Shown here in pieces: positions 1-64,000 of a DNA stretch of 64,000 bases (within the stretch, counting starts at the first letter, position 1; each line of letters begins with the position of its first letter). Location: positions 1-64,000 of the forward strand of contig JACQAM010000008.1 in assembly GCA_016194975.1 (NCBI GenBank), given 5' to 3'. The notes beneath the pieces were generated by a model that did no database searches, was not told the DNA's origin, and saw only the letters and a program-made list of their open reading frames with translations. A program made the position numbers and the translations under genes. This stretch comes from Bacteroidota bacterium (lineage in GTDB: Bacteria > Bacteroidota > Bacteroidia > Palsa-965).

Positions 1-49
1 AACCGCAAAGACGCAAAGGCGCTAAGAATTTTCAAACTGACCCACTACC
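1..49. repeat. right end of an inverted-repeat intergenic element (truncated by window edge)
   Basis: Positions 30-49 read TTTCAAACTGACCCACTACC. The same 20 bases, with one difference, form the right terminus of the element at 23938-24154. Before it lies CGCAAAGACGCAAAGGCGC, a run related to the CACAAAG-rich interior of that element. Only one end is inside the window, so the full length is not visible. Confidence 0.55.
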
Positions 50-54
50 TAAAA

Positions 55-1932
55 TTGACATTAATAAAATTTCGCATTAACTTGCAGTTACAAAACTCCA
101 ACTCATGTCGCATACCCCCCCCATTTCTCAAAATTTCATTGGTAATTGCACTTGCAATTAGCAGCACAGCCATGTTCTCGCAGAATCTTCCTTTCTGGAG
201 CAACAACGGAAATAATGTTTCCTCTACAGATTTTTTTGGTTCCACCAACTCGGCAGATCTTCGTTTCCGCACGAACAACACCGCGCGCATGACGCTCACG
301 AGCGCAGGCACGTTACGCGTGAACAATCTCGCAGGCGCAGGAAACGGTTTTGTTTCTCTCGATGTGAATGGGAATTTAGCGCGTACAAATTTTTCCGGCG
401 ATACAAATGAAGTGCTGAGCGGCGGCGGAACTTTCAAAAATATTTCTTCCATTAGCGGATGGGCGTTTGCAAATTCTTACACCGGAACAAATTTGTACAA
501 CATCAATTCCGGTAATGTTGGAATAGGAACGAATTCTCCCTCAGAAAAACTTTCGGTGAATGGGAGTGCAATCATCACCGGAACTTTAAATGTTTCAGGA
601 ATTACCGGCGTGCAGAATTTTCGTGGCGATACCATTAGAGGAAATGTGGAAATGGAAGTGGATAATAAATTGTGCATGGACGGAGGCGCGCTCGCGGGCG
701 TGTGCACAAAAAGCGGCGATCTGCTTTTGCAAAGTCACGCGGGTGCGAATGGGAATACCATTATGAATGCAACTACAACAGGAAATGTTGGAATAGGTTT
801 GGTGAACCCGGTTTACAAATTAGATTTGAATGGAGATGAAAGAGTGAGTGGAAAACTTTACGTCGATAGAATTCTCGGACTTCCCGGCGATAGTGTAATT
901 AAATTCGGCGACAGTACCCTTTTTATAAATTATGTCAATGCAAAGGTTTTTAACGGAGACGTAACGAAAGGAATTGTTATTGGCTCAGCGATTTCATTTG
1001 GTTTGGGTCCAAAATCTGTGGTAATAGGAGACAGAGCGAAAACAACATCTACTGCTACAAATTCAATTGTGATCGGGCACAATGACACACCACTTCCTTT
1101 GTTCACGGGAACAATTCCGAATTCGCTTATCGTTGGATTTAATTCAAACCTTCCAACATTTTATGTAGGAAATTCTTCAGGATTGAATACTGTGGGAAAA
1201 GTTGGCGTTGGAACTTCAAACCCCTTTGGAGATTTCCAGGTTGGTGATAATGAATTGTCGGTCAATATGGGTGCCGCCCCTAATGTTGGAACAACTTTCA
1301 GCTTTGCATACTTTGGATTGAATGCAGCCAGAGATAACGCTACACAATCCTGGACATTTCAGAATAACGGTGCGGCCAATGGTGGCGTAGCTTTACTCAC
1401 GTCTGCAAATGGAGATCTTGAAGTGATGACAGTAAAATCGACCGGATCTTTGAATCAGAGTTTTTCTGATGCTGCTATGGAACCTTTCGACTTGTTCGAG
1501 ATTCGCAGCAATGGAAAAGTGATGATCGGGCCGCATGCGAATGAATTGGAGTCGCCGGGAAATTATCGCCTTTATGTAACGGGTGGAATTCTTTCGGAAC
1601 ATGTAAAAGTAGCAAGCTACAATAGCGGTAATTGGGCCGACTATGTGTTCGATTCAAGTTACGCATTGACACCTCTTGATTCCGTAAATGCTTTTATTAA
1701 AACAAACCATCATCTGTCAGGTATTCCGAGCGCTTCAGATGTTCAGGCAAACGGAATTGATCTTGCGGATATTGACGCGGCGATGCTGGCGAAGATCGAA
1801 GAGAACACACTCTACATTATCAATTTGCAGGATCAGATTGATGAAATGAAAAAGCAAAACGACGCACTTCAGGCCCAGATAGATCAGAAACAAAGTCACA
1901 TCAAGAAACATCGTAAAACTCATGCGAAGTAG
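55..1932 (+). CDS. secreted repeat protein resembling tail-fibre/adhesin stalks, C-terminal coiled coil
   Basis: This is an exported protein of about 610-625 residues. Motifs of the form GNVGIGTNSPSEKLSVNG recur (near residues 155-170, 245-265 and 380-395). They are typical of Bacteroidetes proteins related to phage tail-fibre and endosialidase-chaperone stalks. The last 60 residues are a charged coiled coil (IEENTLYIINLQDQIDEMKK). The hydrophobic stretch ISLVIALAISSTAMFSQ is a signal peptide. The open frame begins with a poor TTG at 55. A better ATG at 105 is out of frame by one base because of an eight-C run at 115-122; with seven Cs it would give a short conventional signal peptide. No T9SS sorting domain is seen. 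The stop overlaps the next gene by 11 bases. Function as an adhesin is inference. Confidence 0.7.
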   Translation: MTLIKFRINLQLQNSNSCRIPPPFLKISLVIALAISSTAMFSQNLPFWSNNGNNVSSTDFFGSTNSADLRFRTNNTARMTLTSAGTLRVNNLAGAGNGFVSLDVNGNLARTNFSGDTNEVLSGGGTFKNISSISGWAFANSYTGTNLYNINSGNVGIGTNSPSEKLSVNGSAIITGTLNVSGITGVQNFRGDTIRGNVEMEVDNKLCMDGGALAGVCTKSGDLLLQSHAGANGNTIMNATTTGNVGIGLVNPVYKLDLNGDERVSGKLYVDRILGLPGDSVIKFGDSTLFINYVNAKVFNGDVTKGIVIGSAISFGLGPKSVVIGDRAKTTSTATNSIVIGHNDTPLPLFTGTIPNSLIVGFNSNLPTFYVGNSSGLNTVGKVGVGTSNPFGDFQVGDNELSVNMGAAPNVGTTFSFAYFGLNAARDNATQSWTFQNNGAANGGVALLTSANGDLEVMTVKSTGSLNQSFSDAAMEPFDLFEIRSNGKVMIGPHANELESPGNYRLYVTGGILSEHVKVASYNSGNWADYVFDSSYALTPLDSVNAFIKTNHHLSGIPSASDVQANGIDLADIDAAMLAKIEENTLYIINLQDQIDEMKKQNDALQAQIDQKQSHIKKHRKTHAK

Positions 1933-2953
1933 ATTTCTGCTAATAGGAATTTTTGTTGCATTGCTTTTTTCGCAGTGCAGAAAAGATCCGCCTGTGCATG
2001 TGGATTGGCCGGGGTGGACGGTGTATACTACGGAGAATTCATCCCTGTCAAATAATAATATTCTAAGTGTAGTTTCGATTCAGAATAAGATTTTTGCTTG
2101 TTCAGACCCTGCAAAAGAATTAGTAATATTCGATGGGAATAGTTCAAGCGTTTTATTTGTTCCAGGAGTAAATCCCAACACTGATGTTTCTGAAAGTACC
2201 ATATGCCCGGGTACAATTTGCAATAATAGAACAGAAAATCAAGTCGGGTTGCTTTCTTATAGTTCGTCGCAAGGCTCTTCCCTCTTGCTGTACAATGGCA
2301 ATTGGGAAAGCTATTCACAATCTGAAAATTTCCCGTCGATTCAGATTCCTGTCTCCATGCGTTTTAACCAAAACGACAAAGTGTTTATTGCAGCAAATGC
2401 AAACCTATTGCAATATGATTACTTTACTCACAATAGTTCCGTTTTGGAGTATCCGCAAATTCCGGGTGGAGATGTACAAACATTAACCATTGGTCTAGAT
2501 AATTCAGTTTGGTTCGGTACACATGGTGCTTCGGCAGGACAGACCAACCTCTGCAGGCTATTTGTGAACGATTCTTTAGGTATTTATAACACCCTGAATA
2601 CTCCGCTGCCTGAAAATAGCATTCATGCCTTAGAAACAGATGATTCGGGAAAGATCTGGATAGCTACATCCAGCTTTCTTCTTACGTTTTACGATTCTGT
2701 TTGGAGTCAAATTAATTTGAATGGAACGCCCTTAGAAAGTAGCCAAGTAAAATCTATTTATGCGGATCATTTCCATAAAGTATGGTTGATTACTTATGGG
2801 AAAGGTATTATTTCCTACGATGGAATTAACTGGAACTGGTATGATAGTAAAAATTCAGGATTACCCTCAAATAATGTAAATTCTTTGCGAGTAGATTCTA
2901 ACAACAATTTATGGATTGCTACTGATAATGGTTTGGCAAGGTTTAAGCAATAA
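1922..2953 (+). CDS. lipoprotein with two-component-regulator-type (Reg_prop) beta-propeller repeats
   Basis: The N-terminus MRSRFLLIGIFVALLFSQC is a lipoprotein signal with the lipobox FSQC, so the mature protein should be anchored in a membrane. The body holds repeats of the form 'N.L..N.I..L..D..G.IWIAT', for example around residues 225-245 and 310-335 (NNVNSLRVDSNNNLWIATD). These are the signature of Reg_prop beta-propeller blades, usually found in the periplasmic sensor part of hybrid two-component systems. No kinase domain is attached. The start overlaps the previous gene by 11 bases and the next gene begins 9 bases downstream, so the three genes probably form one transcript. Ligand and role are unknown. 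Confidence 0.75.
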   Translation: MRSRFLLIGIFVALLFSQCRKDPPVHVDWPGWTVYTTENSSLSNNNILSVVSIQNKIFACSDPAKELVIFDGNSSSVLFVPGVNPNTDVSESTICPGTICNNRTENQVGLLSYSSSQGSSLLLYNGNWESYSQSENFPSIQIPVSMRFNQNDKVFIAANANLLQYDYFTHNSSVLEYPQIPGGDVQTLTIGLDNSVWFGTHGASAGQTNLCRLFVNDSLGIYNTLNTPLPENSIHALETDDSGKIWIATSSFLLTFYDSVWSQINLNGTPLESSQVKSIYADHFHKVWLITYGKGIISYDGINWNWYDSKNSGLPSNNVNSLRVDSNNNLWIATDNGLARFKQ

Positions 2954-2962
2954 AAGTATAAG

Positions 2963-4522
2963 ATGAGTCACAGAATCACCGTATTATTTTATCTTTTCAT
3001 GGGTCTCGCGTCTTACTCGCTTGAGCAGACTGTTAATCCAAACCTGGTACAGAACCCGTCATTCGAAAATTTTGTAATCTGCCCCAATGCGAGGGATCAG
3101 TTTGATTCCCCTACCTATCCTAATAATGCAGTATCATGGGAAAATCCGACGCTCGCATCACCAGACTTATTCAATGCATGTGATGCAACTAATTTTGTGG
3201 GGGTGCCTAATAATATTCAAGGTTTCCAAACCGCGCATGATATCAATGGCACAGGCTACGCTGGAGTAGTAACTTTTACAGTTGATTTTCCGTTCAGTTC
3301 AGATTATTGGCGGGAATATCTTGAAACGCCCGTTAATCTTCAACAAGGAGTTAAATACACAATATCATATTGGGCTGCACTTTCTTCAAACTCCGGTTGG
3401 GCCACAAGAAATCTTGGCGCATATTTGTCCCCAACGCATATTTCAAAGTTTTCCGGGATTGGAGTCACTCATAATCCATTACCTATTACGCCGGACTATG
3501 AGAACAATAATTATCTTGACGTATTGGGATTATGGGTGCAACAATCGTTTGAATACACCCCACAGACAACCGGAACCTATTATTTGATCATTGGTGATTT
3601 CAGTGGGGAAAATTATCGGCAGCCTACGATTAATAATTCAACGAATGGAGAGGCTTATTACTTCATCGACGATGTAGTTATAAAAGAACACCCAGGCTGT
3701 TGTCCTGACAATCTCACAATCTCCGATCAAACATTATCCGGAACGGAAATTTTCGGCGCTAACAACACAATCACCGTTGGTCCGAATGTAACTGTCGCGC
3801 CAAATTCCAATATCACTCTCGTTGCGAATGGAGAAATAGATTTTCTTCCAGGCTCTGATATTTCTCAGGATGTAGATGCATTTATTGGAGAGTGTCCGGG
3901 GAATTTTCAAACCGCGAATAGTCCTGCCTTAAACATTCCGCATAATACAGCAATTGAAATTACACCAGATGGTGATGGTAACGCGGATGAAGTTTGCTTT
4001 TCGATTACAGGTAGTCCGACTTACACTGTCGAAGTTAAAAGCCTGGCAGATGAAGTTGTTTATGTTGTGAATAATGCTCCTGTCGATTCAGACCCTATGT
4101 GTGTTTGGAACGGAACGTGCAATTTCGGTGCATTGTGTAATGGTGGAGGTGTTGCGGCCGGTTTTTATGTAATGACAATAACCGTCACCGGATGCGATGG
4201 CTTGCCAATCTCAAATTCATTCTTCGTACAGGTTTCGTATCCGAACGGCAGACTTGCGATGACGAACGAGGGAGTAATTGATTCCGGCTCAGCAACCGGA
4301 CTTCAGTTGTATCCTAATCCGGCTAATGATAAATTTTATTTGGAGAATATTTTACCTGGCTCCATCATTCGCTTAATTGATGAATCCGGTCAAATAATTT
4401 ATGAGGAGAAACTATCAAATTCAAAAGAAGAAATCCCAGCAACGCAATTCGCCCGCGGTATTTATTTTGTCGAAATAAACGACGGCGCAAAGATCACAAT
4501 GAAAAAACTGGTTTTGCAGTAG
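2963..4522 (+). CDS. T9SS type A sorting-domain protein with N-terminal binding-type domain
   Basis: The protein of 519 residues starts with a short hydrophobic leader (ITVLFYLFMGLASYS). NLVQNPSFENFVICPN then opens a domain of about 220 residues, and this 'NPSFE' opening is common in carbohydrate- or surface-binding modules. A middle segment around residues 245-300 has the 'NNTITVGPNVTVAPNSNITL' pattern of a small beta-solenoid. A CHU_C-like segment follows (ITPDGDGNADEVCFSI). The last 75 residues are a typical T9SS type A sorting domain (LQLYPNPANDKFYLEN ... ARGIYFVEINDG ... KKLVLQ). It is therefore expected to be secreted by T9SS and attached to the surface. It ends 28 bases from the convergent protease gene. 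Confidence 0.85.
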   Translation: MSHRITVLFYLFMGLASYSLEQTVNPNLVQNPSFENFVICPNARDQFDSPTYPNNAVSWENPTLASPDLFNACDATNFVGVPNNIQGFQTAHDINGTGYAGVVTFTVDFPFSSDYWREYLETPVNLQQGVKYTISYWAALSSNSGWATRNLGAYLSPTHISKFSGIGVTHNPLPITPDYENNNYLDVLGLWVQQSFEYTPQTTGTYYLIIGDFSGENYRQPTINNSTNGEAYYFIDDVVIKEHPGCCPDNLTISDQTLSGTEIFGANNTITVGPNVTVAPNSNITLVANGEIDFLPGSDISQDVDAFIGECPGNFQTANSPALNIPHNTAIEITPDGDGNADEVCFSITGSPTYTVEVKSLADEVVYVVNNAPVDSDPMCVWNGTCNFGALCNGGGVAAGFYVMTITVTGCDGLPISNSFFVQVSYPNGRLAMTNEGVIDSGSATGLQLYPNPANDKFYLENILPGSIIRLIDESGQIIYEEKLSNSKEEIPATQFARGIYFVEINDGAKITMKKLVLQ

Positions 4523-4550
4523 TGCTCTATTTTCGTAATTCGTACAGTGT

Positions 4551-6134
4551 TCAATCCAACTGCTTCAGTGCTTCTGTCACCACAGGTTCCGTATCGTTCC
4601 ACATCACGTAATAAGCGGCATCTCCCCAAGTGAGGCGCGCGAGCGTGGCTTTCATATAGCGGCGCATAACATCAGCAGATCTTTTTTCTTCGGCTACATT
4701 TTCTGCAATGCCATTCTGCGTTGCAGTTTTCACTAACTGTGCAATGAGATTATCACTCACCGCAAAATTTTTCCGGAAATCATTCAATCCTTTTTTCTGC
4801 AACGCGTCGCGGTTGTGATCTGAATATTCCAGCGCCCATATAGCGAAAATATCTTTTTTGAAAAGCGCATCGAGGTAATGCGAGCCGCCGGCGGTATCGA
4901 GCGGAACAAAATCGTCAGGCATAATTCCACCGCCGCCGTAAACTACTTTTCCTTTTTTAGTCGTGTACTTCAGCGAGTCGGGAAAATGAATGCTGTCGCG
5001 GTTAAGCAATTCTCCATTCTTGTAACGATTCGCTTCATCGGCTTCGTAAGCGTCGAGTCCTTTGTTGTAAGGTTTCTGAATGCATCTTCCCGTAGGCGTG
5101 TAGTAGCGCGCAATGGTGAGGCGGAATGCAGATCCGTCGGTGAGCGCCTGCTGTTCCTGCACGAGTCCTTTTCCGAAAGTTCTTCTCCCGATTACAATTC
5201 CGCGATCATTATCCTGGATGGCGCCGGCAAGAATTTCACTCGCAGAAGCAGAATTTTCATCCACCAGAACAGCCAGCGGCATTTTTTCGAGCTTGCCTTT
5301 TTTAGTGGCCTTGGTTATTTCTTCGCCGTCCACGCGGCCTTTCGTGTAAACGATGAGATCTCCTTCCGGAAGAAATTCATCAGCAATATCTGTTGCTTCG
5401 TTGAGTAATCCTCCTCCGTTCTCGCGCAGATCGAGGATCATTTTTTTCATTCCCATTGCCAGAAGAGAATCGGACGCGGCGACGAATTCTTTATAACTCG
5501 TTTCAGAAAAACGCGCGAGACGAACGTAACCGGTTTCATTGTCGAGCATGTAAGCGGCATCAATGCTGAAAATAGGAATGGTGCCGCGCACAATAGTTAC
5601 TTCAGAAATTTTTCCGGTGGAAGGGCGGCGGTATTTCAATTTCACTTTCGTATTGGCAGGCCCGCGCAATTTTCCCTTGATGAATTCTTCCGTCGCCGAT
5701 TTTCCCGTGATAGAAGTATCGTTCGCAGTGATGATGCGATCGCCGGTTTGCAATCCGGCTTTTTCCGACGGGCCGCCTTTCACAGGAACCATTACCACGA
5801 GCGTATCGCGGATGAAATTATATTCAATGCCAATGCCCTGGAAATTTCCCTGCATCGGTTCATTCATCGCTTTCACTTCTTCCGCCGTAAAATAATCGGA
5901 ATGCGGATCGAGTGTTTGCAGAATGGAAACGAGCGCCTGGTCGGTGAGTTTTTTATTGTCGATGGAATCTACGTAATGCGCATTCACATAACCGAGCACT
6001 GCGCGTATTTTTCCGTACGACGCATCTATCTCATTCTGTTCAGCGTTTTCCCTGCTGAATTTCGATCCGAGCAGAATTCCCGCCCCGAGCATTAATCCGC
6101 AAATGAGCGGTATCCAGCTGATGACCTTCGGCAT
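4551..6134 (-). CDS. S41 family C-terminal processing peptidase
   Basis: This is a carboxyl-terminal processing protease of 527 residues. A signal anchor occupies residues 5-23. A PDZ domain follows at about 93-180 (NFQGIGIEYNFIRDTLVVMV ... GLQTGDRI). The S41 catalytic core carries the Ser motif SASASE at 295-300 and the general-base Lys in TFGKGLVQEQ (Lys322). The family degrades or trims periplasmic and outer-membrane proteins at their C-termini. The conserved catalytic dyad indicates an active enzyme. It lies 3 bases downstream of the dCMP deaminase gene, so the two are probably co-transcribed. Confidence 0.93.
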   Translation of the reverse strand: MPKVISWIPLICGLMLGAGILLGSKFSRENAEQNEIDASYGKIRAVLGYVNAHYVDSIDNKKLTDQALVSILQTLDPHSDYFTAEEVKAMNEPMQGNFQGIGIEYNFIRDTLVVMVPVKGGPSEKAGLQTGDRIITANDTSITGKSATEEFIKGKLRGPANTKVKLKYRRPSTGKISEVTIVRGTIPIFSIDAAYMLDNETGYVRLARFSETSYKEFVAASDSLLAMGMKKMILDLRENGGGLLNEATDIADEFLPEGDLIVYTKGRVDGEEITKATKKGKLEKMPLAVLVDENSASASEILAGAIQDNDRGIVIGRRTFGKGLVQEQQALTDGSAFRLTIARYYTPTGRCIQKPYNKGLDAYEADEANRYKNGELLNRDSIHFPDSLKYTTKKGKVVYGGGGIMPDDFVPLDTAGGSHYLDALFKKDIFAIWALEYSDHNRDALQKKGLNDFRKNFAVSDNLIAQLVKTATQNGIAENVAEEKRSADVMRRYMKATLARLTWGDAAYYVMWNDTEPVVTEALKQLD

Positions 6135-6137
6135 TTT

Positions 6138-6626
6138 TTATTTTGATTGATAGCGTGAAACGTCCACGCCGAATTTTTTTAAGAAGTCCACACCTTCGTC
6201 GCTTGCAATTCCCTTGAACTCCGCGTACGAATTTCTGTAGATCACTTTTTTTATTCCTGTGGAATAAATGATGCGTGCGCAGGAAATGCAGGGAGAAAGT
6301 GTGATGTACAAAGTACAGCCTTCAATGGGAACATTATTTTTTGCTGCGTAAAGAATCGCATTCATCTCCGCATGCAGCGCAAGCGAGCAGGAACCTTTGC
6401 TGTCGCGCGGGCAACCCACCTGCGGCCATTCGAGATCGCAGTTGTGCGTGCCTGCGGGCGGGCCATTGTACCCGAGCGAAATGATGCGCGTATCTTTCGT
6501 GAGCACAGCTCCCACTTTTGCTTTCACACAATGCGAACGGAGCGCAAGATTTTCTGCGAGATCCATGTAGATCTCGTCGAAGGAAGGGCGTGCAGAAGTA
6601 AGAGTCATTTTATTCGGGGAAAACAA
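6138..6626 (-). CDS. dCMP deaminase family protein (ComEB-like)
   Basis: This is a zinc-dependent cytidine/deoxycytidylate deaminase that converts dCMP to dUMP for dTTP synthesis. The zinc site is intact: HAE at residues 85-87, with PC..C at 112-116 (LSPCISCARI). The dCMP-deaminase-specific stretch GYNGPPAGTHNCD is also present. Two starts are possible; the second Met (MTLTSARPSFDE) matches the usual beginning of the family better than the first, which adds six residues. Length (about 156-162) is normal for the family. The gene is first in a two-gene unit with the S41 protease. Confidence 0.93.
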   Translation of the reverse strand: MFSPNKMTLTSARPSFDEIYMDLAENLALRSHCVKAKVGAVLTKDTRIISLGYNGPPAGTHNCDLEWPQVGCPRDSKGSCSLALHAEMNAILYAAKNNVPIEGCTLYITLSPCISCARIIYSTGIKKVIYRNSYAEFKGIASDEGVDFLKKFGVDVSRYQSK

Positions 6627-6817
6627 ATGTCGGGAATTTATGTCAATGAATCCGGCGCAATATTCAATCCCATAGTGGTGTAATTCGAATTTAAAATCAG
6701 CCCCTCCGGGGTTTTATTAATTGACAAATACAAATAGATGATATTTTGAAATGAAGACGGCATTCGGGTAAACTGCGAATGAAAATACTCCTTCAAATTA
6801 TTCGCTGAATAGCTTTT

Positions 6818-7570
6818 TCATTTTTTTTCTATTGGAGAAACGGGCATCAGATCGCAAAAGTAAAACCCGTAATTTTTTTCTTCCACGCAAACCGTTTTGT
6901 AATGATCATTTTTATCCTCCTTCGGTTTCGCATATTCGCGATAAACAATTTCGCCTTTTGAAAAGGGAATTGGCTTTTTGAAGATTGGCCCGTCAAAAAC
7001 AAAAGAATGATATTCTCCGTTCTCACCACAAGGATCAACACTTTCGGGCAGATCATTCACAAACGACTGATCGATCATTCTTCCGCAAAAAGATCTGTCA
7101 AGAAATTTTTCATTCACGCATACGATGATGGATTTGAAACCAAGATCAAGAAATTCCTGCATGAGTTTTTTTGTGGAAATTTTCCAGAGCGGAAAAACGC
7201 AATCGATACCGAGCGGGCGCAATTTATTTTCCCTGTAAACTTTCAGATCCTCCAGAAAAATATCACCGAAAATAGAGTGGTGAATTCCTTCATTTGAAAT
7301 TTCATTTATCTTTTTCTCCATTTCCATTTCATATTCGGCCATGCCGGGCTGCTCGGGAAGTTCGATGAGCTTGAGTGGAATGCCAATGGAATCGGCTTGT
7401 TGTTTCAGTAATTCTATCCGCACGCCGTGCATGGAAATCCGCTGGTGAGCAATGTTGACACTCGTCAGAAGATAATTCACATCGTATTTTCCTTCCGTGA
7501 ATATTTTATGGAGACAGAGCGAAGAATCTTTTCCCCCGCTCCAGTTCATGTATGCTTTTATTTTATTCAT
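6818..7570 (-). CDS. ATP-pyrophosphatase of the diphthine-ammonia ligase (Dph6/MJ0570) type
   Basis: Residues 8-20 hold the PP-loop MNWSGGKDSSLCL, which binds ATP in N-type ATP pyrophosphatases. The rest matches the MJ0570/Dph6-related family (250 residues; SVDPCGENGEYHSFVFDGP is the family's conserved C-terminal motif). Bacteria lack diphthamide, so the eukaryotic reaction cannot be the role here. The family members are thought to make an amide or adenylate intermediate on an unknown substrate. The gene is last in the riboswitch-controlled B12 uptake cluster, 80 bases after the BtuF-like gene. A role in cobalamin or corrinoid side-chain chemistry is therefore an attractive but unproven inference. 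Confidence 0.82.
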   Translation of the reverse strand: MNKIKAYMNWSGGKDSSLCLHKIFTEGKYDVNYLLTSVNIAHQRISMHGVRIELLKQQADSIGIPLKLIELPEQPGMAEYEMEMEKKINEISNEGIHHSIFGDIFLEDLKVYRENKLRPLGIDCVFPLWKISTKKLMQEFLDLGFKSIIVCVNEKFLDRSFCGRMIDQSFVNDLPESVDPCGENGEYHSFVFDGPIFKKPIPFSKGEIVYREYAKPKEDKNDHYKTVCVEEKNYGFYFCDLMPVSPIEKK

Positions 7571-7650
7571 CCTTTTATTGTAACCGGAATTCCCGAAGCC
7601 ATTAAGACCACTTTATCGGTCGCGTTGCGATGGGTTGAATTTTTTTCAGA

Positions 7651-8577
7651 TCAGTTTCCTTGCGTCACTCCGGATAATGCGAGAGGCGCACATTTATCCG
7701 CAAATCTTTTTTCAAATGGAAATAATGCAGGATGAAATAATGAAGCCAGCAATTCAATGCCATCCACGAGATGAGTGCTTGGACACGTGAATAAATTCGC
7801 ATCCGCCATGTACACCGCATTATTTTTTACCGCATTTAGATCATTCCATCCTTCAAGCGAAGAAAGTTTATGAATTTCTTTCGACGTTCTTTCAATATTG
7901 AATCCGCACGGAGCTACAACTAAAACTTCGGGGTTGTATTTCCGGATTTTTTCCCACGGAGTAACGATGGAATAACCTGCCGGATTCGAAAGCATATCCA
8001 CTCCACCTGCCTGTGCAACCTGGTACGGGATCCAGTGTCCGCAATTGTAAATAGGACTGAGCCATTCCATCACCATCACTCTTTTCAGCGGCGAATTATT
8101 TTCGCGAAGCGTGTCAATTATTTTATCCGTGCGTTTCTGCAATGAAGCAAGCAAATTGTACGCAGCTTCTTCGCGCCCCATTGCAGTGGCAATAGTAATT
8201 GCATTAAAATAAACATCGCTCAGATTTCTCGGAGTAAGCGGAATAACCAACGGCTGCTTTTTCAGTTTATGAATTGCACGTTCGGCATAACTCGTTCCTA
8301 TCTGACAAACGTCGCACACATCCTGCGTGAAAATAATATCAGGCGCAACCTGCTGCAAAAGATCTTCATCAATATAATAAAGACTTTTTCCAAGCTGATT
8401 TGATTCGGAAACGATCCGGTCGATCTCTTCGCTCGAATAACTCTGTCCTTCCAGGTGAGAACGGACAATTTTCGGTTTATCAGAAGGACATTCGAAAGTA
8501 ACTCCGCACAGAAATTCTTCCAGCCCCATGTGATAGATCATGGAAGTTGCAGCCGGAAGAAAGGAGCATATTTTCAT
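7651..8577 (-). CDS. BtuF-like ABC transporter substrate-binding protein (cobalamin)
   Basis: This is a helical-backbone metal/cofactor-binding protein of 308 residues. The opening MKICSFLPAATSMIYHMG is the conserved first strand and helix of BtuF-type proteins (SLxPxxTE). The body includes FTQDVCDVCQIG, MEWLSPIYNCGHWIPYQV and AGGVDML, which are typical of cobalamin-binding members. No signal peptide is evident at the annotated start. A non-exported form has been seen in Bacteroidetes relatives, but an upstream start broken by the inserted repeat at 8595-8700 cannot be excluded. It sits in the B12 cluster behind the receptor and the DUF6580 gene. No BtuC or BtuD gene is in the window. Confidence 0.82.
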   Translation of the reverse strand: MKICSFLPAATSMIYHMGLEEFLCGVTFECPSDKPKIVRSHLEGQSYSSEEIDRIVSESNQLGKSLYYIDEDLLQQVAPDIIFTQDVCDVCQIGTSYAERAIHKLKKQPLVIPLTPRNLSDVYFNAITIATAMGREEAAYNLLASLQKRTDKIIDTLRENNSPLKRVMVMEWLSPIYNCGHWIPYQVAQAGGVDMLSNPAGYSIVTPWEKIRKYNPEVLVVAPCGFNIERTSKEIHKLSSLEGWNDLNAVKNNAVYMADANLFTCPSTHLVDGIELLASLFHPALFPFEKRFADKCAPLALSGVTQGN

Positions 8578-8594
8578 TTGCAGAAATTATTTTA

Positions 8595-8700
8595 GGGCAT
8601 CTCTAATAACTTCGAACTGCTGCGTTGTGCTACGTCCTCAAAAATCCTCATTTACGAATAGTAAATCCCGCCTTACATTTCTGTGTTTTTAGAGATGCCC
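8595..8700. repeat. MITE-like inverted-repeat element, copy A
   Basis: The ends GGGCATCTCTAA (8595-8606) and TTAGAGATGCCC (8689-8700) are perfect 12-bp inverted repeats. Both are flanked by TTTA (8591-8594 and 8701-8704), as expected of a 4-bp target duplication. The interior contains the palindrome ATTTACGAATAGTAAAT. A second copy, 123 bp long with the same ends and flanks, lies at 50921-51043. The element has no coding capacity for a transposase. The stop codon and last residues of the DUF6580 gene fall inside it. Confidence 0.85.
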
Positions 8701-9260
8701 TTTAAAGACAAAACAGGAAATCTCCGTTGTGCCAATTCGAAAGAGCCGAATAGGATGGCGCCAAAAATTAAATTTCCGATAAGCATGTTCAGCAGGAATG
8801 GAAGTGCGGCAACATAACACGCGACAAATCCTGTGGAATTCATCGGGTACATTGTTCCATCGAGCCACAAACCGAGATCAGTGATGATCCAATGCAGCAT
8901 TGCAGCAGAAACTGTTGTGATCAGAACATTTTTCACTGTTGCTTTTTTCATGAATCTTCCCATGAGTACGATGAGCGCGAAACTTCCGTAATTGAAAATG
9001 AATCCTTCGGAAAAAAATCTCCACTCGTGGTAATAAACAAAATAATTCAGGAACAGATCACTCAGCCAGAGCGTGAGTATAGGCACGAGGAATGCTTTCC
9101 ACTTATCAGAAAAATAACATCCGCCGAAAAGAGCCATTGCCCCAATGGGAGTGAAATTAGTTAAGGGAGAATTTCCGCTTGAAATAAAGAGTCGCCAGAG
9201 GCCGGCTGTGAGGATCATTGCAGCGAGGACACCTGTTCGTGGATGGATCAGCGTTTTCAT
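8673..9260 (-). CDS. DUF6580 family integral membrane protein of the B12 cluster
   Basis: This is a membrane protein of 195 residues with about five hydrophobic segments. The opening NFTPIGAMALFGGCYF and the stretch LSDLFLNYFVYYHEW are family features (DUF6580, formerly annotated as a putative transporter component in Bacteroidetes). It lies 30 bases after the BtuB-like receptor and before the BtuF-like protein. An inner-membrane role in cobalamin uptake is inferred from that context. The last ten residues (KGISKNTEM and the stop) are encoded by the left part of the inserted 106-bp inverted-repeat element, so the native C-terminus has been replaced or extended. Confidence 0.8.
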   Translation of the reverse strand: MKTLIHPRTGVLAAMILTAGLWRLFISSGNSPLTNFTPIGAMALFGGCYFSDKWKAFLVPILTLWLSDLFLNYFVYYHEWRFFSEGFIFNYGSFALIVLMGRFMKKATVKNVLITTVSAAMLHWIITDLGLWLDGTMYPMNSTGFVACYVAALPFLLNMLIGNLIFGAILFGSFELAQRRFPVLSLKGISKNTEM

Positions 9261-9290
9261 TTTTTTGTTGGTTTGAATTATTTATTGAAT

Positions 9291-11453
9291 TTACATTTTA
9301 TATCTCAAAGTCAGGTAAAATCCTCTTCCCCGGGTGGTATAGCCGTAGATCTCGGAATACTTCACATCAAAAATATTTTCTGCACGAAGGGTAATGGAAA
9401 AATTTTGTGTGGCAGAATATTTTGCAATGCCATCCACCAAAGTATAATCTCCAACGCCTTTTGTTGCCAATGAACCGAACGGGCCCGATGATGCGCTGTA
9501 ATAAATATCACTCCGCGGGCCGGCATATCTTGCATTCACGGCGATCGAAAGTTTTTTGCAGGGCATATAGGTAAATCCCAAATTAGCAGTGCCGGGCCTT
9601 CTCACCAAACCAATTGTTTCTACATCCTGGTTGATGAATGCGCCATTGGTAAAAAGCTGCACATGATTCCCGTGCGTGTGCGATGTGTCGATGCTCGCCG
9701 GGCTGTAATCGAGTTTTCCGCTGATGAGGCTGAGATTTCCATTGATCCAGAATTTTTCCGAGATCTTAGAACTGATCGCAATTTCAACACCCTGGTTCGT
9801 TTGTTTTCCAATGTTGATATAAGTGTCGCCGCGATAATCTCCAAAACCAAGCGAATCAACCGGGCGGTTTTTATCCCAGAGATAAACATAGTCGATGCTG
9901 TTTTGCACAACCGTTCTGAAACAGGTAATGGTATAAGTGATCTTGTCATTCACTTTTTGTTTGAATCCGAATTCCCAGGAAGAAGATGTTTCCGGTTTCA
10001 ACGTTTTATTTCCGCGTGTAATTCCGGAAGTGAAATCTTTATCGGGCGAATAAAGTTCATAGAGCGAAGGAGCGTTGAATCCGGTTGCATACGAAGCAAA
10101 AAGCAAACCGCCTTCAGAAACTTTCAGCGATGGATTTATTTCATACGTAAAATTATTTCCGAACAGATCGTGTTTTGAGTTGCGCACGCCCAGCCCGATC
10201 GAGAATGCTTTGTAGTTGTCGTTGATGATGCTTCCGTCAATGTCCACATGTGCAAATTCACTGATGGTCTTCACATTTATTTTCAATGAATCGAGATTTG
10301 ATCTTGATTCATAAACTCCGAACGTGTTGGAATAATAATAAGAATCGAAAGTCATTTTTTCATCGAATAATCCGCCACCGAAAACGCCGCTGATGCCTTT
10401 CAGTTTGAAATTCGCCTGCAACTCATCGTTGAACACATTCGCTTTGTAGGTTGCAGTATAAAAAGTACCGTCATAATTTCCGGCAGTATTTATCCTGGAA
10501 GAATCGTCAGTGAAAAGATGATTCAGATCGGTCAATCCACCGGCATAAGAAATACTGAACTTCTCATTCAGTTTGTACGATGCTCCGTAAGTGGTGAGGT
10601 TCCTGTGAAATTGAGAAGTGTAATTATCATCATCATCGAATGCGCCTTTGTCGATATCGGCATGCTGACTAATATTTTTATAGGAAACAAAAATATCGTA
10701 CTTCTCATTCCTGTAACCGAGTTTTCCCAATAGATCGGTGCTTCTGAAATTATCGCGGTCGAGATGGTTGTGCTTGTAGTTGTTCGGATCTGTAACTGTG
10801 TCGACCGTTGCATTCATTCCATTTATATTTCCATTATAAATTCCGGCATTCACATACAACCCGTTTTTGAGTGTATAATTCATTCCCACATTTTCAGTGA
10901 ACAATGAAGTATGCGGGCCAAAAGTTCCTGATTTTAATTCTGCATCAGTATGAAAACCGGGCGCCTGATTTTTTTTCGTGATGATATTGATCACGCCGCC
11001 AATTGCCGAAGAACCGTAAAGTGCGCAATTCGAGCCACGCACAATTTCAATCCGGTCAATATTGTCAAGAGAAATTTCTGAAAGATCAATGGCATTCTCA
11101 GTCCCCGATGGATCGGAAATTTTCATTCCATCGATCATGACATTCGTTTGATTGCTGTTTGCGCCTCTTGTAAAAATACTCTGCTGTTGTCCCGGATTCT
11201 GTCCGGCGCCTACTACGTAAATTCCTTCCTGCTGTGAAAGTAATTCAGCAAGATTATTCGCCCCCGAATTTTTTATCTGCTCATTGGAAATTATGGTGAT
11301 ACTTTTTCCAACATCGGTCGGATCTTTTTCACTGCGTGTTGCCGTAATGGTTACGGTGTCGCGTTCGGTTGATCTTGTGGTGTCGGCCTGTTGTGCATGG
11401 CTTATTCGCGAAGCCATCAACAGTGTTGCCACCAGGATTAATTTCGATTTCAT
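9291..11453 (-). CDS. btuB: TonB-dependent outer-membrane cobalamin receptor (BtuB-like)
   Basis: The product is 720 residues long. It has a signal peptide (residues 1-20, ending SHAQ), a TonB box (DTVTITATR near 33), a plug domain (about 45-150, with NVMIDGMKISDPSG and IDRIEIVRGSNCALYGSSA) and a 22-strand-type barrel that ends with an aromatic-rich strand (GRGFYLTLRYKM). The family takes large scarce cofactors across the outer membrane using TonB energy. Substrate assignment to cobalamin rests on the cobalamin riboswitch directly upstream (11618-11822) and on the BtuF-like gene downstream. The gene is first in the cluster btuB - DUF6580 - btuF-like - ATP-pyrophosphatase. Confidence 0.92.
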   Translation of the reverse strand: MKSKLILVATLLMASRISHAQQADTTRSTERDTVTITATRSEKDPTDVGKSITIISNEQIKNSGANNLAELLSQQEGIYVVGAGQNPGQQQSIFTRGANSNQTNVMIDGMKISDPSGTENAIDLSEISLDNIDRIEIVRGSNCALYGSSAIGGVINIITKKNQAPGFHTDAELKSGTFGPHTSLFTENVGMNYTLKNGLYVNAGIYNGNINGMNATVDTVTDPNNYKHNHLDRDNFRSTDLLGKLGYRNEKYDIFVSYKNISQHADIDKGAFDDDDNYTSQFHRNLTTYGASYKLNEKFSISYAGGLTDLNHLFTDDSSRINTAGNYDGTFYTATYKANVFNDELQANFKLKGISGVFGGGLFDEKMTFDSYYYSNTFGVYESRSNLDSLKINVKTISEFAHVDIDGSIINDNYKAFSIGLGVRNSKHDLFGNNFTYEINPSLKVSEGGLLFASYATGFNAPSLYELYSPDKDFTSGITRGNKTLKPETSSSWEFGFKQKVNDKITYTITCFRTVVQNSIDYVYLWDKNRPVDSLGFGDYRGDTYINIGKQTNQGVEIAISSKISEKFWINGNLSLISGKLDYSPASIDTSHTHGNHVQLFTNGAFINQDVETIGLVRRPGTANLGFTYMPCKKLSIAVNARYAGPRSDIYYSASSGPFGSLATKGVGDYTLVDGIAKYSATQNFSITLRAENIFDVKYSEIYGYTTRGRGFYLTLRYKM

Positions 11454-11617
11454 TTTTTTTGTTTTTAAAATGGTTAATAATACAATAACAGTTGCTCGTT
11501 ATTGCAAACCGGCAAAACAGGATAAGAAAGGAAATGAATGGAAGAGAAATTCCCGCAGGAAAAATTCCATCTGGCCTGACTTAAGCTCCATTCGCGGAAG
11601 CAATAAAGTCATCAAAA

Positions 11618-11822
11618 AAATCGGGCAGGTCTCCTGGCTTTTCCGTTTCTGATCACCTTCCCGCATTTCTGCAGTGGTTTTTATTGGTCAGAAGTTTTTC
11701 CCGAAAAAAATTTCGGGCGGAATCACAGTTGCGCGACAGTCCGTGAATTTCACACGGTTCCCTATTCTCTCCGATCTGCAAGTGAATTGCAGAATAAAAT
11801 CGGAGCACCTGAATTATGATGA
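11618..11822 (-). promoter_or_regulatory. cobalamin (B12) riboswitch
   Basis: On the minus strand the leader contains the core elements of the cobalamin aptamer in order. These are AATAGGGAACCGTGTGAAAT, then CGCGCAACTGTGATTCCGCC, and last the B12 box AAGCCAGGAGACCTGCC (11625-11641). The spacing and order match the family. The end of the aptamer lies about 170 bases before the btuB start. In the family, binding of the cofactor lowers expression of the downstream uptake genes. A weak minus-strand -7 box (TATCTTCG) is visible at 11848-11855, just upstream. Confidence 0.93.
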
Positions 11823-11982
11823 TTGAACAACGTAAAGAACGATGAGGCGAAGATACAGGAATTAGTGAACGATGATTCTTATTATTCGGTTCAAATTATT
11901 TTTGTGAAACTGTTCTTCCTCATGTTTTTTCATTGGATCATGAAATGAAAAAAGCTGAAATTTTATTTTGTGCATAAAATCT

Positions 11983-12573
11983 CTAATCATCCAATCCTTT
12001 TCCATCAAGAATTTGCCGAATATATTTTTCAATTCTCGACTCACGCGTTTTGGATTGTTTGGCTGATGAAAAATAAAGAAGGTAAGCTCTTTGCCGGCCG
12101 GGAGTCAATGCGGCAAAAGATTTTTTCAGGGCAGAACTTTTAGCTAATTTCTTTTTGAATTCTCCGGGCATGGAGAATGCCGAAGTTTTTTTCAAAACCA
12201 CTTTCAAGCCGGATCTCTCCACATCAATAGCTTCTTCGATATAAGTTTTCAGTACACTTTTCATTTTCACGATCTCGCGCACATTGGTAAAACGGATCTG
12301 CCGCGCTGCCTGCACATTTTCGGTTTGCTGCACCAGGATTCCATTAGTATCTTTCAAAAGAGCTCCTTTGAAAAAAAGGACGGCGCAGTATTCCCTGAAG
12401 GCGTGGATGAGAATAATATTTTTTTTCGCGAATGTATAACAGGGACAGCCCCACTTCAATTCTTCATTTAGTCCGCAATCAAGAATGATCATTCTCAATT
12501 GTTCAATTTCCTGCTGCCACTTTTTGGCTTTGATAAAATACCAATCGACTTTCGGATTCATGTTGTTTGTCAT
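11983..12573 (-). CDS. YdeI/OmdA-type DUF1801 protein
   Basis: The protein is 196 residues long. The N-terminal 110 residues match the DUF1801 fold (LKWGCPCYTFAKKNIILIHA ... YCAVLFFKGALL). The C-terminal half matches the YdeI/OmdA family (ALTPGRQRAYLLYFSSAKQ, RESRIEKYIRQIL). Homologues are cytoplasmic and small, and have been linked with antimicrobial peptide or envelope stress tolerance. The biochemical activity is not known. The gene stands alone; the T9SS cargo gene upstream on the same strand has its own terminator in between. Confidence 0.85.
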   Translation of the reverse strand: MTNNMNPKVDWYFIKAKKWQQEIEQLRMIILDCGLNEELKWGCPCYTFAKKNIILIHAFREYCAVLFFKGALLKDTNGILVQQTENVQAARQIRFTNVREIVKMKSVLKTYIEEAIDVERSGLKVVLKKTSAFSMPGEFKKKLAKSSALKKSFAALTPGRQRAYLLYFSSAKQSKTRESRIEKYIRQILDGKGLDD

Positions 12574-12635
12574 TGTAATTATTTTGCTAAATCAAAATTA
12601 CTAACTCTGATCTTCTATTTCCATTTTAGGACAAT

Positions 12636-12666
12636 AAAAAAGAGCTTCCCATAATGGAGAAGCTTT
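12636..12666 (-). terminator. rho-independent terminator of the T9SS cargo gene
   Basis: On the minus strand the stem AGCTTCTCC/GGGAAGCT is followed by TTTTTTATT. It lies 38 bases after the stop of the T9SS protein gene at 12704 and before the DUF1801 gene. Confidence 0.75.
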
Positions 12667-12703
12667 TCATTGGAGCCGGAAAACTACAGCACAATATTGC
12701 AGC

Positions 12704-13624
12704 TTAGTTTTTCACGAGTTTCTGTACAACAACCGCATCTTTATTACTGATCCGCAAGAGATAAATTCCGGCGTCAAAATTTTCAAGCGAAACCGGAATG
12801 GAGTATTCCTCATCGGCAGAAACATTGCCATAATTAAAATTGCTGATCTCGCGCCCGTCAATGGTTGTGATGGAAATATTCACATCTTCTGCAACGTCCG
12901 AGGTGAAAATGATATTCGCTTCGTCATTTGCAGGGTTCGGAGAAAGTGCGACTACAAGCGGAACCTCATCCACGACCGAACTGTTGGAAGAAATTCTTGC
13001 ACCTGTGCAGGGCGATTGCCACGCGCAGTTGCCGAGCGCATCACCGTGCGCAAGATGAGCGGGAACAGCCGACGGTGAAACGCAGATCGTCTGCATGTTC
13101 GAAGGATTACCGGGTGGATAATGGCAGACCAGCACTTTGCTGTTGTTGTTTCCGCAACGTACATCTTCAACATAAACCGTAACAGCAGAAGTTGAAGATT
13201 GATTGTTTGCGTCGGTAACAGTAAGTGTATAAGTTGTGGTAACTGTCGGGCATACTGTTACTGAAACAGTAGTTGTGCTGCCCGGGTAATAAGCGCTGTT
13301 TGGATCCGAAGTTCCGCTGGATGATTGCTGGAATGACGAAACAGAAGACGAGTTTGTATTCCAGGAATAATAAAACGGAGGAGTTCCACCTGAAAAAGAA
13401 CCGTTCAATGTTACACAAGTTGAGCCGTAACCGTAGTAAGTAATCACACAGTTTCCTGCGTAAGATGAAAGCGGGCTGCCGGTGTCGGAATCTATCCTGA
13501 TTGTTGACGACAGGAGAGATGAATTTTTCTCTGAGGAAAACCCGTTAGCGTGCGAAGAAGAAGCAAAAAAAATACAGATGCCTGTAATAAGAAAAAGAAA
13601 GAAGAAATTCTTTTCACGCGTCAG
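12704..13624 (-). CDS. T9SS type A sorting-domain protein with PKD/Ig-like and CHxPPGNP domains
   Basis: The first conventional start is a GTG at 13447, but the same frame stays open upstream and there encodes a clear signal peptide (REKNFFFLFLITGICIFFAS ending SHA). I therefore place the start near 13624 at a CTG preceding that peptide; no ATG, GTG or TTG is in frame there. After the leader comes an Ig/PKD-like module (GGTPPFYYSWN ... TVTTTYTLTVTDANNQSS). Next is a cysteine-rich KVLVCHYPPGNPSNMQTICV motif with AHLAHGD, widespread in Bacteroidetes surface proteins. The C-terminal 75 residues are a T9SS type A signal (LSPNPANDEANIIF ... AGIYLLRISNKD). Secretion to the cell surface is expected. 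Confidence 0.75.
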   Translation of the reverse strand: MTREKNFFFLFLITGICIFFASSSHANGFSSEKNSSLLSSTIRIDSDTGSPLSSYAGNCVITYYGYGSTCVTLNGSFSGGTPPFYYSWNTNSSSVSSFQQSSSGTSDPNSAYYPGSTTTVSVTVCPTVTTTYTLTVTDANNQSSTSAVTVYVEDVRCGNNNSKVLVCHYPPGNPSNMQTICVSPSAVPAHLAHGDALGNCAWQSPCTGARISSNSSVVDEVPLVVALSPNPANDEANIIFTSDVAEDVNISITTIDGREISNFNYGNVSADEEYSIPVSLENFDAGIYLLRISNKDAVVVQKLVKN

Positions 13625-13898
13625 AGAATAATCAAAAGAAGCGCAGGTAATTTCCGGGTAAATATTTTTGTTGCAGAAGACGTTTGAGATTAAAGGGTGA
13701 AACTTCCGTGTGTTGTCTTGTTATTATTTTGTACGCAGGGGGCATGAAAAAGTTTTCATTAACAGGCATTAAACTGATTTGGTTAAGCAGATTTTCCTTT
13801 ATAAAGATGGAGCTGCTGTTGAATTTATCGCTTCATTTTTCTTAGATGATGGAACATAAAGAATCTGTAATTTCGCATTCCTTCTACCAAAGTATAAT

Positions 13899-13982
13899 GC
13901 CCAGCTGGCGGAACTGGTAGACGCGTTGGTCTCAAACACCAATGTCTTCACGGACTTGCCGGTTCGATTCCGGCGCTGGGTA
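13899..13982 (+). tRNA. tRNA-Leu (anticodon CAA)
   Basis: The acceptor arms GCCCAGC and GCTGGGT pair (last pair G-U). A D-arm GGAACTGGTAGAC follows. The anticodon stem TTGGT/ACCAA encloses the loop CTCAAAC, giving anticodon CAA. A long variable arm is present, as usual for leucine tRNAs. The T-arm is CCGGTTCGATTCCGG. CCA is not encoded. A terminator follows at 13995. Confidence 0.95.
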
Positions 13983-13994
13983 CATCATGAAAAG

Positions 13995-14021
13995 CTTCTC
14001 TTATTACGGAGGAGTTTTTTT
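13995..14021 (+). terminator. terminator downstream of tRNA-Leu
   Basis: A six-pair stem CTTCTC/GAGGAG is followed by seven T residues, 12 bases after the end of the tRNA. Confidence 0.65.
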
Positions 14022-14216
14022 ATTTATAACACGATCTACAATGGCATCAGTCTACATCCTATTCTCCAAAAGTGCGACTCCAATTCTGTCTCAGAATTTC
14101 GTATTTTTAATTTAGAATGAAATCATTCCTGTTTATCGTTGTTCTCCTAATATATTGACAGCAATCGGCATTTGCTGCCGAAATGAAAGTGTGAGAAAGG
14201 AAATATTAATAACCCG

Positions 14217-14224
14217 TATATTTG
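14217..14224 (+). promoter_or_regulatory. Bacteroidetes -7 promoter box before the Crp-family gene
   Basis: TATATTTG matches the Bacteroidetes -7 consensus TAnnTTTG, 21 bases before the ATG at 14245. No clear -33 TTTG is seen at the expected distance. Confidence 0.45.
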
Positions 14225-14244
14225 GTACAGATTTAACCGTCAGA

Positions 14245-14826
14245 ATGTACGAATCCCTTATTGCATATATTAAAAGTCATTCTACAACACCGCTGACCCA
14301 AAGTGAAGAGCAGGTCATTAAAGACGCTTTTGTTCCGAAGAAAATAAGAAAGAGACAATACTTTTTACAGGCAGGTGAAGTATGCAAATACATGGCATTT
14401 GTTGTGAAAGGAGCTATGCGCCAATACATCGTTGATGATAAGGGCGCAGAACATATTGCCCGTTTGTCAATTGAAAACTGGTGGGTAGGTGACCGCGAAA
14501 GTTTTACCATGCTTACTCCTTCGATATATAATATTGATGCCTGGGAGGAATCTGATGTGCTGATCATTACAAAAGCCGACATGAATCAGCTAAACTCCAT
14601 TCCTGCGATGAATGAAATGGCAAGGAAGTTAGACAACAATCACGCTTTTGCTCTTCAAAAAAGAGTAAACGCTTCCATTAGTTTACCTGCTGAAAAGCGC
14701 TACTCTGATTTAGAAAATACCTATCCGGAATTTTTGCAACGTTTTCCGCAACATATTATCGCTTCCTATCTCGGCATTACAAAGGAAACCCTTAGCCGCG
14801 TCCGGCATAATGCAGTGAAAAAATAG
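14245..14826 (+). CDS. Crp/Fnr family transcriptional regulator
   Basis: The protein of 193 residues has a cyclic-nucleotide-binding type beta-roll (residues about 15-110; YFLQAGEVCKYMAFVVKGAM). A C-terminal winged helix follows, with the recognition helix in HIIASYLGITKETLSRVRHN. I chose the Met at 14245 over the upstream one at 14155 because it begins the conserved domain and has a promoter box just upstream. The cAMP-binding arginine motif is not obvious, so the ligand is unknown. The next genes on the same strand are pirin, DoxX, YceI and a dinucleotide-binding protein, which it may control. Confidence 0.9.
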   Translation: MYESLIAYIKSHSTTPLTQSEEQVIKDAFVPKKIRKRQYFLQAGEVCKYMAFVVKGAMRQYIVDDKGAEHIARLSIENWWVGDRESFTMLTPSIYNIDAWEESDVLIITKADMNQLNSIPAMNEMARKLDNNHAFALQKRVNASISLPAEKRYSDLENTYPEFLQRFPQHIIASYLGITKETLSRVRHNAVKK

Positions 14827-14978
14827 ATCACTGCTTTTTCATTTACTTTCTCCTCTACTGATCCGTTGACATTTGTCAACGTTTTTTCCTATCCTTTATC
14901 ATCGTCCAATAGTTTATCCCTGATACACCTTTGTATTGTAGAACTAAACATTGTGATGAGTCCTTTAAAAATAATAAA

Positions 14979-15869
14979 ATGAAAAAGAAAATCAGTTTCA
15001 TATCGCAGGGGCACAGAGCGGACATTGGTCCCTACAAAATTAACCGCATCCTGCCTAACAGGTATGTTGATGCAGTTGGTCCGTTTGTATTTCTTGACCA
15101 TGCAATGCCTATGAAGCATTCACCGAACGAGCTGCCCAGAAAAGCAAATGGCGAAGGCGCACACCCGCACAGGGGAATTGCAACTTTAACTTATATGTTT
15201 AATGGCGAAGCCGTCCATCTTGACAGCAAAGGTCATTATGCAAAGGTGCAATCCGGTGGGGCGCAGTGGATGAAGGCAGGTAACGGAATCATTCACGATG
15301 AAGTTGTAAATGTTGATTCGAATACAAACAATCTGCTTACGCACGCTTTGCAGTTTTGGATTAATCTCCCTGCAAAGAATAAAGCCGAGCAGGCTGATTA
15401 TCTTCCTTTACAGGCAAGCGACATTCCCAAGAAAATATTGAGTGATAAAAGCGGATGGCTTAAGATAATTGTGGGTGAGTTTAAAAACCTCGCTTCTAAA
15501 GTTCCAAATTATTCAAAGCAATTCATTTACCACGTTCATTTAGAAAGCGGAAAACAATTTTCTCTTACAGGAGAGAATGGCCTTGAATATGCCGCCTTTC
15601 TTCCCTTGCATAATGCTGTAATTAATAATGCCGAATACAAGCAGGGTGAATTTATTTTGTTTGATAAAGATGATGGAGTAATTGAGATCAATAACGCCTA
15701 TGGTGAGCCCATAGATATTATTCTGTTCGGAGGAGAAGCCTATACGGAGCCGATTGTAGCGCAAGGCCCATTTGTGATGAATACCGAACATGAAATTTCT
15801 CAGGCATACAATGACTTTTATGCAGGCAAGTATGGCGAGATAAAATATGAATTAGCAAAGCAGTCATAA
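14979..15869 (+). CDS. pirin family protein
   Basis: This is a bicupin of 297 residues. The N-terminal cupin has the metal-binding pattern of pirins (AHPHRGIATLTYMFNG, and later GAQWMKAGNGIIHDE). The opening DAVGPFVFLDHAMPM is the conserved first motif. Pirins bind iron or other metals; some have quercetin dioxygenase activity and others act as redox-sensitive co-regulators. The start is the Met directly before KKKISFISQG, since the upstream in-frame Met at 14931 adds an atypical extension. The gene is second in the redox-type cluster. Confidence 0.92.
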   Translation: MKKKISFISQGHRADIGPYKINRILPNRYVDAVGPFVFLDHAMPMKHSPNELPRKANGEGAHPHRGIATLTYMFNGEAVHLDSKGHYAKVQSGGAQWMKAGNGIIHDEVVNVDSNTNNLLTHALQFWINLPAKNKAEQADYLPLQASDIPKKILSDKSGWLKIIVGEFKNLASKVPNYSKQFIYHVHLESGKQFSLTGENGLEYAAFLPLHNAVINNAEYKQGEFILFDKDDGVIEINNAYGEPIDIILFGGEAYTEPIVAQGPFVMNTEHEISQAYNDFYAGKYGEIKYELAKQS

Positions 15870-15913
15870 ATTTTTTTAAAGAACGAAATACTAACCACTA
15901 AAAAACAAAACCT

Positions 15914-16291
15914 ATGAAAAAGAAAATTCTATTTGTTGTAAGTCTTCTTTTTGGACTGATGTTCATTAACTCAGGACTGAATAAATTTTTTAACTACATG
16001 CCCATGCCCAAAGACATGCCTGAAAACATGATGAAATTATTTGGAGCCTTTATGACAATCGGATGGCTAATGCCTCTTATTGCAGTTGCCGAAATTGCAG
16101 GCGGAATACTTTTCATCACCAACAAGTACAGGGCGCTTGGCGCAATAATAATATTTCCTGTGTTGATCGGAATACTTTTAACTCATATAATGTATGCTCC
16201 CTCGGGATTGCCCATTGCACTTGTGTTATTCGCGATAGAAATTTGGGTAATTATTGAGAATCGCGAAAAGTATCTGCCGATGATAAAATGA
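15914..16291 (+). CDS. DoxX family membrane protein
   Basis: This small protein of 125 residues has four hydrophobic segments. The first (LLFGLMFINSGLNKFF) holds the DoxX family signature in which a Gly/Asn/Lys triad follows the first helix. The second segment (LIAVAEIAGGILFIT) matches the family as well. DoxX proteins are inner-membrane components linked with redox or thiosulfate-quinone chemistry, although most members have no assigned reaction. The gene is 44 bases after pirin and 42 before YceI, all on one strand. Confidence 0.85.
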   Translation: MKKKILFVVSLLFGLMFINSGLNKFFNYMPMPKDMPENMMKLFGAFMTIGWLMPLIAVAEIAGGILFITNKYRALGAIIIFPVLIGILLTHIMYAPSGLPIALVLFAIEIWVIIENREKYLPMIK

Positions 16292-16333
16292 AATATTTTT
16301 CAATCAATTAAAAATAAACTTAAAAACTAAGCA

Positions 16334-16888
16334 ATGGAAACTACAGCAACAACAACCAAAACAAAATGGGGCATCGACTCCATGCACAGTGAAATTGGAT
16401 TCAAAGTAAAACACCTCATGTTTACGAATGTAAGGGGTACATTCAAGGAGTATCAAGCAAGTATTTTAACGACAGGAGATGATTTCATGAGTGCAGAAAT
16501 TGACTTCTCCTTAAATCCCGCATCTATTAATACGGGTGATGAAAAGAGAGACGCTCATTTAAAAAGTGCAGACTTTTTTGATGTAGAAAATTTCAAAGAA
16601 ATAAATTTCACTGGCAACACTTATGAGAAATCGGATAACAATGGCAGTTATACATTGTATGGCGATCTCACTATGAAGGGAATTAAAAAGCAGGTCAAAT
16701 TACAGGTGGAATTTGGTGGCATTGTGAAAGACCCCTGGGGAAATCAAAAAGCCGTATTCAACATCAACGGAAAAATAAACCGTAAAGATTGGGGCTTAAA
16801 CTGGAACGCAGCTTTGGAAACAGGTGGAGTTTTGGTTAGTGAAGATGTTTGGATTAATTGTGAAGTGCAATTAACAAAGCAAGTGTAA
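16334..16888 (+). CDS. YceI family protein
   Basis: The 184-residue product has the YceI/TT1927b lipocalin-like pattern. It opens with TKWGIDSMHSEIGFKVKHLM and contains ASINTGDEKRDAHLKSADFF and LTMKGIKKQVKL. The family binds isoprenoid quinones or similar lipids. No signal peptide is seen, so this member appears cytoplasmic. It lies between the DoxX gene and the dinucleotide-binding protein. Confidence 0.93.
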   Translation: METTATTTKTKWGIDSMHSEIGFKVKHLMFTNVRGTFKEYQASILTTGDDFMSAEIDFSLNPASINTGDEKRDAHLKSADFFDVENFKEINFTGNTYEKSDNNGSYTLYGDLTMKGIKKQVKLQVEFGGIVKDPWGNQKAVFNINGKINRKDWGLNWNAALETGGVLVSEDVWINCEVQLTKQV

Positions 16889-16923
16889 CCTGATTGATAA
16901 ATAAAAACCTTAAAATAATAACA

Positions 16924-17583
16924 ATGAAAATAGGAATATTAGGAACCGGAGAAGTAGGAAACCTTATAGGTTCAAGATTAATTGAAAACGGACATCAGGT
17001 AATGATGGGCGGAAGAAATGCTACCAACCCAAAAGGATTGGACTTTGTTAAAAAACATTCTTCTGCAAGTGCTTCTTTCGGAACATTCGCAGACGCATCA
17101 AAGTTTGGTGAAATTATTTTTAATGCCGCCAATGGCAGATTTTCATTAGCGGCATTAAAACTTGCTAATACGGATTTTGCAGGAAAAATTATTATTGATG
17201 TTGCGAATCCTTTGGATTTTACAACAACACCGCCAACATTGATTTCAGAATTTGCAAATACAAATTCTATCGGTGAGAGTATTCAAAAACAATTTCCCAA
17301 AACAAAAGTCGTAAAGACACTCAATACATTCGGAATGGTTCTCGGTGTAAATCCGAAACAACTGAATAATGGCGACCACACGATATTTGTTTCCGGCAAT
17401 GATGAAAATTCAAAGACTAAAACAAAAGCACTTTTGACAGAGTTTGGCTGGAAAATTGAAAACATTATTGATCTTGGCGACATTACAGGAGCAAGAGCAA
17501 TGGAAATGTACCTGATTCTTGCGGTAAGGATGAAGATGTTATTTGGTGCGTCCATATTTAATATAAAAGTTATTAAAAATTAA
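16924..17583 (+). CDS. NADP-dinucleotide-binding oxidoreductase (F420-reductase-like)
   Basis: The N-terminus MKIGILGTGEVGNLIGSRL is a Rossmann GxGxxG motif. GGRNATNPKGL follows at the end of the second strand, where NADP phosphate is recognised. Later segments (KTLNTFGMVLGVNP, LGDITGARAMEMYL) are typical of the NAD-binding family related to F420H2:NADP reductase. I chose 16924 because the 10 residues before it precede the Rossmann strand. Length is about 220 residues. The substrate is unknown, and F420 itself is not expected in Bacteroidetes. The gene is the last of the redox-type cluster. Confidence 0.85.
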   Translation: MKIGILGTGEVGNLIGSRLIENGHQVMMGGRNATNPKGLDFVKKHSSASASFGTFADASKFGEIIFNAANGRFSLAALKLANTDFAGKIIIDVANPLDFTTTPPTLISEFANTNSIGESIQKQFPKTKVVKTLNTFGMVLGVNPKQLNNGDHTIFVSGNDENSKTKTKALLTEFGWKIENIIDLGDITGARAMEMYLILAVRMKMLFGASIFNIKVIKN

Positions 17584-17601
17584 ATTAGCCATACTTCATT
17601 A

Positions 17602-18237
17602 ATGAGAATTAAAAACATTATTGTAATTGCTGCTTTCTTATTAGGCACGCGGGCAAATAGTCAGATTATACAAGTAGAAGTATCGGGCGGATTGCGTGGA
17701 AGCGGGTTAATTCTTTTAATGAATCAACCAATAGATGGAAAGAAAAATTTTTCTTTTGTATCATTAGCATTCTTCGAGAAATATTATAGCCAAGAAGATT
17801 CTAAACTTGATGAAAATGCAGTTTTCGGTGCCGTCTTCTACAATATTGGAAAAGGGTTTAGTGTAGGGCCAGCTTTTGCTGCAAATAATCTCGGCGGGTT
17901 TCAAAAAAAATTATCTTTTCTGTATATCAAGGCAGGCAAGCGATTTACTTTTGCAGCATTTCCATCAGCGGTCTTTTTCAAAGACCGGATTGATGGAGAA
18001 GTTTTTGTGCAGCTACAATACAATAGATCTATAAAAAAAGATTGGGGCATATTTGTACAACTGCAAGCGGTAACCAATTGGCGGGCATTTTCACAAATCG
18101 CCAGGAGCTTTCAACAATTTAGAATCGGACCTTCATATAAAAGTTTTCAGTTTGGAATAGGCACAAATACCGACCAATACGGAACTTTTGCTGACCCTAA
18201 ATTCAACGCTTTATTCTTTGTTCGTAAAGTGATATAA
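17602..18237 (+). CDS. exported protein, probable outer-membrane beta-barrel
   Basis: A signal peptide (residues 1-20, ending RANSQ) is followed by alternating hydrophobic/polar strands with glycine turns (FSVGPAFAANN, FQFGIGTNT). The chain ends in the strand FNALFFVRKVI, which suggests a small outer-membrane barrel of 8-10 strands. I do not recognise a named family. It starts 18 bases after the preceding gene, so it may be co-transcribed with the redox cluster. Confidence 0.6.
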   Translation: MRIKNIIVIAAFLLGTRANSQIIQVEVSGGLRGSGLILLMNQPIDGKKNFSFVSLAFFEKYYSQEDSKLDENAVFGAVFYNIGKGFSVGPAFAANNLGGFQKKLSFLYIKAGKRFTFAAFPSAVFFKDRIDGEVFVQLQYNRSIKKDWGIFVQLQAVTNWRAFSQIARSFQQFRIGPSYKSFQFGIGTNTDQYGTFADPKFNALFFVRKVI

Positions 18238-18254
18238 TAAATGCTAAGCTTCTG

Positions 18255-18548
18255 ATGATTAAAGACGCGAAAACATTTGATGAACTGCTCGACATCAAAT
18301 ACGGAAAGATCGGCACCACCAAACGTGATCGGTTCGAAGAAAAGGCGCAATACTTCGTGATCAGCACAATGCTCAGGGAGGCGCGCAAAGAGGCACACAT
18401 GACGCAGGATGAACTCGCAGAAAAACTGGGGACAAAAAAAAGTTACATCTCCCGGATCGAGAATGGAAAGTGCGACATACAGATCTCAACACTCTACCGG
18501 ATATTTGAATTCGGACTTGGCAGAAGAGTGAATCTTCTGATCGGCTGA
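18255..18548 (+). CDS. XRE-family helix-turn-helix regulator (HigA-antitoxin-like)
   Basis: The protein of 97 residues has an N-terminal arm and then a classical helix-turn-helix domain at about 37-92 (MTQDELAEKLGTKKSYISRI). This arrangement is that of antitoxins encoded next to RelE/HigB toxins. No toxin ORF is present upstream (the neighbour is a barrel-type protein) or in the 207 bases downstream. It is therefore an orphan regulator or a relic of a toxin-antitoxin pair. Confidence 0.85.
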   Translation: MIKDAKTFDELLDIKYGKIGTTKRDRFEEKAQYFVISTMLREARKEAHMTQDELAEKLGTKKSYISRIENGKCDIQISTLYRIFEFGLGRRVNLLIG

Positions 18549-18755
18549 GTGCCCGCGTTTGCGACCGGAATTGTGCGTTCGTGTCAAATTTTCTGAGCGA
18601 GGCCGCAAATTTGTTCGACTCCCCCCGACCTATTGTACTCCAAATCCTTCTGAGAAATCTGGGGATTTTTTCGCAATAATTTAAGAATGACTTCTCCTTT
18701 TTATTTCGTAAATTGTTACTGGAGTTTGAATAAATGTTTAGCTGCTAATTGGTAA

Positions 18756-20702
18756 ATGATTACAAAAAAAATAAATATAGTTTTCGGTTTATTATTCTTC
18801 CATTTATTGACATTCATGGGAGTGTCAGAATTATCTGCACAATCGATGTACGTGTCAATGGGATCTGCGGATATTTATCTTGTCAATCCGAATAATTGTT
18901 CATCTTCACTGGTTTTCAGTTCTTCGAATGCTTCCTGGCTCGACATTGCACTTTGCCAGGGAAACCCGAATGTAATTTATGCATTGGGACAAGGCAACAC
19001 TTTGTATCAGATCGATTTGAGTACTTCGCAATTAACATTACTCAGCAATCAATTTTCTATTATCTATCCCGGAAATCACCAACTGAACGCATTGGTTTGT
19101 GACGGCAATGGAATTCTTTACGCTGCGGATGGGTTTTCTTCCAGTCTGTACTCCTTTAACCTTTCAACCAGCGCGTGGAATTTTATCGGCTCACCAAACG
19201 GTTACACGTCTGCAGGCGATTTGGTTTTTTATAATGGAACGTTATATATGTCGACCTACACCAATGAAATTATCAGCATTATAATAAGTCCGTTTAGCGT
19301 CTCTTCAGTTGTTCCAATGAGCGCCGTCGATATTTTCGGACTTGGAATAAGTACGACTACAACTTTATGTTCACCGGGAACAAATTATATGGTTGGCACT
19401 TCGGGAAATAATCTTTACTCTGTTGATCCGCTGACAGGATCGTGCACATTGATGTGTCCGAACATCACTCCACTCACGGGATCGATCGGAGGTATTGCTT
19501 CTATACTTGATGGAATAAATCCTCCGGTTGGGTTGTTGCAAATTTATGCCAGTGATACAAGTATCTGTTTTGGATCTTCAACCATACTCAGTTCAATCGG
19601 TGCGAGTTCATACGTTTGGTTGCCGGGAAATTTTACAAGTGACTCCATAACAGTTCAACCCTCTGTCACCACAACTTATTCCGTGATTGGAACTGATTCA
19701 TCCGGCTGTTCCGACACGGTACAACTTACAATTAATGTCGATCCACCGATTGTACTCAATGCAAATTCACAAATGACAAGTTGTTTTGGTTTTTCCGATG
19801 GAAGCGCAACGGTAAATGCCTCCGGAGGACAATCTCCATATGTTTATGTATGGTCGCCAAGCGGTGCAACAACTGCAACTGCAACAAATCTCGCAGCCGG
19901 AACTTACACTGTTTTGATTACCGGAGCTGATGGTTGTGCTGCAACACAAATCGTTTCAGTTACTTCCCCAACTGCTGTTCAGGTTGCGGTTGCAGCAACT
20001 CCGGAGTACTGCGCGAGTATAGACGGAAGTGCAAGTGTAACTGCGAGCGGCGGAACACCGGGATACACTTATTTGTGGAGTAATTCGGCAACCGCATCTT
20101 CAATTTCAAATTTGACTGCAGGAATTTATACCGTTACTGTAACGGATGCGAATGGTTGTATTATAACACAAACTGACTCGGTTGGCACGGCCGCATCTGC
20201 AATTGCGGACGCGGGAATTTCAGTAACGATTACGAATGGGCAAACAATAATTCTAAATGGAAGTGGCGGCGGAACCTATTCCTGGTCGCCTTCGGGAAGT
20301 CTGGATTGTTCAACTTGCCAGAACCCAACCGCATCACCAATAGTCACTACAACTTATACTTTGACTGTTATTGATTCACACGGATGTATTGCTGTTGATT
20401 CAGTCACAATTTATGTCGATGCCAATTGTGGTGATGTTTTTATTCCAAATGCATTCTCACCCAATCACGATAATCAGAATGATGTTCTCTATGTTCGTGG
20501 CAATTGTATCAGGCAAATGCAATTTGAAATTTACAATCGCTGGGGTGAAAAAGTTTTTGAAACAAGTGATCCATCTGTAGGGTGGGATGGTATGTGGAGA
20601 GGTGAAGCTTGTGAAACAGCAGTCTTTACTTATTTACTTCGCGCTACATTAATTGATGGAAAAGAAATTGAAAAGCAAGGAAATATTTCTCTTGTAAAAT
20701 AA
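18756..20702 (+). CDS. SprB-repeat, T9SS type B (CHU_C) surface protein
   Basis: The 648-residue product has a signal peptide (about 1-29, ending SELSAQ). An N-terminal propeller-like region of about 240 residues follows (PNVIYALGQGNTLYQID, LYSVDPLTGS). Next come one Ig-like domain, two SprB repeats (about 330-480; GGQSPYVYVWSPSG and GGTPGYTYLWSN), another Ig-like segment and the CHU_C domain (VFIPNAFSPNHDNQND ... FEIYNRWGEKVFE ... LVK). CHU_C marks a T9SS type B cargo anchored on the cell surface. The C-terminal half closely resembles the end of the 1,694-residue protein at 55524. It converges with a TPR-like gene 23 bases away. Confidence 0.88.
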   Translation: MITKKINIVFGLLFFHLLTFMGVSELSAQSMYVSMGSADIYLVNPNNCSSSLVFSSSNASWLDIALCQGNPNVIYALGQGNTLYQIDLSTSQLTLLSNQFSIIYPGNHQLNALVCDGNGILYAADGFSSSLYSFNLSTSAWNFIGSPNGYTSAGDLVFYNGTLYMSTYTNEIISIIISPFSVSSVVPMSAVDIFGLGISTTTTLCSPGTNYMVGTSGNNLYSVDPLTGSCTLMCPNITPLTGSIGGIASILDGINPPVGLLQIYASDTSICFGSSTILSSIGASSYVWLPGNFTSDSITVQPSVTTTYSVIGTDSSGCSDTVQLTINVDPPIVLNANSQMTSCFGFSDGSATVNASGGQSPYVYVWSPSGATTATATNLAAGTYTVLITGADGCAATQIVSVTSPTAVQVAVAATPEYCASIDGSASVTASGGTPGYTYLWSNSATASSISNLTAGIYTVTVTDANGCIITQTDSVGTAASAIADAGISVTITNGQTIILNGSGGGTYSWSPSGSLDCSTCQNPTASPIVTTTYTLTVIDSHGCIAVDSVTIYVDANCGDVFIPNAFSPNHDNQNDVLYVRGNCIRQMQFEIYNRWGEKVFETSDPSVGWDGMWRGEACETAVFTYLLRATLIDGKEIEKQGNISLVK

Positions 20703-20725
20703 TTTATTGCCTCTGTTATTTTTTT

Positions 20726-22222
20726 TCACTTTACTTTTTCACTTACCACTTCTGCGAATGAACGCTGTTCAATTTTACTCCCGATCCAGCTTACGAAATC
20801 GAAGAAGGTAAGCAGCATTCTTTCTTTAGGATCTTTTTCCAATGCAGCAGCCTTTTTTTTCAGGGCAATGAAAGCCGCTTTTCCTGCCGGTGCATGCGTG
20901 TGCGTGCGCAGGAATGAAAGAAATAATTTTTCGAAAGGATGAAGAGCCCTGCGTTTTTCGAGATAACGATAAGTCGACCGCATGACCGATTCAAACAGGT
21001 CGGCATCACCGCGCTCGTAACGCATCACCAGATGCAGAAGGCGCGTATAATCGCCAAGCGCTGTGTCGGTGGGCAGATCTTTATTGGAGAGAATTTCATT
21101 CAGCCGGTAATTACAGCGCACGTAATTCTGCAAACTGAAATGCGCATAGGCAAACATGAAAAGCAAATGCATCTTCTTGATCGGCTGCAAATGGAATTGT
21201 GCAAGTAATTTCTCCGCTTGTTTTTCTCTTCGCACTGCCATTATAAAATTCCCGGTGTTTACATCAAACATCACCTGTATGACTAATCCGTAGATCTGCG
21301 CCTGCGCCTGGTTGCGGGGATCACGATGACGGATGGCCACTAATTTCTGCAAACTCTTTTTCGCAGCAGAGAATTTTTTTGCGATGATCGCGAATTCCGC
21401 AGCATTGCTGAGAAAAGAAATATAATCGCTGAAACGTTCAGCGAGCCGGTGCGGTTGTGATTCGAGCAGTGCAATTACGTGATGAGTATGATCCAGTGCT
21501 TCTTTTATATTTCCGAGCAGGCAATGAATAGAAGCGACGGACCGGCCGAGATAAATGCGCGCCGATACGGATAAATTTTTATTCCGGAGCAAATGTGTGT
21601 GGAGCATGGAACGGTATATTTTTTCATGCTTCTTTGTTCGCACAACCATCTGGGAGAAATACGTTCTCTGGAATTCATCACCAATGCGCCTGCAATCCAT
21701 TTCAAGGCGGAACATTTTCGAAATATTTTTTTCTTCGCGGAATAGTTCCTGCAACCGTTCTTCTGTAATATCCCGGAAACCTTCCGTCTCCATCAGTTTT
21801 AATTCCCATTGAATGATCTCGAGGAGAATTCCGAAACGTTCATAGCGCTGCGCAGTTTTTTTCGTCCTCCTTAGAATTTCATGACAATGTGCATAATGAT
21901 ATTTACGGAAAAGCGGTTCAACCGAATTGAGTGAGTTTCTCAGTTGAATATCTATACTCGATGCAGCGTAAAAATTACTCAGCGACTTCGAGAGCTGTTC
22001 AAAAAGATGATGTTGTGTGAATGAAAAATGGCGAATGTGATGACGAAGCGCCGACCTGATCTTTTCTTTATCATGCAACGGTTGTTGTTCCATCGCATCG
22101 AACAAGAGCAGGAATTTGTTATTCTTTTTTGATGAATGAACGGAGGCCTGAAGGCGGAAATATCTTTTTTCACTCTTGCTCAGGGAATGAATGAAGGAAA
22201 AAAGTTGCCCGGAATGGATCAT
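20726..22222 (-). CDS. TPR-like helical protein, 'SEKR' family, paralogue of the gene at 53849
   Basis: This 498-residue, arginine- and histidine-rich helical protein begins FSFIHSLSKSEKRYFRLQAS, and KNNKFLLLFDAM follows. The same pattern opens the 494-residue protein at 53849-55333 (MSMSEKRHFRILAS, KNNYMHLFDAM), and both share length and helical content throughout. The body suggests irregular TPR or HEAT-type repeats. No catalytic motif, signal peptide or membrane segment is seen, so it appears cytoplasmic. Proteins with this opening are frequent in Bacteroidetes genomes, and I know of no assigned function. Each paralogue in this window lies next to a SprB/CHU_C gene. Confidence 0.75.
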   Translation of the reverse strand: MIHSGQLFSFIHSLSKSEKRYFRLQASVHSSKKNNKFLLLFDAMEQQPLHDKEKIRSALRHHIRHFSFTQHHLFEQLSKSLSNFYAASSIDIQLRNSLNSVEPLFRKYHYAHCHEILRRTKKTAQRYERFGILLEIIQWELKLMETEGFRDITEERLQELFREEKNISKMFRLEMDCRRIGDEFQRTYFSQMVVRTKKHEKIYRSMLHTHLLRNKNLSVSARIYLGRSVASIHCLLGNIKEALDHTHHVIALLESQPHRLAERFSDYISFLSNAAEFAIIAKKFSAAKKSLQKLVAIRHRDPRNQAQAQIYGLVIQVMFDVNTGNFIMAVRREKQAEKLLAQFHLQPIKKMHLLFMFAYAHFSLQNYVRCNYRLNEILSNKDLPTDTALGDYTRLLHLVMRYERGDADLFESVMRSTYRYLEKRRALHPFEKLFLSFLRTHTHAPAGKAAFIALKKKAAALEKDPKERMLLTFFDFVSWIGSKIEQRSFAEVVSEKVK

Positions 22223-22297
22223 AGAAATCTAAAATAAGTATAAATTATTGACGAAAATTAACAGAACGAATATTGATTTTTATTGGTAATAATATGA

Positions 22298-22337
22298 ATT
22301 TCTGAAAATAGGACTCAAAAAATCTATTTTCAGAAAT
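22298..22337. promoter_or_regulatory. 14-bp perfect inverted repeat in a divergent intergenic region
   Basis: ATTTCTGAAAATAG (22298-22311) and CTATTTTCAGAAAT (22324-22337) are perfect inverted repeats separated by 12 bases. They sit between the divergent genes at 22222 and 22434, upstream of a plausible promoter for the latter. No T-run follows on either strand, so an operator is more likely than a terminator. Confidence 0.5.
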
Positions 22338-22358
22338 CTAAATTAATGATTTTTATTT

Positions 22359-22390
22359 TTTGCTCCGACAGGCAACCAAAAGTACTTTTA
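22359..22390 (+). promoter_or_regulatory. promoter of the PQQ-like propeller gene
   Basis: TTTG at 22359-22362 and TACTTTTA at 22383-22390 are separated by 20 bases, matching the Bacteroidetes -33/-7 arrangement. The start codon lies 43 bases downstream. Confidence 0.5.
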
Positions 22391-22433
22391 TGCCGTCATC
22401 TGCCTGTAATCATCATTCTTTTAAAACCCACCT

Positions 22434-23879
22434 ATGCACATGAAAAACAAATTTCTCTTTACCGTCGCATGCTTCGCGGCTATTTCTCTCACGTTCGCTC
22501 AGGTCGCGCATCCCTGGCAAATGTTTCATCACGACGCGCAACACGCGGGTTACGCAAATGTAACCGGCCCGCAAACCGCCACGCTCAAATGGTCATACAA
22601 CCTTGGTGCAGTAGGAATGGAAGGCGGAAACAGTGTTGCTGTTTCCCGCACCGGAACTATTTATGTTGCCGGTCCCAACAAGATCACTGCGCTTGACCGC
22701 AATGGAAATTTCAAATGGTCGAAACCTTATCAGAACGCACAGGGCCCTTGCATTTCAAATTCCGGAACAAGAATTTATATTGTCTCGAACAGGAATATTG
22801 TTTCGCTCGATACAATGGGAAACCAGGTGTGGTCCTATATGGCGGGCGACACGATGATCTTTGGCGGAACGCTTTCTGCCAATGACAGTGTATTCTATGT
22901 TGGGTGCTGGGATAAATATATTTATGCGATCAATACCTGGAACGGAACGCTGAAATGGAGATATCTTACTTTCGGATCTGTTTCTTATCCTCCCACAATT
23001 GCAACAGACGGAAGTATTGTTGTAGGCGGTGGTGATGCGCATCGTGCGAGCGACTCTACAGTTTATGCATTGAATCCGAATGGAACTTTAAAGTGGAGAT
23101 ATTTCACCAATGCAATAAGCGGTGCGCATTGTGGTTCTCCTGCTATTGGCCCCGATGGAATGATCTACGAACCGGCGCAACCTACGCTGTATGTTTTCGA
23201 CAATAACGGAGGATTGAGTTGGTCAGACGGAAGTTTTGCTTCGGAGATCTCCGGAATTATTTCTCCGGCAATTTCTCCCGACACTACAATTTACATCGGG
23301 TCGAACCAGGGAAAAGTTTTTGCAATCAACGGAACTACACATGCGACAAAGTGGACGTATCAAACCGGACCCGATCCCATGCAGACAAATTTTTATGGTG
23401 TGATCTCGTTTCCTGTTGTGGATCGGTGGGGAACTGTTTACGTGGGTGCGGTCGATCATAAAATTTATGCGCTCGACAAGAATGGGAATCTGAAATGGTC
23501 GTACACTACAGGCGGAAGAATTTCGGAAGCATCGCCTGCGTTCGACAGTGATGGTACATTGTACATCACTTCTGCGGATGGTTATCTCTACGCATTTTTC
23601 GATACGCTTACACTCGGAATAAATTCACCGGAGCAAATTGAAAATTCCATCACCGTATTTCCGAATCCGAATAATGGAGTCTTCACGGTGAGCGCAACGA
23701 AAATTTCTTCGAATGAAAAGATCGAGATCTATAATTCGCTCGGAGAAATCATTCAGTCGGAAAATATTACTTTGGAAAATACTTCCATCGATATAAGCGG
23801 CGAGGCGGCCGGAATTTATTTTTACCGCGTTATTTCCAACGGGGTGATGATCGCAACAGGAAAACTTATTACAGAGTAG
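22434..23879 (+). CDS. PQQ-like beta-propeller protein with T9SS type A sorting domain
   Basis: The 481-residue product has a signal peptide (residues 1-23, ending TFAQ). Repeated propeller blades of the form 'G.IYV...NKI.ALD.NG..KW' follow through about residue 390 (KITALDRNGNFKWS, YALNPNGTLKWRYF, YALDKNGNLKWSY). The C-terminal 80 residues are a T9SS type A signal (VFPNPNNGVFTVSAT ... AAGIYFYRVISNG). The blades are the PQQ/BamB-like type but no PQQ enzyme residues are evident, so a binding role is more likely than catalysis. Two Met codons two apart are possible starts. Confidence 0.88.
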   Translation: MHMKNKFLFTVACFAAISLTFAQVAHPWQMFHHDAQHAGYANVTGPQTATLKWSYNLGAVGMEGGNSVAVSRTGTIYVAGPNKITALDRNGNFKWSKPYQNAQGPCISNSGTRIYIVSNRNIVSLDTMGNQVWSYMAGDTMIFGGTLSANDSVFYVGCWDKYIYAINTWNGTLKWRYLTFGSVSYPPTIATDGSIVVGGGDAHRASDSTVYALNPNGTLKWRYFTNAISGAHCGSPAIGPDGMIYEPAQPTLYVFDNNGGLSWSDGSFASEISGIISPAISPDTTIYIGSNQGKVFAINGTTHATKWTYQTGPDPMQTNFYGVISFPVVDRWGTVYVGAVDHKIYALDKNGNLKWSYTTGGRISEASPAFDSDGTLYITSADGYLYAFFDTLTLGINSPEQIENSITVFPNPNNGVFTVSATKISSNEKIEIYNSLGEIIQSENITLENTSIDISGEAAGIYFYRVISNGVMIATGKLITE

Positions 23880-23898
23880 AAACTAATAGTATGCAAAT

Positions 23899-23936
23899 GA
23901 AAGCTTCCGGAAATTTCCGGGGGCTTTTGTTTTTTC
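23899..23936 (+). terminator. terminator of the PQQ-like gene
   Basis: The stem GAAAGC..CCGGAAA/TTTCCGG..GCTTTT is followed by a T-rich stretch, 20 bases after the stop at 23879. Confidence 0.75.
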
Positions 23937-23937
23937 C

Positions 23938-24154
23938 GGTAGTGTATCAGTTTGGATTTTGACAATATTTTCAGTTTGAAACTTAGTGCCATTGTGTCTT
24001 TGTGGCATCGCGAAATTTCATTGATAACAAAACAATTTTTATCTGGAAAATACTTACGAGGCCACAAAGTCACAAAACAATTTTTATCTGGAAAATACTT
24101 ACGAGGCCACAAAGTCACAAAGAAATATCAAAAATTTCAAACTGACCCACTGCC
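23938..24154. repeat. inverted-repeat intergenic element with internal 45-bp tandem duplication
   Basis: The left end GGTAGTGTATCAGTTTGGA (23938-23956) and the right end TTTCAAACTGACCCACTGCC (24135-24154) are imperfect inverted repeats (4 mismatches in 19). An extra copy of TCAGTTTGAAA is at 23971-23981. Inside lie two identical 45-bp direct repeats (24027-24071 and 24072-24116), each holding CCACAAAGTC. No ORF is present. The right end also occurs at positions 30-49. This element fills most of the 372-base gap between genes. Confidence 0.7.
24027..24116. repeat. two perfect 45-bp tandem repeats
   Basis: Each unit starts ACAAAACAATTTTTATCTGG and ends GGCCACAAAGTC. The copies are identical, and a third begins with ACAAAG. 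A recent duplication inside the element is likely. Confidence 0.9.
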
Positions 24155-24251
24155 TTTTTTCCAACGGAAGCAAACTATAGTTAATTTTGAATGTTCTGCA
24201 GAAAGAGCAGGAAGATCAGACAGTACAATAAAATTTTCCCCCTAAAAATTC

Positions 24252-24944
24252 ATGCTGCAGATCTTCATCGCAAGTTTAGTCCTGAGTCTCATTCACGCTT
24301 CCATTCCCAATCACTGGCTGCCGCTGCTCGCCATTGGTAAAACGGAGAAATGGTCGCATCGTGAATTGATGAGCGGCACAGTTATTTCAGGATTCGCACA
24401 CACGCTCAGTACGGTTTTCATAGGGATCATCGTCGGTGTGATCGGTTATAAATTATCTTCTTCTTATGGAATTATTTCCGGAATTGTAGCACCGGCAATT
24501 TTAATTATACTCGGAATTATTTATGTCATTCTGGATCTTGCCGGCAAAGGCCATCATCACCACGATCATTTCCATCATGAAGAACATCCGCATCACCACA
24601 TTCAGAGACCGGCGCAGCACGTTGATTTGAAAAAATTATCAGTCGTCAAAAAGAAAAAAACAAAATGGGCGGTGCTTTCTACGCTGAGTCTTGGAATGTT
24701 TTTAACGCCCTGTGCAGAAATTGAAGCCTACTATTTCAAAGCAAGTACCATGGGCTGGGCAGGAATCTGGATCGTCTCGGCAGTTTATACTTTTGTTACG
24801 GTAGGCGGAATGTTGTTACTCGTTTATCTCGGGATGAAAGGAGTGAAGCATCTTAATTTCCATTACATGGAACATCACGAAAAAAGAGTAACGGGAATTG
24901 TATTGATCGCAGTAGGGCTGCTTACGTATTTTGTGAATTACTAG
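24252..24944 (+). CDS. polytopic membrane protein with histidine-rich loop, metal-transporter-like
   Basis: This inner-membrane protein of 230 residues has about six hydrophobic segments. A cytoplasmic or periplasmic loop at about 100-125 is extremely His-rich (GKGHHHHDHFHHEEHPHHH). The first helix has the motif HASIPNHWLPLLAIGK, and a later segment has LGMFLTPCAEIEAYYF. The organisation recalls RcnA/HupE/UreJ-type nickel or cobalt transporters, in which the histidine loop binds divalent metals. I cannot decide between import and export. The gene follows the inverted-repeat element and is convergent with the oxidase subunit gene. Confidence 0.7.
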   Translation: MLQIFIASLVLSLIHASIPNHWLPLLAIGKTEKWSHRELMSGTVISGFAHTLSTVFIGIIVGVIGYKLSSSYGIISGIVAPAILIILGIIYVILDLAGKGHHHHDHFHHEEHPHHHIQRPAQHVDLKKLSVVKKKKTKWAVLSTLSLGMFLTPCAEIEAYYFKASTMGWAGIWIVSAVYTFVTVGGMLLLVYLGMKGVKHLNFHYMEHHEKRVTGIVLIAVGLLTYFVNY

Positions 24945-24982
24945 AATGCAGGAATAACAATTGCACCAATTATTATTTTTCT

Positions 24983-25627
24983 TTACACAAAAAACCACAG
25001 GAAGTACAGAAAGATCACGATCCACAATCCGCCGAGGAAGTGCCAGTATTTTGAGAGCATTTCCATTCTTGCTTTTTCTAATTTATCGGAGAAAAAAACA
25101 ACGCTTCGCACATCATCAGCGCGCACGTGCACGACTTTGAACATTTCCATGAAAAGAAAAATGAGTCCGCCGGCAAGATGAAGTAAATGTAATCCTGAAA
25201 TGATGTAGAGGAATGCACCGCCCGGAGTTTTTATTTCAGTAGTTGTTCCGCTCACTCCGAAAAGTGTGATGTCGGAATTCCACATCTGCATCCACCCGTA
25301 CACCTGCGCGCAGGCAAACCCGAGAGCGAGCACGAGCGAGAGCAGGAGGAAGTCGAGTAATTTTTTTCCGTCGTCGCGGCGAAATGCGCGCCAGGCTGAT
25401 TCAATGGTGAAACTTCCGAGGATAATAATGGCGGTGGAAATGATGAATGCCTTTGGAAAATGTTTTCCGGCAAGAACCGTTGCAGGATGATTGAATCCGA
25501 ACATTGCGATGAGGGTAAGAAAAAGCATGCTGATGCCGGCGATCAAAAACCAGATCATCGTTTTCAGCGGATGATTCTTTGCAGCCCGCCGCATGATTTG
25601 CTCTTCGAATTCTTCCCCTTTTTTCAT
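24983..25627 (-). CDS. cytochrome c oxidase subunit III-like protein
   Basis: This heme-copper oxidase subunit III has about five membrane helices in 214 residues. Signatures are LGSFTIESAWRAFRR, the SGLHLLHLAGGLIFLF helix and YWHFLGGLWIVIFLYFLWF at the end. Subunit III stabilises the oxidase core and lacks redox centres. I use the Met at 25627 (MKKGEEFEEQI), since nine further residues upstream come from the inserted repeat at 25635-25781. No subunit I, II or IV gene is nearby, so it is an isolated subunit gene here. Confidence 0.88.
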   Translation of the reverse strand: MKKGEEFEEQIMRRAAKNHPLKTMIWFLIAGISMLFLTLIAMFGFNHPATVLAGKHFPKAFIISTAIIILGSFTIESAWRAFRRDDGKKLLDFLLLSLVLALGFACAQVYGWMQMWNSDITLFGVSGTTTEIKTPGGAFLYIISGLHLLHLAGGLIFLFMEMFKVVHVRADDVRSVVFFSDKLEKARMEMLSKYWHFLGGLWIVIFLYFLWFFV

Positions 25628-25634
25628 TTTTGTT

Positions 25635-25781
25635 AGAGGCTGTTTAAAATTCATTTTTTGGAATTGTTATGATGCCATTTTTGTTCAGCCGAGGCGCATT
25701 TTGCAGGCCATAGTGGAGCGACTACGGCCAAGAAATGCAACGAAGGATGGACAAAAATGGCGCATAACAAAACAGCACCCC
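25635..25781. repeat. nested-palindrome inverted-repeat element between cox III and prs
   Basis: The ends AGAGGCTGTTT (25635) and AACAGCACCCC (to 25781) are imperfect inverted repeats. Three further pairs are nested inside: TTGTTATGATGCCATTTTTGT (25664-25684) with its imperfect complement (25751-25770), GCATTT/AAATGC, and GGCCATAGT/ACTACGGCC around 25706-25729. The whole 147 bases could fold into a long hairpin. It contains no gene, but reads through in frame with prs and with the oxidase gene, artificially extending both open frames. Confidence 0.7.
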
Positions 25782-25803
25782 TTCGAAAAAGTCATTTTAC
25801 CAA

Positions 25804-26735
25804 TGGCAGATAACATTAAAATATTCTCCGGTTCGGCTTCGCGTAATTTCGCGGAGAAAGCTGCGGCTGCTTATGATAAACAGCTGGGAAAACTTTCCCT
25901 GCAGCGTTTTTCCGATGGAGAATTCCAGATTTCATTCGAAGAAACAGTTCGTGGTGCTACGGTTTTCCTCGTGCAATCGACAAATCCGCCGACTGATAAT
26001 TTATTTGAATTACTGCTTATGGCTGATGCTGCAAAGCGCGCTTCTGCCAATGAGATCATCGCTGTGATGCCGTATTTCGGGTGGGCGCGCCAAGACAGGA
26101 AAGATCAGCCGCGTGTTGCTATCGGTGCAAAATTAGTGGCCGATATGTTGCAGATTGCCGGCGTGAATCGCGTAATGACGATGGATCTTCACGCCGACCA
26201 GATTCAGGGATTTTTCAATATGCCGGTCGATCATCTTTACGCTTCCACGCTTTTCATTCCATACATCCAGAAACTGAATCTTACCAACATTGCGATGGCC
26301 GCGCCTGATATGGGCGGAAGCAAACGTGCGAATGCGTATGCGAAACATATGAAATGTGATATCGTGATCTGTTACAAGCAGCGGTCGAAAGCGAATGTAG
26401 TGGACAGCATTACCGCCATTGGAGAAATGGAAGGAAAAGATATTATTCTCATTGATGATCTCGTGGATACCGGAGGAACACTATGCAAAGCAGCCGACAT
26501 GATGCTCGAGCGCGGCGCGAAGAGTGTGCGCGCTATGTGTACGCACGCGGTGTTGTCGGGCAAAGCTTACGAGAACATTGAAAAATCAAGAATTTCAGAA
26601 TTAATCGTCACCGATACTATTCCGCTGAAACAGGAAAGTAAAAAAATAAAAGTGCTTTCTGTTGCCGGAATGTTTGCCGATGTTTTTCGCCGCGTTATTA
26701 CGCACGAATCGATCAGTTCACATTTTATCATGTAA
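25804..26735 (+). CDS. prs: ribose-phosphate pyrophosphokinase
   Basis: PRPP synthetase transfers pyrophosphate from ATP to ribose 5-phosphate, feeding nucleotide, histidine and tryptophan synthesis. The true start is MADNIKIFSGSASRNFAEK at 25804. Family motifs are present: FSDGEFQISFEE, YFGWARQDRK, the DLHADQIQGFF segment, and the PRPP-binding loop IILIDDLVDTGGTL. The length (310 residues) is normal. In-frame codons upstream come from the inverted-repeat element. rplY follows after 109 bases and pth lies further down, an order common in Bacteroidetes. Confidence 0.96.
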
Positions 26736-26844
26736 GTAAAAAAAAACAAATTCCAAATTTCCAGAACCAGGAAAAAAGATTTTCAATCAGTAGTACAACC
26801 AACACAATAAACCAAATAACCAATAACTAAAAAAAACAAGTACC

Positions 26845-27537
26845 ATGAAATCAGTAGCTATGAGCGGTTCGCTTCGTGCGAACGTAGGGAAAAAAGATGC
26901 AAAAGCGCTGCGGAATAAAGGAATGGTTCCTTGTGTGCTTTACGGTGGAGAAAAACAGGTGATGTTTGCCGTTGATGAACGCGCATTCAAACATCTCGTT
27001 TACACTCCTGACGCCGCAACTGTTGATCTCGACATCGACGGACAAGCACACAAAGCAATTCTGAAAGACCTGCAGATGCATCCCGTTACTGACAGTATTA
27101 TCCACGCTGACTTCCTGGAAATTCTCGGTGGCAAAAATGTCACGATGAATATTCCGGTGAAGTTCGAAGGAAACGCTGTCGGAGTGCGCGATGGAGGAAG
27201 ACTTCTCCGCAAAATGCGCAAACTCACCATTAGTGGCCCTCTTGAAAAAATGCCGCAAGCGATCACCATCCAGGTTGCCGATATGAAGATCGGCGATACG
27301 GTGCGCGTGAGCGACATGAAAATAGACGGACTCACTTTTATCGACAAACAAAACACAACGATCGTTGCGGTGCGTGTAACGCGTAACGTGGTCGAAGAAG
27401 AAGTGAAACCTGCAGTTGCTGCAACAACAGCAGCGCCGGCAGCAGGAGCCGCAGCAACACCGGCAGCGGGAGCCGCAGCGGCACCGGCAGCAGGAGCAGA
27501 AGCGAAGAAACCGGCCGGAGACTCGAAGAAAAAATAG
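26845..27537 (+). CDS. rplY: 50S ribosomal protein L25/Ctc
   Basis: This is the 5S rRNA-binding protein L25 of the longer CTC type (230 residues). The N-terminal L25 domain opens MKSVAMSGSLRANVGKKDAK and the Ctc domain follows (IHADFLEI, INIPVKFEGN-type strand NIPVKFEGNAVGVRDGGRL). After about residue 185 the chain is a repetitive Ala/Pro tail (AAPAAGAAATPAAGAAAAP) with a lysine-rich end, probably disordered. A terminator follows at 27578. Confidence 0.95.
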   Translation: MKSVAMSGSLRANVGKKDAKALRNKGMVPCVLYGGEKQVMFAVDERAFKHLVYTPDAATVDLDIDGQAHKAILKDLQMHPVTDSIIHADFLEILGGKNVTMNIPVKFEGNAVGVRDGGRLLRKMRKLTISGPLEKMPQAITIQVADMKIGDTVRVSDMKIDGLTFIDKQNTTIVAVRVTRNVVEEEVKPAVAATTAAPAAGAAATPAAGAAAAPAAGAEAKKPAGDSKKK

Positions 27538-27577
27538 CCGCTGATTAACGCGGATTCAGATTTTTCTTTCAGATAAT

Positions 27578-27608
27578 AACCGTGGGGAATTTTCTCCGCG
27601 GTTTTTTT
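27578..27608 (+). terminator. rho-independent terminator of rplY
   Basis: The stem AACCGTGGGG/CTCCGCGGTT is followed by seven T residues, about 40 bases after the rplY stop. Confidence 0.8.
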
Positions 27609-27643
27609 ATGAAACGAACTGAATGGAAATTGTGGCTAAGCTG

Positions 27644-28405
27644 TCAATGATGAATTTCCAGGATCGTATTCATCATTTCTTTTTCATTGATAAACCGAAG
27701 ACAATAAATTCCGCTTGAGAGCGAAGAAAGATCTATTTCGCAATCATCATTTTTGGCGAATGATATAATTGCTTTTCCCTGCAGATCGTAAATGGTGATC
27801 TGACCGCTTCCATCAAGATAAAAAATCCCATTGTTTGGATTCGGGTAAACCGCATGAACATCTGGCGCAGAATTCTGATGAATGGAAAGCGGGCCATCAA
27901 CCGTACATCCTTTGTTATTGTCAAGCGGGCCTCCGCCGCCTGCAAATGCGTTATAGATAGAACTGCATCCATCTGCAAAAACAGCTACTTCCACAGAATG
28001 ATAGCAGAAATAAGATTCCCCGGAGATCAATGGGGTGCCCACCGCTTCGAGTGAAAGATAAACCGTAGTAGTTGCGTTGTAATAAAAATAAATATCATTT
28101 GTCCCGGCAGGAATGATCAGTGAATCTCCGGTATTTACATAAACCATATTATAATTTGGCATGCACCAGATCTGAACGGTGTTCGGTGGCGCGGGAATAC
28201 TGTCGATCTTCAGATAGAGATCCATTCCCGTTACGTACGGAAAAAGATTGGAGGCAAATCCTAATTCCCAGGAATAACATCCACCCTGGTTGTATCCCTG
28301 CTTGCTTGCCGAAGCGAGATGTTGCCTTGCATAAATCCCACTTTGCAACTGTGCACTTGAAGTGATAGTTAATGCAAGCAGGATGCCGGTAAAAAAATAT
28401 TTCAT
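27644..28405 (-). CDS. T9SS type A sorting-domain protein
   Basis: The 253-residue product has a signal peptide (residues 1-19, ending SSAQ). A domain of about 150 residues of unknown function follows. In it, TGDSLIIPAGTNDIYFYYNA and SGESYFCYHSVEVAVFADGC suggest a beta-sandwich. The last 70 residues are a T9SS type A signal (VYPNPNNGIFYLDGSG ... SGIYCLRFINEKE). It should be secreted and surface-attached or released. It lies alone on the minus strand between rplY and pth. Confidence 0.82.
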   Translation of the reverse strand: MKYFFTGILLALTITSSAQLQSGIYARQHLASASKQGYNQGGCYSWELGFASNLFPYVTGMDLYLKIDSIPAPPNTVQIWCMPNYNMVYVNTGDSLIIPAGTNDIYFYYNATTTVYLSLEAVGTPLISGESYFCYHSVEVAVFADGCSSIYNAFAGGGGPLDNNKGCTVDGPLSIHQNSAPDVHAVYPNPNNGIFYLDGSGQITIYDLQGKAIISFAKNDDCEIDLSSLSSGIYCLRFINEKEMMNTILEIHH

Positions 28406-28508
28406 TCTGAATGGGGTTGGTTTACCAATAGCAATTTAGGAAATAATAAGGAGAAATTCTTCCTGTTCATATTTCATCTGTACTTTGTAGCTTCGTATTT
28501 CGCCCAAC

Positions 28509-29072
28509 ATGAAATATTTAATAATTGGCCTGGGAAACATTGGTGACGAATACTACGGTACGCGTCACAACATCGGATTTTCAATCCTCGACCATTTTGC
28601 GGAAAAAGAGAAACTGAAATTTACGTACGAGCGCCATGCTTTCGTTGCATCCTATAAATTCAAAGGAAGAAATTTCATTCTCATTAAGCCCACCACGTTC
28701 ATGAACCTGAGCGGGAAAGCTGTTCACTATTGGATGCAGGCAGAAAAAATTTCATTGGAAAATATTCTCGTTATCACCGACGATATTGCACTTCCGTTCG
28801 GAACCATCCGCATCAAACAAAAAGGCGGCGCCGGCGGACACAATGGTTTGACCCATATTGAAGAAACACTTCTGTCAGGAGAATATGCGCGCTTACGTTT
28901 TGGCGTTGGCAATGAATTTCCCAAAGGAAGACAAGTGGAGTATGTTTTGGGAAAATGGAGCGATGAGCAGAAAAAATTACTGGACGAACGTTTGGATAAA
29001 TGTTGCGAGGCGATCAAAGCTTTCGGAACGATAGGAATTGGATTGACGATGACGAATTTCAACGGGAAATAA
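28509..29072 (+). CDS. pth: peptidyl-tRNA hydrolase
   Basis: Pth releases tRNA from peptidyl-tRNA dropped by ribosomes. The product (187 residues) begins MKYLIIGLGNIGDEYYGTRHNIGF, with the catalytic His in TRHNIGF. The conserved KPTTFMNLSGKAV, ITDDIALPFG and KGGAGGHNGL segments are present. The length is normal. The GAF-domain gene follows on the same strand after 129 bases. Confidence 0.96.
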   Translation: MKYLIIGLGNIGDEYYGTRHNIGFSILDHFAEKEKLKFTYERHAFVASYKFKGRNFILIKPTTFMNLSGKAVHYWMQAEKISLENILVITDDIALPFGTIRIKQKGGAGGHNGLTHIEETLLSGEYARLRFGVGNEFPKGRQVEYVLGKWSDEQKKLLDERLDKCCEAIKAFGTIGIGLTMTNFNGK

Positions 29073-29201
29073 TTTTGGGAAGATGGACTTGTTTCTCAGA
29101 AGGTAAATAATTCTCTTTTCATTTGCTGATTTCGAGTCTGCCTGCCTTCCTCTATCTTCCATCTTCCATTCGTATATTCGTGCAGTTCGAAATTCGTACT
29201 C

Positions 29202-29699
29202 TTGTCTGAATCCCTTCTGATAACCGGAAATACCCGCGAAGAAAAATACAATTCTCTCCTGCCGCAACTTGTTGCATTGACCGAAGGAGAAAATGATCTC
29301 ATCGCCAATGTGTCGAATGTAATGGGGGCGCTCAAAGAAACTTTCGGATTTTTATGGGTGGGAATTTATTTTGTGAAAGAAGATCAACTCGTGCTCGGGC
29401 CTTTCCAGGGGCCTGTCGCATGCACGCGAATACACAAGGGCAGGGGCGTGTGCGGGAGCGCGTGGGAAAAAAAACAAACGATCATTGTGGAAGACGTGGA
29501 AAAATTTCCCGGGCATATTGCCTGCAGTTCCGCTTCGAGATCGGAAATCGTGGTTCCCGTATTCGAAAAAAATAAAAATGTGATCGCCGTGCTTGATGTG
29601 GACAGCGAACAATTAAATGATTTTAACAACACTGATCAGCGATTTCTCGAGCAGGTGGCAGGATTGTTGAGCGATTTTCACCGCCGTGCACATGCGTAA
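29202..29699 (+). CDS. GAF-domain free methionine-(R)-sulfoxide reductase
   Basis: This GAF protein of 165 residues reduces free methionine-R-sulfoxide. The three conserved cysteines of the family are at 74, 84 and 108 (VACTRIHKGRGVCG and HIACSSASRSEIVVP), spaced as in the Escherichia coli enzyme. The start at 29202 is a TTG, and no better start is visible. Its end overlaps the start of the Ig-like lipoprotein gene by 14 bases, so the two are translationally linked. Confidence 0.9.
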   Translation: MSESLLITGNTREEKYNSLLPQLVALTEGENDLIANVSNVMGALKETFGFLWVGIYFVKEDQLVLGPFQGPVACTRIHKGRGVCGSAWEKKQTIIVEDVEKFPGHIACSSASRSEIVVPVFEKNKNVIAVLDVDSEQLNDFNNTDQRFLEQVAGLLSDFHRRAHA

Positions 29700-31305
29700 T
29701 TCAAACTGGATCTTCCTTTTACTTTTTCTCGCTTCCTGCGCGCAGATCCTTTCGCCGGGCGGAGGGCCGAAGGATACGAAACCTCCGCTGGTGGTGAAAT
29801 ACATGCCCGACAGCGCCGCTACAAATGTGACGGGCAAACGCATCGTCATCCGCTTCAATGAATATGTTCAGGTTTCTGATCTCGCCAACCAGCTCATCGT
29901 TTCCCCTCCTTTGAAAACGCAACCCGAAGTGACGATCCGGAAGAAGGATATCGTGATCGATATACACGATACGTTGTATTCCAACACAACCTATTCGATC
30001 TGTTTCGGAAATTCCATAAAAGACATCACGGAGAATAATGTGCTGGATAATTTCCGCTACGTTTTTTCCACCGGCCCGGTCATCGATTCACTTCATGTGA
30101 AAGGAAGGATCGTGAATGCACTCACACTTGAAGGCGAGAAGAACGTACTCGTGATGCTTTATAATTCGAGTGATGATTCGGCGCCTTACAAACGGAGGCC
30201 GTATTATTTTACAAAGACCAATGCCGACGGAACTTTTCTCGTTACCAATGTGAAAGCGGGGAGTTACCGCATCTTCGCGCTCGATGAAAAAAATTCCGAT
30301 TACCTCTATGATGTAAGCGACGAAAGGATCGCGTTCATGAATGAACAATTGAATGTAACAGGAAACGCTGACACCATCCTGATGAAAATGTTTCTCGAAT
30401 CGCCGCCCGCACAGAAAAGACTGAAACTCGATCACACCGACAACGGACACATCACACTCATCTACGCGCAGCCCATAAGCGATCCGAAAGTTGAAACGGA
30501 TCTCACTGCAGAGGAAAGAAAAGGATATTTTGAAGAGCATTCTCCTTCGGGCGATACGATCGACATCTGGCTGAATAAAACGAACCGCGACTCCATGATC
30601 ATTCATGTAAAAAACGGAGAAACAAAAGTTGATGATGCCGTAGTACATTTTCAGAAGAAAAACGCAAACAAAAATTCCGGATCAAGAGGAGGAGGCACTG
30701 CACAGGCCACACGTCTTTCGCTCAATATTATTTCCGGACAGTCATTCGATCCCGCGAAAAAAATAATCATCTCTTCCTCTGTTCCTGTAAAAAGCCTGAA
30801 CGAAAAATCCATCATCGTCATGCACGGGAAAGACACGCTTCATACCGAAATTGTTTTATCAGCGAACAAACATCACATTGAAATTCAGAATTCATTTTTA
30901 CCCGACAGTTCCTATTCTATTTTCATTCAGCCCGGCGCGGTCACCGACTGGTTCGATCATAAGAACGACACGGTGAAAACAAATTTTAAAATTCAGTCGG
31001 AAGATTATTATTCGGCGTTGCACGTAAAATTCAGCGGCGCGCCTTCAGGGAAAATTGTTCTGCAATTATTGAATGAAAAGAATTCGGTGGTCCGCGAAAA
31101 AATACTGAGTAGCAGCGACACGGTTTCTTTTTCGCATCTCAACCCGGGGCAATATCATTTGCGCATGATAAAAGATGAGAACGGAAATGGAAAATGGGAT
31201 ACGGGAAATTACCGGGAAAAGATGCAGCCGGAAAAAGTGATTTACTATGCGCCGGCAATGAAAATAAGATCGGGATGGGACCTGGATGTGGACTGGAAAT
31301 TCTAG
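29686..31305 (+). CDS. Ig-like (Big_5) domain lipoprotein
   Basis: The N-terminus NWIFLLLFLASCAQILSPGGGP is a lipoprotein signal with lipobox LASC. The N-terminal Big_5/SbsA-type Ig-like domain (about 30-135) holds PGGGPKDTKPPLVVKYMPDS, IRFNEYVQVSD and YSICFGNSIKDITE. A prealbumin-like regulatory domain follows (ADGTFLVTNVKAGSYRIFAL), then less conserved beta domains. The closing segment repeats the same idea (GQYHLRMIKDENGNGKWD). This is a common Bacteroidetes outer-membrane lipoprotein type of unknown function. A second Met two codons later may be the start. Confidence 0.85.
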   Translation: MHMRNSNWIFLLLFLASCAQILSPGGGPKDTKPPLVVKYMPDSAATNVTGKRIVIRFNEYVQVSDLANQLIVSPPLKTQPEVTIRKKDIVIDIHDTLYSNTTYSICFGNSIKDITENNVLDNFRYVFSTGPVIDSLHVKGRIVNALTLEGEKNVLVMLYNSSDDSAPYKRRPYYFTKTNADGTFLVTNVKAGSYRIFALDEKNSDYLYDVSDERIAFMNEQLNVTGNADTILMKMFLESPPAQKRLKLDHTDNGHITLIYAQPISDPKVETDLTAEERKGYFEEHSPSGDTIDIWLNKTNRDSMIIHVKNGETKVDDAVVHFQKKNANKNSGSRGGGTAQATRLSLNIISGQSFDPAKKIIISSSVPVKSLNEKSIIVMHGKDTLHTEIVLSANKHHIEIQNSFLPDSSYSIFIQPGAVTDWFDHKNDTVKTNFKIQSEDYYSALHVKFSGAPSGKIVLQLLNEKNSVVREKILSSSDTVSFSHLNPGQYHLRMIKDENGNGKWDTGNYREKMQPEKVIYYAPAMKIRSGWDLDVDWKF

Positions 31306-31317
31306 AGTACTCCCCGC

Positions 31318-32199
31318 TTAAAGAATATTGAATTCATCAGTATCCAATCCCAGAGGAAAACTTTTCCGGAATTCATTCAGCAATTGCGCAGAAAGTTTTA
31401 CTGAAGTAACCTCTTCTTTATTCACCACCGAATATTTCATGTATGCTCCTTTGAAATCAATGATCGCGGTATCGCCCGAGTGAAAAATAAAATGTCCATC
31501 GTTGCCGATCCGGTTCACGCCGATAACATAACATTGATTTTCCATTGCGCGCGCCATGAGTAAAGTCTTCCATGCCTGCGCGCGCATTTCCGGCCAGTTG
31601 GCAACATAAATAAGCGCATCATAATCTGCAACAACGTCTCTTCCGTTTTTTGTCCAGCGATTCCTGCTCCACACCGGGAAACGCAGATCGTAACAGATCA
31701 TCGGACAAATTTTCCAACCGTTGAGTTCTACGATCAGTTTATTTTTTCCTGCTTCGTAATGTTTGTCTTCTCCTGCCATTCTGAACAAATGACGTTTCGC
31801 ATATTTTTCAAGACTTCCGTCGGGCCGTACCCACAAAAGCAGGTTGTAATATTTTCCCTGTCCGACCGGGTCATCCCCGTCCGTACCCCGTCCGAATGGC
31901 TCGTCCGGGCGGGCGGCACGGGCGGGCGGGCGGGCATTCTCTTCCGCAATGAAACTTCCGGTAACCACTGCGTTGTACTTCGCCGCCTGCGTACGCATCC
32001 ACGCGAGTGTTTTTCCATCAACAGGTTCGGCCAGTTTTTCCGGCGACATGGAAAATCCAGTCGTGAACATTTCCGGGAGAATAATGAGATCGGTCTTCTC
32101 TCCGATCTTTTCCATCAGCCGTTCAAACATAATAAAGTTGGCCTGCTGGTCTTCCCAGTGGAGCATCGATTGAATCGTGGTGACGGTAATATCTTTCAT
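31318..32199 (-). CDS. omega-amidase (nitrilase superfamily, YafV/Nit2-like) with a 26-residue insert
   Basis: This carbon-nitrogen hydrolase has the Glu-Lys-Cys triad: ILPEMFTTGFSM (Glu42), KRHLFRM (Lys) and MICYDLRFPVW (Cys). Omega-amidases hydrolyse alpha-ketoglutaramate and similar amides made by glutamine transaminases; such an aminotransferase gene lies at 37474. Between EEN and GKYYN, where homologues are continuous, lies an insert of 26 residues (78 bases, 31858-31935) of very high GC rich in Arg, Pro, Ala and Gly. It is a multiple of three and keeps the frame. It may form a surface loop. Confidence 0.88.
   Translation of the reverse strand: MKDITVTTIQSMLHWEDQQANFIMFERLMEKIGEKTDLIILPEMFTTGFSMSPEKLAEPVDGKTLAWMRTQAAKYNAVVTGSFIAEENARPPARAARPDEPFGRGTDGDDPVGQGKYYNLLLWVRPDGSLEKYAKRHLFRMAGEDKHYEAGKNKLIVELNGWKICPMICYDLRFPVWSRNRWTKNGRDVVADYDALIYVANWPEMRAQAWKTLLMARAMENQCYVIGVNRIGNDGHFIFHSGDTAIIDFKGAYMKYSVVNKEEVTSVKLSAQLLNEFRKSFPLGLDTDEFNIL
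31858..31935. repeat. 78-bp GC-rich in-frame insert in the omega-amidase gene
   Basis: The block is mostly G and C, whereas the flanks are near the local average. It contains repeats such as GGGCGGGCGG and (on the minus strand) GGACGGGG twice. It encodes residues that interrupt the conserved GSFIAEEN...GKYYNLLLW region. Confidence 0.7.
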
Positions 32200-32347
32200 A
32201 GAGAACGAAATGTCCCGACTACCAGGGACGAATATCCGAAGTACGAATATACGAATAGGCGGGATGATGTTTTGTCATAACCTCCGTAACTTTACAGGAG
32301 ATTATCGATTCGCAATTTCATAATCTGTATTACCAGTAATCCAACAA

Positions 32348-34066
32348 ATGAATATCTCACCCAATGCACTGACTGTTTTGCAAAGCCGTTACCTGTTGCG
32401 GGATAATGCAGGAATGCTTTGCGAAGATCCCGTTCAGTTATTCCGTCGTGTTTCGAATGCTATGGCGCGATCGGAAAAAAAATTTGGTGGCGATGAAAAA
32501 AAAGTTGCGGACGAATTTTATGAGTTGATGAGTTCACTGCGTTTTCTTCCGAATTCTCCTACGCTGATGAATGCAGGAACACCAAAGCAGCAACTGAGCG
32601 CATGTTTCGTTTTGCCGGTGGAAGATTCGCTCAATGGAATTTTCGATACGCTGAAACATGCCGCGCTCATTCACCAGAGCGGAGGCGGAACAGGATTTAA
32701 TTTTTCGAAGATCCGGCCGAAGAATGATTTTCTCCCCGATTCGGGAGGAACTGCTTCCGGACCTTTATCATTCATGGAATTATTCGACGCCTCGACCGAG
32801 CGCATCAAGCAGGGAGGAAAACGCCGTGGCGCAAACATGGGAATTCTCAATTGCGATCATCCGGACATTGAGGAATTTATTTCATTCAAGAAAGATCCGC
32901 TGGCGTTGCGCAATTTCAATATTTCTGTTGGGGCGGGCGATGCATTTCTTCGTGCGGTAGAAAAAAATGAATCGTGGAATCTTGTTCATCCCGGGAGCGG
33001 CGCTGTGACGAAAACTATTTTTGCAAAAGAATTATGGAATAAAATAATTGACAATGCATGGGCCACCGGCGATCCGGGAATGATTTTCATAGATGCTATT
33101 GAACGTGCAAATCCGACTCCAAAGCAGGGCGCTATCAATTGTACAAATCCATGCGGAGAAGTTCCTCTGCTTCCTTACGAAGCGTGTAATCTCGGCTCTG
33201 TCAATCTTTCCCTTTTTGTAATGCGGAAAAATAATTCTGCGGCCATCGATTATGATACACTGGAGAAAACGATTTTTTCTGCCGTGCGATTTCTCGACAA
33301 TGTGGTGGAAGAGAATAATTACATTCTTCCTGAAATTGAATCAACCGTAAAACGCAACCGCAAGATCGGCCTGGGTGTAATGGGCTGGGCAGAAATGCTG
33401 ATCAAGCTCGGAATTCCTTACGCAAGTGAAGAAGCGGTTTCACTCGGGAATTCGTTAATGAAATTCATCAATGAAATTTCGGAAAGGGCATCTGAACTTC
33501 TTGCAAAAGAGCGCGGAAATTTTCCGGGATGGGCCGGAAGTATTTTTTCCTCGCGTACACCTGTGCGCAACGCAACGCGTACCGCGATCGCGCCTACGGG
33601 AACGATAGGTGTTATCGCGAACACTTCTCCATCTATCGAACCGCTTTTTGCACTTGCCTTCCGGAGGGAACATGTGCTGGGCGGGAAAACGCTGTTGGAA
33701 ATAAATGAAACGGGAAAAAAATTACTTGAATCAAAAGGGTTGTATTCCAATACAACCATGAACACGATCCTGGCCGAAGGAAGTATTGAACATACTGCTC
33801 TTCCCGGCGAAATAAAATCATTGCTTCAAACTTCGCACGCGATCGCGCCCGAATGGCATTTGCGCCACCAGGCCGCCTTCCAGCAGTACACGGATAATGC
33901 TGTTTCGAAAACGATCAATCTCCCGAATAACGCAACACGCGGGGACATTTCAGAAATTTACATGCGCGCCTGGAAAATGAGATTGAAAGGGATCACTGTT
34001 TTCCGAGATGGATGCAAGCCACAAGTGATGAATGCGGGGACGAGTTGTGAAGTTTGTGTGAGTTGA
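32348..34066 (+). CDS. nrdJ: class II (adenosylcobalamin-dependent) ribonucleotide reductase
   Basis: This reductase of 572 residues is the compact class II type. The conserved cysteine in QQLSACFVLP (Cys86) and the NPCGEVPLLPYEACNLGSVNL segment (about 264-284) form the active-site cysteines. HQSGGGTGFNFSKIRP and KRRGANMGIL are binding-loop features. CEVC at 567-570 supplies the C-terminal redox pair. No subunit with a radical cofactor is adjacent, as expected because adenosylcobalamin generates the radical. The requirement for B12 links it with the riboswitch-controlled uptake operon at 6.8-11.8 kb. Confidence 0.93.
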   Translation: MNISPNALTVLQSRYLLRDNAGMLCEDPVQLFRRVSNAMARSEKKFGGDEKKVADEFYELMSSLRFLPNSPTLMNAGTPKQQLSACFVLPVEDSLNGIFDTLKHAALIHQSGGGTGFNFSKIRPKNDFLPDSGGTASGPLSFMELFDASTERIKQGGKRRGANMGILNCDHPDIEEFISFKKDPLALRNFNISVGAGDAFLRAVEKNESWNLVHPGSGAVTKTIFAKELWNKIIDNAWATGDPGMIFIDAIERANPTPKQGAINCTNPCGEVPLLPYEACNLGSVNLSLFVMRKNNSAAIDYDTLEKTIFSAVRFLDNVVEENNYILPEIESTVKRNRKIGLGVMGWAEMLIKLGIPYASEEAVSLGNSLMKFINEISERASELLAKERGNFPGWAGSIFSSRTPVRNATRTAIAPTGTIGVIANTSPSIEPLFALAFRREHVLGGKTLLEINETGKKLLESKGLYSNTTMNTILAEGSIEHTALPGEIKSLLQTSHAIAPEWHLRHQAAFQQYTDNAVSKTINLPNNATRGDISEIYMRAWKMRLKGITVFRDGCKPQVMNAGTSCEVCVS

Positions 34067-34165
34067 AGGGCGTACTAACTACGGACAGATCCCGAAAATA
34101 CGAACCGCTAAAATGCGAATTGATAAGATCGGATTAACATAAAGTTTTAGAACTGTTTTTTCGCT

Positions 34166-35089
34166 TTAATAATATTCGTACACATATTTCTCCTTCACCG
34201 AATAATCATCACTTTCGTATCCGGTTCGGAAAATAACAAATGCGGGCAATCCGTCTTTATCATACTCAAAACTCCACGACTCCTGCTCAAGTAAACACTG
34301 AACGAAGATTATTCTTCCGAAGGTGTCCCGTAGCAGCCGATAGTATTGCGGAAGATTTTTGCCATCGATGAATTTTATATCTGGAATTGTATCGAGAACA
34401 TCAAAATCCTCCTCGAAATACCTGGCAGTGTCGGCATGAGGATGATCATTCGATCTGCACAATTTCGCATTCCAGTTTCCATACGGACAACAATTCATAG
34501 AGAAAGCTATAACTCTTGTGCGCGTGTTCAGTGAGTAGCTCGAAGTGTCTGTACTATTAATCCAACCTGATGTTGTCTCAATTATAGTAACGGTTTGGAT
34601 CTTGTGGAGAGTCGAATAATAATATCTCGCTTCAGATTTGTCTGTTCCCGGCAGATCGTAAGAAATATTTCGCTGCAAATTTCCGAATTGATCGTATTCA
34701 AACGATGTAGAATCTACCGGTTCCGGATTCAGCATTTCGGATGGCTTGGTGTAAATGACCACACTTTGCAACCGCACAATTCCATTTCGTAATAATGTTG
34801 AATCGTAATAATAGTAGATATCGTCACTCTTATGCATTTTTGAAATTCTCCCGTTTGTATCGAACCAGATTCTTTTCCAGCAATAAAAAGAATCATCATT
34901 GATTGTAACCGATCTGATATGATTTTCTCTCACCGTTTCCTTAGTGAGTGTAGCACCCTGCCAGTAGCAGGAACAATTGTACAGACGCAGATTTGCGTAA
35001 ATGAAATCGCTGAGATCCTGGTAAGGATTTTTTTTCTGCTGAGCGGAAACGATTGCCGGAAATAAAATAAATAAGAAGATCAACCGCAT
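34166..35089 (-). CDS. exported protein with weak YD-repeat features
   Basis: The product (307 residues) has a signal peptide (residues 1-16, ending VSAQ). It contains segments of the type 'FEYDQFGNLQRNISYD' and 'FEYDKDGLPAFVIFRT'. These resemble single YD/RHS-like beta-strand motifs that occur in many Bacteroidetes hypothetical proteins. No toxin domain or T9SS signal is visible. Its own gene context gives no function. Confidence 0.6.
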   Translation of the reverse strand: MRLIFLFILFPAIVSAQQKKNPYQDLSDFIYANLRLYNCSCYWQGATLTKETVRENHIRSVTINDDSFYCWKRIWFDTNGRISKMHKSDDIYYYYDSTLLRNGIVRLQSVVIYTKPSEMLNPEPVDSTSFEYDQFGNLQRNISYDLPGTDKSEARYYYSTLHKIQTVTIIETTSGWINSTDTSSYSLNTRTRVIAFSMNCCPYGNWNAKLCRSNDHPHADTARYFEEDFDVLDTIPDIKFIDGKNLPQYYRLLRDTFGRIIFVQCLLEQESWSFEYDKDGLPAFVIFRTGYESDDYSVKEKYVYEYY

Positions 35090-35373
35090 CTGACCTTATA
35101 ACGCAGAGCGGAAGAAAGGATACGAGAACTTATTTTGAAGTGATGCAGATCGTATTTAGCTCCGGATATGGCCGAGCTCCGTCGAAGGCCGTAGCGGGAC
35201 GAACGGTTTTTTGAAACGCTACAAATCTTGCTCCTGAAAAAAAGGTCACACTGATCTCACAGATTTACACAGAAATGTTTCTCGTTGATTACGCAGAGGC
35301 CTTTTAGAGAATTCGCGGTTCGTACTTTCGTCCGCCGCGGCGGATTGTTCGCAGTTCGTACCCCATTTGAGAA
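35090..35373. other. intergenic region with short repeat-like remnants
   Basis: The stretch holds TGATCTCACAGATTTACACA (a motif type common in Bacteroidetes intergenic regions), GGCCGAGCTCCGTCGAAGGC and a GTCCGCCGCGGCGGA palindrome near 35330. I see no gene in it. Confidence 0.3.
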
Positions 35374-36438
35374 CTATCCTCCCAATAGAAAATGTAACGG
35401 CCACGGGAGTTTTTTCCACCAGCTTCTCTTCTTCAGTTCAAAAAGTATCGCGCAGAGCGTGATCATTAACAGTGCGAAACAAACATAGAGAATCAGAAAT
35501 TGTTTGGTAGGATAATTCGTGCAGTATTCATCGAGCACAAATGAAATGATGGCCGAGTGAACGATGTACACGAACAAACTTGCAGAGCCGAGATAGCGGA
35601 GCAATTGCAATCCATAGCGTGGTTTGAAAAACTGCATCATCGTTACTCCGATAATGATCGCACCGAGTGCAGCGCACAAGTATGGAATTCCTGCAGGATA
35701 AAATAATTCACTGTATCCTTCACGCCCTTCGTCGCCGGGACGATGATAATACATCCATGTTATTCCACCGAGAAAAGAAATAATTCCGAGAGGGAAAAAT
35801 ATTCTCCACATTTTCGAGAACACAGCACCATGTGAATAGACGAGCGATCCTGCCATGGTGAATCCGAGCCACGGAAAAACAGGGAACCATCCATCCACGA
35901 GCCAGCTCTTGAACCACCACATCATTCCTGTTGGAAGCGGCGGGGATGCCGGATCGACGAGCGAATGTTCATTCACGCCCGTGCGATATCCAACGAAGTG
36001 CTGGAGAATTGGTCCCATTGCAAAACAGATGATCATAAAAAAAATTCTTACACCAACATTTGTTTTCAAAAGAATCGCGCTAACAAGAATTCCGAATGCG
36101 GTGAGATATAAAACATCGAACGTGGTGAACGGAACTATTCTCCAGATGAGCCAGTCGATGAGTGCAGCTACTGCAAAAATTTCCAACGCACGTTTCAGAA
36201 AATAAAGTGGCGGATGTTTTTTTGATCCGATGCCAACCATGAATCCAGCGAGGAAAACAAATATTGGAGCAGCGAACGATCCGTAAATGCGAATGAGATA
36301 ACTGTGAGGCGCCGCTAAACTTTCTGCCGCTGAATTTGCGCACAGCATAGTGAAAATGGCAACGCCGCGAAAAATATCAATGGAAGGATATCGTTTGAGA
36401 TGATCTGTTGGGATGTGATCGAGAATCTTTGTTGACAT
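35374..36438 (-). CDS. DUF1624/HGSNAT-like membrane acyltransferase
   Basis: This integral membrane protein of 354 residues has about ten helices. It opens RYPSIDIFRGVAIFTMLCAN, the motif (D.FRG) of the DUF1624 / heparan-alpha-glucosaminide N-acetyltransferase-like family. PWLGFTMAGSLVYSHG and YLGSASLFVYIVHSAIISF are further matches. The family transfers acetyl groups across the membrane to a sugar or amino acceptor, but the acceptor here is unknown. The gene is 3 bases after the ion-channel-like gene and is the third of a tight minus-strand operon. Confidence 0.82.
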   Translation of the reverse strand: MSTKILDHIPTDHLKRYPSIDIFRGVAIFTMLCANSAAESLAAPHSYLIRIYGSFAAPIFVFLAGFMVGIGSKKHPPLYFLKRALEIFAVAALIDWLIWRIVPFTTFDVLYLTAFGILVSAILLKTNVGVRIFFMIICFAMGPILQHFVGYRTGVNEHSLVDPASPPLPTGMMWWFKSWLVDGWFPVFPWLGFTMAGSLVYSHGAVFSKMWRIFFPLGIISFLGGITWMYYHRPGDEGREGYSELFYPAGIPYLCAALGAIIIGVTMMQFFKPRYGLQLLRYLGSASLFVYIVHSAIISFVLDEYCTNYPTKQFLILYVCFALLMITLCAILFELKKRSWWKKLPWPLHFLLGG

Positions 36439-36441
36439 ATA

Positions 36442-37464
36442 TTATCCGATAATGATCCAATGCGCAACGCCATAAATAATTAATAACAATCCGCAACAAA
36501 CCATATCGAATATCTGCGAACGGTAATTACGATCTTCCTTCTTGCGTATCGCATTCGAAATAATACTGAACACGATGCTCAGCAGAATAAGTGCGAACGT
36601 TACATCATGTAATTTATCCACGATCGTAAACGAAGAATGATCGGGCAAGGAAGAATCGACGATGTATTTATTGCCGACAGAAGCAAAGAGCGCGCCGACA
36701 GCGAGACTCGTTCGTGCGCCGATCTCATTTCCATCGAGGAAGAAAACAGAAAGCGCAATTAAAAAAGCCACATACAATCCGAGAAATAATTTCAGAAAAA
36801 TATTTTTACTCACACGCTCAATGCGCGTACTGATGGACAGGCGTGCGTAGGAACTGTTTCCTTTCAGCGTGGGATCGCCGTACGTGGTGTTGTACGTGTA
36901 AATGGAAGGAACTAATTTGAAATGGGAAATTTTCCAGCCGTTGAGTTCTACCGATTTATCAATTTTAGAATTCGCGGTATCGGCAATGTAAACTAATTGC
37001 GAAGTATCCATATCCGTTTCTTCGAGCAACACATCCAGTGTTTGTCCGTCGAGCGGGAAACGCTGAATGTCCCAGTTCTTTTTGATCATCGCCGAACATT
37101 TGTGCGTGGCCCAGTACACATTTCCTTTCAGCTCCGTAGTTGCAAAATCGCGCGACACACTTTCGGAATTCACGATCTCCGTTGTCTCGAGCGGCTTGAG
37201 TGTAGAATCTTTGAAAATATACCACACCCAGTAATCGATGCCGAAATCATTCTGCGCGAAACCGAGACTGTAGATCGACGTTACATAAATTCCCACCATC
37301 ACCGTGTCTTTGTGTGTTGCTTCGTCATCTTCACTTGCAAGCGTGTCTGCAACAATTGCGGTGGTATCTGCTTTTACATTTTTTTTCGTTTGCGCAAAAG
37401 CGGAGGCAGGAATGAGAATGGAAATGCAGAGAAAAAACCTGAGGAGAAAATTTCGCATGGGCAA
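36442..37464 (-). CDS. pentameric ligand-gated ion channel (Cys-loop receptor) homologue
   Basis: This 340-residue protein has the full architecture of a bacterial pentameric ligand-gated channel. It has a signal peptide (1-25), an extracellular beta-sandwich (about 50-218) and four helices (about 221-243, 249-270, 282-305, 319-338). Markers are YSLGFAQNDFGIDYWVWYIF (first strand), RFPLDGQTL (the conserved Pro/Asp/Gln loop motif of GLIC-like members), SVELNGWKISHF and the M2-M3 linker SSLP. Bacterial members lack the disulfide, as here. M2 begins GARTSLAVGALFASVGN, with 25 residues from the Ala to the LP turn, as in glycine receptors. It lies 9 bases after the aminotransferase gene, probably in one operon. 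Confidence 0.88.
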   Translation of the reverse strand: MPMRNFLLRFFLCISILIPASAFAQTKKNVKADTTAIVADTLASEDDEATHKDTVMVGIYVTSIYSLGFAQNDFGIDYWVWYIFKDSTLKPLETTEIVNSESVSRDFATTELKGNVYWATHKCSAMIKKNWDIQRFPLDGQTLDVLLEETDMDTSQLVYIADTANSKIDKSVELNGWKISHFKLVPSIYTYNTTYGDPTLKGNSSYARLSISTRIERVSKNIFLKLFLGLYVAFLIALSVFFLDGNEIGARTSLAVGALFASVGNKYIVDSSLPDHSSFTIVDKLHDVTFALILLSIVFSIISNAIRKKEDRNYRSQIFDMVCCGLLLIIYGVAHWIIIG

Positions 37465-37473
37465 ATTTACACT

Positions 37474-38631
37474 TTATATTTTCTTGAGAATCTCCGCAGC
37501 TTTCTCGAGCGTATCATCTTTCTTCGCAAAGCAGAAACGGAGCATATTGTCATAAACCGGCTTGTGATAGAAAACAGAAATAGGAATCGCGGCCACTCCA
37601 TTCTCTTTCAGCAAACGCACGGCGTAGTCCGTATCTTTTTCTTTTGTGATCTTGTCGTATTGCAGCAATTGGAAATAAGTTCCCGGGCTTGGCGTCAATT
37701 TGAATTTCGATCCTTTGATCAGCTTGTTGAATTTATCGCGCTTCTTCTGGTAAAAATTACCGAGATCGAGATAATGTTTTTTATTCTTCAGGAATTCTGC
37801 GATACCGTACTGCATAGCGCTGTTGCAGGTGAAAACAAGGAACTGGTGAACCTTGCGGAATTCGGCCATCAGTTCTTTCGGCCCGATGCAATAACCGATC
37901 TTCCATCCCGTGGTGTGAAAAGTTTTTCCGAATGAAGAAACGATCAGCGAACGTTTCGCAAGATTCGGATATTTCGCCATGCTCTCATGCAGATTTCCAT
38001 CGAAGAGAATATGTTCATACACTTCATCAGAAAGAATGATAATGTCTGTATTCTTCGTCAGTTTCTCCAACTGCTTCATGTCATCCGGTTTTAAAACGGC
38101 GCCGGTAGGATTGTGCGGAGTGTTGATGATGATCATTCGCGTGTGATGATTCACCACTTTCTTCACTGCGTTCCAGTCGATGGAATATTCCGGCGCAGTG
38201 AGTTGCATGTAAATTGTTTTTCCGCCGTTAAGTTCTATCGCCGGCTGGTAACAATCGTATGCCGGTTCGAAAATGATCACTTCATCTCCTTCGCGTACAC
38301 ACGCGGTGATAGCCGTGTAGATCGCTTGTGTTGCGCCTGCTGTAACTGTAATTTCAGTATCGGGATCATACGTTGCTCCGTAAAGTTCACTGGTTTTTTC
38401 CGCGATGCGTTCGCGCAGAACAGGAACACCGGGCATAGGCGCATACTGGTTATATCCTTTTTTCATTGCCGCATTCACAAGATCCACTAATTCAGGAGGG
38501 CAATTGAAATCGGGAAATCCCTGGGAAAGATTGATCGCGTTGTGCTCTGCAGCAAGTTTCGACATCACGGTAAAAATGGTGGTGCCTGTGCGCGGAAGTT
38601 TGGAATTCAATGAGCCGGGAAACTGGGGCAT
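37474..38631 (-). CDS. PLP-dependent aminotransferase (methionine/glutamine transaminase-like)
   Basis: This fold-type I aminotransferase (385 residues) has the PLP lysine in SSFGKTFHTTGWKIGY (Lys236), the Asp in ILSDEVYEHI, and NTPHNPTGAVL. It opens LPRTGTTIFTVMSKLA and has INLSQGFPDFNCP, as in YbdL/KYAT-type enzymes that transaminate methionine and glutamine with keto acids, including 4-methylthio-2-oxobutanoate. The omega-amidase at 31318 could consume the alpha-ketoglutaramate product. It is first in an operon with the ion-channel homologue and the DUF1624 acyltransferase. Confidence 0.92.
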   Translation of the reverse strand: MPQFPGSLNSKLPRTGTTIFTVMSKLAAEHNAINLSQGFPDFNCPPELVDLVNAAMKKGYNQYAPMPGVPVLRERIAEKTSELYGATYDPDTEITVTAGATQAIYTAITACVREGDEVIIFEPAYDCYQPAIELNGGKTIYMQLTAPEYSIDWNAVKKVVNHHTRMIIINTPHNPTGAVLKPDDMKQLEKLTKNTDIIILSDEVYEHILFDGNLHESMAKYPNLAKRSLIVSSFGKTFHTTGWKIGYCIGPKELMAEFRKVHQFLVFTCNSAMQYGIAEFLKNKKHYLDLGNFYQKKRDKFNKLIKGSKFKLTPSPGTYFQLLQYDKITKEKDTDYAVRLLKENGVAAIPISVFYHKPVYDNMLRFCFAKKDDTLEKAAEILKKI

Positions 38632-38811
38632 AAAATTTATTCGTAAAAATATTTCATTGGTAAAAGGCCGATTTTCAGGGGAGCGCTGCTAAGGTAGAAA
38701 AAAACTTACCCGCAGAAGTATCTTTGCTCAGAGTACGAAATACGAAAACCCGAACGCATTCGGAATTTCGTACTACTGCCTGCTGCATTCTGCCCGCTGC
38801 CTGGTAAATAC

Positions 38812-38819
38812 TATCTTTG
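38812..38819 (+). promoter_or_regulatory. Bacteroidetes -7 promoter box before the SlyD-type PPIase gene
   Basis: TATCTTTG is a full match to TAnnTTTG, 20 bases before the ATG at 38839. A -33 TTTG is not clear. Confidence 0.5.
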
Positions 38820-38838
38820 AAACTTAATAGAAAAACCA

Positions 38839-39357
38839 ATGACCATTTCAGAAAAACAGGTGGTTTCTGTGAATTACCATCTTACTGTTCCCGGTGAAGA
38901 CGGCGGAGCAGAGATCACGATCGAAAAAACTTCTTTAGAAGATCCATTTGTATTTCTTTTCGGCGGCGGACAATTATTGCCCGAATTCGAACAGCATCTT
39001 TCCGGAAAAAAAAGCGGCGATAAATTTGATTTCAAAATCTCGGCAGAGAACGGGTATGGCACTTACCAGATCGATCATATCGTCAATTTACCAATAGAAA
39101 ATTTTCTTGACAAGAGCGGAAAACTCGATACAGAAATGATCGCTGTCGGAAAAAATGTTCCGATGATGAGTGAAGACGGCCATCGCATGTGGGGAAAAAT
39201 TCTTGAGGTCGCGCTCCAGCACGTGCGCATGGATTTCAATCACCCGCTCGCCGGAAAAGAATTGCATTTCAATGGCGAAGTACTGAATGTACGCGAAGCT
39301 TCAAATGAAGAAATGGAACACGGACACGTTCACGGCCCGGGCGGACATCATCATTGA
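38839..39357 (+). CDS. slyD: FKBP-type peptidyl-prolyl isomerase, SlyD family
   Basis: This protein of 172 residues has the FKBP half (QVVSVNYHLTVPGEDGG, LPEFEQHLSGKKSGDKFDF) and the inserted IF chaperone domain (about 70-135). The tail is His/Gly-rich (EEMEHGHVHGPGGHHH), as in SlyD metal-binding members. SlyD isomerises prolyl bonds and can deliver nickel. The gene has its own promoter. Confidence 0.9.
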   Translation: MTISEKQVVSVNYHLTVPGEDGGAEITIEKTSLEDPFVFLFGGGQLLPEFEQHLSGKKSGDKFDFKISAENGYGTYQIDHIVNLPIENFLDKSGKLDTEMIAVGKNVPMMSEDGHRMWGKILEVALQHVRMDFNHPLAGKELHFNGEVLNVREASNEEMEHGHVHGPGGHHH

Positions 39358-39484
39358 TGAATTACGATTTACAATTGGCGCATCATTGATGAGCTAACAG
39401 AGACGGCATAGAGAATTTTCCTAATTTTATCTGTCCCCTTTTTATCCAAAGAATTATTTTTTCTTTCCCCCTACACCGGAAAAA

Positions 39485-41116
39485 ATGAAACTGAAATTAT
39501 GCTGCCGGTTTTTTCTCCTTACGGTTTTTTTGTGCTTCACTTTTTTTTCCTCCGCGCAGACTAACACCACGCTCGCGCCGGAAGATTATCTTGCTATGAA
39601 AGATTACAACCGCGCGCTCGCCGGATTCCTGAAAATGTACAAGACCAATTCTGCCGACATCAGCATTAATTATTACATCGGTTACTGCTACCTGAATGTG
39701 AATGACGATCGTTCAAAAGCAATTCCATACCTGTTGAGTGCTTACCATAACAAAAAAGATTATGAAGATGTGCAGTTGCTTCTCGGCGAAGCTTACATGT
39801 ACCATTATGAATTCGATGAGGCCATAAAATATTTCACCGCGTATCGCGCCACAGTTTCTTCGAAAAATTACGAGAAGATTGATCACTACATCGAAGATTG
39901 CCAAAGTGCGAAGATCCTCGTGAAAAATCCGCTCAACGTAACATTTGAAAATCTCGGCAAAGAAGTGAATTCAAAATTCCCGGATTATTATCCGTTCATC
40001 ACGCAGGATGAAGGAACACTTTATTTCACTTCGCGACGGGAAGGCGGAACATCGCGCGCACGCAGCTGGGGCGGATACAGCACGGCAGATGTTTATTTTT
40101 CAAAACCGCACGCGGGACAGTGGCAGAAAGCGAAAAGCATAGGCCCTGCCATCAACACCGCCGGCGATGAAGAATGTGTGGACGTAACGTCCGACGGGAA
40201 AAATATGATCCTTTTCATCGACAATGATATTTTCATTGGTGATATTTATTATTCTTCGATGGGAAAAGGAAAATCTTTTCCGAAACCTTCAGAGTTCGAT
40301 GAACCGGTGAATTCCGAAGACGTGGAATATGAAGGATGCATCACGCAGGACGGAAGTATGATCATTATTTCCAGCAGCAGGAAAGGAGGGCTCGGCGGCA
40401 ATGATCTCTGGGTGATAAAAAAACTTCCTACCGGCGACTGGGGAATGCCCATGAATGCCGGCGAAAATGTGAATACAAAATATGATGAAGCATTTCCCGT
40501 TTTCGATGAACAGAATAATATTCTCTACTTCGCTTCGCAGGGACATGTGAACATGGGCGGCTTCGATATTTTCAAATCGAAGTATGATCCGCTCACACAC
40601 ACGTTCGGCCCCGCAGAAAATATCGGTTACCCCATCAACACACCCGAAGACAATATGGAATTCACGCTCGCGGAAAATCACCGCGACGGATATGTTTCTG
40701 CTGTGCGCCCCGAAGGATTCGGCGATCTCGATATTTACCGTGTTGTTTTCAATTCGGTGGATGCGCGGCTCTCGGTCATTCACGGAACCGTTTCAAAAAT
40801 TGATTCTCTACCGCTTAGCGATGAAACGTACGTAGTGCTCGAGAATGCAATTACCAAAGAACGCATCGATTCTTCATTGGTCAATACGGTTTCCGGAAAA
40901 TATATTCTTGCTGTGGCTGCAGGAAAATACCTGCTATACGTTTCATCCGGTGGTTACGACGATTTTTCACTTGCGGTGAATGTGTTCGATAAATCGGAAT
41001 ACCAGTTCGAGTTTGATAAAAATATTGTGTTGCAGAAAAAAGGCGCACAGGCCCCGCCGGCAAAACCTCCCGCACCCGCACCGAAAAAAATTCCGAATGC
41101 CCCGGTGAAAAAATAA
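39485..41116 (+). CDS. TPR plus WD40-like (PD40) propeller protein, PorE-like without OmpA domain
   Basis: The product (543 residues) has a signal peptide (to about 24, ending FSSAQ). An N-terminal TPR region follows (about 30-150; AIPYLLSAYHNKKDYEDVQL, EYLDEAIKYF-type helices). A PD40 propeller at about 160-415 has SKFPDYYPFITQDEGTLYF, ECVDVTSDGKNMILFID and GGLGGNDLWVIKKL. A carboxypeptidase-regulatory-like domain comes next and the tail is Pro/Ala/Lys-rich. Full-length T9SS partners of this type (PorE and relatives) end in an OmpA peptidoglycan-binding domain, which is missing here. It could work with the T9SS apparatus, but this is inference. Confidence 0.78.
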   Translation: MKLKLCCRFFLLTVFLCFTFFSSAQTNTTLAPEDYLAMKDYNRALAGFLKMYKTNSADISINYYIGYCYLNVNDDRSKAIPYLLSAYHNKKDYEDVQLLLGEAYMYHYEFDEAIKYFTAYRATVSSKNYEKIDHYIEDCQSAKILVKNPLNVTFENLGKEVNSKFPDYYPFITQDEGTLYFTSRREGGTSRARSWGGYSTADVYFSKPHAGQWQKAKSIGPAINTAGDEECVDVTSDGKNMILFIDNDIFIGDIYYSSMGKGKSFPKPSEFDEPVNSEDVEYEGCITQDGSMIIISSSRKGGLGGNDLWVIKKLPTGDWGMPMNAGENVNTKYDEAFPVFDEQNNILYFASQGHVNMGGFDIFKSKYDPLTHTFGPAENIGYPINTPEDNMEFTLAENHRDGYVSAVRPEGFGDLDIYRVVFNSVDARLSVIHGTVSKIDSLPLSDETYVVLENAITKERIDSSLVNTVSGKYILAVAAGKYLLYVSSGGYDDFSLAVNVFDKSEYQFEFDKNIVLQKKGAQAPPAKPPAPAPKKIPNAPVKK

Positions 41117-41302
41117 CAGGAGAAAAAAACAAAAAAAGAAATAACAAATTCCGGAATTTTTCTTTTTATTTTTTTGGAGCGCACCGGCATCACTTTTTAT
41201 TTCCTGCTTTCCCGCTGTCGCTATTGCGCGGCAAAGCGCTTCCATCGGGGCTGGGAAAATCACACCATCACTTCAAAAGACCAATGAGAAATCTGTGGAA
41301 TA

Positions 41303-41331
41303 AAAAAAGCGACCATCACGATCGCTTTTTT
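41303..41331. terminator. bidirectional terminator hairpin
   Basis: The stem AAAAAGCGA/TCGCTTTTT can end transcripts from the PorE-like gene on the plus strand and from the small lipoprotein gene (stop at 41347) on the minus strand. Confidence 0.8.
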
Positions 41332-41346
41332 CTTTGCAGGAGAAAA

Positions 41347-41625
41347 TTATTTTTTCTTCCCTTTGCCTTTGGGCGCCTTCATTGCGGAATCGGCTTTACG
41401 GGCAGAATCAGCCCTGCGTGTCGAATCGGCCTGCATCTGCATGCGCTTGTTATCTTCATTCATTTTATTCATTGCTGCTATCGTAGAATCGGCTTCGTTA
41501 TTCATATCTTTTTTAACGCTGTCCGTTTTTATCGAGTCTGCTTTTTTTTCAGCTTCGGAAGGACCGCATGCAACGAATGCAATGGAGAGCATAAATGCGA
41601 CGCCGAGTGAATAGATCGTTTTCAT
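41347..41625 (-). CDS. small charged lipoprotein
   Basis: The product is 92 residues long. Its leader MKTIYSLGVAFMLSIAFVAC has the lipobox FVAC, so lipidation at Cys20 is expected. The mature part is a repetitive, highly charged helix (repeats of KADS, DSTRRADSARKADS) ending KGKGKKK. No domain is recognised. Comparable small lipoproteins are common in Bacteroidetes. It is transcribed divergently from the superoxide dismutase gene. Confidence 0.8.
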   Translation of the reverse strand: MKTIYSLGVAFMLSIAFVACGPSEAEKKADSIKTDSVKKDMNNEADSTIAAMNKMNEDNKRMQMQADSTRRADSARKADSAMKAPKGKGKKK

Positions 41626-41705
41626 TTGTTCAGGTTTAGGTTACGGCGGCTAAATTAAATAAAAAGAAGAAATGAACAGTACAAAATCCGCGCTGCTGCA
41701 TTTCT

Positions 41706-41713
41706 TATATTTG
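41706..41713 (+). promoter_or_regulatory. Bacteroidetes -7 promoter box of the SOD gene
   Basis: TATATTTG matches TAnnTTTG. The ATG lies 41 bases downstream. Confidence 0.55.
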
Positions 41714-41753
41714 ATACCCGCTAACTAAAAATTCATTTCTAAAAATTAAAACT

Positions 41754-42359
41754 ATGGCCTTCGAATTACCAAAACTTCCCTATGCATACGGCGCACTCGA
41801 GCCGCACATTGACGCACGCACCATGGAGATCCATCATACCAAACATCACCAGGCGTATGTCACCAATCTCAATAACGCCATTGCAGGAAGCGATGCCGAA
41901 AAAATGAGCATTGAACAGATCTGTAAAGCCATTTCAAAATATCCTGCGCCCGTGCGCAATAACGGCGGCGGACATTTCAATCACTCCATGTTCTGGCAGA
42001 TCATGAAGCCCAACGGCGGCGGCGCTCCCGCCGGAGATCTTGCTGCAGCCATAAATGGCGCGTTCGGAAATTTCGATACGTTCAAAACACAATTTGCGAA
42101 TGCCGGAGCTACGCGTTTCGGTTCGGGCTGGGCATGGCTCATTGTGGGTGCCGATAAAAAACTCGCCATCTGTTCTACACCTAACCAGGATAATCCGCTG
42201 ATGGATGTGGCCGATGTGAAAGGCACTCCTGTTCTCGGGCTCGATGTGTGGGAACATGCATACTATCTCAATTATCAGAATCGCCGTCCCGATTATATTG
42301 CTGCATTCTGGAACGTGATCAATTGGGATGAAGTAGCAATGCGTTTAAAGAATGCGTAG
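41754..42359 (+). CDS. sodA: superoxide dismutase (Fe/Mn family)
   Basis: This 201-residue enzyme dismutates superoxide. Metal ligands are visible in [11 protein letters not shown] (first His), FNHSMFW (second His) and [11 protein letters not shown] (Asp and His). [19 protein letters not shown] and [11 protein letters not shown] are standard. Metal preference cannot be read confidently. There is no signal peptide, so it is cytoplasmic. Confidence 0.96.
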
Positions 42360-42383
42360 CAGAAATATTTTTTATAAAAAAAT

Positions 42384-43043
42384 TTGAAACGTAGTTCCTA
42401 TTTGTTTTTACTTGTTTTGTTTTGTGTTTCTGTCATGGGAATACAGGCAGGCGCGCAGAATAAAAAAGGACAGATAGCCGGATGCGGCAATGTTGCATTC
42501 AGCGGAGTAGGAGCGGCCATGCGTTTCGGGCTGAAAAAAATTCCTGATATAAATGGGCTTTCTACAAAAGTCGGTCCCGGCGTACAGGGAACTATCGACT
42601 ACGCGATCATCGATCATCTCAGTCTCGGCATTGCATATTTCACACAAACGGCAAAAGCATCATGGACCGTTTACACCGACACGATCGCTGGTTACAGTTT
42701 ATCGGGGACCTTCAACTGTTCGATCACGAGAAATAATATCGGGTTCCGCACGCTCTATCATTTCGGGCACAATAATTATTTCGATCCCTACATCGGTTTG
42801 CGGATCGGTTATTCTTACTGGGGGATCAGCACGAACATCGAACATTTTACACAACTCGCGAAATTTTCTCATTTCATCGATATGGTTTGGCCGCAGGGCG
42901 TCCTCGGTTTGCGCTGCAATTTTGCAAAATATTTCGGGATCAATATTGAAACTGCTCTTGGCTTCCCGTATTTTTTTACAGGAGGAATTAATTTTCAGTT
43001 CGGATTATTCACACCGAAAGACAAGCAACCTATCATAGAATAA
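42384..43043 (+). CDS. exported beta-barrel-like protein
   Basis: The product (219 residues) has a signal peptide (about 1-25, ending QAGAQ) and then alternating strands (LSLGIAYFTQT, YIGLRIGYSYWG, GINIETALGFPYFF) typical of small outer-membrane barrels. The start is a TTG at 42384, the only in-frame start that keeps the signal peptide. Its stop overlaps the start of the TM2 gene by one base (TAATG), so the two are probably co-expressed. Confidence 0.68.
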   Translation: MKRSSYLFLLVLFCVSVMGIQAGAQNKKGQIAGCGNVAFSGVGAAMRFGLKKIPDINGLSTKVGPGVQGTIDYAIIDHLSLGIAYFTQTAKASWTVYTDTIAGYSLSGTFNCSITRNNIGFRTLYHFGHNNYFDPYIGLRIGYSYWGISTNIEHFTQLAKFSHFIDMVWPQGVLGLRCNFAKYFGINIETALGFPYFFTGGINFQFGLFTPKDKQPIIE

Positions 43044-43441
43044 TGAAGTTTTACTTTTTTATTTTATTTTTTCTGTTTTGCGGGTACGCTCAAGTGAGCG
43101 CGGCTGAGAAAAAATTTCAGCTCAACGAAAAAAAAATCACACACTTTTCTTCTGCTGATTTATTTCAATTGCGCCGCGACACATCTGCTGTTTCACATCA
43201 CGCAATAAAAGAAAATAAAAAACTTATTGCTGCCATTCTCGCATTCCCTGTTCCATTCGGCGTTCTCGGACTTCACCGCATTTATCTCGGAACAGATCCG
43301 TGGGTGCCCGTTGCGTACATGCTCACGCTCGGGGGCGCGGGAATAATTTCCATGATCGATTTCATCGAGATCGTTTCTGCCGACGATGCAACACTTCAAT
43401 CGTTCGAGCACAATGGGAAATTTTTTATGTGGGTGAAATGA
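43043..43441 (+). CDS. TM2-domain protein with signal peptide
   Basis: Residues 1-20 are a signal peptide (ending VSAAE). After a 35-residue spacer comes a TM2 domain: KKLIAAILAFPVPFGVLGLHRIYLGT and a second helix ending MIDFIEIV. TM2 proteins are small membrane proteins of unknown biochemical role. The gene overlaps the upstream barrel gene by one base. Confidence 0.83.
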   Translation: MKFYFFILFFLFCGYAQVSAAEKKFQLNEKKITHFSSADLFQLRRDTSAVSHHAIKENKKLIAAILAFPVPFGVLGLHRIYLGTDPWVPVAYMLTLGGAGIISMIDFIEIVSADDATLQSFEHNGKFFMWVK

Positions 43442-43489
43442 GCCCGGGATTTGAAATTCGAAGATTCAGGAATAATCTCAAATCCCGAA

Positions 43490-45328
43490 TTATTCCACCG
43501 TCACACTCTTCGCAAGATTTCTCGGTTGATCTACATTGCATCCTCGCATCACAGCAATGTGATACGCGAGTAATTGAAGCGGAACAACGGAAACAAGCGG
43601 AACTAATTTTTCATCCGTCTCCGGAATTTCAATCACATGATCTGCCATTTTTTTCACGATGGTATCGCCTTCAGTCACCACGGCAATTATTTTTCCTTTG
43701 CGTGCTTTCACTTCCTGGATATTGCTCACTACTTTTTCGTACGATGTTCCTTTGGTGGCAATGACCACGATCGGCATTTCATCGTCAATGAGAGCGATCG
43801 GGCCATGTTTCATTTCTGCTGCAGGATATCCTTCTGCGTGTATGTAAGAAATTTCTTTCAGCTTCAGCGCACCTTCGAGTGCGACAGGAAATGTATAACT
43901 TCTTCCGAGGTAAAGAAAATTTTTCGCGTCTTTGAAAATTGTTGCGAGGTATTTCAACTGGTCATTCAGTTTCAGAACTTTTTCAATTTTAGAAGGCACC
44001 GCTTCCAGTTCGCTCAGCATTTCATGATAATGACTTTCAGTGATTGTTCCGCGCTGGTGTCCTAGCAATAATGCCATCAGTGTAAGAACAGTTACCTGTG
44101 CGGTAAATGCTTTTGTAGAAGCCACACCGATCTCGGGCCCTGCGTGCGTGTACGAACCACCGTGCGTGTGACGCGGGATTGTTGAACCGACAACATTGCA
44201 CACGCCGAAAATAGTTGCACCTTTTGATTTTGCAAGTTCAACTGCTGCGAGCGTGTCGGCCGTTTCTCCCGATTGGGAAATCGCAATTACCACATCGTTT
44301 TCATAAATGACAGGATTGCGATAACGGAATTCCGAAGCGTACTCTACTTCCACCGGAATGCGTGCAAGATCTTCGAATAAATATTCTCCCACGAGCCCGG
44401 CATGCCATGAAGTTCCGCATCCTACAATGAGAACGCGATTAGCAATTCTGAATTTCTGAAGATGATCACGGATGCCGCCAAGTGCAACAACACCTTCCAA
44501 CGCATTTATTCTTCCGCGCATACTGTCTTTAATGGAACGGGGCTGCTCGTAAATTTCCTTGAGCATGAAATGAGCGAATCCGCCTTTTTCTATCGCCTCA
44601 AGTTGTAATTGTAATTCATGAATGTAAGGATCGATCTCCTGGTTGCGGATCGTTTTCACCTGCAGCTTTTTTCCGCGATTGATCACCGCTATTTCTTCGT
44701 CTTCGAGATAAACCACATTCTTTGTGTACTCCACGATCGGCGTTGCATCCGAAGCAACAAAAAATTCATCGGTTCCGATCCCGATCACAAGCGGCGAACT
44801 TTTTTTCGCAGCAATGATCTGGTCCGGATTATCCTGCGAAATAATGACTATTGCATAAGCGCCGATCACGTTATTAAGCGCGATCCGGACTGCTTCGTCG
44901 AGCGAAACATTTTCCCGCTGCTGAATATCTTCGATGAGATGAATGAGAACTTCCGTATCGGTATCACTGTCGAACTGATGTCCGCGCTTGATGAGTTCTT
45001 CTTTCAGCGGCGCATAATTCTCGATGATCCCATTGTGAATGACCACCGTTTTTTTACTTCCGGAAAAATGCGGATGCGCATTCACATCATTCGGTTCTCC
45101 ATGCGTGGCCCAGCGCGTATGGCCAATGCCAATGGTTCCGCTTACATTTTTTCCTTTCGAGAAATTTTCGAGATCATCTACTTTGCCTTTGCACTTGTAA
45201 ACGCTGAGCGTTTCATTCACAATAGCAACTCCTGCACTGTCGTATCCACGGTACTCAAGCCGGTGCAGGCCTTTGACAAGAATTGGATACGCTTGTTTAT
45301 TTCCGATGTAAGCGACAATTCCGCACAT
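43490..45328 (-). CDS. glmS: glutamine-fructose-6-phosphate aminotransferase
   Basis: GlmS (612 residues) makes glucosamine 6-phosphate for cell-wall synthesis. The N-terminus is the Ntn amidotransferase with Cys2 (MCGIVAYIG) and GHTRWATHG. The two sugar-isomerase (SIS) domains follow, with CGTSWHAG and SQSGETADTLAA. The C-terminus NLAKSVTVE is the conserved end. No glmS ribozyme is expected or seen. The gene follows the DUF4270 gene. Confidence 0.96.
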   Translation of the reverse strand: MCGIVAYIGNKQAYPILVKGLHRLEYRGYDSAGVAIVNETLSVYKCKGKVDDLENFSKGKNVSGTIGIGHTRWATHGEPNDVNAHPHFSGSKKTVVIHNGIIENYAPLKEELIKRGHQFDSDTDTEVLIHLIEDIQQRENVSLDEAVRIALNNVIGAYAIVIISQDNPDQIIAAKKSSPLVIGIGTDEFFVASDATPIVEYTKNVVYLEDEEIAVINRGKKLQVKTIRNQEIDPYIHELQLQLEAIEKGGFAHFMLKEIYEQPRSIKDSMRGRINALEGVVALGGIRDHLQKFRIANRVLIVGCGTSWHAGLVGEYLFEDLARIPVEVEYASEFRYRNPVIYENDVVIAISQSGETADTLAAVELAKSKGATIFGVCNVVGSTIPRHTHGGSYTHAGPEIGVASTKAFTAQVTVLTLMALLLGHQRGTITESHYHEMLSELEAVPSKIEKVLKLNDQLKYLATIFKDAKNFLYLGRSYTFPVALEGALKLKEISYIHAEGYPAAEMKHGPIALIDDEMPIVVIATKGTSYEKVVSNIQEVKARKGKIIAVVTEGDTIVKKMADHVIEIPETDEKLVPLVSVVPLQLLAYHIAVMRGCNVDQPRNLAKSVTVE

Positions 45329-45343
45329 GATGAGAATGTTTTG

Positions 45344-46699
45344 TCAGTTAATACGAGTGTAGACGAGATGAAGATACATTTTGTAAGTGTTGGTCGGATC
45401 ATTACGTCCGCTTCCGATCACCGCCCTTCGCGAATATTCCACCGGTGAAACTTCTTTGAGATACAATCCGTAATTCGGGAGTGTCCCATTCATGAGTTGT
45501 TGAAAATAACGCGCCATGTTTATGTGATATTCACTGGTCGTGGTATTCACCGATCCTCCATAATAAACGCTGTTCTCAAACATATCCGTCATCAGGAACT
45601 GGTGTCCGGCAGAGTCAAGATAAACTGCATACAATTGTTTGTTCACCGGCAGATCTGCTGTAGATTGAGAAGGATCTGCCTTAATCACAAGTTCTGCTTT
45701 GTTGATCGCAATGGGATAACCGAGACTCCGCAGATTATTAAGATAAGGAAATAAAATTTTTGTTTTCACTCCCGCGCATGCCTGTATGTAAACTTCGTTG
45801 TCTGTATTCGGACCTGGCGAAGCAAGTTGTGTCAATAAACTTGACGCTGCGCCATTATAATTATGATTGAAATAAGAGTAGTAAGCCGATCCGGTGTTCA
45901 CGACAAAAGAAAATCGCAATGTGTCGGTGGAAGTGTGGTAATAAAAAGTGAAACGCGTTAAACTATCCAGCAAATTAAATCGCAGCATCGATCCTCCCGG
46001 TAAAGTTGAATCGGGGGCAATGTAAAATCCTTTGAAATAATCGAGGAACGCTGCATTGCTTGCAAGATTAGGTCCGCCCGACTGGCCGAAGATCTGCTGT
46101 GCGAATGAAGAATTAATATGAAAACTCAGGTAAGGCGGCAAAGTGTCGCTCGAAGTGGGGACATAGGTTCTCGGGTGCGGAGTAAATAAAGTGTCACCAA
46201 CTATGGTCGGATAAAATTGTTTGGAGTGATTGGAATAATATTCGCTGTCTTTGTAAATGTCTTCTGTCATTTGGTAAACACTGAAATGCATTGCGGTCGT
46301 AGTATCACCGTAAAAATCATAATCGTATTTCAATTGAAGAATTGTTGAATCAAGTACAGCAGTACTTCCGAAGTCAAGATTAGTAAGACTGTTCGGAACA
46401 GAAAACTGAGTAAAGAGTCCGGCGCTCACTCTTCCGAAATCAGGATCATTGTAACTCCCTATCTGCACGATCGGCGATTCATCTGTGCGCAGCGAATCTT
46501 CCCGTACGGTGTAAGTCTCCACCGTAACAGTATCTTCTGTTTGCAGATCGATCAGTTCACCTGCAGGTTGAACATCAAGTCCCACGTCACTTTCTTTTTT
46601 ACATGATGAAAAAAAGACGACAGCAACTATTATAAAAAACTTCGTCCCGAAGTTTCGGGACAAAGTTGTACTGAAAAAAACAGATTTTTTTACTTTCAT
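45344..46699 (-). CDS. DUF4270 family lipoprotein
   Basis: The product (451 residues) starts with a lipoprotein signal (MKVKKSVFF ... VVFFSSC) and has the DUF4270 opening SDVGLDVQPAGELI. Later segments include DTLPPYLSFHINSSFAQQIF. The family is common in Bacteroidetes next to glycogen synthase and glmS, as here, and has no known function. A perfect 8+8 palindrome (GTCCCGAA/TTCGGGAC, 46644-46661) sits inside the signal-peptide codons and encodes LSRNFGT, suggesting that an inverted-repeat element was absorbed there. The upstream start at 47038 overlaps the synthase gene and is not credible. Confidence 0.88.
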   Translation of the reverse strand: MKVKKSVFFSTTLSRNFGTKFFIIVAVVFFSSCKKESDVGLDVQPAGELIDLQTEDTVTVETYTVREDSLRTDESPIVQIGSYNDPDFGRVSAGLFTQFSVPNSLTNLDFGSTAVLDSTILQLKYDYDFYGDTTTAMHFSVYQMTEDIYKDSEYYSNHSKQFYPTIVGDTLFTPHPRTYVPTSSDTLPPYLSFHINSSFAQQIFGQSGGPNLASNAAFLDYFKGFYIAPDSTLPGGSMLRFNLLDSLTRFTFYYHTSTDTLRFSFVVNTGSAYYSYFNHNYNGAASSLLTQLASPGPNTDNEVYIQACAGVKTKILFPYLNNLRSLGYPIAINKAELVIKADPSQSTADLPVNKQLYAVYLDSAGHQFLMTDMFENSVYYGGSVNTTTSEYHINMARYFQQLMNGTLPNYGLYLKEVSPVEYSRRAVIGSGRNDPTNTYKMYLHLVYTRIN

Positions 46700-46703
46700 A
46701 AAA

Positions 46704-47537
46704 TCAGTCGACAAGCAGGGGCTCTTCTTCGAGAACTGCGTCGTAAAATTCAGAATAAGCGGCAACATATTCTTCCCTCGATTTGAATTCGAGGTAATTC
46801 TTGCCGGATTTTTTAATGTATTTGTCAACGTCGCTGTTGATCTTCGGTGCGCCTTTGATAACAGCGTCTGAATAGTCAATAGCAAGTTTAGATACATTGA
46901 GGAACGAAGGCGATTTAGCAACCGCGTCCACGTCTCCTTTTTCAACGCCTTCAATAAGAATCTTCTTGGAGAAGTCTTTATGCAGCGGATTTGTGAAATC
47001 ATCATCATATACAGAATATACGACGCGCGTTTCAGCAAAAAGTGGGTTGTCGCGGAAAGCTTTTTTCAGATAAAGTGGCATAAGCGATGTGAACCAGCCA
47101 TGGCAATGCACGATATCAGGTGCCCATCCAAGTTTTTTCACCGTTTCTATCACACCACGCGCAAAGAAGATCATGCGCTCATCGTTATCAGCAAAATACT
47201 CGTTCTTTTTATCAGTGAGAATGAATTTGCGCTGGAAGTATTCTTCATTATCAATAAAGTAAACCTGCATTCGCGCCGATTGAATAGAGGCAACTTTAAT
47301 GATCAACGGATGATCAGTATCATTAATGATAAGGTTCATCCCGGAAAGGCGGATCACTTCATGAAGTTGGTTCCGGCGCTCATTAATGCATCCGTAACGC
47401 GGCATGAAAGTGCGGATTTCTTTACCTTTTTCCTGAATGCCCTGGGGCAGATATCGGGCTGTAAAGCCCATAGGTGTTTCATCGAGGTAGGGGGTGATCT
47501 CCTGAGAAACGAAGAGAACTCTTGCTTTTTTAGTCAT
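46704..47537 (-). CDS. glycogen/starch synthase, short (GT5 catalytic N-terminal) type
   Basis: The product (277 residues) opens ARVLFVSQEITPYL and carries the GT5 N-terminal fold features (ETPMGFTARYLPQGIQEKGKEIR, DIVHCHGWFTSLMPLYLKKA). It covers only the N-terminal half of the usual 480-residue GlgA. This short form is a regular Bacteroidetes type, not obviously a truncation. It transfers glucose from ADP- or UDP-glucose or has lost activity; I cannot decide. DUF4270 and glmS follow on the same strand. Confidence 0.85.
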   Translation of the reverse strand: MTKKARVLFVSQEITPYLDETPMGFTARYLPQGIQEKGKEIRTFMPRYGCINERRNQLHEVIRLSGMNLIINDTDHPLIIKVASIQSARMQVYFIDNEEYFQRKFILTDKKNEYFADNDERMIFFARGVIETVKKLGWAPDIVHCHGWFTSLMPLYLKKAFRDNPLFAETRVVYSVYDDDFTNPLHKDFSKKILIEGVEKGDVDAVAKSPSFLNVSKLAIDYSDAVIKGAPKINSDVDKYIKKSGKNYLEFKSREEYVAAYSEFYDAVLEEEPLLVD

Positions 47538-47576
47538 AAGATGGGAGCTGTTTTCTTGGGTTTGTAAAAAGGATTA

Positions 47577-47584
47577 CAAAGATA
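47577..47584 (-). promoter_or_regulatory. promoter box of the glycogen synthase operon
   Basis: TATCTTTG on the minus strand is a full -7 match, 40 bases before the start codon. TTTG lies 22 bases further upstream (47607-47610). Confidence 0.6.
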
Positions 47585-47670
47585 ATAAAAAAAAAGCGGG
47601 AAACGGCAAAAAACCGTAGTTTCGGCGCCTTCTGGTTTCTTCATTTTTCATTGTAAAAAGACACGATTTC

Positions 47671-48516
47671 ATGCAAACGATAACGTCCGGAAAAGTAGTA
47701 TCGGAATTAACACAAATTGCAAGAAGTTCAGGACAGAAGGTCGGTTTTGTTCCCACAATGGGAGCGTTGCATCAAGGACACAAAAGTCTTGTAGAAAAAG
47801 CCCGGAATGAAAATGATTTGGTCGTAGTTAGCATTTTTGTCAATCCAACCCAATTCAACGATGCAGGTGATCTGAAAAAATATCCGAGAACCCCTGATCA
47901 GGATGCGGATCTTCTCTTGAACGCGGGATGCGATATTTTATTTGTTCCTTCTGTAGATGAAATGTACCCGGCCGGTTTCGATGAGGAAGAAAAAACGGAT
48001 CTCGTCGGACTTGATCTAGTGATGGAGGGTCGTTCGCGCCCGGGTCATTTCAATGGCGTGGTGCAGGTGGTGAAAAAATTATTTTCTATTGTGGGCGAAT
48101 GCAATTCGTATTTCGGAGAAAAGGATTTTCAGCAACTCGCTATTATCAGGAGAATGACAAAGCAACTATATCTTCCCGTGAAGATCATTGCATGTCCAAC
48201 CGTGCGAGAATCCGGTGGACTGGCCATGTCATCGAGGAATATGCGATTGAGCCCGGAGGGAAGAATGGCCGCGAATAATATTTCGAAAATACTTTTTGCT
48301 TTGAAAGCAAAATGGAAAGAGATGAGTACCGGGGAAGCAAAGCGATTTGTAGAAGAGGCAATACTTGCAGAAAAGTTATTTCGTCTCGATTATTTTGACA
48401 TTGTGGATCGCGAATCGTTGTTGCCTTCAGCGGCGAATGAAAAAAGGAATGTCATTGGCTGTATCGCCGTTTTTATCGGAGAAGTTAGGTTGATCGATAA
48501 CGTTTCATTGGATTGA
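47671..48516 (+). CDS. panC: pantothenate synthetase
   Basis: This 281-residue enzyme joins pantoate and beta-alanine to make pantothenate for coenzyme A. Motifs GFVPTMGALHQGHKSLV, IFVNPTQFN, GRSRPGHFNGV, FGEKDFQQL and SSRNMRLSP are all present. panD, which often follows panC, is not present here. The gene is divergent from the glycogen synthase operon. Confidence 0.97.
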   Translation: MQTITSGKVVSELTQIARSSGQKVGFVPTMGALHQGHKSLVEKARNENDLVVVSIFVNPTQFNDAGDLKKYPRTPDQDADLLLNAGCDILFVPSVDEMYPAGFDEEEKTDLVGLDLVMEGRSRPGHFNGVVQVVKKLFSIVGECNSYFGEKDFQQLAIIRRMTKQLYLPVKIIACPTVRESGGLAMSSRNMRLSPEGRMAANNISKILFALKAKWKEMSTGEAKRFVEEAILAEKLFRLDYFDIVDRESLLPSAANEKRNVIGCIAVFIGEVRLIDNVSLD

Positions 48517-48630
48517 TGAACTACAATTTCTATTCCGGGTGTGTAATATTGATTTCCAGAATTAATTTCAGTAAGCCACAGGAATATTTATTCCTTCCGA
48601 TACGATGAACCGTCTTGTATAAACAAGGAA

Positions 48631-49713
48631 TTATTCGAAGGTAACGCCGATCATTACATCTACCAGTCCCTTTTTCTTACCGGGATTCCAGTTTGGCATA
48701 TTGCGGAAAACGCGAATGATCTCCGCATCGATGTCAGGAGAAATACTGTAAGAAAGATCGGGAACGGAAACTTCTCCTGTTTTTGAATTTACCGTAATGG
48801 TAATTCCCGTGGCATAGCGTGTGAGTTTGGAGCGGTCAACAGAAATGGATTTAAAATTCGATCTGATATAACTTTTCAGTGCTTCATCACCGCCGGGAAA
48901 CGAAGGCATATCTTCTAGTTTGAAAGATGCATTGCCGCCATCACTTCTTCCTAATTGTCCGTCATGCGATTCCTTTCGCGTGCTTTTTCCATCATCGTGA
49001 GTTATGGGCGGATAAACCAGAATGCTTTTGATCCGAAGAGGAGAATTATTATTTGCAGTTCTCGAATTGGAGCCATTACTCATATCCGAAATTTCATCCT
49101 GGTGTGAATCGTTTTCCTGTTTTACCGTGAGTGTATTCTGAACGCCCGGCTGTGTAGCAGGAAGATCCTGTAAACTTGAAACAGAATATACTTTCGAGGA
49201 AGAATTTTTCTGATTGGCTAATGTCGATCCTGAATTGCCAGATGAGGAGGCAACAGTAGAGGAATTATTATCAGGAACAGAATTTGAATTAACAGAATTG
49301 CGGGTAGCTCCGGAATTAATTGTTGCAACGGAATTCTTGAGAGCTGTTGCAGCCGGTTGTTTACTTTTAAAGGGATTGTATCCGGATAAATGCAGAACGG
49401 TAAAACATCCACCAATCAGAAGAATCCCTGCCCCCATCATCATTCCGAAACGCCGGAAAAATGAAATACGCGGAGGAGTATTCATATACACCGCAAGTCG
49501 TCTCTGAATGTGTGAAGAAAGTTTATTGACCTCAGCAAGCCGCTTCGAATTCAACCCATCCATTGCCGCCGAGCAAAGTCCGCACTCGATCAAATGCTTC
49601 TCTACTTCGTGCATACTCTTTTTATGGAGTTTGCCATCGGAATAGAGCTTCATCGTATCAAGGGAGAGGCATTCGCCTTTCTGAAATATCCGCTTGAGCT
49701 CTTTGGCAGTCAT
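48631..49713 (-). CDS. anti-sigma factor with zinc finger and TonB-type C-terminal domain
   Basis: The 360-residue protein has an anti-sigma zinc-binding helix at 35-55 (VEKHLIECGLCSAAMDG, His-x3-Cys-x2-Cys). One membrane helix (about 87-108; FGMMMGAGILLIGGCFTVLH) follows. A Ser/Asn-rich low-complexity linker leads to a TonB/energy-transducer-like domain (SFPGGDEALKSYIRSNF ... ATGITITVNSKTGEVSV) at the end. It starts within the ATGA overlap with the sigma gene. The design suggests an inner-membrane anti-sigma factor with a periplasmic sensor part. Confidence 0.82.
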   Translation of the reverse strand: MTAKELKRIFQKGECLSLDTMKLYSDGKLHKKSMHEVEKHLIECGLCSAAMDGLNSKRLAEVNKLSSHIQRRLAVYMNTPPRISFFRRFGMMMGAGILLIGGCFTVLHLSGYNPFKSKQPAATALKNSVATINSGATRNSVNSNSVPDNNSSTVASSSGNSGSTLANQKNSSSKVYSVSSLQDLPATQPGVQNTLTVKQENDSHQDEISDMSNGSNSRTANNNSPLRIKSILVYPPITHDDGKSTRKESHDGQLGRSDGGNASFKLEDMPSFPGGDEALKSYIRSNFKSISVDRSKLTRYATGITITVNSKTGEVSVPDLSYSISPDIDAEIIRVFRNMPNWNPGKKKGLVDVMIGVTFE

Positions 49714-50288
49714 TCTTCGGTGGGTACCAGATAACCTTTGAGATTTCTCTTACCATTCTGGAGGTAACTTTTTACCTCGTTGACCGAGAAACCTGTGAGG
49801 TCTGATACCTCTTTATAGCTCTTCTCTTCAAAGTAGAACAGCTCGATGCACTTTTTCTGTTCCTCAGAGAGCTTTGTAACGGCTTCTTTGAGTTTTTCGA
49901 GTTGTTCTTCCAGCTGCAGCGCCTCTGTTTTTGGCGACTCGTCGGCGGCCAGATTGCGGAGTGCTGTCTCCACATCTTTGACCTCCATGGAATCTTTCCT
50001 GAGTTTTTTCAGGCAGAGATGCTTTGTTACACTGTACACCCAGGTTTTGAAATTATTCACTTCGTGGTGTTGCAGATCCCGCAGAATAATTTCGAAGACT
50101 TCCATTACTGCGTCTTCAGTATCTACGTTATTCTGCATGTAGTTATAAGCCACTGCAGTGATCAACTGGGTGTATCGACGAAATAATTCTCCTGCGTACC
50201 AAGAGTTCGTCGTGCGACGGTACTGATCTATCAGTTCCGAGTCGCTCAGCTGGGTTTCCTTTTTAGGCCAGAGAAAGCGTATGCGCAC
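49710..50288 (-). CDS. ECF RNA polymerase sigma-70 factor
   Basis: This 192-residue extracytoplasmic-function sigma factor has region 2 (YMQNNVDTEDAVMEVFEIIL) and region 4 (KCIELFYFEEKSYKEVSDLT). The stop overlaps the start of the anti-sigma gene (TGA/ATG), the usual arrangement for a paired regulator. It likely directs transcription of envelope genes in response to an outer signal; the regulon is unknown. Confidence 0.92.
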   Translation of the reverse strand: MRIRFLWPKKETQLSDSELIDQYRRTTNSWYAGELFRRYTQLITAVAYNYMQNNVDTEDAVMEVFEIILRDLQHHEVNNFKTWVYSVTKHLCLKKLRKDSMEVKDVETALRNLAADESPKTEALQLEEQLEKLKEAVTKLSEEQKKCIELFYFEEKSYKEVSDLTGFSVNEVKSYLQNGKRNLKGYLVPTEE

Positions 50289-50589
50289 CTTAGGAAGGAT
50301 TTACTTGTGAAACTATGTGTTAATTGCCAATCCTAATGTACGAATAGTTTTCACATAAGCAAACGCTGACCGATTTAAAGGGCGTTTTTTAGAATAATTC
50401 CATAAATGAATGGAATTAAAATAACCATGGCAAAAAATAATTTACAAAGGATGAAGCACTTCATTCAAATTATATTATTGATTAACAGACAATTAAATTA
50501 ATTCTTAGAAATATTTCAAGCCCGGCGTATGGAAATAGTTCATTTCATGCCCTATTACTGCAAAGGCAATAAATCCCAATTAAGCTGAA
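50289..50589. other. intergenic region without recognised feature
   Basis: I see no gene or known RNA here. The stretch is AT-rich and holds an imperfect inverted repeat AATTCCATAAATGAATGGAATT near 50395-50420. Confidence 0.3.
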
Positions 50590-50799
50590 ATGAATTCTAC
50601 GGTCGCAAAGTTTGCAAAGAAGAAAGTTTTTGTAGTCTCAGTCCTTATTACGGCTGGACTGGTAATGGTAACTCTTCCTTCCTGCAAACATCAAAAAGGC
50701 GGTTGTGATGCTTATCAGGGTAGCCAGCGTTCTTTAAAGAAAAACAAACATCGTTCTGCGCAAGTAGAATCTGTTCGTCAAAACGCTTTTATAGCGTAG
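50590..50799 (+). CDS. small lipoprotein-like protein
   Basis: The 69-residue product has a Lys-rich start, a hydrophobic segment (KVFVVSVLITAGLVMVTLPSC) with a lipobox-like PSC, and a short Lys/Arg-rich mature part. A strong terminator follows at 50879. The small size and lack of homology that I recognise make the assignment tentative. Confidence 0.6.
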   Translation: MNSTVAKFAKKKVFVVSVLITAGLVMVTLPSCKHQKGGCDAYQGSQRSLKKNKHRSAQVESVRQNAFIA

Positions 50800-50878
50800 T
50801 TAATTTGTACTCCTGAAGGGCGAGTTTTCTCCCGAAAGCCGTTCTTCCTCTATACATGTGTTTCATGTGTTTGCCACG

Positions 50879-50906
50879 AAAAGCCTCGCTACAAGCGGGG
50901 TTTTTT
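50879..50906 (+). terminator. rho-independent terminator
   Basis: The stem AAGCCTCGCT/AGCGGGGTT with loop ACA is followed by a T-run, 80 bases after the small lipoprotein gene. Confidence 0.8.
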
Positions 50907-50920
50907 GTTTTAAACATTTA

Positions 50921-51043
50921 GGGCATCTCTAATAACTTCGAACTGCAGCGTTGGGCTGCGTCCTCAAAATCCTCATTTACGAATAGTAAATTCCGGTTTT
51001 TCGGACTTGCCCGCCTTGCATTTCTGTGTTTTTAGAGATGCCC
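50921..51043. repeat. MITE-like inverted-repeat element, copy B
   Basis: This copy has the same 12-bp termini (GGGCATCTCTAA at 50921, TTAGAGATGCCC ending 51043) and the same TTTA flanks as copy A at 8595-8700. It is 17 bp longer, mainly because of an extra stretch (GGTTTTTCGGACTTGCC) in the middle. The rest aligns closely with copy A. It fills the gap between the terminator and the next gene. Confidence 0.85.
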
Positions 51044-51086
51044 TTTAATTATTTCGCAAAAAACTTTTATACAATTGGGGAATTCA

Positions 51087-51094
51087 TAGTTTTG
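51087..51094 (+). promoter_or_regulatory. -7 promoter box of the duplicated-domain lipoprotein gene
   Basis: TAGTTTTG matches TAnnTTTG, 19 bases before the ATG at 51113. Confidence 0.5.
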
Positions 51095-51112
51095 CACAAA
51101 ACAAATCCTGTT

Positions 51113-51961
51113 ATGAAAAAAATAATCTACCCCTGTGCCATTCTCATGGTTTCCCTGATCGTGGCCTCCTGTAATTTCGGAAAGAAAAATAGTTTTGCTT
51201 CCTACCTGGATAGCATTGCCAAAGCCGACAGCATGAAGAATAATGCACCGGCCACCAGCATTTCTTTCAAAGATCTTTTCGATTCGAAATACGCTGATAA
51301 AAATGTAACCGTAGAAGGATACCTCGCCCTTTGTCCGAATATTTCTCTCAATGCCGGAAAAGAGCAGGTTGATTTTCGCGAGAGAAAAGGAATGTTTCAT
51401 TCCGATCAATCCATTAAACTGAATCTTACAGTCGGAGATAAAAAGAACGGAATGGATGATATGCCCGATAAATATCACGACGATGATATGAAAGTCTATG
51501 ACAATTCCGGGAATGAACTGGGAGTTGGGGCACATGTGCGCATTACCGGTCACCTCGATGCTTTCGGATCTATGGACATCAAAAAAATTGAAAGCATTTC
51601 GAATGATATGATCGATTACTCCAAGTTTGAGGTAGAAAAAATTGATGCCGATAATTCGCCTTCTTCTTCCCTCGATGGAAAACTTGTTTCAGCAGAAGGA
51701 ACGCTCGAAATGCCTGAGTCCTCTCTCGCCGAAAGCTATACTTATCTTTATCTCCATGTAAAAGGAATTGACGAGACGGTGGAAGTACACATTCGTTTCG
51801 GACATCATCCGAACCAGATCGAATCTCTTCCTCCCGATTATGGTGATGATGATGTGAAAGTGCATGCAAATGATGGAACGATCATTGGGCATAAGAAAGT
51901 CCGCGTTTATGGAGTGTATTCCAATGATGCTATAGAAGCAGAGAACATCGAGGTCCTCTGA
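51113..51961 (+). CDS. lipoprotein with two tandem OB-like domains
   Basis: The product (282 residues) starts MKKIIYPCAILMVSLIVASC (lipobox VASC). The frame is open upstream through the inserted repeat, but this start is the only one with a signal peptide. The mature part is made of two similar domains of about 110 residues. The first has NGMDDMPDKYHDDDMKVYDN ... GAHVRITGHLDAF and the second NQIESLPPDYGDDDVKVHAN ... HKKVRVYGVYSND, with aligned spacing. The strand pattern resembles OB-folds (bacterial OB or tRNA_anti type), but no ligand is known. Confidence 0.72.
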   Translation: MKKIIYPCAILMVSLIVASCNFGKKNSFASYLDSIAKADSMKNNAPATSISFKDLFDSKYADKNVTVEGYLALCPNISLNAGKEQVDFRERKGMFHSDQSIKLNLTVGDKKNGMDDMPDKYHDDDMKVYDNSGNELGVGAHVRITGHLDAFGSMDIKKIESISNDMIDYSKFEVEKIDADNSPSSSLDGKLVSAEGTLEMPESSLAESYTYLYLHVKGIDETVEVHIRFGHHPNQIESLPPDYGDDDVKVHANDGTIIGHKKVRVYGVYSNDAIEAENIEVL

Positions 51962-51980
51962 AATAAAATATCAATTGAAT

Positions 51981-52010
51981 AAAAGCGGATGATTTTTTAT
52001 CCGCTTTTTT
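51981..52010. terminator. bidirectional terminator
   Basis: The stem AAAAGCGGAT/ATCCGCTTTT with T-runs lies between the convergent genes ending at 51961 and 52009. Confidence 0.85.
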
Positions 52011-53622
52011 ATTTTAAAAATTTACGCAGGCAAAGCTGGTACGAATATTCATCTGTTGTTTTCAAATGAATGAGTTTTTTTATTTCATTTTTTCTTTGCA
52101 GGTAATATTCCGCGTCTCCACTGCTCCGGATGAATAAGGCAAGATCAAGACACACGCGATCTTCACTTTTATTTTTGATGACGGCCCTCGTTTTCTGAAG
52201 CACTTGTTTCCTGCAATATTTTTCTGCTACTGAAATCTCTCCCCCGAAATTATTCCTGATCATATCCGTGATGCGCTCGCGCACATGCTGGGGCGAAACA
52301 GGAATATTATTTTTCCCGGTGAGATCAAGTCCAATATTTGATGCAGTGAATTTTTTAAGTACTTCTTTCGAAGAACGGTATCCTTTCCGGGAATTTATTT
52401 TTTCCGATTCCTCCAATGCAAGTGAAAATAATTTTTCATTTACCGGGCGGAAACCGAAGCGATAGTAAAACCAGAAAGCGCCCGATTCAATTCCTTCCGG
52501 ATTATTTTTTCCATACTGGTAAGGTTCGACCTCAAAATACCCGACTCCGAAATATTGTGAATAGATGCGGAGCAACTGGCAAAAAATAATAGCAGATTCG
52601 CCGCCACGGAACCATTCAAAAATATTCATCCCGAACAAAGCGCGTTTCCCGAACAACCAGGCGCCGCCGTATGACATCGGATAACCGTTTTTAAAAGCCG
52701 TAAATCCGAAATAGGATTCCAGCGGTTGCCGGCGCTCATTCACCATTCCATAAACAGCGATGGAAATCCCCCTCTCGAGTTCAAAAATTTTCAGTGAAGA
52801 TTCTTCCATGTACGTCGATGGCTCTGTTTCACGCCCGAGCAGCAGTAATGAAGTTTGGATGATTTTTGCCAATGAAAACCGTTCTTCTTCATTCAGTTTT
52901 CGCGGAGCAGGAATTCTTCTCTTCAGGAATTCTTCAATGCCTGGCTTTTTCAGGATCTCATCATGAAAAAATATTTTTTGCGTCTCGATGTGATTATGAA
53001 AAAGTGAGAATGAACTATCAACAGGTTCGACCTTTTCATTCATTCCAAGCGATTCGAAAAGATCTTCCTTTTGCACAGCAGAAATTTCTGTCCGATCGAG
53101 TTGCCCGATCAAGCCCGGGATGAATTTTTTTTTATGTCCGAAAATCCTCCGCAATAATTTTATTCCTTTCATTCCCTCCTCGGTCGCGATCTCTTTCAGT
53201 ATATCGGGCAGCGTTAACTGCAGGAAACGATTGAGATTTTTTCCGCCATCGTCGAATGAATCGAATTGCAAGGTGCCGGGAAATTTTTTCTCCACCCATG
53301 ATAAAATTGCCGGGGAAAAAGAAGAAACAGTCGCCGTGAACGGAAGCCCGCTGTTCGCAAGTGCATCGTTTTTTTCGCGCGCACCTGCCCGCAGGAAATC
53401 AGTGATCCGTTCCATTTCATTCAGCACGATTTCCAATTCATCGCCATTCGACGGATAGGCAGCAAGAAAAAGAAGCAATTGCTGGTAGTACCCCAGCCAT
53501 TTCGAATGAACCAATCGTGTGCCGGAAAATCCGCGCAGTAATTTATTTTTTCTTTCAACCGAATCCGCATCGTACCGGCTGATGGTTTCACTCAATTCAC
53601 GTAGAAGTTTTTTCACAGACAT
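52009..53622 (-). CDS. conserved-looking protein of unknown function with a possible GNAT-like segment
   Basis: This 537-residue cytoplasmic protein has no signal peptide or membrane helix. I prefer the second Met (MSVKKLLRELSETI) as the start over the first at 53643. The N-terminal 220 residues are helical. At about 300-410 there is a beta-rich region (YFGFTAFKNGYPMSYGGAWL, FRGGESAIIFCQLLRIYSQY, YGKNNPEGIESGAFWFYYRF) ending in GFRPVN, which resembles acetyltransferase-type folds. I cannot name the family. It is convergent with the lipoprotein gene. Confidence 0.6.
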   Translation of the reverse strand: MSVKKLLRELSETISRYDADSVERKNKLLRGFSGTRLVHSKWLGYYQQLLLFLAAYPSNGDELEIVLNEMERITDFLRAGAREKNDALANSGLPFTATVSSFSPAILSWVEKKFPGTLQFDSFDDGGKNLNRFLQLTLPDILKEIATEEGMKGIKLLRRIFGHKKKFIPGLIGQLDRTEISAVQKEDLFESLGMNEKVEPVDSSFSLFHNHIETQKIFFHDEILKKPGIEEFLKRRIPAPRKLNEEERFSLAKIIQTSLLLLGRETEPSTYMEESSLKIFELERGISIAVYGMVNERRQPLESYFGFTAFKNGYPMSYGGAWLFGKRALFGMNIFEWFRGGESAIIFCQLLRIYSQYFGVGYFEVEPYQYGKNNPEGIESGAFWFYYRFGFRPVNEKLFSLALEESEKINSRKGYRSSKEVLKKFTASNIGLDLTGKNNIPVSPQHVRERITDMIRNNFGGEISVAEKYCRKQVLQKTRAVIKNKSEDRVCLDLALFIRSSGDAEYYLQRKNEIKKLIHLKTTDEYSYQLCLRKFLK

Positions 53623-53663
53623 AACCGTTCTAAAAATAACCAAATCCTTCGTGAAGACGCCAT

Positions 53664-53693
53664 AAAAAAAGCCGGATTTTATTTCCCGGCTTT
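53664..53693 (-). terminator. rho-independent terminator behind the 19-codon ORF
   Basis: On the minus strand AAAGCCGGGAAATAAAATCC GGCTTT is followed by a T-run. It lies 5 bases after the stop of the small ORF at 53699. Confidence 0.8.
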
Positions 53694-53698
53694 CAAGA

Positions 53699-53758
53699 TT
53701 ATTTTTTCACGAACAATCCCCACTCATCTTCCACTTCGTCATCATCATTCCATGTCAT
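53699..53758 (-). CDS. 19-residue acidic microprotein candidate
   Basis: The ORF encodes MTWNDDDEVEDEWGLFVKK. It has eight Asp/Glu residues in the middle and two lysines at the end. Its ATG is preceded by an A-rich leader, and further upstream on the minus strand is ACTTTGCC, a weak -7-type box. A strong terminator lies 5 bases after the stop, so the ORF fills a compact transcription unit between the two larger minus-strand genes. Translation is not proven, and a small RNA with the same boundaries would look identical in the DNA. Confidence 0.4.
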   Translation of the reverse strand: MTWNDDDEVEDEWGLFVKK

Positions 53759-53848
53759 AACTAACTGTTTTTTTTGGTTGGATGGCAAAGTAAATGTAAA
53801 TGAACGTAACGACGATTGATATTGAAAAATATTTTTCAGGAACGCACA

Positions 53849-55333
53849 TCATTCCCAAACCGCAACTTTTATTTTTTCATCGATCCACGACGCGAAATCA
53901 AATTGTTTATTGAGCGCTTCATGCTGTGCGGTCTTTGTTTCGGTACGAATTTCGGCAACATATTTTCTGAGCAGCGCACGTCTTTTTTTACTTATACTTC
54001 CTTCCGACAACAAACGAATTACTTCAAGAATCTTCATGTGTGTTGAAAATTGCCGCTCCTGTTGCAGGTAACGTTTCGCAGAACGCAAACGCGCATCAAA
54101 AAGAATATCGTGCGTTTCAAAAAGTAACAACAGGTAAAGCAAGCGCGTATTGATGGAAAGCTCTTTCCTCAAATGAATTTCTCTTTCCATATTGAGAATT
54201 TTATTCAGCCATTTTCCGCACGACTTGAAATTCCTTCCGCAGAAATCAATGACGGCGAGCATAAAAAAAAGATCATACAGTAACGGGCTGAAATGAAGAT
54301 CGAGTTTGCGGATCTCCGTTTCCGTTCTTCTTGCATGATTCATTCCTTCGCGGATCCGGTTCGTTTTATAGAAGAAGAATAATTCACTTTCTGCTGTATT
54401 CACAAAAACAATTCTCGAAAGAGAAAGATTCCTTATTCTGTTCTGACTGAGAAATTGTTTTTGCTGCTGAATGATCTTTTCTGCTTCACTGAATTTTCCG
54501 AGCAGGAAAAAAACATTCACGATGTTGTTCATGTTCGTGTGATAGATGCCCGGCAGATCGCGGATGAATTGCGGCGCATCATCCATAATATTTTTTACCG
54601 CCATGAACGATTCGATTCGTTTCGACTGTTCTTTTTTGAGCGATGACAACAAACCGATACCCGAATGAAAATAATATTTTGTCCAGAAGCTGGTGATCTG
54701 AGAATGTGCCGGAAGATTTTTTCTCAGGTCCGCCTCCGCTTCCCGGATAAATGTTTTACCTGTGTTTCCTTTATCGATCGCGATCTGGATGTTGAAGGCG
54801 ATCTGCATGAGCGTGGTTTGTATGCGCATCACTTCGAGAATACGCAGCTCCTCGCCAATCGCACGGTTCAGGTTCTTGTCGTCTTCGTCTTTAATGTGAA
54901 GCAGGATCTCCCAACGGAGAATGATCAGGAGAATGGAAAATTTTTCCAGGCTGTACGCTTCTTTCTTTGCGCGGTATATGAGCGTACGGCACTGGGCGTA
55001 TAACCCACGCTGAAACAAAAGCTCAATGGAAGCGATGAACGAAGTATGCTGCGACAGAAAAGTTTTTTCACGATGGTATGCATTCAGACTTTCCAGCAGC
55101 AATTGATAGAGATAATTTTTTTCCGAAGGAAGATGACGGATAAAATTTGTTCCGGCAAATTCTTTTTTAATCGCCTCTTCATTGTAATTTTCCTGCCCGG
55201 CCATAGCATCGAACAAATGCATATAATTATTCTTTTCACCCACAATATGACGCGAGGCAAGAATGCGGAAATGCCTTTTTTCCGACATGCTCATGCTGCG
55301 GATCAGCTCGTGAAGATCGTGTTTGGGTCTCAT
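53849..55333 (-). CDS. TPR-like helical protein, 'SEKR' family, paralogue of the gene at 20726
   Basis: This 494-residue cytoplasmic helical protein opens LHELIRSMSMSEKRHFRILA, then KNNYMHLFDAMAGQENYNEE. It matches the start of the 498-residue protein at 20726-22222 and is similar in length and in helix periodicity. No enzyme motif or membrane segment is seen. It is transcribed divergently from the 1,694-residue SprB/CHU_C gene across a 190-base region with a palindromic operator candidate. Functional connection with T9SS cargo is inferred only from neighbourhood. Confidence 0.75.
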   Translation of the reverse strand: MRPKHDLHELIRSMSMSEKRHFRILASRHIVGEKNNYMHLFDAMAGQENYNEEAIKKEFAGTNFIRHLPSEKNYLYQLLLESLNAYHREKTFLSQHTSFIASIELLFQRGLYAQCRTLIYRAKKEAYSLEKFSILLIILRWEILLHIKDEDDKNLNRAIGEELRILEVMRIQTTLMQIAFNIQIAIDKGNTGKTFIREAEADLRKNLPAHSQITSFWTKYYFHSGIGLLSSLKKEQSKRIESFMAVKNIMDDAPQFIRDLPGIYHTNMNNIVNVFFLLGKFSEAEKIIQQQKQFLSQNRIRNLSLSRIVFVNTAESELFFFYKTNRIREGMNHARRTETEIRKLDLHFSPLLYDLFFMLAVIDFCGRNFKSCGKWLNKILNMEREIHLRKELSINTRLLYLLLLFETHDILFDARLRSAKRYLQQERQFSTHMKILEVIRLLSEGSISKKRRALLRKYVAEIRTETKTAQHEALNKQFDFASWIDEKIKVAVWE

Positions 55334-55339
55334 GACGAA

Positions 55340-55438
55340 TAAAACAGAAGTCCAAGAATAATTGGACCAATCGAAGATAAATAATAAATTAACAAAGAGA
55401 ATGGTGATCCTGAAAAGTTAAAACAGAAGTCCAAGAAT
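55340..55438. promoter_or_regulatory. palindromic operator candidate and 20-bp direct repeats
   Basis: TAAAACAGAAGTCCAAGAAT occurs at 55340-55359 and again, identically, at 55419-55438. The first copy overlaps GTCCAA-N6-TTGGAC (55350-55367). A minus-strand -7 box TATCTTCG lies at 55372-55379, so the palindrome sits at the likely transcription start of the 494-residue gene. Confidence 0.5.
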
Positions 55439-55453
55439 GAGCCATTTTATTAC

Positions 55454-55483
55454 TTGCCGGCCTTGCCCCACAGACTATTTTTG
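55454..55483 (+). promoter_or_regulatory. promoter of the giant SprB-repeat gene
   Basis: TTG at 55454-55456 and TATTTTTG at 55476-55483 are spaced 19 bases, matching the Bacteroidetes promoter. The start codon lies 40 bases downstream. Confidence 0.6.
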
Positions 55484-55523
55484 ACACGCATAAAAAAGAA
55501 TAAAATTTTATAAAAATCCGATC

Positions 55524-58500
55524 ATGAAAAAAATCAATAAATCACCGCGTCGTTTCATCACACTATTCACAGCGGTGCTGCTCGTTGTTACCGCAAAAGC
55601 TTTTGACTATGATGGAAATTCTGTATGGAATTCGGCGTGGGATAATGAAAAAGTTTTCACTGAGAACCGCGGACAATTCCCTGTGATCGGAACGAAAGAT
55701 CCCAACGTGCTCTATGGTTATGACAATGGGAAAACGATGATCTATTTCCGACGCGATGGTTTCAGTTATGAGCTCATGACCAAGTCGCCGAAAGAGAACG
55801 ATCGCCGTGAAGAATTTATGCGGGATGAAAATCACCAGGAGGAAGAGGGCGCTGCAAAATTCACGCACGAGAAGATCAATATTATTTTCCAGGATGCAAA
55901 TACCAGTTCGGAATTAGTGGCGTCAGAAAAAGTTTCCTGGTACAGCAACTATGTGGTAAAGGATGGTGACAGGGAACATTCCATTGATGAGATCCCCGGT
56001 TTCACCAAACTCACTTACAAGGAAATTTATCCTCACATCGATATTGAATTTATTTTTCATTCTTCAGAAGGAATAAAATATTCCATCATCGTTCATCCCG
56101 GCGGCGATATCAGTAATGTGAAAATGGACTGGAACGGAATGAAAAAAATGGATCTCGAAGCAAGTGGTGATGTTCATGTACAGACAATGTTCGGTGAGAT
56201 CGTGGATCACGCTCCTTCTACTTTTTATTCCGATGATCATTCTTCAGCGATCACATCTTCATTCGTGAAAAACGAAAAATCAATTTCATTTCAACTCGGC
56301 GATTATGATCATTCAAGGGCCATTGTCATCGATCCTTGGCAACTCACCTCCGGTCTTGGTTACGGAAATTCAAACAAAGTGTGGGAGTGTGAACATGATA
56401 ATAATCTGAATTCTTATTTCTGGGGCGGCGATACCCCTTGCCGATTGAAAAAATATAACAACGCAGGAACCATTCAGTGGACTTACAATTCTCCATGGGA
56501 CACAGCGAATTTCTGGATCGGAACTTTGATCACTGATAACAATGGTGTTTCTTATTGCAGCGGTGGATCGAACGGCGAGATCGCGAAAGTGAGTACAGCA
56601 GGAGCACAGGTGTGGTACAATAATCCGAATGGCTTTTTCGGGCCGATATTCGAATACTGGCACTTCGCATTCAACTGCGATCAGACGACTCTTGTCATTG
56701 GAGGAATGCGCGCATCAAATCCTCTTTCTACATCCACTTATCGCGGTGTAATCATCACCATAAATATGGGAAGTGGTGCGGTGACAGGATTTACCAATGT
56801 GGGATGGATAGCAGGACTGACGATCAAAGAAGCGCGTTCTATTTGTACTTGTCCGAGTGGCGGATATTATTTTCTTACGCTCGACTCGATCGGTTATGTG
56901 AATTCAGCGATCGTTCAGCAATGGAAATCGGTGAACGGATATAATTTCTCCTATGGAAATCCGAGTTATTCCATCCAGGGAAATATGGGAATGAGTGCTA
57001 TTCGCGCCAATGGAAATTTCATTTACACGGTGAACGGATCGAACGTAGCGAAACGGAATACGGCGACCGGAGCTGTCATTGCAACTGCTGCAATTCCCGG
57101 AGGAATAAGTGCAAGTGGTTTTGGCGGAAATACTTTCGGTTGCAGCGGACTCGATCTAGATAGTTGCGGAAATGTTTACGTGGGATCAGGAACACAAATT
57201 GTAAAGTATGATGCAAACCTGAATCAACTTGCAACACAAGCTACACCCGGAGTGGTGTATGATGTTTCCGTTTCTAAATCAGGACAGGTTGTTGCCTGCG
57301 GAAACGGATGGATGGGAACGTATGCATTCGGAACCTGCAATCCCATGCAGGCCATTTGTATTTCTGCCGCGCTTTCTGCTTCTTCCACGCAGGTGAATGT
57401 AACGTGCAACGGGTCATGCAACGGTTCTGCAACTGCAATTCCCGCCGGAGGAACATCGCCGTACACTTACTCATGGTCACCAAGCGGTGGAACTGCCGCA
57501 ACTGCAAATTCACTTTGTGCAGGAAATTACACGTGCACTATTACCGATGCAACTTCAGCTACAACAACGGTTTCTGTTGCTATCACTCAACCACCTGCAA
57601 TAACAGCAACACAATCGCACACCAACATTTCCTGCAATGGCGGATGCAACGGAACAGCAACAGTGGTCGCAAGCGGCGGAACAGGAACTTACACTTATTC
57701 CTGGGCGCCCGCAGGTGGAACCGCTGCAACAGCAAATTCGCTTTGCGTTGGAACCTATACCTGCACCATCAGTTCTCCTGCAGGTTGTACTATAACACAA
57801 ACATTCAGCATCACACAACCTGCTGCACTCGTTGCAACTGCGACTTCGCAAAACAACGTTTCCTGCAATGGCGGATCGAACGGAACCGCTTCCGTTTCGG
57901 TTTCCGGGGGAACAAGTGCCTATTCCTATAACTGGACACCGGGAAATCCTCCCGGCGACGGAACAGCAAGCGTGACCGGTTTGTCAAGCGGAACTTGGAC
58001 CTGCACAGTTACCGATGCCAATGGTTGTACTACAACACAAACATTCAATATCACACAACCGACTGCGCTTACTGCAACCGCAACTTCCACACCAACAGGT
58101 TGCAGCTCGAACACGGGAACTGCAACTGCTTCTCCTTCGGGAGGAACAGGGCCTTATACTTATTCGTGGGCGCCGTCCGGCGGAACAGCAGCCACCGCAA
58201 ATAATCTCGCTGCAGGCACATACACGTGTACGATCACGGATGCTAACGGATGCACGACCACTGCGAATGCAAGTGTTGCATCTTCATCGGGGCCAGCACT
58301 AACTGTTCAGTCGAGCAGCAACGTTTCCTGCAATGGAGGAACCAATGGATCAGCAACGATCAACGCAACCGGTAACGGACCGTTCACTTATAGTTGGGCG
58401 CCGGTTGGCGGAACCGCAGCAACTGCATCGGGACTCGCGGCAAATACTTACACCGTTACAGTGATCGATGCGAACGGATGTTCTTCCACGCAAACTGTTT

Positions 58501-60608
58501 CCATTACACAACCTACTGCAGTTTCCGGAACCACAACCACAACTCCTACAGGATGCGCTGCAAGCACAGGATCTGCAACGGTAACTGCAAGTGGCGGAAC
58601 CGGATCTTACACCTATTCATGGGCTCCATCGGGCGGAACAGGATCAACTGCAAGTAATCTTCCGTCGGGCAACTATACGTGTACCATCACGGACGCGAAC
58701 GGTTGCACAGGAACTGCGAATGCAAGTGTTTCTTCTTCGAGCGGGCCTGCTGTAACTCTGCAGTCGAGCAGTGATGTCAGTTGCAATGGAGGAGCCAATG
58801 GAAACGCAACCATGAATGCGACCGGAAGCGGGCCATTCTCTTACAGCTGGTCGCCGAGCGGGGGAACTGCTGCAACTGCAAATAATTTAACTCCGAACAC
58901 TTACACTTGCCTGGTTACCGATGTCAATGGTTGTACTACAACACAAACCGTTGCCATCAATCAACCGGCCGCCATCACTTCTTCCACTTCCACAATTCCG
59001 GCTACCTGCGGAAATCCCGATGGAAGCGCAACAGTTACTGCAAATGGCGGAACGGGAGCGTACACGTACTCATGGGCGCCGAGTGGGGGAACTGCGGCAA
59101 CAGCTTCCAACATTCCTGCTGGAAATTATACGGTAACAATCACTGATGCGAATGGATGCACGGCTTCAGCAAATGCAAGCGTTGCTAATACGGGAGGGCC
59201 AACCGTTACTTTACAATCAAGCAGCAACGTCACTTGTTTCGGAAGCGGAAACGGAACTGCAACAGTGAATGCGACCGGAAACAGTCCGTTCACTTATTCC
59301 TGGTCACCATCGGGAGGAACAGCCGCAACAGCAACCAGCCTCGCACCCGGTACGTACACGTGCGCGATCACGGATGCGAGCGGTTGTGTTACAACACAAA
59401 CCGTCACAATTACAGAGCCAACGCAATTAGTTTCTAATCCCGCTTCTACGCCTGCTACCTGCAATACCAGCAACGGAACGGCTGATGCAGTCGCGAGCGG
59501 GGGCACTGGCCCGTACACGTACGTGTGGAGCAACTCGCAAACAACAGCAACACTCAGCAGTCTTGCCGGGGGAACTTATTCCGTAACCGTCACCGATGCG
59601 AATGGATGTACAACAACTTCTACAGTTGTTGTCGCGAATAACGGAGCTCCTGTCGTTACTGTTTCTTCTCAAACGGATGAATCCTGTTTCGGCGATAATG
59701 CAGGAAGCGCCACGGTGAATGCGACCGGAGGATCTTCCCCGTACACGTATGCGTGGTCGCCTGCGGGCGGAACTGCGGCAACTGCGAATGGACTCTCCGC
59801 TGGAACTTACACCGTTACGGTTACCGGAAGTGATGGTTGTGCTCAAACACAAACTGTCACTATTACTCAGCCATCGGCAATTTCGCTGGCAACTTCATCC
59901 GTTCCGGAAAATTGCGGAAGCGGAAACGGATCGGCAACTGTGAATGCAAGTGGAGGAACACCGGGTTTCACTTACTCATGGAGTAATTCCGGAACTACGG
60001 CAACGATCAGTAATCTTGCGGCCGGTTCTTATGCCGTAACGGTGACCGATGCGAATGGTTGTGTTGCAACACAAACCGTGTCCGTCGGTACAAGCGGAAC
60101 CGCAACTGCCAATGCGGGCAACACGATAACGATCACCTCCGGACAAAGCACAACACTCACGGGCACAGGTAACGGAACTACATTCACGTGGAGTCCTCCT
60201 GCAGGATTGAGCTGCACCAGCTGCCCGGTCACTATTGCTTCTCCAACGGTAACCACCACTTACACACTCACCGTCGTGGATTCACTCGGATGCACCGCTA
60301 CTGATACGGTTACGGTGTTCGTTGAAAATCCATGCGGAACTATCTGGGTGCCGAATGCTTTTTCTCCGAATGCAGATAATGAAAATGATATTCTTTACGT
60401 GAGAGGAAGTTGTGTTAAAGTAATGGACTTCGAAGTGTTCAACCGCTGGGGAGAAAAAGTTTTCACATCGAATGATGTTTCGAAAGGATGGGATGGAAAA
60501 TGGCGCGATAAAGATTGCGAAGCTGCCGTGTTCACGTATTACCTGCGCGCCACACTCGACGACGGAACCGAAATTGAAAGACAGGGAAGTATTTCATTGG
60601 TGAAATAA
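55524..60608 (+). CDS. giant SprB-repeat, T9SS type B (CHU_C) surface protein with N-terminal 'ENRGQ' domain
   Basis: The product is 1,694 residues long. After a signal peptide (about 1-26) comes an 'ENRGQ' (DUF7948-type) domain (VFTENRGQFPVIGTKDPNVL ... RRDGFSYELMT) up to about 270. A propeller-like region follows (about 275-610; AKVSTAGAQVWYNN, YVGSGTQIVKYDAN). Twelve SprB repeats of about 75 residues occupy 612-1522 (YTYSWSPSGGTAATANSL, TYTCTITDANGC). An Ig-like segment precedes the CHU_C domain (about 1605-1694; WVPNAFSPNADNENDILYV, FEVFNRWGEKVF). This marks T9SS export and surface anchoring. SprB-type proteins act as adhesins in gliding. The next gene is PorP/SprF-type, its usual partner. 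Confidence 0.9.
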   Translation: MKKINKSPRRFITLFTAVLLVVTAKAFDYDGNSVWNSAWDNEKVFTENRGQFPVIGTKDPNVLYGYDNGKTMIYFRRDGFSYELMTKSPKENDRREEFMRDENHQEEEGAAKFTHEKINIIFQDANTSSELVASEKVSWYSNYVVKDGDREHSIDEIPGFTKLTYKEIYPHIDIEFIFHSSEGIKYSIIVHPGGDISNVKMDWNGMKKMDLEASGDVHVQTMFGEIVDHAPSTFYSDDHSSAITSSFVKNEKSISFQLGDYDHSRAIVIDPWQLTSGLGYGNSNKVWECEHDNNLNSYFWGGDTPCRLKKYNNAGTIQWTYNSPWDTANFWIGTLITDNNGVSYCSGGSNGEIAKVSTAGAQVWYNNPNGFFGPIFEYWHFAFNCDQTTLVIGGMRASNPLSTSTYRGVIITINMGSGAVTGFTNVGWIAGLTIKEARSICTCPSGGYYFLTLDSIGYVNSAIVQQWKSVNGYNFSYGNPSYSIQGNMGMSAIRANGNFIYTVNGSNVAKRNTATGAVIATAAIPGGISASGFGGNTFGCSGLDLDSCGNVYVGSGTQIVKYDANLNQLATQATPGVVYDVSVSKSGQVVACGNGWMGTYAFGTCNPMQAICISAALSASSTQVNVTCNGSCNGSATAIPAGGTSPYTYSWSPSGGTAATANSLCAGNYTCTITDATSATTTVSVAITQPPAITATQSHTNISCNGGCNGTATVVASGGTGTYTYSWAPAGGTAATANSLCVGTYTCTISSPAGCTITQTFSITQPAALVATATSQNNVSCNGGSNGTASVSVSGGTSAYSYNWTPGNPPGDGTASVTGLSSGTWTCTVTDANGCTTTQTFNITQPTALTATATSTPTGCSSNTGTATASPSGGTGPYTYSWAPSGGTAATANNLAAGTYTCTITDANGCTTTANASVASSSGPALTVQSSSNVSCNGGTNGSATINATGNGPFTYSWAPVGGTAATASGLAANTYTVTVIDANGCSSTQTVSITQPTAVSGTTTTTPTGCAASTGSATVTASGGTGSYTYSWAPSGGTGSTASNLPSGNYTCTITDANGCTGTANASVSSSSGPAVTLQSSSDVSCNGGANGNATMNATGSGPFSYSWSPSGGTAATANNLTPNTYTCLVTDVNGCTTTQTVAINQPAAITSSTSTIPATCGNPDGSATVTANGGTGAYTYSWAPSGGTAATASNIPAGNYTVTITDANGCTASANASVANTGGPTVTLQSSSNVTCFGSGNGTATVNATGNSPFTYSWSPSGGTAATATSLAPGTYTCAITDASGCVTTQTVTITEPTQLVSNPASTPATCNTSNGTADAVASGGTGPYTYVWSNSQTTATLSSLAGGTYSVTVTDANGCTTTSTVVVANNGAPVVTVSSQTDESCFGDNAGSATVNATGGSSPYTYAWSPAGGTAATANGLSAGTYTVTVTGSDGCAQTQTVTITQPSAISLATSSVPENCGSGNGSATVNASGGTPGFTYSWSNSGTTATISNLAAGSYAVTVTDANGCVATQTVSVGTSGTATANAGNTITITSGQSTTLTGTGNGTTFTWSPPAGLSCTSCPVTIASPTVTTTYTLTVVDSLGCTATDTVTVFVENPCGTIWVPNAFSPNADNENDILYVRGSCVKVMDFEVFNRWGEKVFTSNDVSKGWDGKWRDKDCEAAVFTYYLRATLDDGTEIERQGSISLVK

Positions 60609-60657
60609 ATTCAAACCCATTCAGAAAAAAATAAAAAACAGTTCAGCATAAAATAAA

Positions 60658-61704
60658 TTGAACATGAAAACAAAAAACATTTTTCTCATCGCCGGCCTTT
60701 TGTTCAGTGTCCTTACCCTGAACGCGCAGGATGTGCATTTCTCCCAACTAACGGAAACTCCGCTATTGCTGAATCCCGCGCAGGCCGGTTTATCTCACAA
60801 CGCGATGGCCATCATCAATTACAAAGATCAGTGGAGAGCGGTGGGAAAACCGTACACCACCATCAACACGAGTTTCGATATGGCATTCATGAAAAAAGAT
60901 AACGGCAGTCATCTCGGCGCGGGCATCGATGTGTATTCCGACAAAGCAGGAGATGCTGCGATGTCAACGACCACTGCGCAACTTCATCTTGCAGGAATTG
61001 TTGCGGCGAACGATCACAATTTATTTTCTGCAGGATTGTACGGCGGATTCGGTCAGCGCAGTTTGAATTATTCAAAATTAGAATGGGATAATCAGTACGA
61101 CGGAACCGGATACGATCCTTCGCGTGCGTCGCTCGAGCCCACGACATTTGCGAATCATAATTATCTTGATCTCGGCGCAGGGCTCGCATGGTTTTACGGA
61201 GCAGGACATTCGACTTTGAGTTCGAATGATGCGCGCACGTTCAATCTCGGCGCAAGTCTGCAGCACATCAATCAACCGCTGTATAGTTTTTATGCGGCAA
61301 CCAACCAGCATTTACCAATGAGAACTGTACTTTATGGCAATGCAGACATCGGTGTAAAAAATTACAACGTTGTACTCGAGCCGTCTTACATCGTGATGAT
61401 ACAGGCAGGCCATCATGAAATAAATGCGGGCATCATGTTTAAATACATCATGCAGGAAGCTTCGAAATATACGGGAAGAAAAAAACCGGCAGCATTTGTT
61501 TTCGGCGGCTATTATCGTTTCGGCGATGCGGTTTGCATTGCAGCGCGCTATGAATTTTCGAACTGGTCCATCGGTACGAGTTATGATGTGAATCTTTCTA
61601 ATTTGAAAACAGTGAGCAACGCACGCGGCGGATTTGAAATTTCTCTTCGCTATATGAGTCCCGATCCATTCGGAAAAGGAACGACATCGCGGTTGTTTGA
61701 TTGA
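60658..61704 (+). CDS. PorP/SprF family T9SS outer-membrane protein
   Basis: The product (348 residues) has a signal peptide (residues 1-21) followed by DVHFSQLTETPLLLNPAQAGL, the family's conserved opening. A beta-barrel region follows (YKDQWRAVGKPYTTINTSFD, NYVVLEPSYIVM-like strands). It ends RGGFEISLRYM. PorP/SprF proteins partner large type B cargos in the outer membrane and are usually encoded downstream of them, as here (49 bases). The intergenic gap has no terminator, so co-transcription is likely. Confidence 0.93.
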   Translation: MNMKTKNIFLIAGLLFSVLTLNAQDVHFSQLTETPLLLNPAQAGLSHNAMAIINYKDQWRAVGKPYTTINTSFDMAFMKKDNGSHLGAGIDVYSDKAGDAAMSTTTAQLHLAGIVAANDHNLFSAGLYGGFGQRSLNYSKLEWDNQYDGTGYDPSRASLEPTTFANHNYLDLGAGLAWFYGAGHSTLSSNDARTFNLGASLQHINQPLYSFYAATNQHLPMRTVLYGNADIGVKNYNVVLEPSYIVMIQAGHHEINAGIMFKYIMQEASKYTGRKKPAAFVFGGYYRFGDAVCIAARYEFSNWSIGTSYDVNLSNLKTVSNARGGFEISLRYMSPDPFGKGTTSRLFD

Positions 61705-61769
61705 GGAGGAGGGATTTTTCAATTTTGCGAATATTAATTGAGTCTGATCAATTGTTGTAACTTGTGAAT

Positions 61770-61880
61770 ATGAAGCGGGGAAGAATAAAATTCAGCAAAC
61801 ACTCGAAAAGAAGTTTGGGGATATTTTTTTTGTTGGTTTCAATTTTTTCTTCCTCATTCTCCGCACCAATTTTTTCTTAA
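61770..61880 (+). CDS. 36-residue signal-peptide-like ORF
   Basis: The ORF encodes a Lys/Arg-rich start (MKRGRIKFSKHSKRS), a hydrophobic stretch (LGIFFLLVSIFSSSF) and ends SAPIFS. It looks like an isolated signal peptide. It lies 11 bases before the next large gene. It may be a remnant of a broken secreted protein or a small membrane peptide. Evidence for translation is lacking. Confidence 0.3.
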   Translation: MKRGRIKFSKHSKRSLGIFFLLVSIFSSSFSAPIFS

Positions 61881-61891
61881 CCCCGATTAAT

Positions 61892-64000
61892 ATGAAAACG
61901 CAAAAATTAATTCACGGTATCGGATTTATTTATTTTCTCTCCATTTTCTTCTCATCCGGACTAAATGCTCAAAACTGGGGCGATCCTATTTTAACTGAAA
62001 CTTCAATTGGAACAGGTGGGAGCACCGGAACATATTCTTCGATGAAAATTGTGAATGGTAATCCGGCAATTTCATATTACGATCAACAGCATTTTAACCT
62101 GATGTACATGCGGGCGAATGATGCAACAGGTTCAACATGGGCGTCCCCCGTTTGTCTTGATCGGAAAGGGTATGTCGGCAAGTATAATTCCTTGAATATT
62201 GTCAATGGAAATCCAGCTGTTTCTTTCTATGACTTTACCAATGGCAATTTAAAATTTGCACGTGCATTAGATATCAATGGAACAAACTGGAATTTGCCGG
62301 TTGCAATTGATATAGGAGGAGATGTTGGCCAATATACTTCTCTGCTGATAGTAAATGGAAACCCTGCAATTTCTTATTACGATGTTACCAATGGCAATTT
62401 AAAATACATCCGGGCTTCAGATCCTGATGGCAACAGTTGGAACGCTCCTGTTACAATTGATTTTACAGGAAATGTGGGAACCTATACCTCTATGCAGATT
62501 GCAAATGGTGATCCGGCAATTTCATACAATGATGTGACAAACGGAAATTTGAAATATGTCCGATCCAGCGACGCATCTGGTGCAGTTTGGGCGGCACCCG
62601 TTTCAGTTGATGTTGCGGGCATTGTTGGATCGTTTAATTCTCTTCAGATTGTAAATGGCAATCCGGCAATTTCCTATTACGATGCGACCAATTATAATTT
62701 GAAATATGTTCACGCTTCTGATGCCAGCGGTTCTATATGGTCTGCCCCGATCAATATTGATAGCATGGGCGATGTAGGAGAATATTCATCATTGCAAATA
62801 GTAAATGGTAATCCTGCGATTTCATATTATGATCCTACCAATTATAATTTAAAATATATAAGGGCAAACAATGCTTCTGGTACTTCATGGTCCGGAGCTG
62901 CAGCGATAGATATTCCCGGAGATGTCGGACAATATACTTCGCTCATGATTGTAAATGGAAATCCTTCCATTTCCTATTACGATCTGACGAACGGAAATCT
63001 CAAGTATATAAGATCAAATGATGCAAATGGATCAACCTGGTCGCCGCCGCTTATGTTTGATGCTTCTGCGGATCTCGGAGCCTATACCTCTGCGCAAATC
63101 GTAAATGGTAATCCGGGAATCGCATATCAGGATTGGACCAATGGAGATTTGAAATTTGTAAGAGCGAATGACGCTTACGGTTCAGTATGGGGTACGCCGG
63201 TTACAATTGATGTTACAGGAAATGTAGGCTGGTTTATTTCTATGCAGATCGTCAATGGTAATCCGGCAATATCTTACTACGATATGACTTTAGGAAATTT
63301 AAATTACGTGAGAGCACTGGATGCTTCCGGGTTGACATGGCCAACGCCAACTACTGTTGATTTTTCCGGCGATGTAGGTGCTTATTCTTCACTTGAAGTC
63401 GTTAATGGTAATCCTGCAATTTCATATTATAATCAAACAAATTCAGATTTAAAATATGTTCGGGCATTGGATCCTTCCGGATCATCATGGGGTGCGCCAA
63501 TGTCCATTGATGTTACAGGAGCGATCGGAACTTATACTTCAATGAAAGTTGTAAACGGAAATCCTGCAATTAGTTATTATGATGTTACGTATGGTGATCT
63601 GAAATATATTCGCGCAACGAATCCTTCCGGAACAGCGTGGGCTGCTCCATTGTTACTGGATGTTACCGGAAACGTAGGAGAATTTTCTGCGCTTCAGATA
63701 GTAAAGGGCAATCCTGCGATTTCTTATTGGGATATTACCAATAAACAAGTAAAATACATTCGGGCTACTGATGCTTCGGGCACTACCTGGGGGCCGGCGG
63801 TCGTTGTCGATCCGGGTATATGGGAAGGACAAACTTCCTCTTTGCAAGTGGTGAATGGTTATCCCGCAGTTTCTTATTATGATTATAATATTTATGATCT
63901 GAAATATGTTCGCGCTTTGGATTCAACAGGAGTCTCCTGGGGTACGCCGGTGAAGCTGGATACAATTGAAGGTACCGGCGAATTTTCATCAATGGTACTA
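61892..64000 (+). CDS. large exported protein of exact 50-residue repeats (partial, runs off window)
   Basis: The frame is open from the ATG at 61892 to the window edge (703 codons). A signal peptide occupies about residues 1-29 (ending LNAQ). From 62041 the DNA is built of 150-bp units with no indels; the 50-residue motif is 'IVNGNPAISYYD.TN.NLKYVRA.DASG..W..PV.ID'. Unit starts lie at 62041, 62191, 62341 and so on up to 63991, so 13 full units and the beginning of a 14th are visible. The strand-rich motif suggests a beta-propeller or solenoid surface protein. A T9SS sorting domain at its unseen C-terminus is plausible. Confidence 0.85.
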   Translation, partial: MKTQKLIHGIGFIYFLSIFFSSGLNAQNWGDPILTETSIGTGGSTGTYSSMKIVNGNPAISYYDQQHFNLMYMRANDATGSTWASPVCLDRKGYVGKYNSLNIVNGNPAVSFYDFTNGNLKFARALDINGTNWNLPVAIDIGGDVGQYTSLLIVNGNPAISYYDVTNGNLKYIRASDPDGNSWNAPVTIDFTGNVGTYTSMQIANGDPAISYNDVTNGNLKYVRSSDASGAVWAAPVSVDVAGIVGSFNSLQIVNGNPAISYYDATNYNLKYVHASDASGSIWSAPINIDSMGDVGEYSSLQIVNGNPAISYYDPTNYNLKYIRANNASGTSWSGAAAIDIPGDVGQYTSLMIVNGNPSISYYDLTNGNLKYIRSNDANGSTWSPPLMFDASADLGAYTSAQIVNGNPGIAYQDWTNGDLKFVRANDAYGSVWGTPVTIDVTGNVGWFISMQIVNGNPAISYYDMTLGNLNYVRALDASGLTWPTPTTVDFSGDVGAYSSLEVVNGNPAISYYNQTNSDLKYVRALDPSGSSWGAPMSIDVTGAIGTYTSMKVVNGNPAISYYDVTYGDLKYIRATNPSGTAWAAPLLLDVTGNVGEFSALQIVKGNPAISYWDITNKQVKYIRATDASGTTWGPAVVVDPGIWEGQTSSLQVVNGYPAVSYYDYNIYDLKYVRALDSTGVSWGTPVKLDTIEGTGEFSSMVL
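62041..64000 (+). repeat. 13+ tandem 150-bp coding repeats
   Basis: Unit starts repeat every 150 bases from 62041 with no insertion or deletion. Each contains a form of AATGG(T/A)AATCC(G/T)GCAAT. The repeats differ in sequence by many substitutions but keep the length exactly. Confidence 0.9.

Follow-up and report, generated by a model that had tools for sequence, protein, structure and literature searches.

A Bacteroidota homologue of pentameric ligand-gated ion channels and its recurrent membrane acyltransferase neighbour

Bacterial members of the pentameric ligand-gated ion channel (pLGIC) superfamily have long been used as structural models of nerve receptors, though their natural function and ligands are largely unexplained. 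Solved structures include those of GLIC, ELIC, sTeLIC and DeCLIC, and GLIC is a cation channel with Glu at position -2' of the pore helix M2. According to the survey by Jaiteh et al. (2016, PMC4795631), the seven most conserved residues of the superfamily are the three of the F/YPxD motif, an aromatic residue in beta9, the pre-M1 Arg, the M1 Pro and the M2-M3 Pro. The Pro-loop proline of [F/Y]PxD is given there as the sole absolutely conserved proline of the superfamily, the kink proline of M1 occurs in 77% of the members and is Gly in 5%, and position 9' of M2 is Leu in 75% and Phe in 13% (PMC4795631). Tasneem et al. (2004, PMC549065) proposed that the genes next to those of bacterial pLGICs can encode partners which take part in the handling of ligands; for their ART-LGICs, the accessible part of that paper names PBP or Cache domains and a Na+/H+ symporter, unlike the acyltransferase described here. 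HGSNAT, a member of the TmAT superfamily of membrane acyltransferases (PMC11199644, PMC12423673), uses H297, D307 and N286 to pass an acetyl group of acetyl-CoA from the cytosol, by way of a pore in the membrane, to an amine in the lumen (PMC11199644).

We analysed a stretch of 64,000 nucleotides (the window) from a Bacteroidota bacterium (GenBank assembly GCA_016194975.1, contig JACQAM010000008.1). It is virtually certain that one of its genes, with the following features, encodes a pLGIC homologue.

36442..37458, minus strand: pLGIC gene, 338 aa from the ATG (340 aa from a TTG start at 37464); match to GLIC at 1e-8 alone and at 1e-21 as clade profile
37393..37458, minus strand: predicted signal peptide, residues 1-22 (MRNFLLRFFLCISILIPASAFA), within the hydrophobic segment 1-24; cleavage site placed by eye
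37048..37059, minus strand: Pro-loop motif FPLD, residues 134-137, without Cys-loop cysteines; from the alignment
36736..36804, minus strand: M1 helix, residues 219-241, with G227 in place of the kink proline; from model, hydrophobicity and alignment
36643..36720, minus strand: M2 pore helix from -2' to the M2-M3 proline, residues 247-272 (GARTSLAVGALFASVGNKYIVDSSLP); ungapped with GLIC and GlyR, with GNKY signature
36544..36630, minus strand: M3 helix, residues 277-305; from alignment, model and hydrophobicity
36448..36513, minus strand: M4 helix, residues 316-337; from model and hydrophobicity

The original prediction had described a 340-residue protein at this locus and had left its strand unstated. 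The ORF exists with 340 codons when read on the minus strand from TTG 37464 to the stop at 36442; ATG 37458, which gives 338 aa, is the likelier start. The plus strand at the same coordinates proved rich in stops in an ORF check. The predicted gap of 9 bases to the stop of the aminotransferase gene applies to the TTG start and becomes 15 bases with the ATG, and the predicted 3 bases to the ATG of the acyltransferase gene are correct. Residues 1-24 are hydrophobic and end with ASAFAQ, three more hydrophobic segments match M1, M3 and M4, and the amphipathic segment 248-272 matches M2, in agreement with the proposed signal peptide and four helices. The motifs RFPLDGQTL, SSLP and GAR were all found in the protein. 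The gene is present as one copy in the 4.1 Mb genome. The closest named relative of its product belongs to an uncultured Flavobacteriales bacterium (L005, 79% identity), and comparison with a 78%-identical orthologue revealed strong purifying selection (pN 0.15, synonymous sites saturated).

In a phmmer search against PDB sequences, the window protein matched GLIC and GLIC chimeras at 1e-8 to 1e-7. The NCBIfam matches (LGIC_1, 8.8e-14; LIC, 2.4e-11) were under the curated cut-offs, none of which was reached: the scores were 17.0 of 26 bits for PF02931, 16.5 of 28.1 for PF02932, 51.6 of 500 for NF033918 and 43 of 280 for TIGR00860. A clade profile built from 19 sequences, the window protein and 18 relatives, matched the chain of a GLIC-GlyR chimera over its full length (profile positions 27-313, E 1e-21), and its M2 aligned without gaps with those of GLIC and GlyR up to the M2-M3 proline. 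The signature residues F134, P135, D137, W175, R215 and P272 are present, P135 and D137 being invariant in 19 of 19 aligned sequences and W175, R215 and P272 invariant or nearly so across the clade. The kink proline of M1 is replaced by G227, and Gly occupies this position in all 18 sequences of one clade alignment. In M2, position 0' is R249 and position 9' is F258. A Cys loop was considered and rejected, as C121 lies too far upstream and has no partner cysteine. The AlphaFold model was weak (pLDDT 43, pTM 0.34) because its alignment consisted of two sequences; at this low confidence, it places some ten strands and four helices correctly, which corresponds to the predicted beta-sandwich and four-helix topology. 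With this model, the Foldseek matches shown were all pLGICs (GLIC at E 8e-13), in a search that partly uses sequence too. Membership in the pLGIC superfamily is thus supported by sequence, by conserved residues and by the fold in the weak model.

GLIC, the best PDB relative in both kinds of search, resembles the window protein in its length, in the ungapped M2 and in having neither a Cys loop nor a cytoplasmic domain. The two differ in that identity is about 20%, in the Gly of the window protein at the M1 proline, in Gly versus Glu at -2', in F9' versus I9', and in GNKY at 13'-16'. The M2 sequence of the clade departs from that of the best-matching solved channel. ELIC, sTeLIC and DeCLIC are likewise bacterial pLGICs with solved structures, but in a tree with their Bacteroidota relatives they are separated from the window clade by a long, well-supported branch; the other acyltransferase-paired branch described below resembles sTeLIC and DeCLIC. 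Glycine and GABA-A receptors share the superfamily, a basic residue at M2 0' and a T and a D where M3 begins with the window protein, which in contrast to them has no Cys loop, no M3-M4 domain and no PAR motif.

At -2' to 0', the window protein carries GAR in place of PAR, and it has no Cys pair. GAR and the M2 length of 25 from Ala to LP had been taken as a hint of an anion channel, which did not hold up. This length is equally that of GLIC, since the M2 of the clade aligns gap-free with both GLIC and GlyR, and GAR is private to the window protein and its sister. Position -2' is D or E in 14 of the 16 aligned sequences that have it, and Gly only in these two. As the other 14 are acidic here, like GLIC with its Glu, GAR is a local departure and cannot serve as a mark of anion selectivity. 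The inference of anion selectivity was therefore rejected; its two indications are non-discriminating, and the motif is not predictive in prokaryotes.

By their sequences, the window protein and its relatives form a patchy clade, mostly of Bacteroidota, which has its own M2 signature and usually falls under the Pfam cut-off. The signature reads R0' x G2' L x V G6' x [LI] F9' A10' x [VI] G13' N14' K15' Y16' I17' x [DE]19' S20' x x P23', and in M3 the residues T278, D281 and H284 are invariant among the Bacteroidota members. The nearly invariant Asn-Lys at 14'-15' is unusual for a pore helix, as is its combination with the invariant D281 and H284; in animal receptors, these two positions of M2 face the anaesthetic/alcohol cavity, not the pore. 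When ten clade members, the window protein included, were scanned singly, only L029 scored above the cut-off of PF02931 (Pfam LBD). Relatives at 30-40% identity are scattered, with 2 of 12 genomes in the family of the window organism. A profile search of the class detected a pLGIC in 33 of 395 genomes, the profile also collecting other pLGIC branches. Plasmids of Azospirillum and Streptomyces carry relatives at about 30% identity, and two plasmid members of the clade are annotated 'hypothetical protein' in public records. In a tree of 42 proteins, a long branch with support 99/97 split the clade from ELIC/sTeLIC-like Bacteroidota proteins, the placement of the long-branched plasmid members being less secure. 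The clade may already be contained, without a name, in the set of the 2016 survey (PMC4795631). One genome (G665; L112-L114) has four pLGIC copies, two of them in tandem, and ORFs of 698-744 aa show partial-length matches to the pLGIC profile (L164:3565-5661, L165:3734-5830, L166:4066-6300, L167:4103-6325). No relative turned up when viral contigs were scanned twice, and PADLOC gave no defence match for the channel, its acyltransferase partner or the next gene.

The neighbours of the channel gene that had to be considered are the following.

35374..36438, minus strand: partner gene for an HGSNAT-type (TmAT superfamily) membrane acyltransferase, 354 aa; HGSNAT_cat at 6e-15, recurrent pLGIC neighbour
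37474..38631, minus strand: methionine-aminotransferase-type gene; NCBIfam PRK09082 at 4.9e-180, chance neighbour
31318..32199, minus strand: nitrilase/omega-amidase-type gene; NCBIfam PRK10438 at 1.5e-74, original partner of the aminotransferase

The original prediction had considered a ligand derived from amino acid or keto acid metabolism, and in the window the aminotransferase and channel genes are indeed on the same strand and only 15 bases apart. This adjacency is not conserved among relatives. In four channel-free genomes of the same family (G003, G005, G006, G008), the aminotransferase orthologue is followed directly by the nitrilase gene, with no acyltransferase gene either, which makes the aminotransferase an accidental neighbour of the channel. 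The interval between aminotransferase and nitrilase is occupied by the channel and acyltransferase genes in the window and in the sister species (G001), and in the sister species an antisense gene parts the aminotransferase from the channel. None of the channel relatives outside the window genus adjoins this aminotransferase. We thus consider it very improbable that the channel senses an amino or keto acid on which this aminotransferase acts. Near the channel in G088 lies an aminotransferase-like gene, which has only 23% identity to that of the window and was judged to be a different gene. The aminotransferase-nitrilase interval is a variable insertion site; in G007 it contains the antisense gene seen in G001 and a ribonucleotide-reductase-like gene. 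The latter (32348-34066 in the window) lies in the interval here and in G007, and not in G001 or four other genomes of the family. The window nitrilase has an in-frame insert of 27 residues (ARPPARAARPDEPFGRGTDGDDPVGQG; 31855-31935), which the sister protein lacks and of which there is no second copy in the window.

The case for the acyltransferase neighbour proved stronger than had been claimed, since this gene is a recurrent partner of pLGIC genes. Its subfamily is rare and was found in 2 of 12 genomes of the family, the two that have the channel, in 1 of 148 genomes of the phylum with a single-sequence search and in 9 of 395 genomes of the class with a three-sequence profile. HGSNAT_cat in general gave 38 matches in 20 genomes; among these, the gene of G515 is the sole one outside the window genus that adjoins a channel. 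In G515 (family f20), UPF0114, acyltransferase and channel genes stand in a row with overlapping ends. In G257 (f65; L172:455-1009), a pLGIC gene without its N-terminal half overlaps the acyltransferase gene at a contig end. In G710 (f100; L155:970-4969), a Castor/Pollux-type channel gene, a pLGIC gene of the other branch and the acyltransferase gene (4-base overlap) form a tight run, with two channel types in one apparent operon. Loci of the first round without an adjacent pLGIC were those of G574, G561, G484, G027, G586 and G426. A second round, confined to f20, yielded ten new acyltransferase loci, six of which adjoin a pLGIC gene: in G840 (gap of 7 bases), G764 (2) and G867 (0), divergently in G860 (68 bases), and convergently in G730 (4-base overlap) and G821 (218 bases). 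In G745 and G740 the acyltransferase gene is not adjacent to a pLGIC gene, and the loci of G805 and G813 end at contig edges. A neighbour in G267 that starts like a related acyltransferase was left out of the count, as it has no Pfam match. Because the f20 lineages are related, the six pairs do not represent six independent events.

The pairing spans four bacterial families and every orientation, i.e., both co-directional orders, divergent and convergent, and the paired channels fall into two deep pLGIC branches split with 100/99 support. In the tree, the well-supported branches alone require at least four gains or losses of the pairing. If one in 3500 genes encodes a pLGIC, the chance that 3 of 7 non-window lineages show adjacency is about 7e-9, an estimate that takes the lineages as independent; f65 and f100 may not be, and 2 of 7 gives about 7e-6. 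Roughly half of the known loci of the subfamily lack an adjacent pLGIC gene, the acyltransferase was found beside a pLGIC in just 4 of the 33 pLGIC-bearing genomes of the class, and most pLGICs of the clade have no such partner. Taken together, the gene arrangements point to a real functional link between pLGIC and acyltransferase, which we consider highly probable.

The window partner passes the Pfam HGSNAT_cat cut-off (55.8 bits versus 22, E 6e-15) and also matches Acyl_transf_3 at 3e-12. N286 and H297 of HGSNAT align with its N35 and H45, and are thus kept, whereas D307 aligns with S54. In the partner subfamily, the TmAT motifs (DxxR, N at the N286 position, DVLY, GWFP) are mostly retained. 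The equivalent of H297 is missing from six paired acyltransferases and D307 aligns with Ser or Thr, so the enzyme activity of the partner is uncertain.

The best explanation of the locus as a whole, to which we assign a probability of roughly 55%, would be a bacterial pLGIC subunit that works with an adjacent TmAT-type acyltransferase making or destroying its ligand. We infer the pentamer, its gating and conduction, the enzyme activity and the link to the ligand as follows. The pLGIC subunit would be exported by means of its signal peptide, inserted in the inner membrane and, on the model of GLIC and ELIC, assembled to a homopentamer whose beta-sandwich lies on the periplasmic side. The M2-lined pore (S2', G6', F9', G13', Y16'/I17') would open when a small periplasmic molecule binds. 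The acyltransferase would pass an acyl group from cytosolic acyl-CoA across the membrane to a periplasmic acceptor, and either its product or this acceptor would be the channel ligand, which the enzyme makes or destroys. Of these parts, conduction is the more secure one: the window protein is probably a conducting channel. That the acyltransferase acts on the ligand of the channel is plausible, and we hold it only tentatively.

In the main rival reading, the acyltransferase-like protein would not be a ligand enzyme but a subunit that assists the channel or its assembly, like NACHO or RIC-3 for nicotinic receptors. Genes that overlap or nearly abut in many pairs would fit such a role, as would the loss of the catalytic His from six paired copies in which the other fold motifs persist. 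Against it speak the TmAT motifs, whose retention for the most part suggests an enzyme, the unpaired half of the subfamily loci and the absence of the partner from most pLGICs of the clade. We regard an auxiliary role as possible but less likely.

A pLGIC fold that no longer conducts, serving as a ligand sensor or a structural membrane protein, could account for the features that speak against a channel, namely the M1 helix without its kink proline, which has Gly instead, the N14' and the charged K15' in M2, and the glycine-rich pore face. Yet few parts of the clade proteins are as conserved as the Pro loop, the pre-M1 Arg, the M2-M3 Pro and M2, and -2' is acidic in most members; conserved coupling residues and a conserved M2 are the opposite of what loss of conduction predicts, and we regard this alternative as unlikely. 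Joint horizontal transfer of both genes as a cassette, with no shared function, is less likely still. It would agree with the patchy distribution and with the joint lack of both genes in the other ten genomes of the window family, but four arrangements (both co-directional orders, divergent and convergent) across two deep pLGIC branches require that the genes came together repeatedly, which transfer as one passive cassette would not explain. A pLGIC working with an acyltransferase that makes or destroys its ligand thus remains our preferred reading.

Other genes stand next to relatives of the window pLGIC. In two genomes of one genus of family f89 (L034:5736-8792, L035:5880-8910), genes for an FMN reductase, a pLGIC related to the GNKY clade and a flavin amine oxidase with a Tat signal lie on the same strand with gaps of 6-27 bases, the amine oxidase gene being 6-11 bases past the channel. 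A penicillin-amidase-type gene is located 9-10 bases past the pLGIC gene in f15 (L033:6541-9922, L045:4034-7414), and an alanine racemase gene follows the channel in Azospirillum. In f11 (L106:4010-7171, L107:4211-7352), a gene for a subtilase with a Por_Secre_tail secretion-system sorting domain is found 4-12 bases past the pLGIC gene. The amine oxidase, penicillin amidase and alanine racemase neighbours are weak hints of amine or amide chemistry.

The recurrent pairing of a TmAT partner with pLGICs, among them those of a clade marked by an M2 signature of its own, was found in no open-access paper; the open-access literature contained nothing relevant on Bacteroidota pLGICs or on a link between pLGICs and acyltransferases. 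The recurrent partner limits the search for natural ligands to what an acyl-transferring membrane enzyme can make or remove. More speculatively, the two genes might constitute a dedicated Bacteroidota signalling unit, with a periplasmic messenger, acylated or an amine, that the TmAT generates or inactivates and the pLGIC converts to an ion current. If true, this two-gene unit would be a bacterial counterpart of a transmitter enzyme and its receptor.
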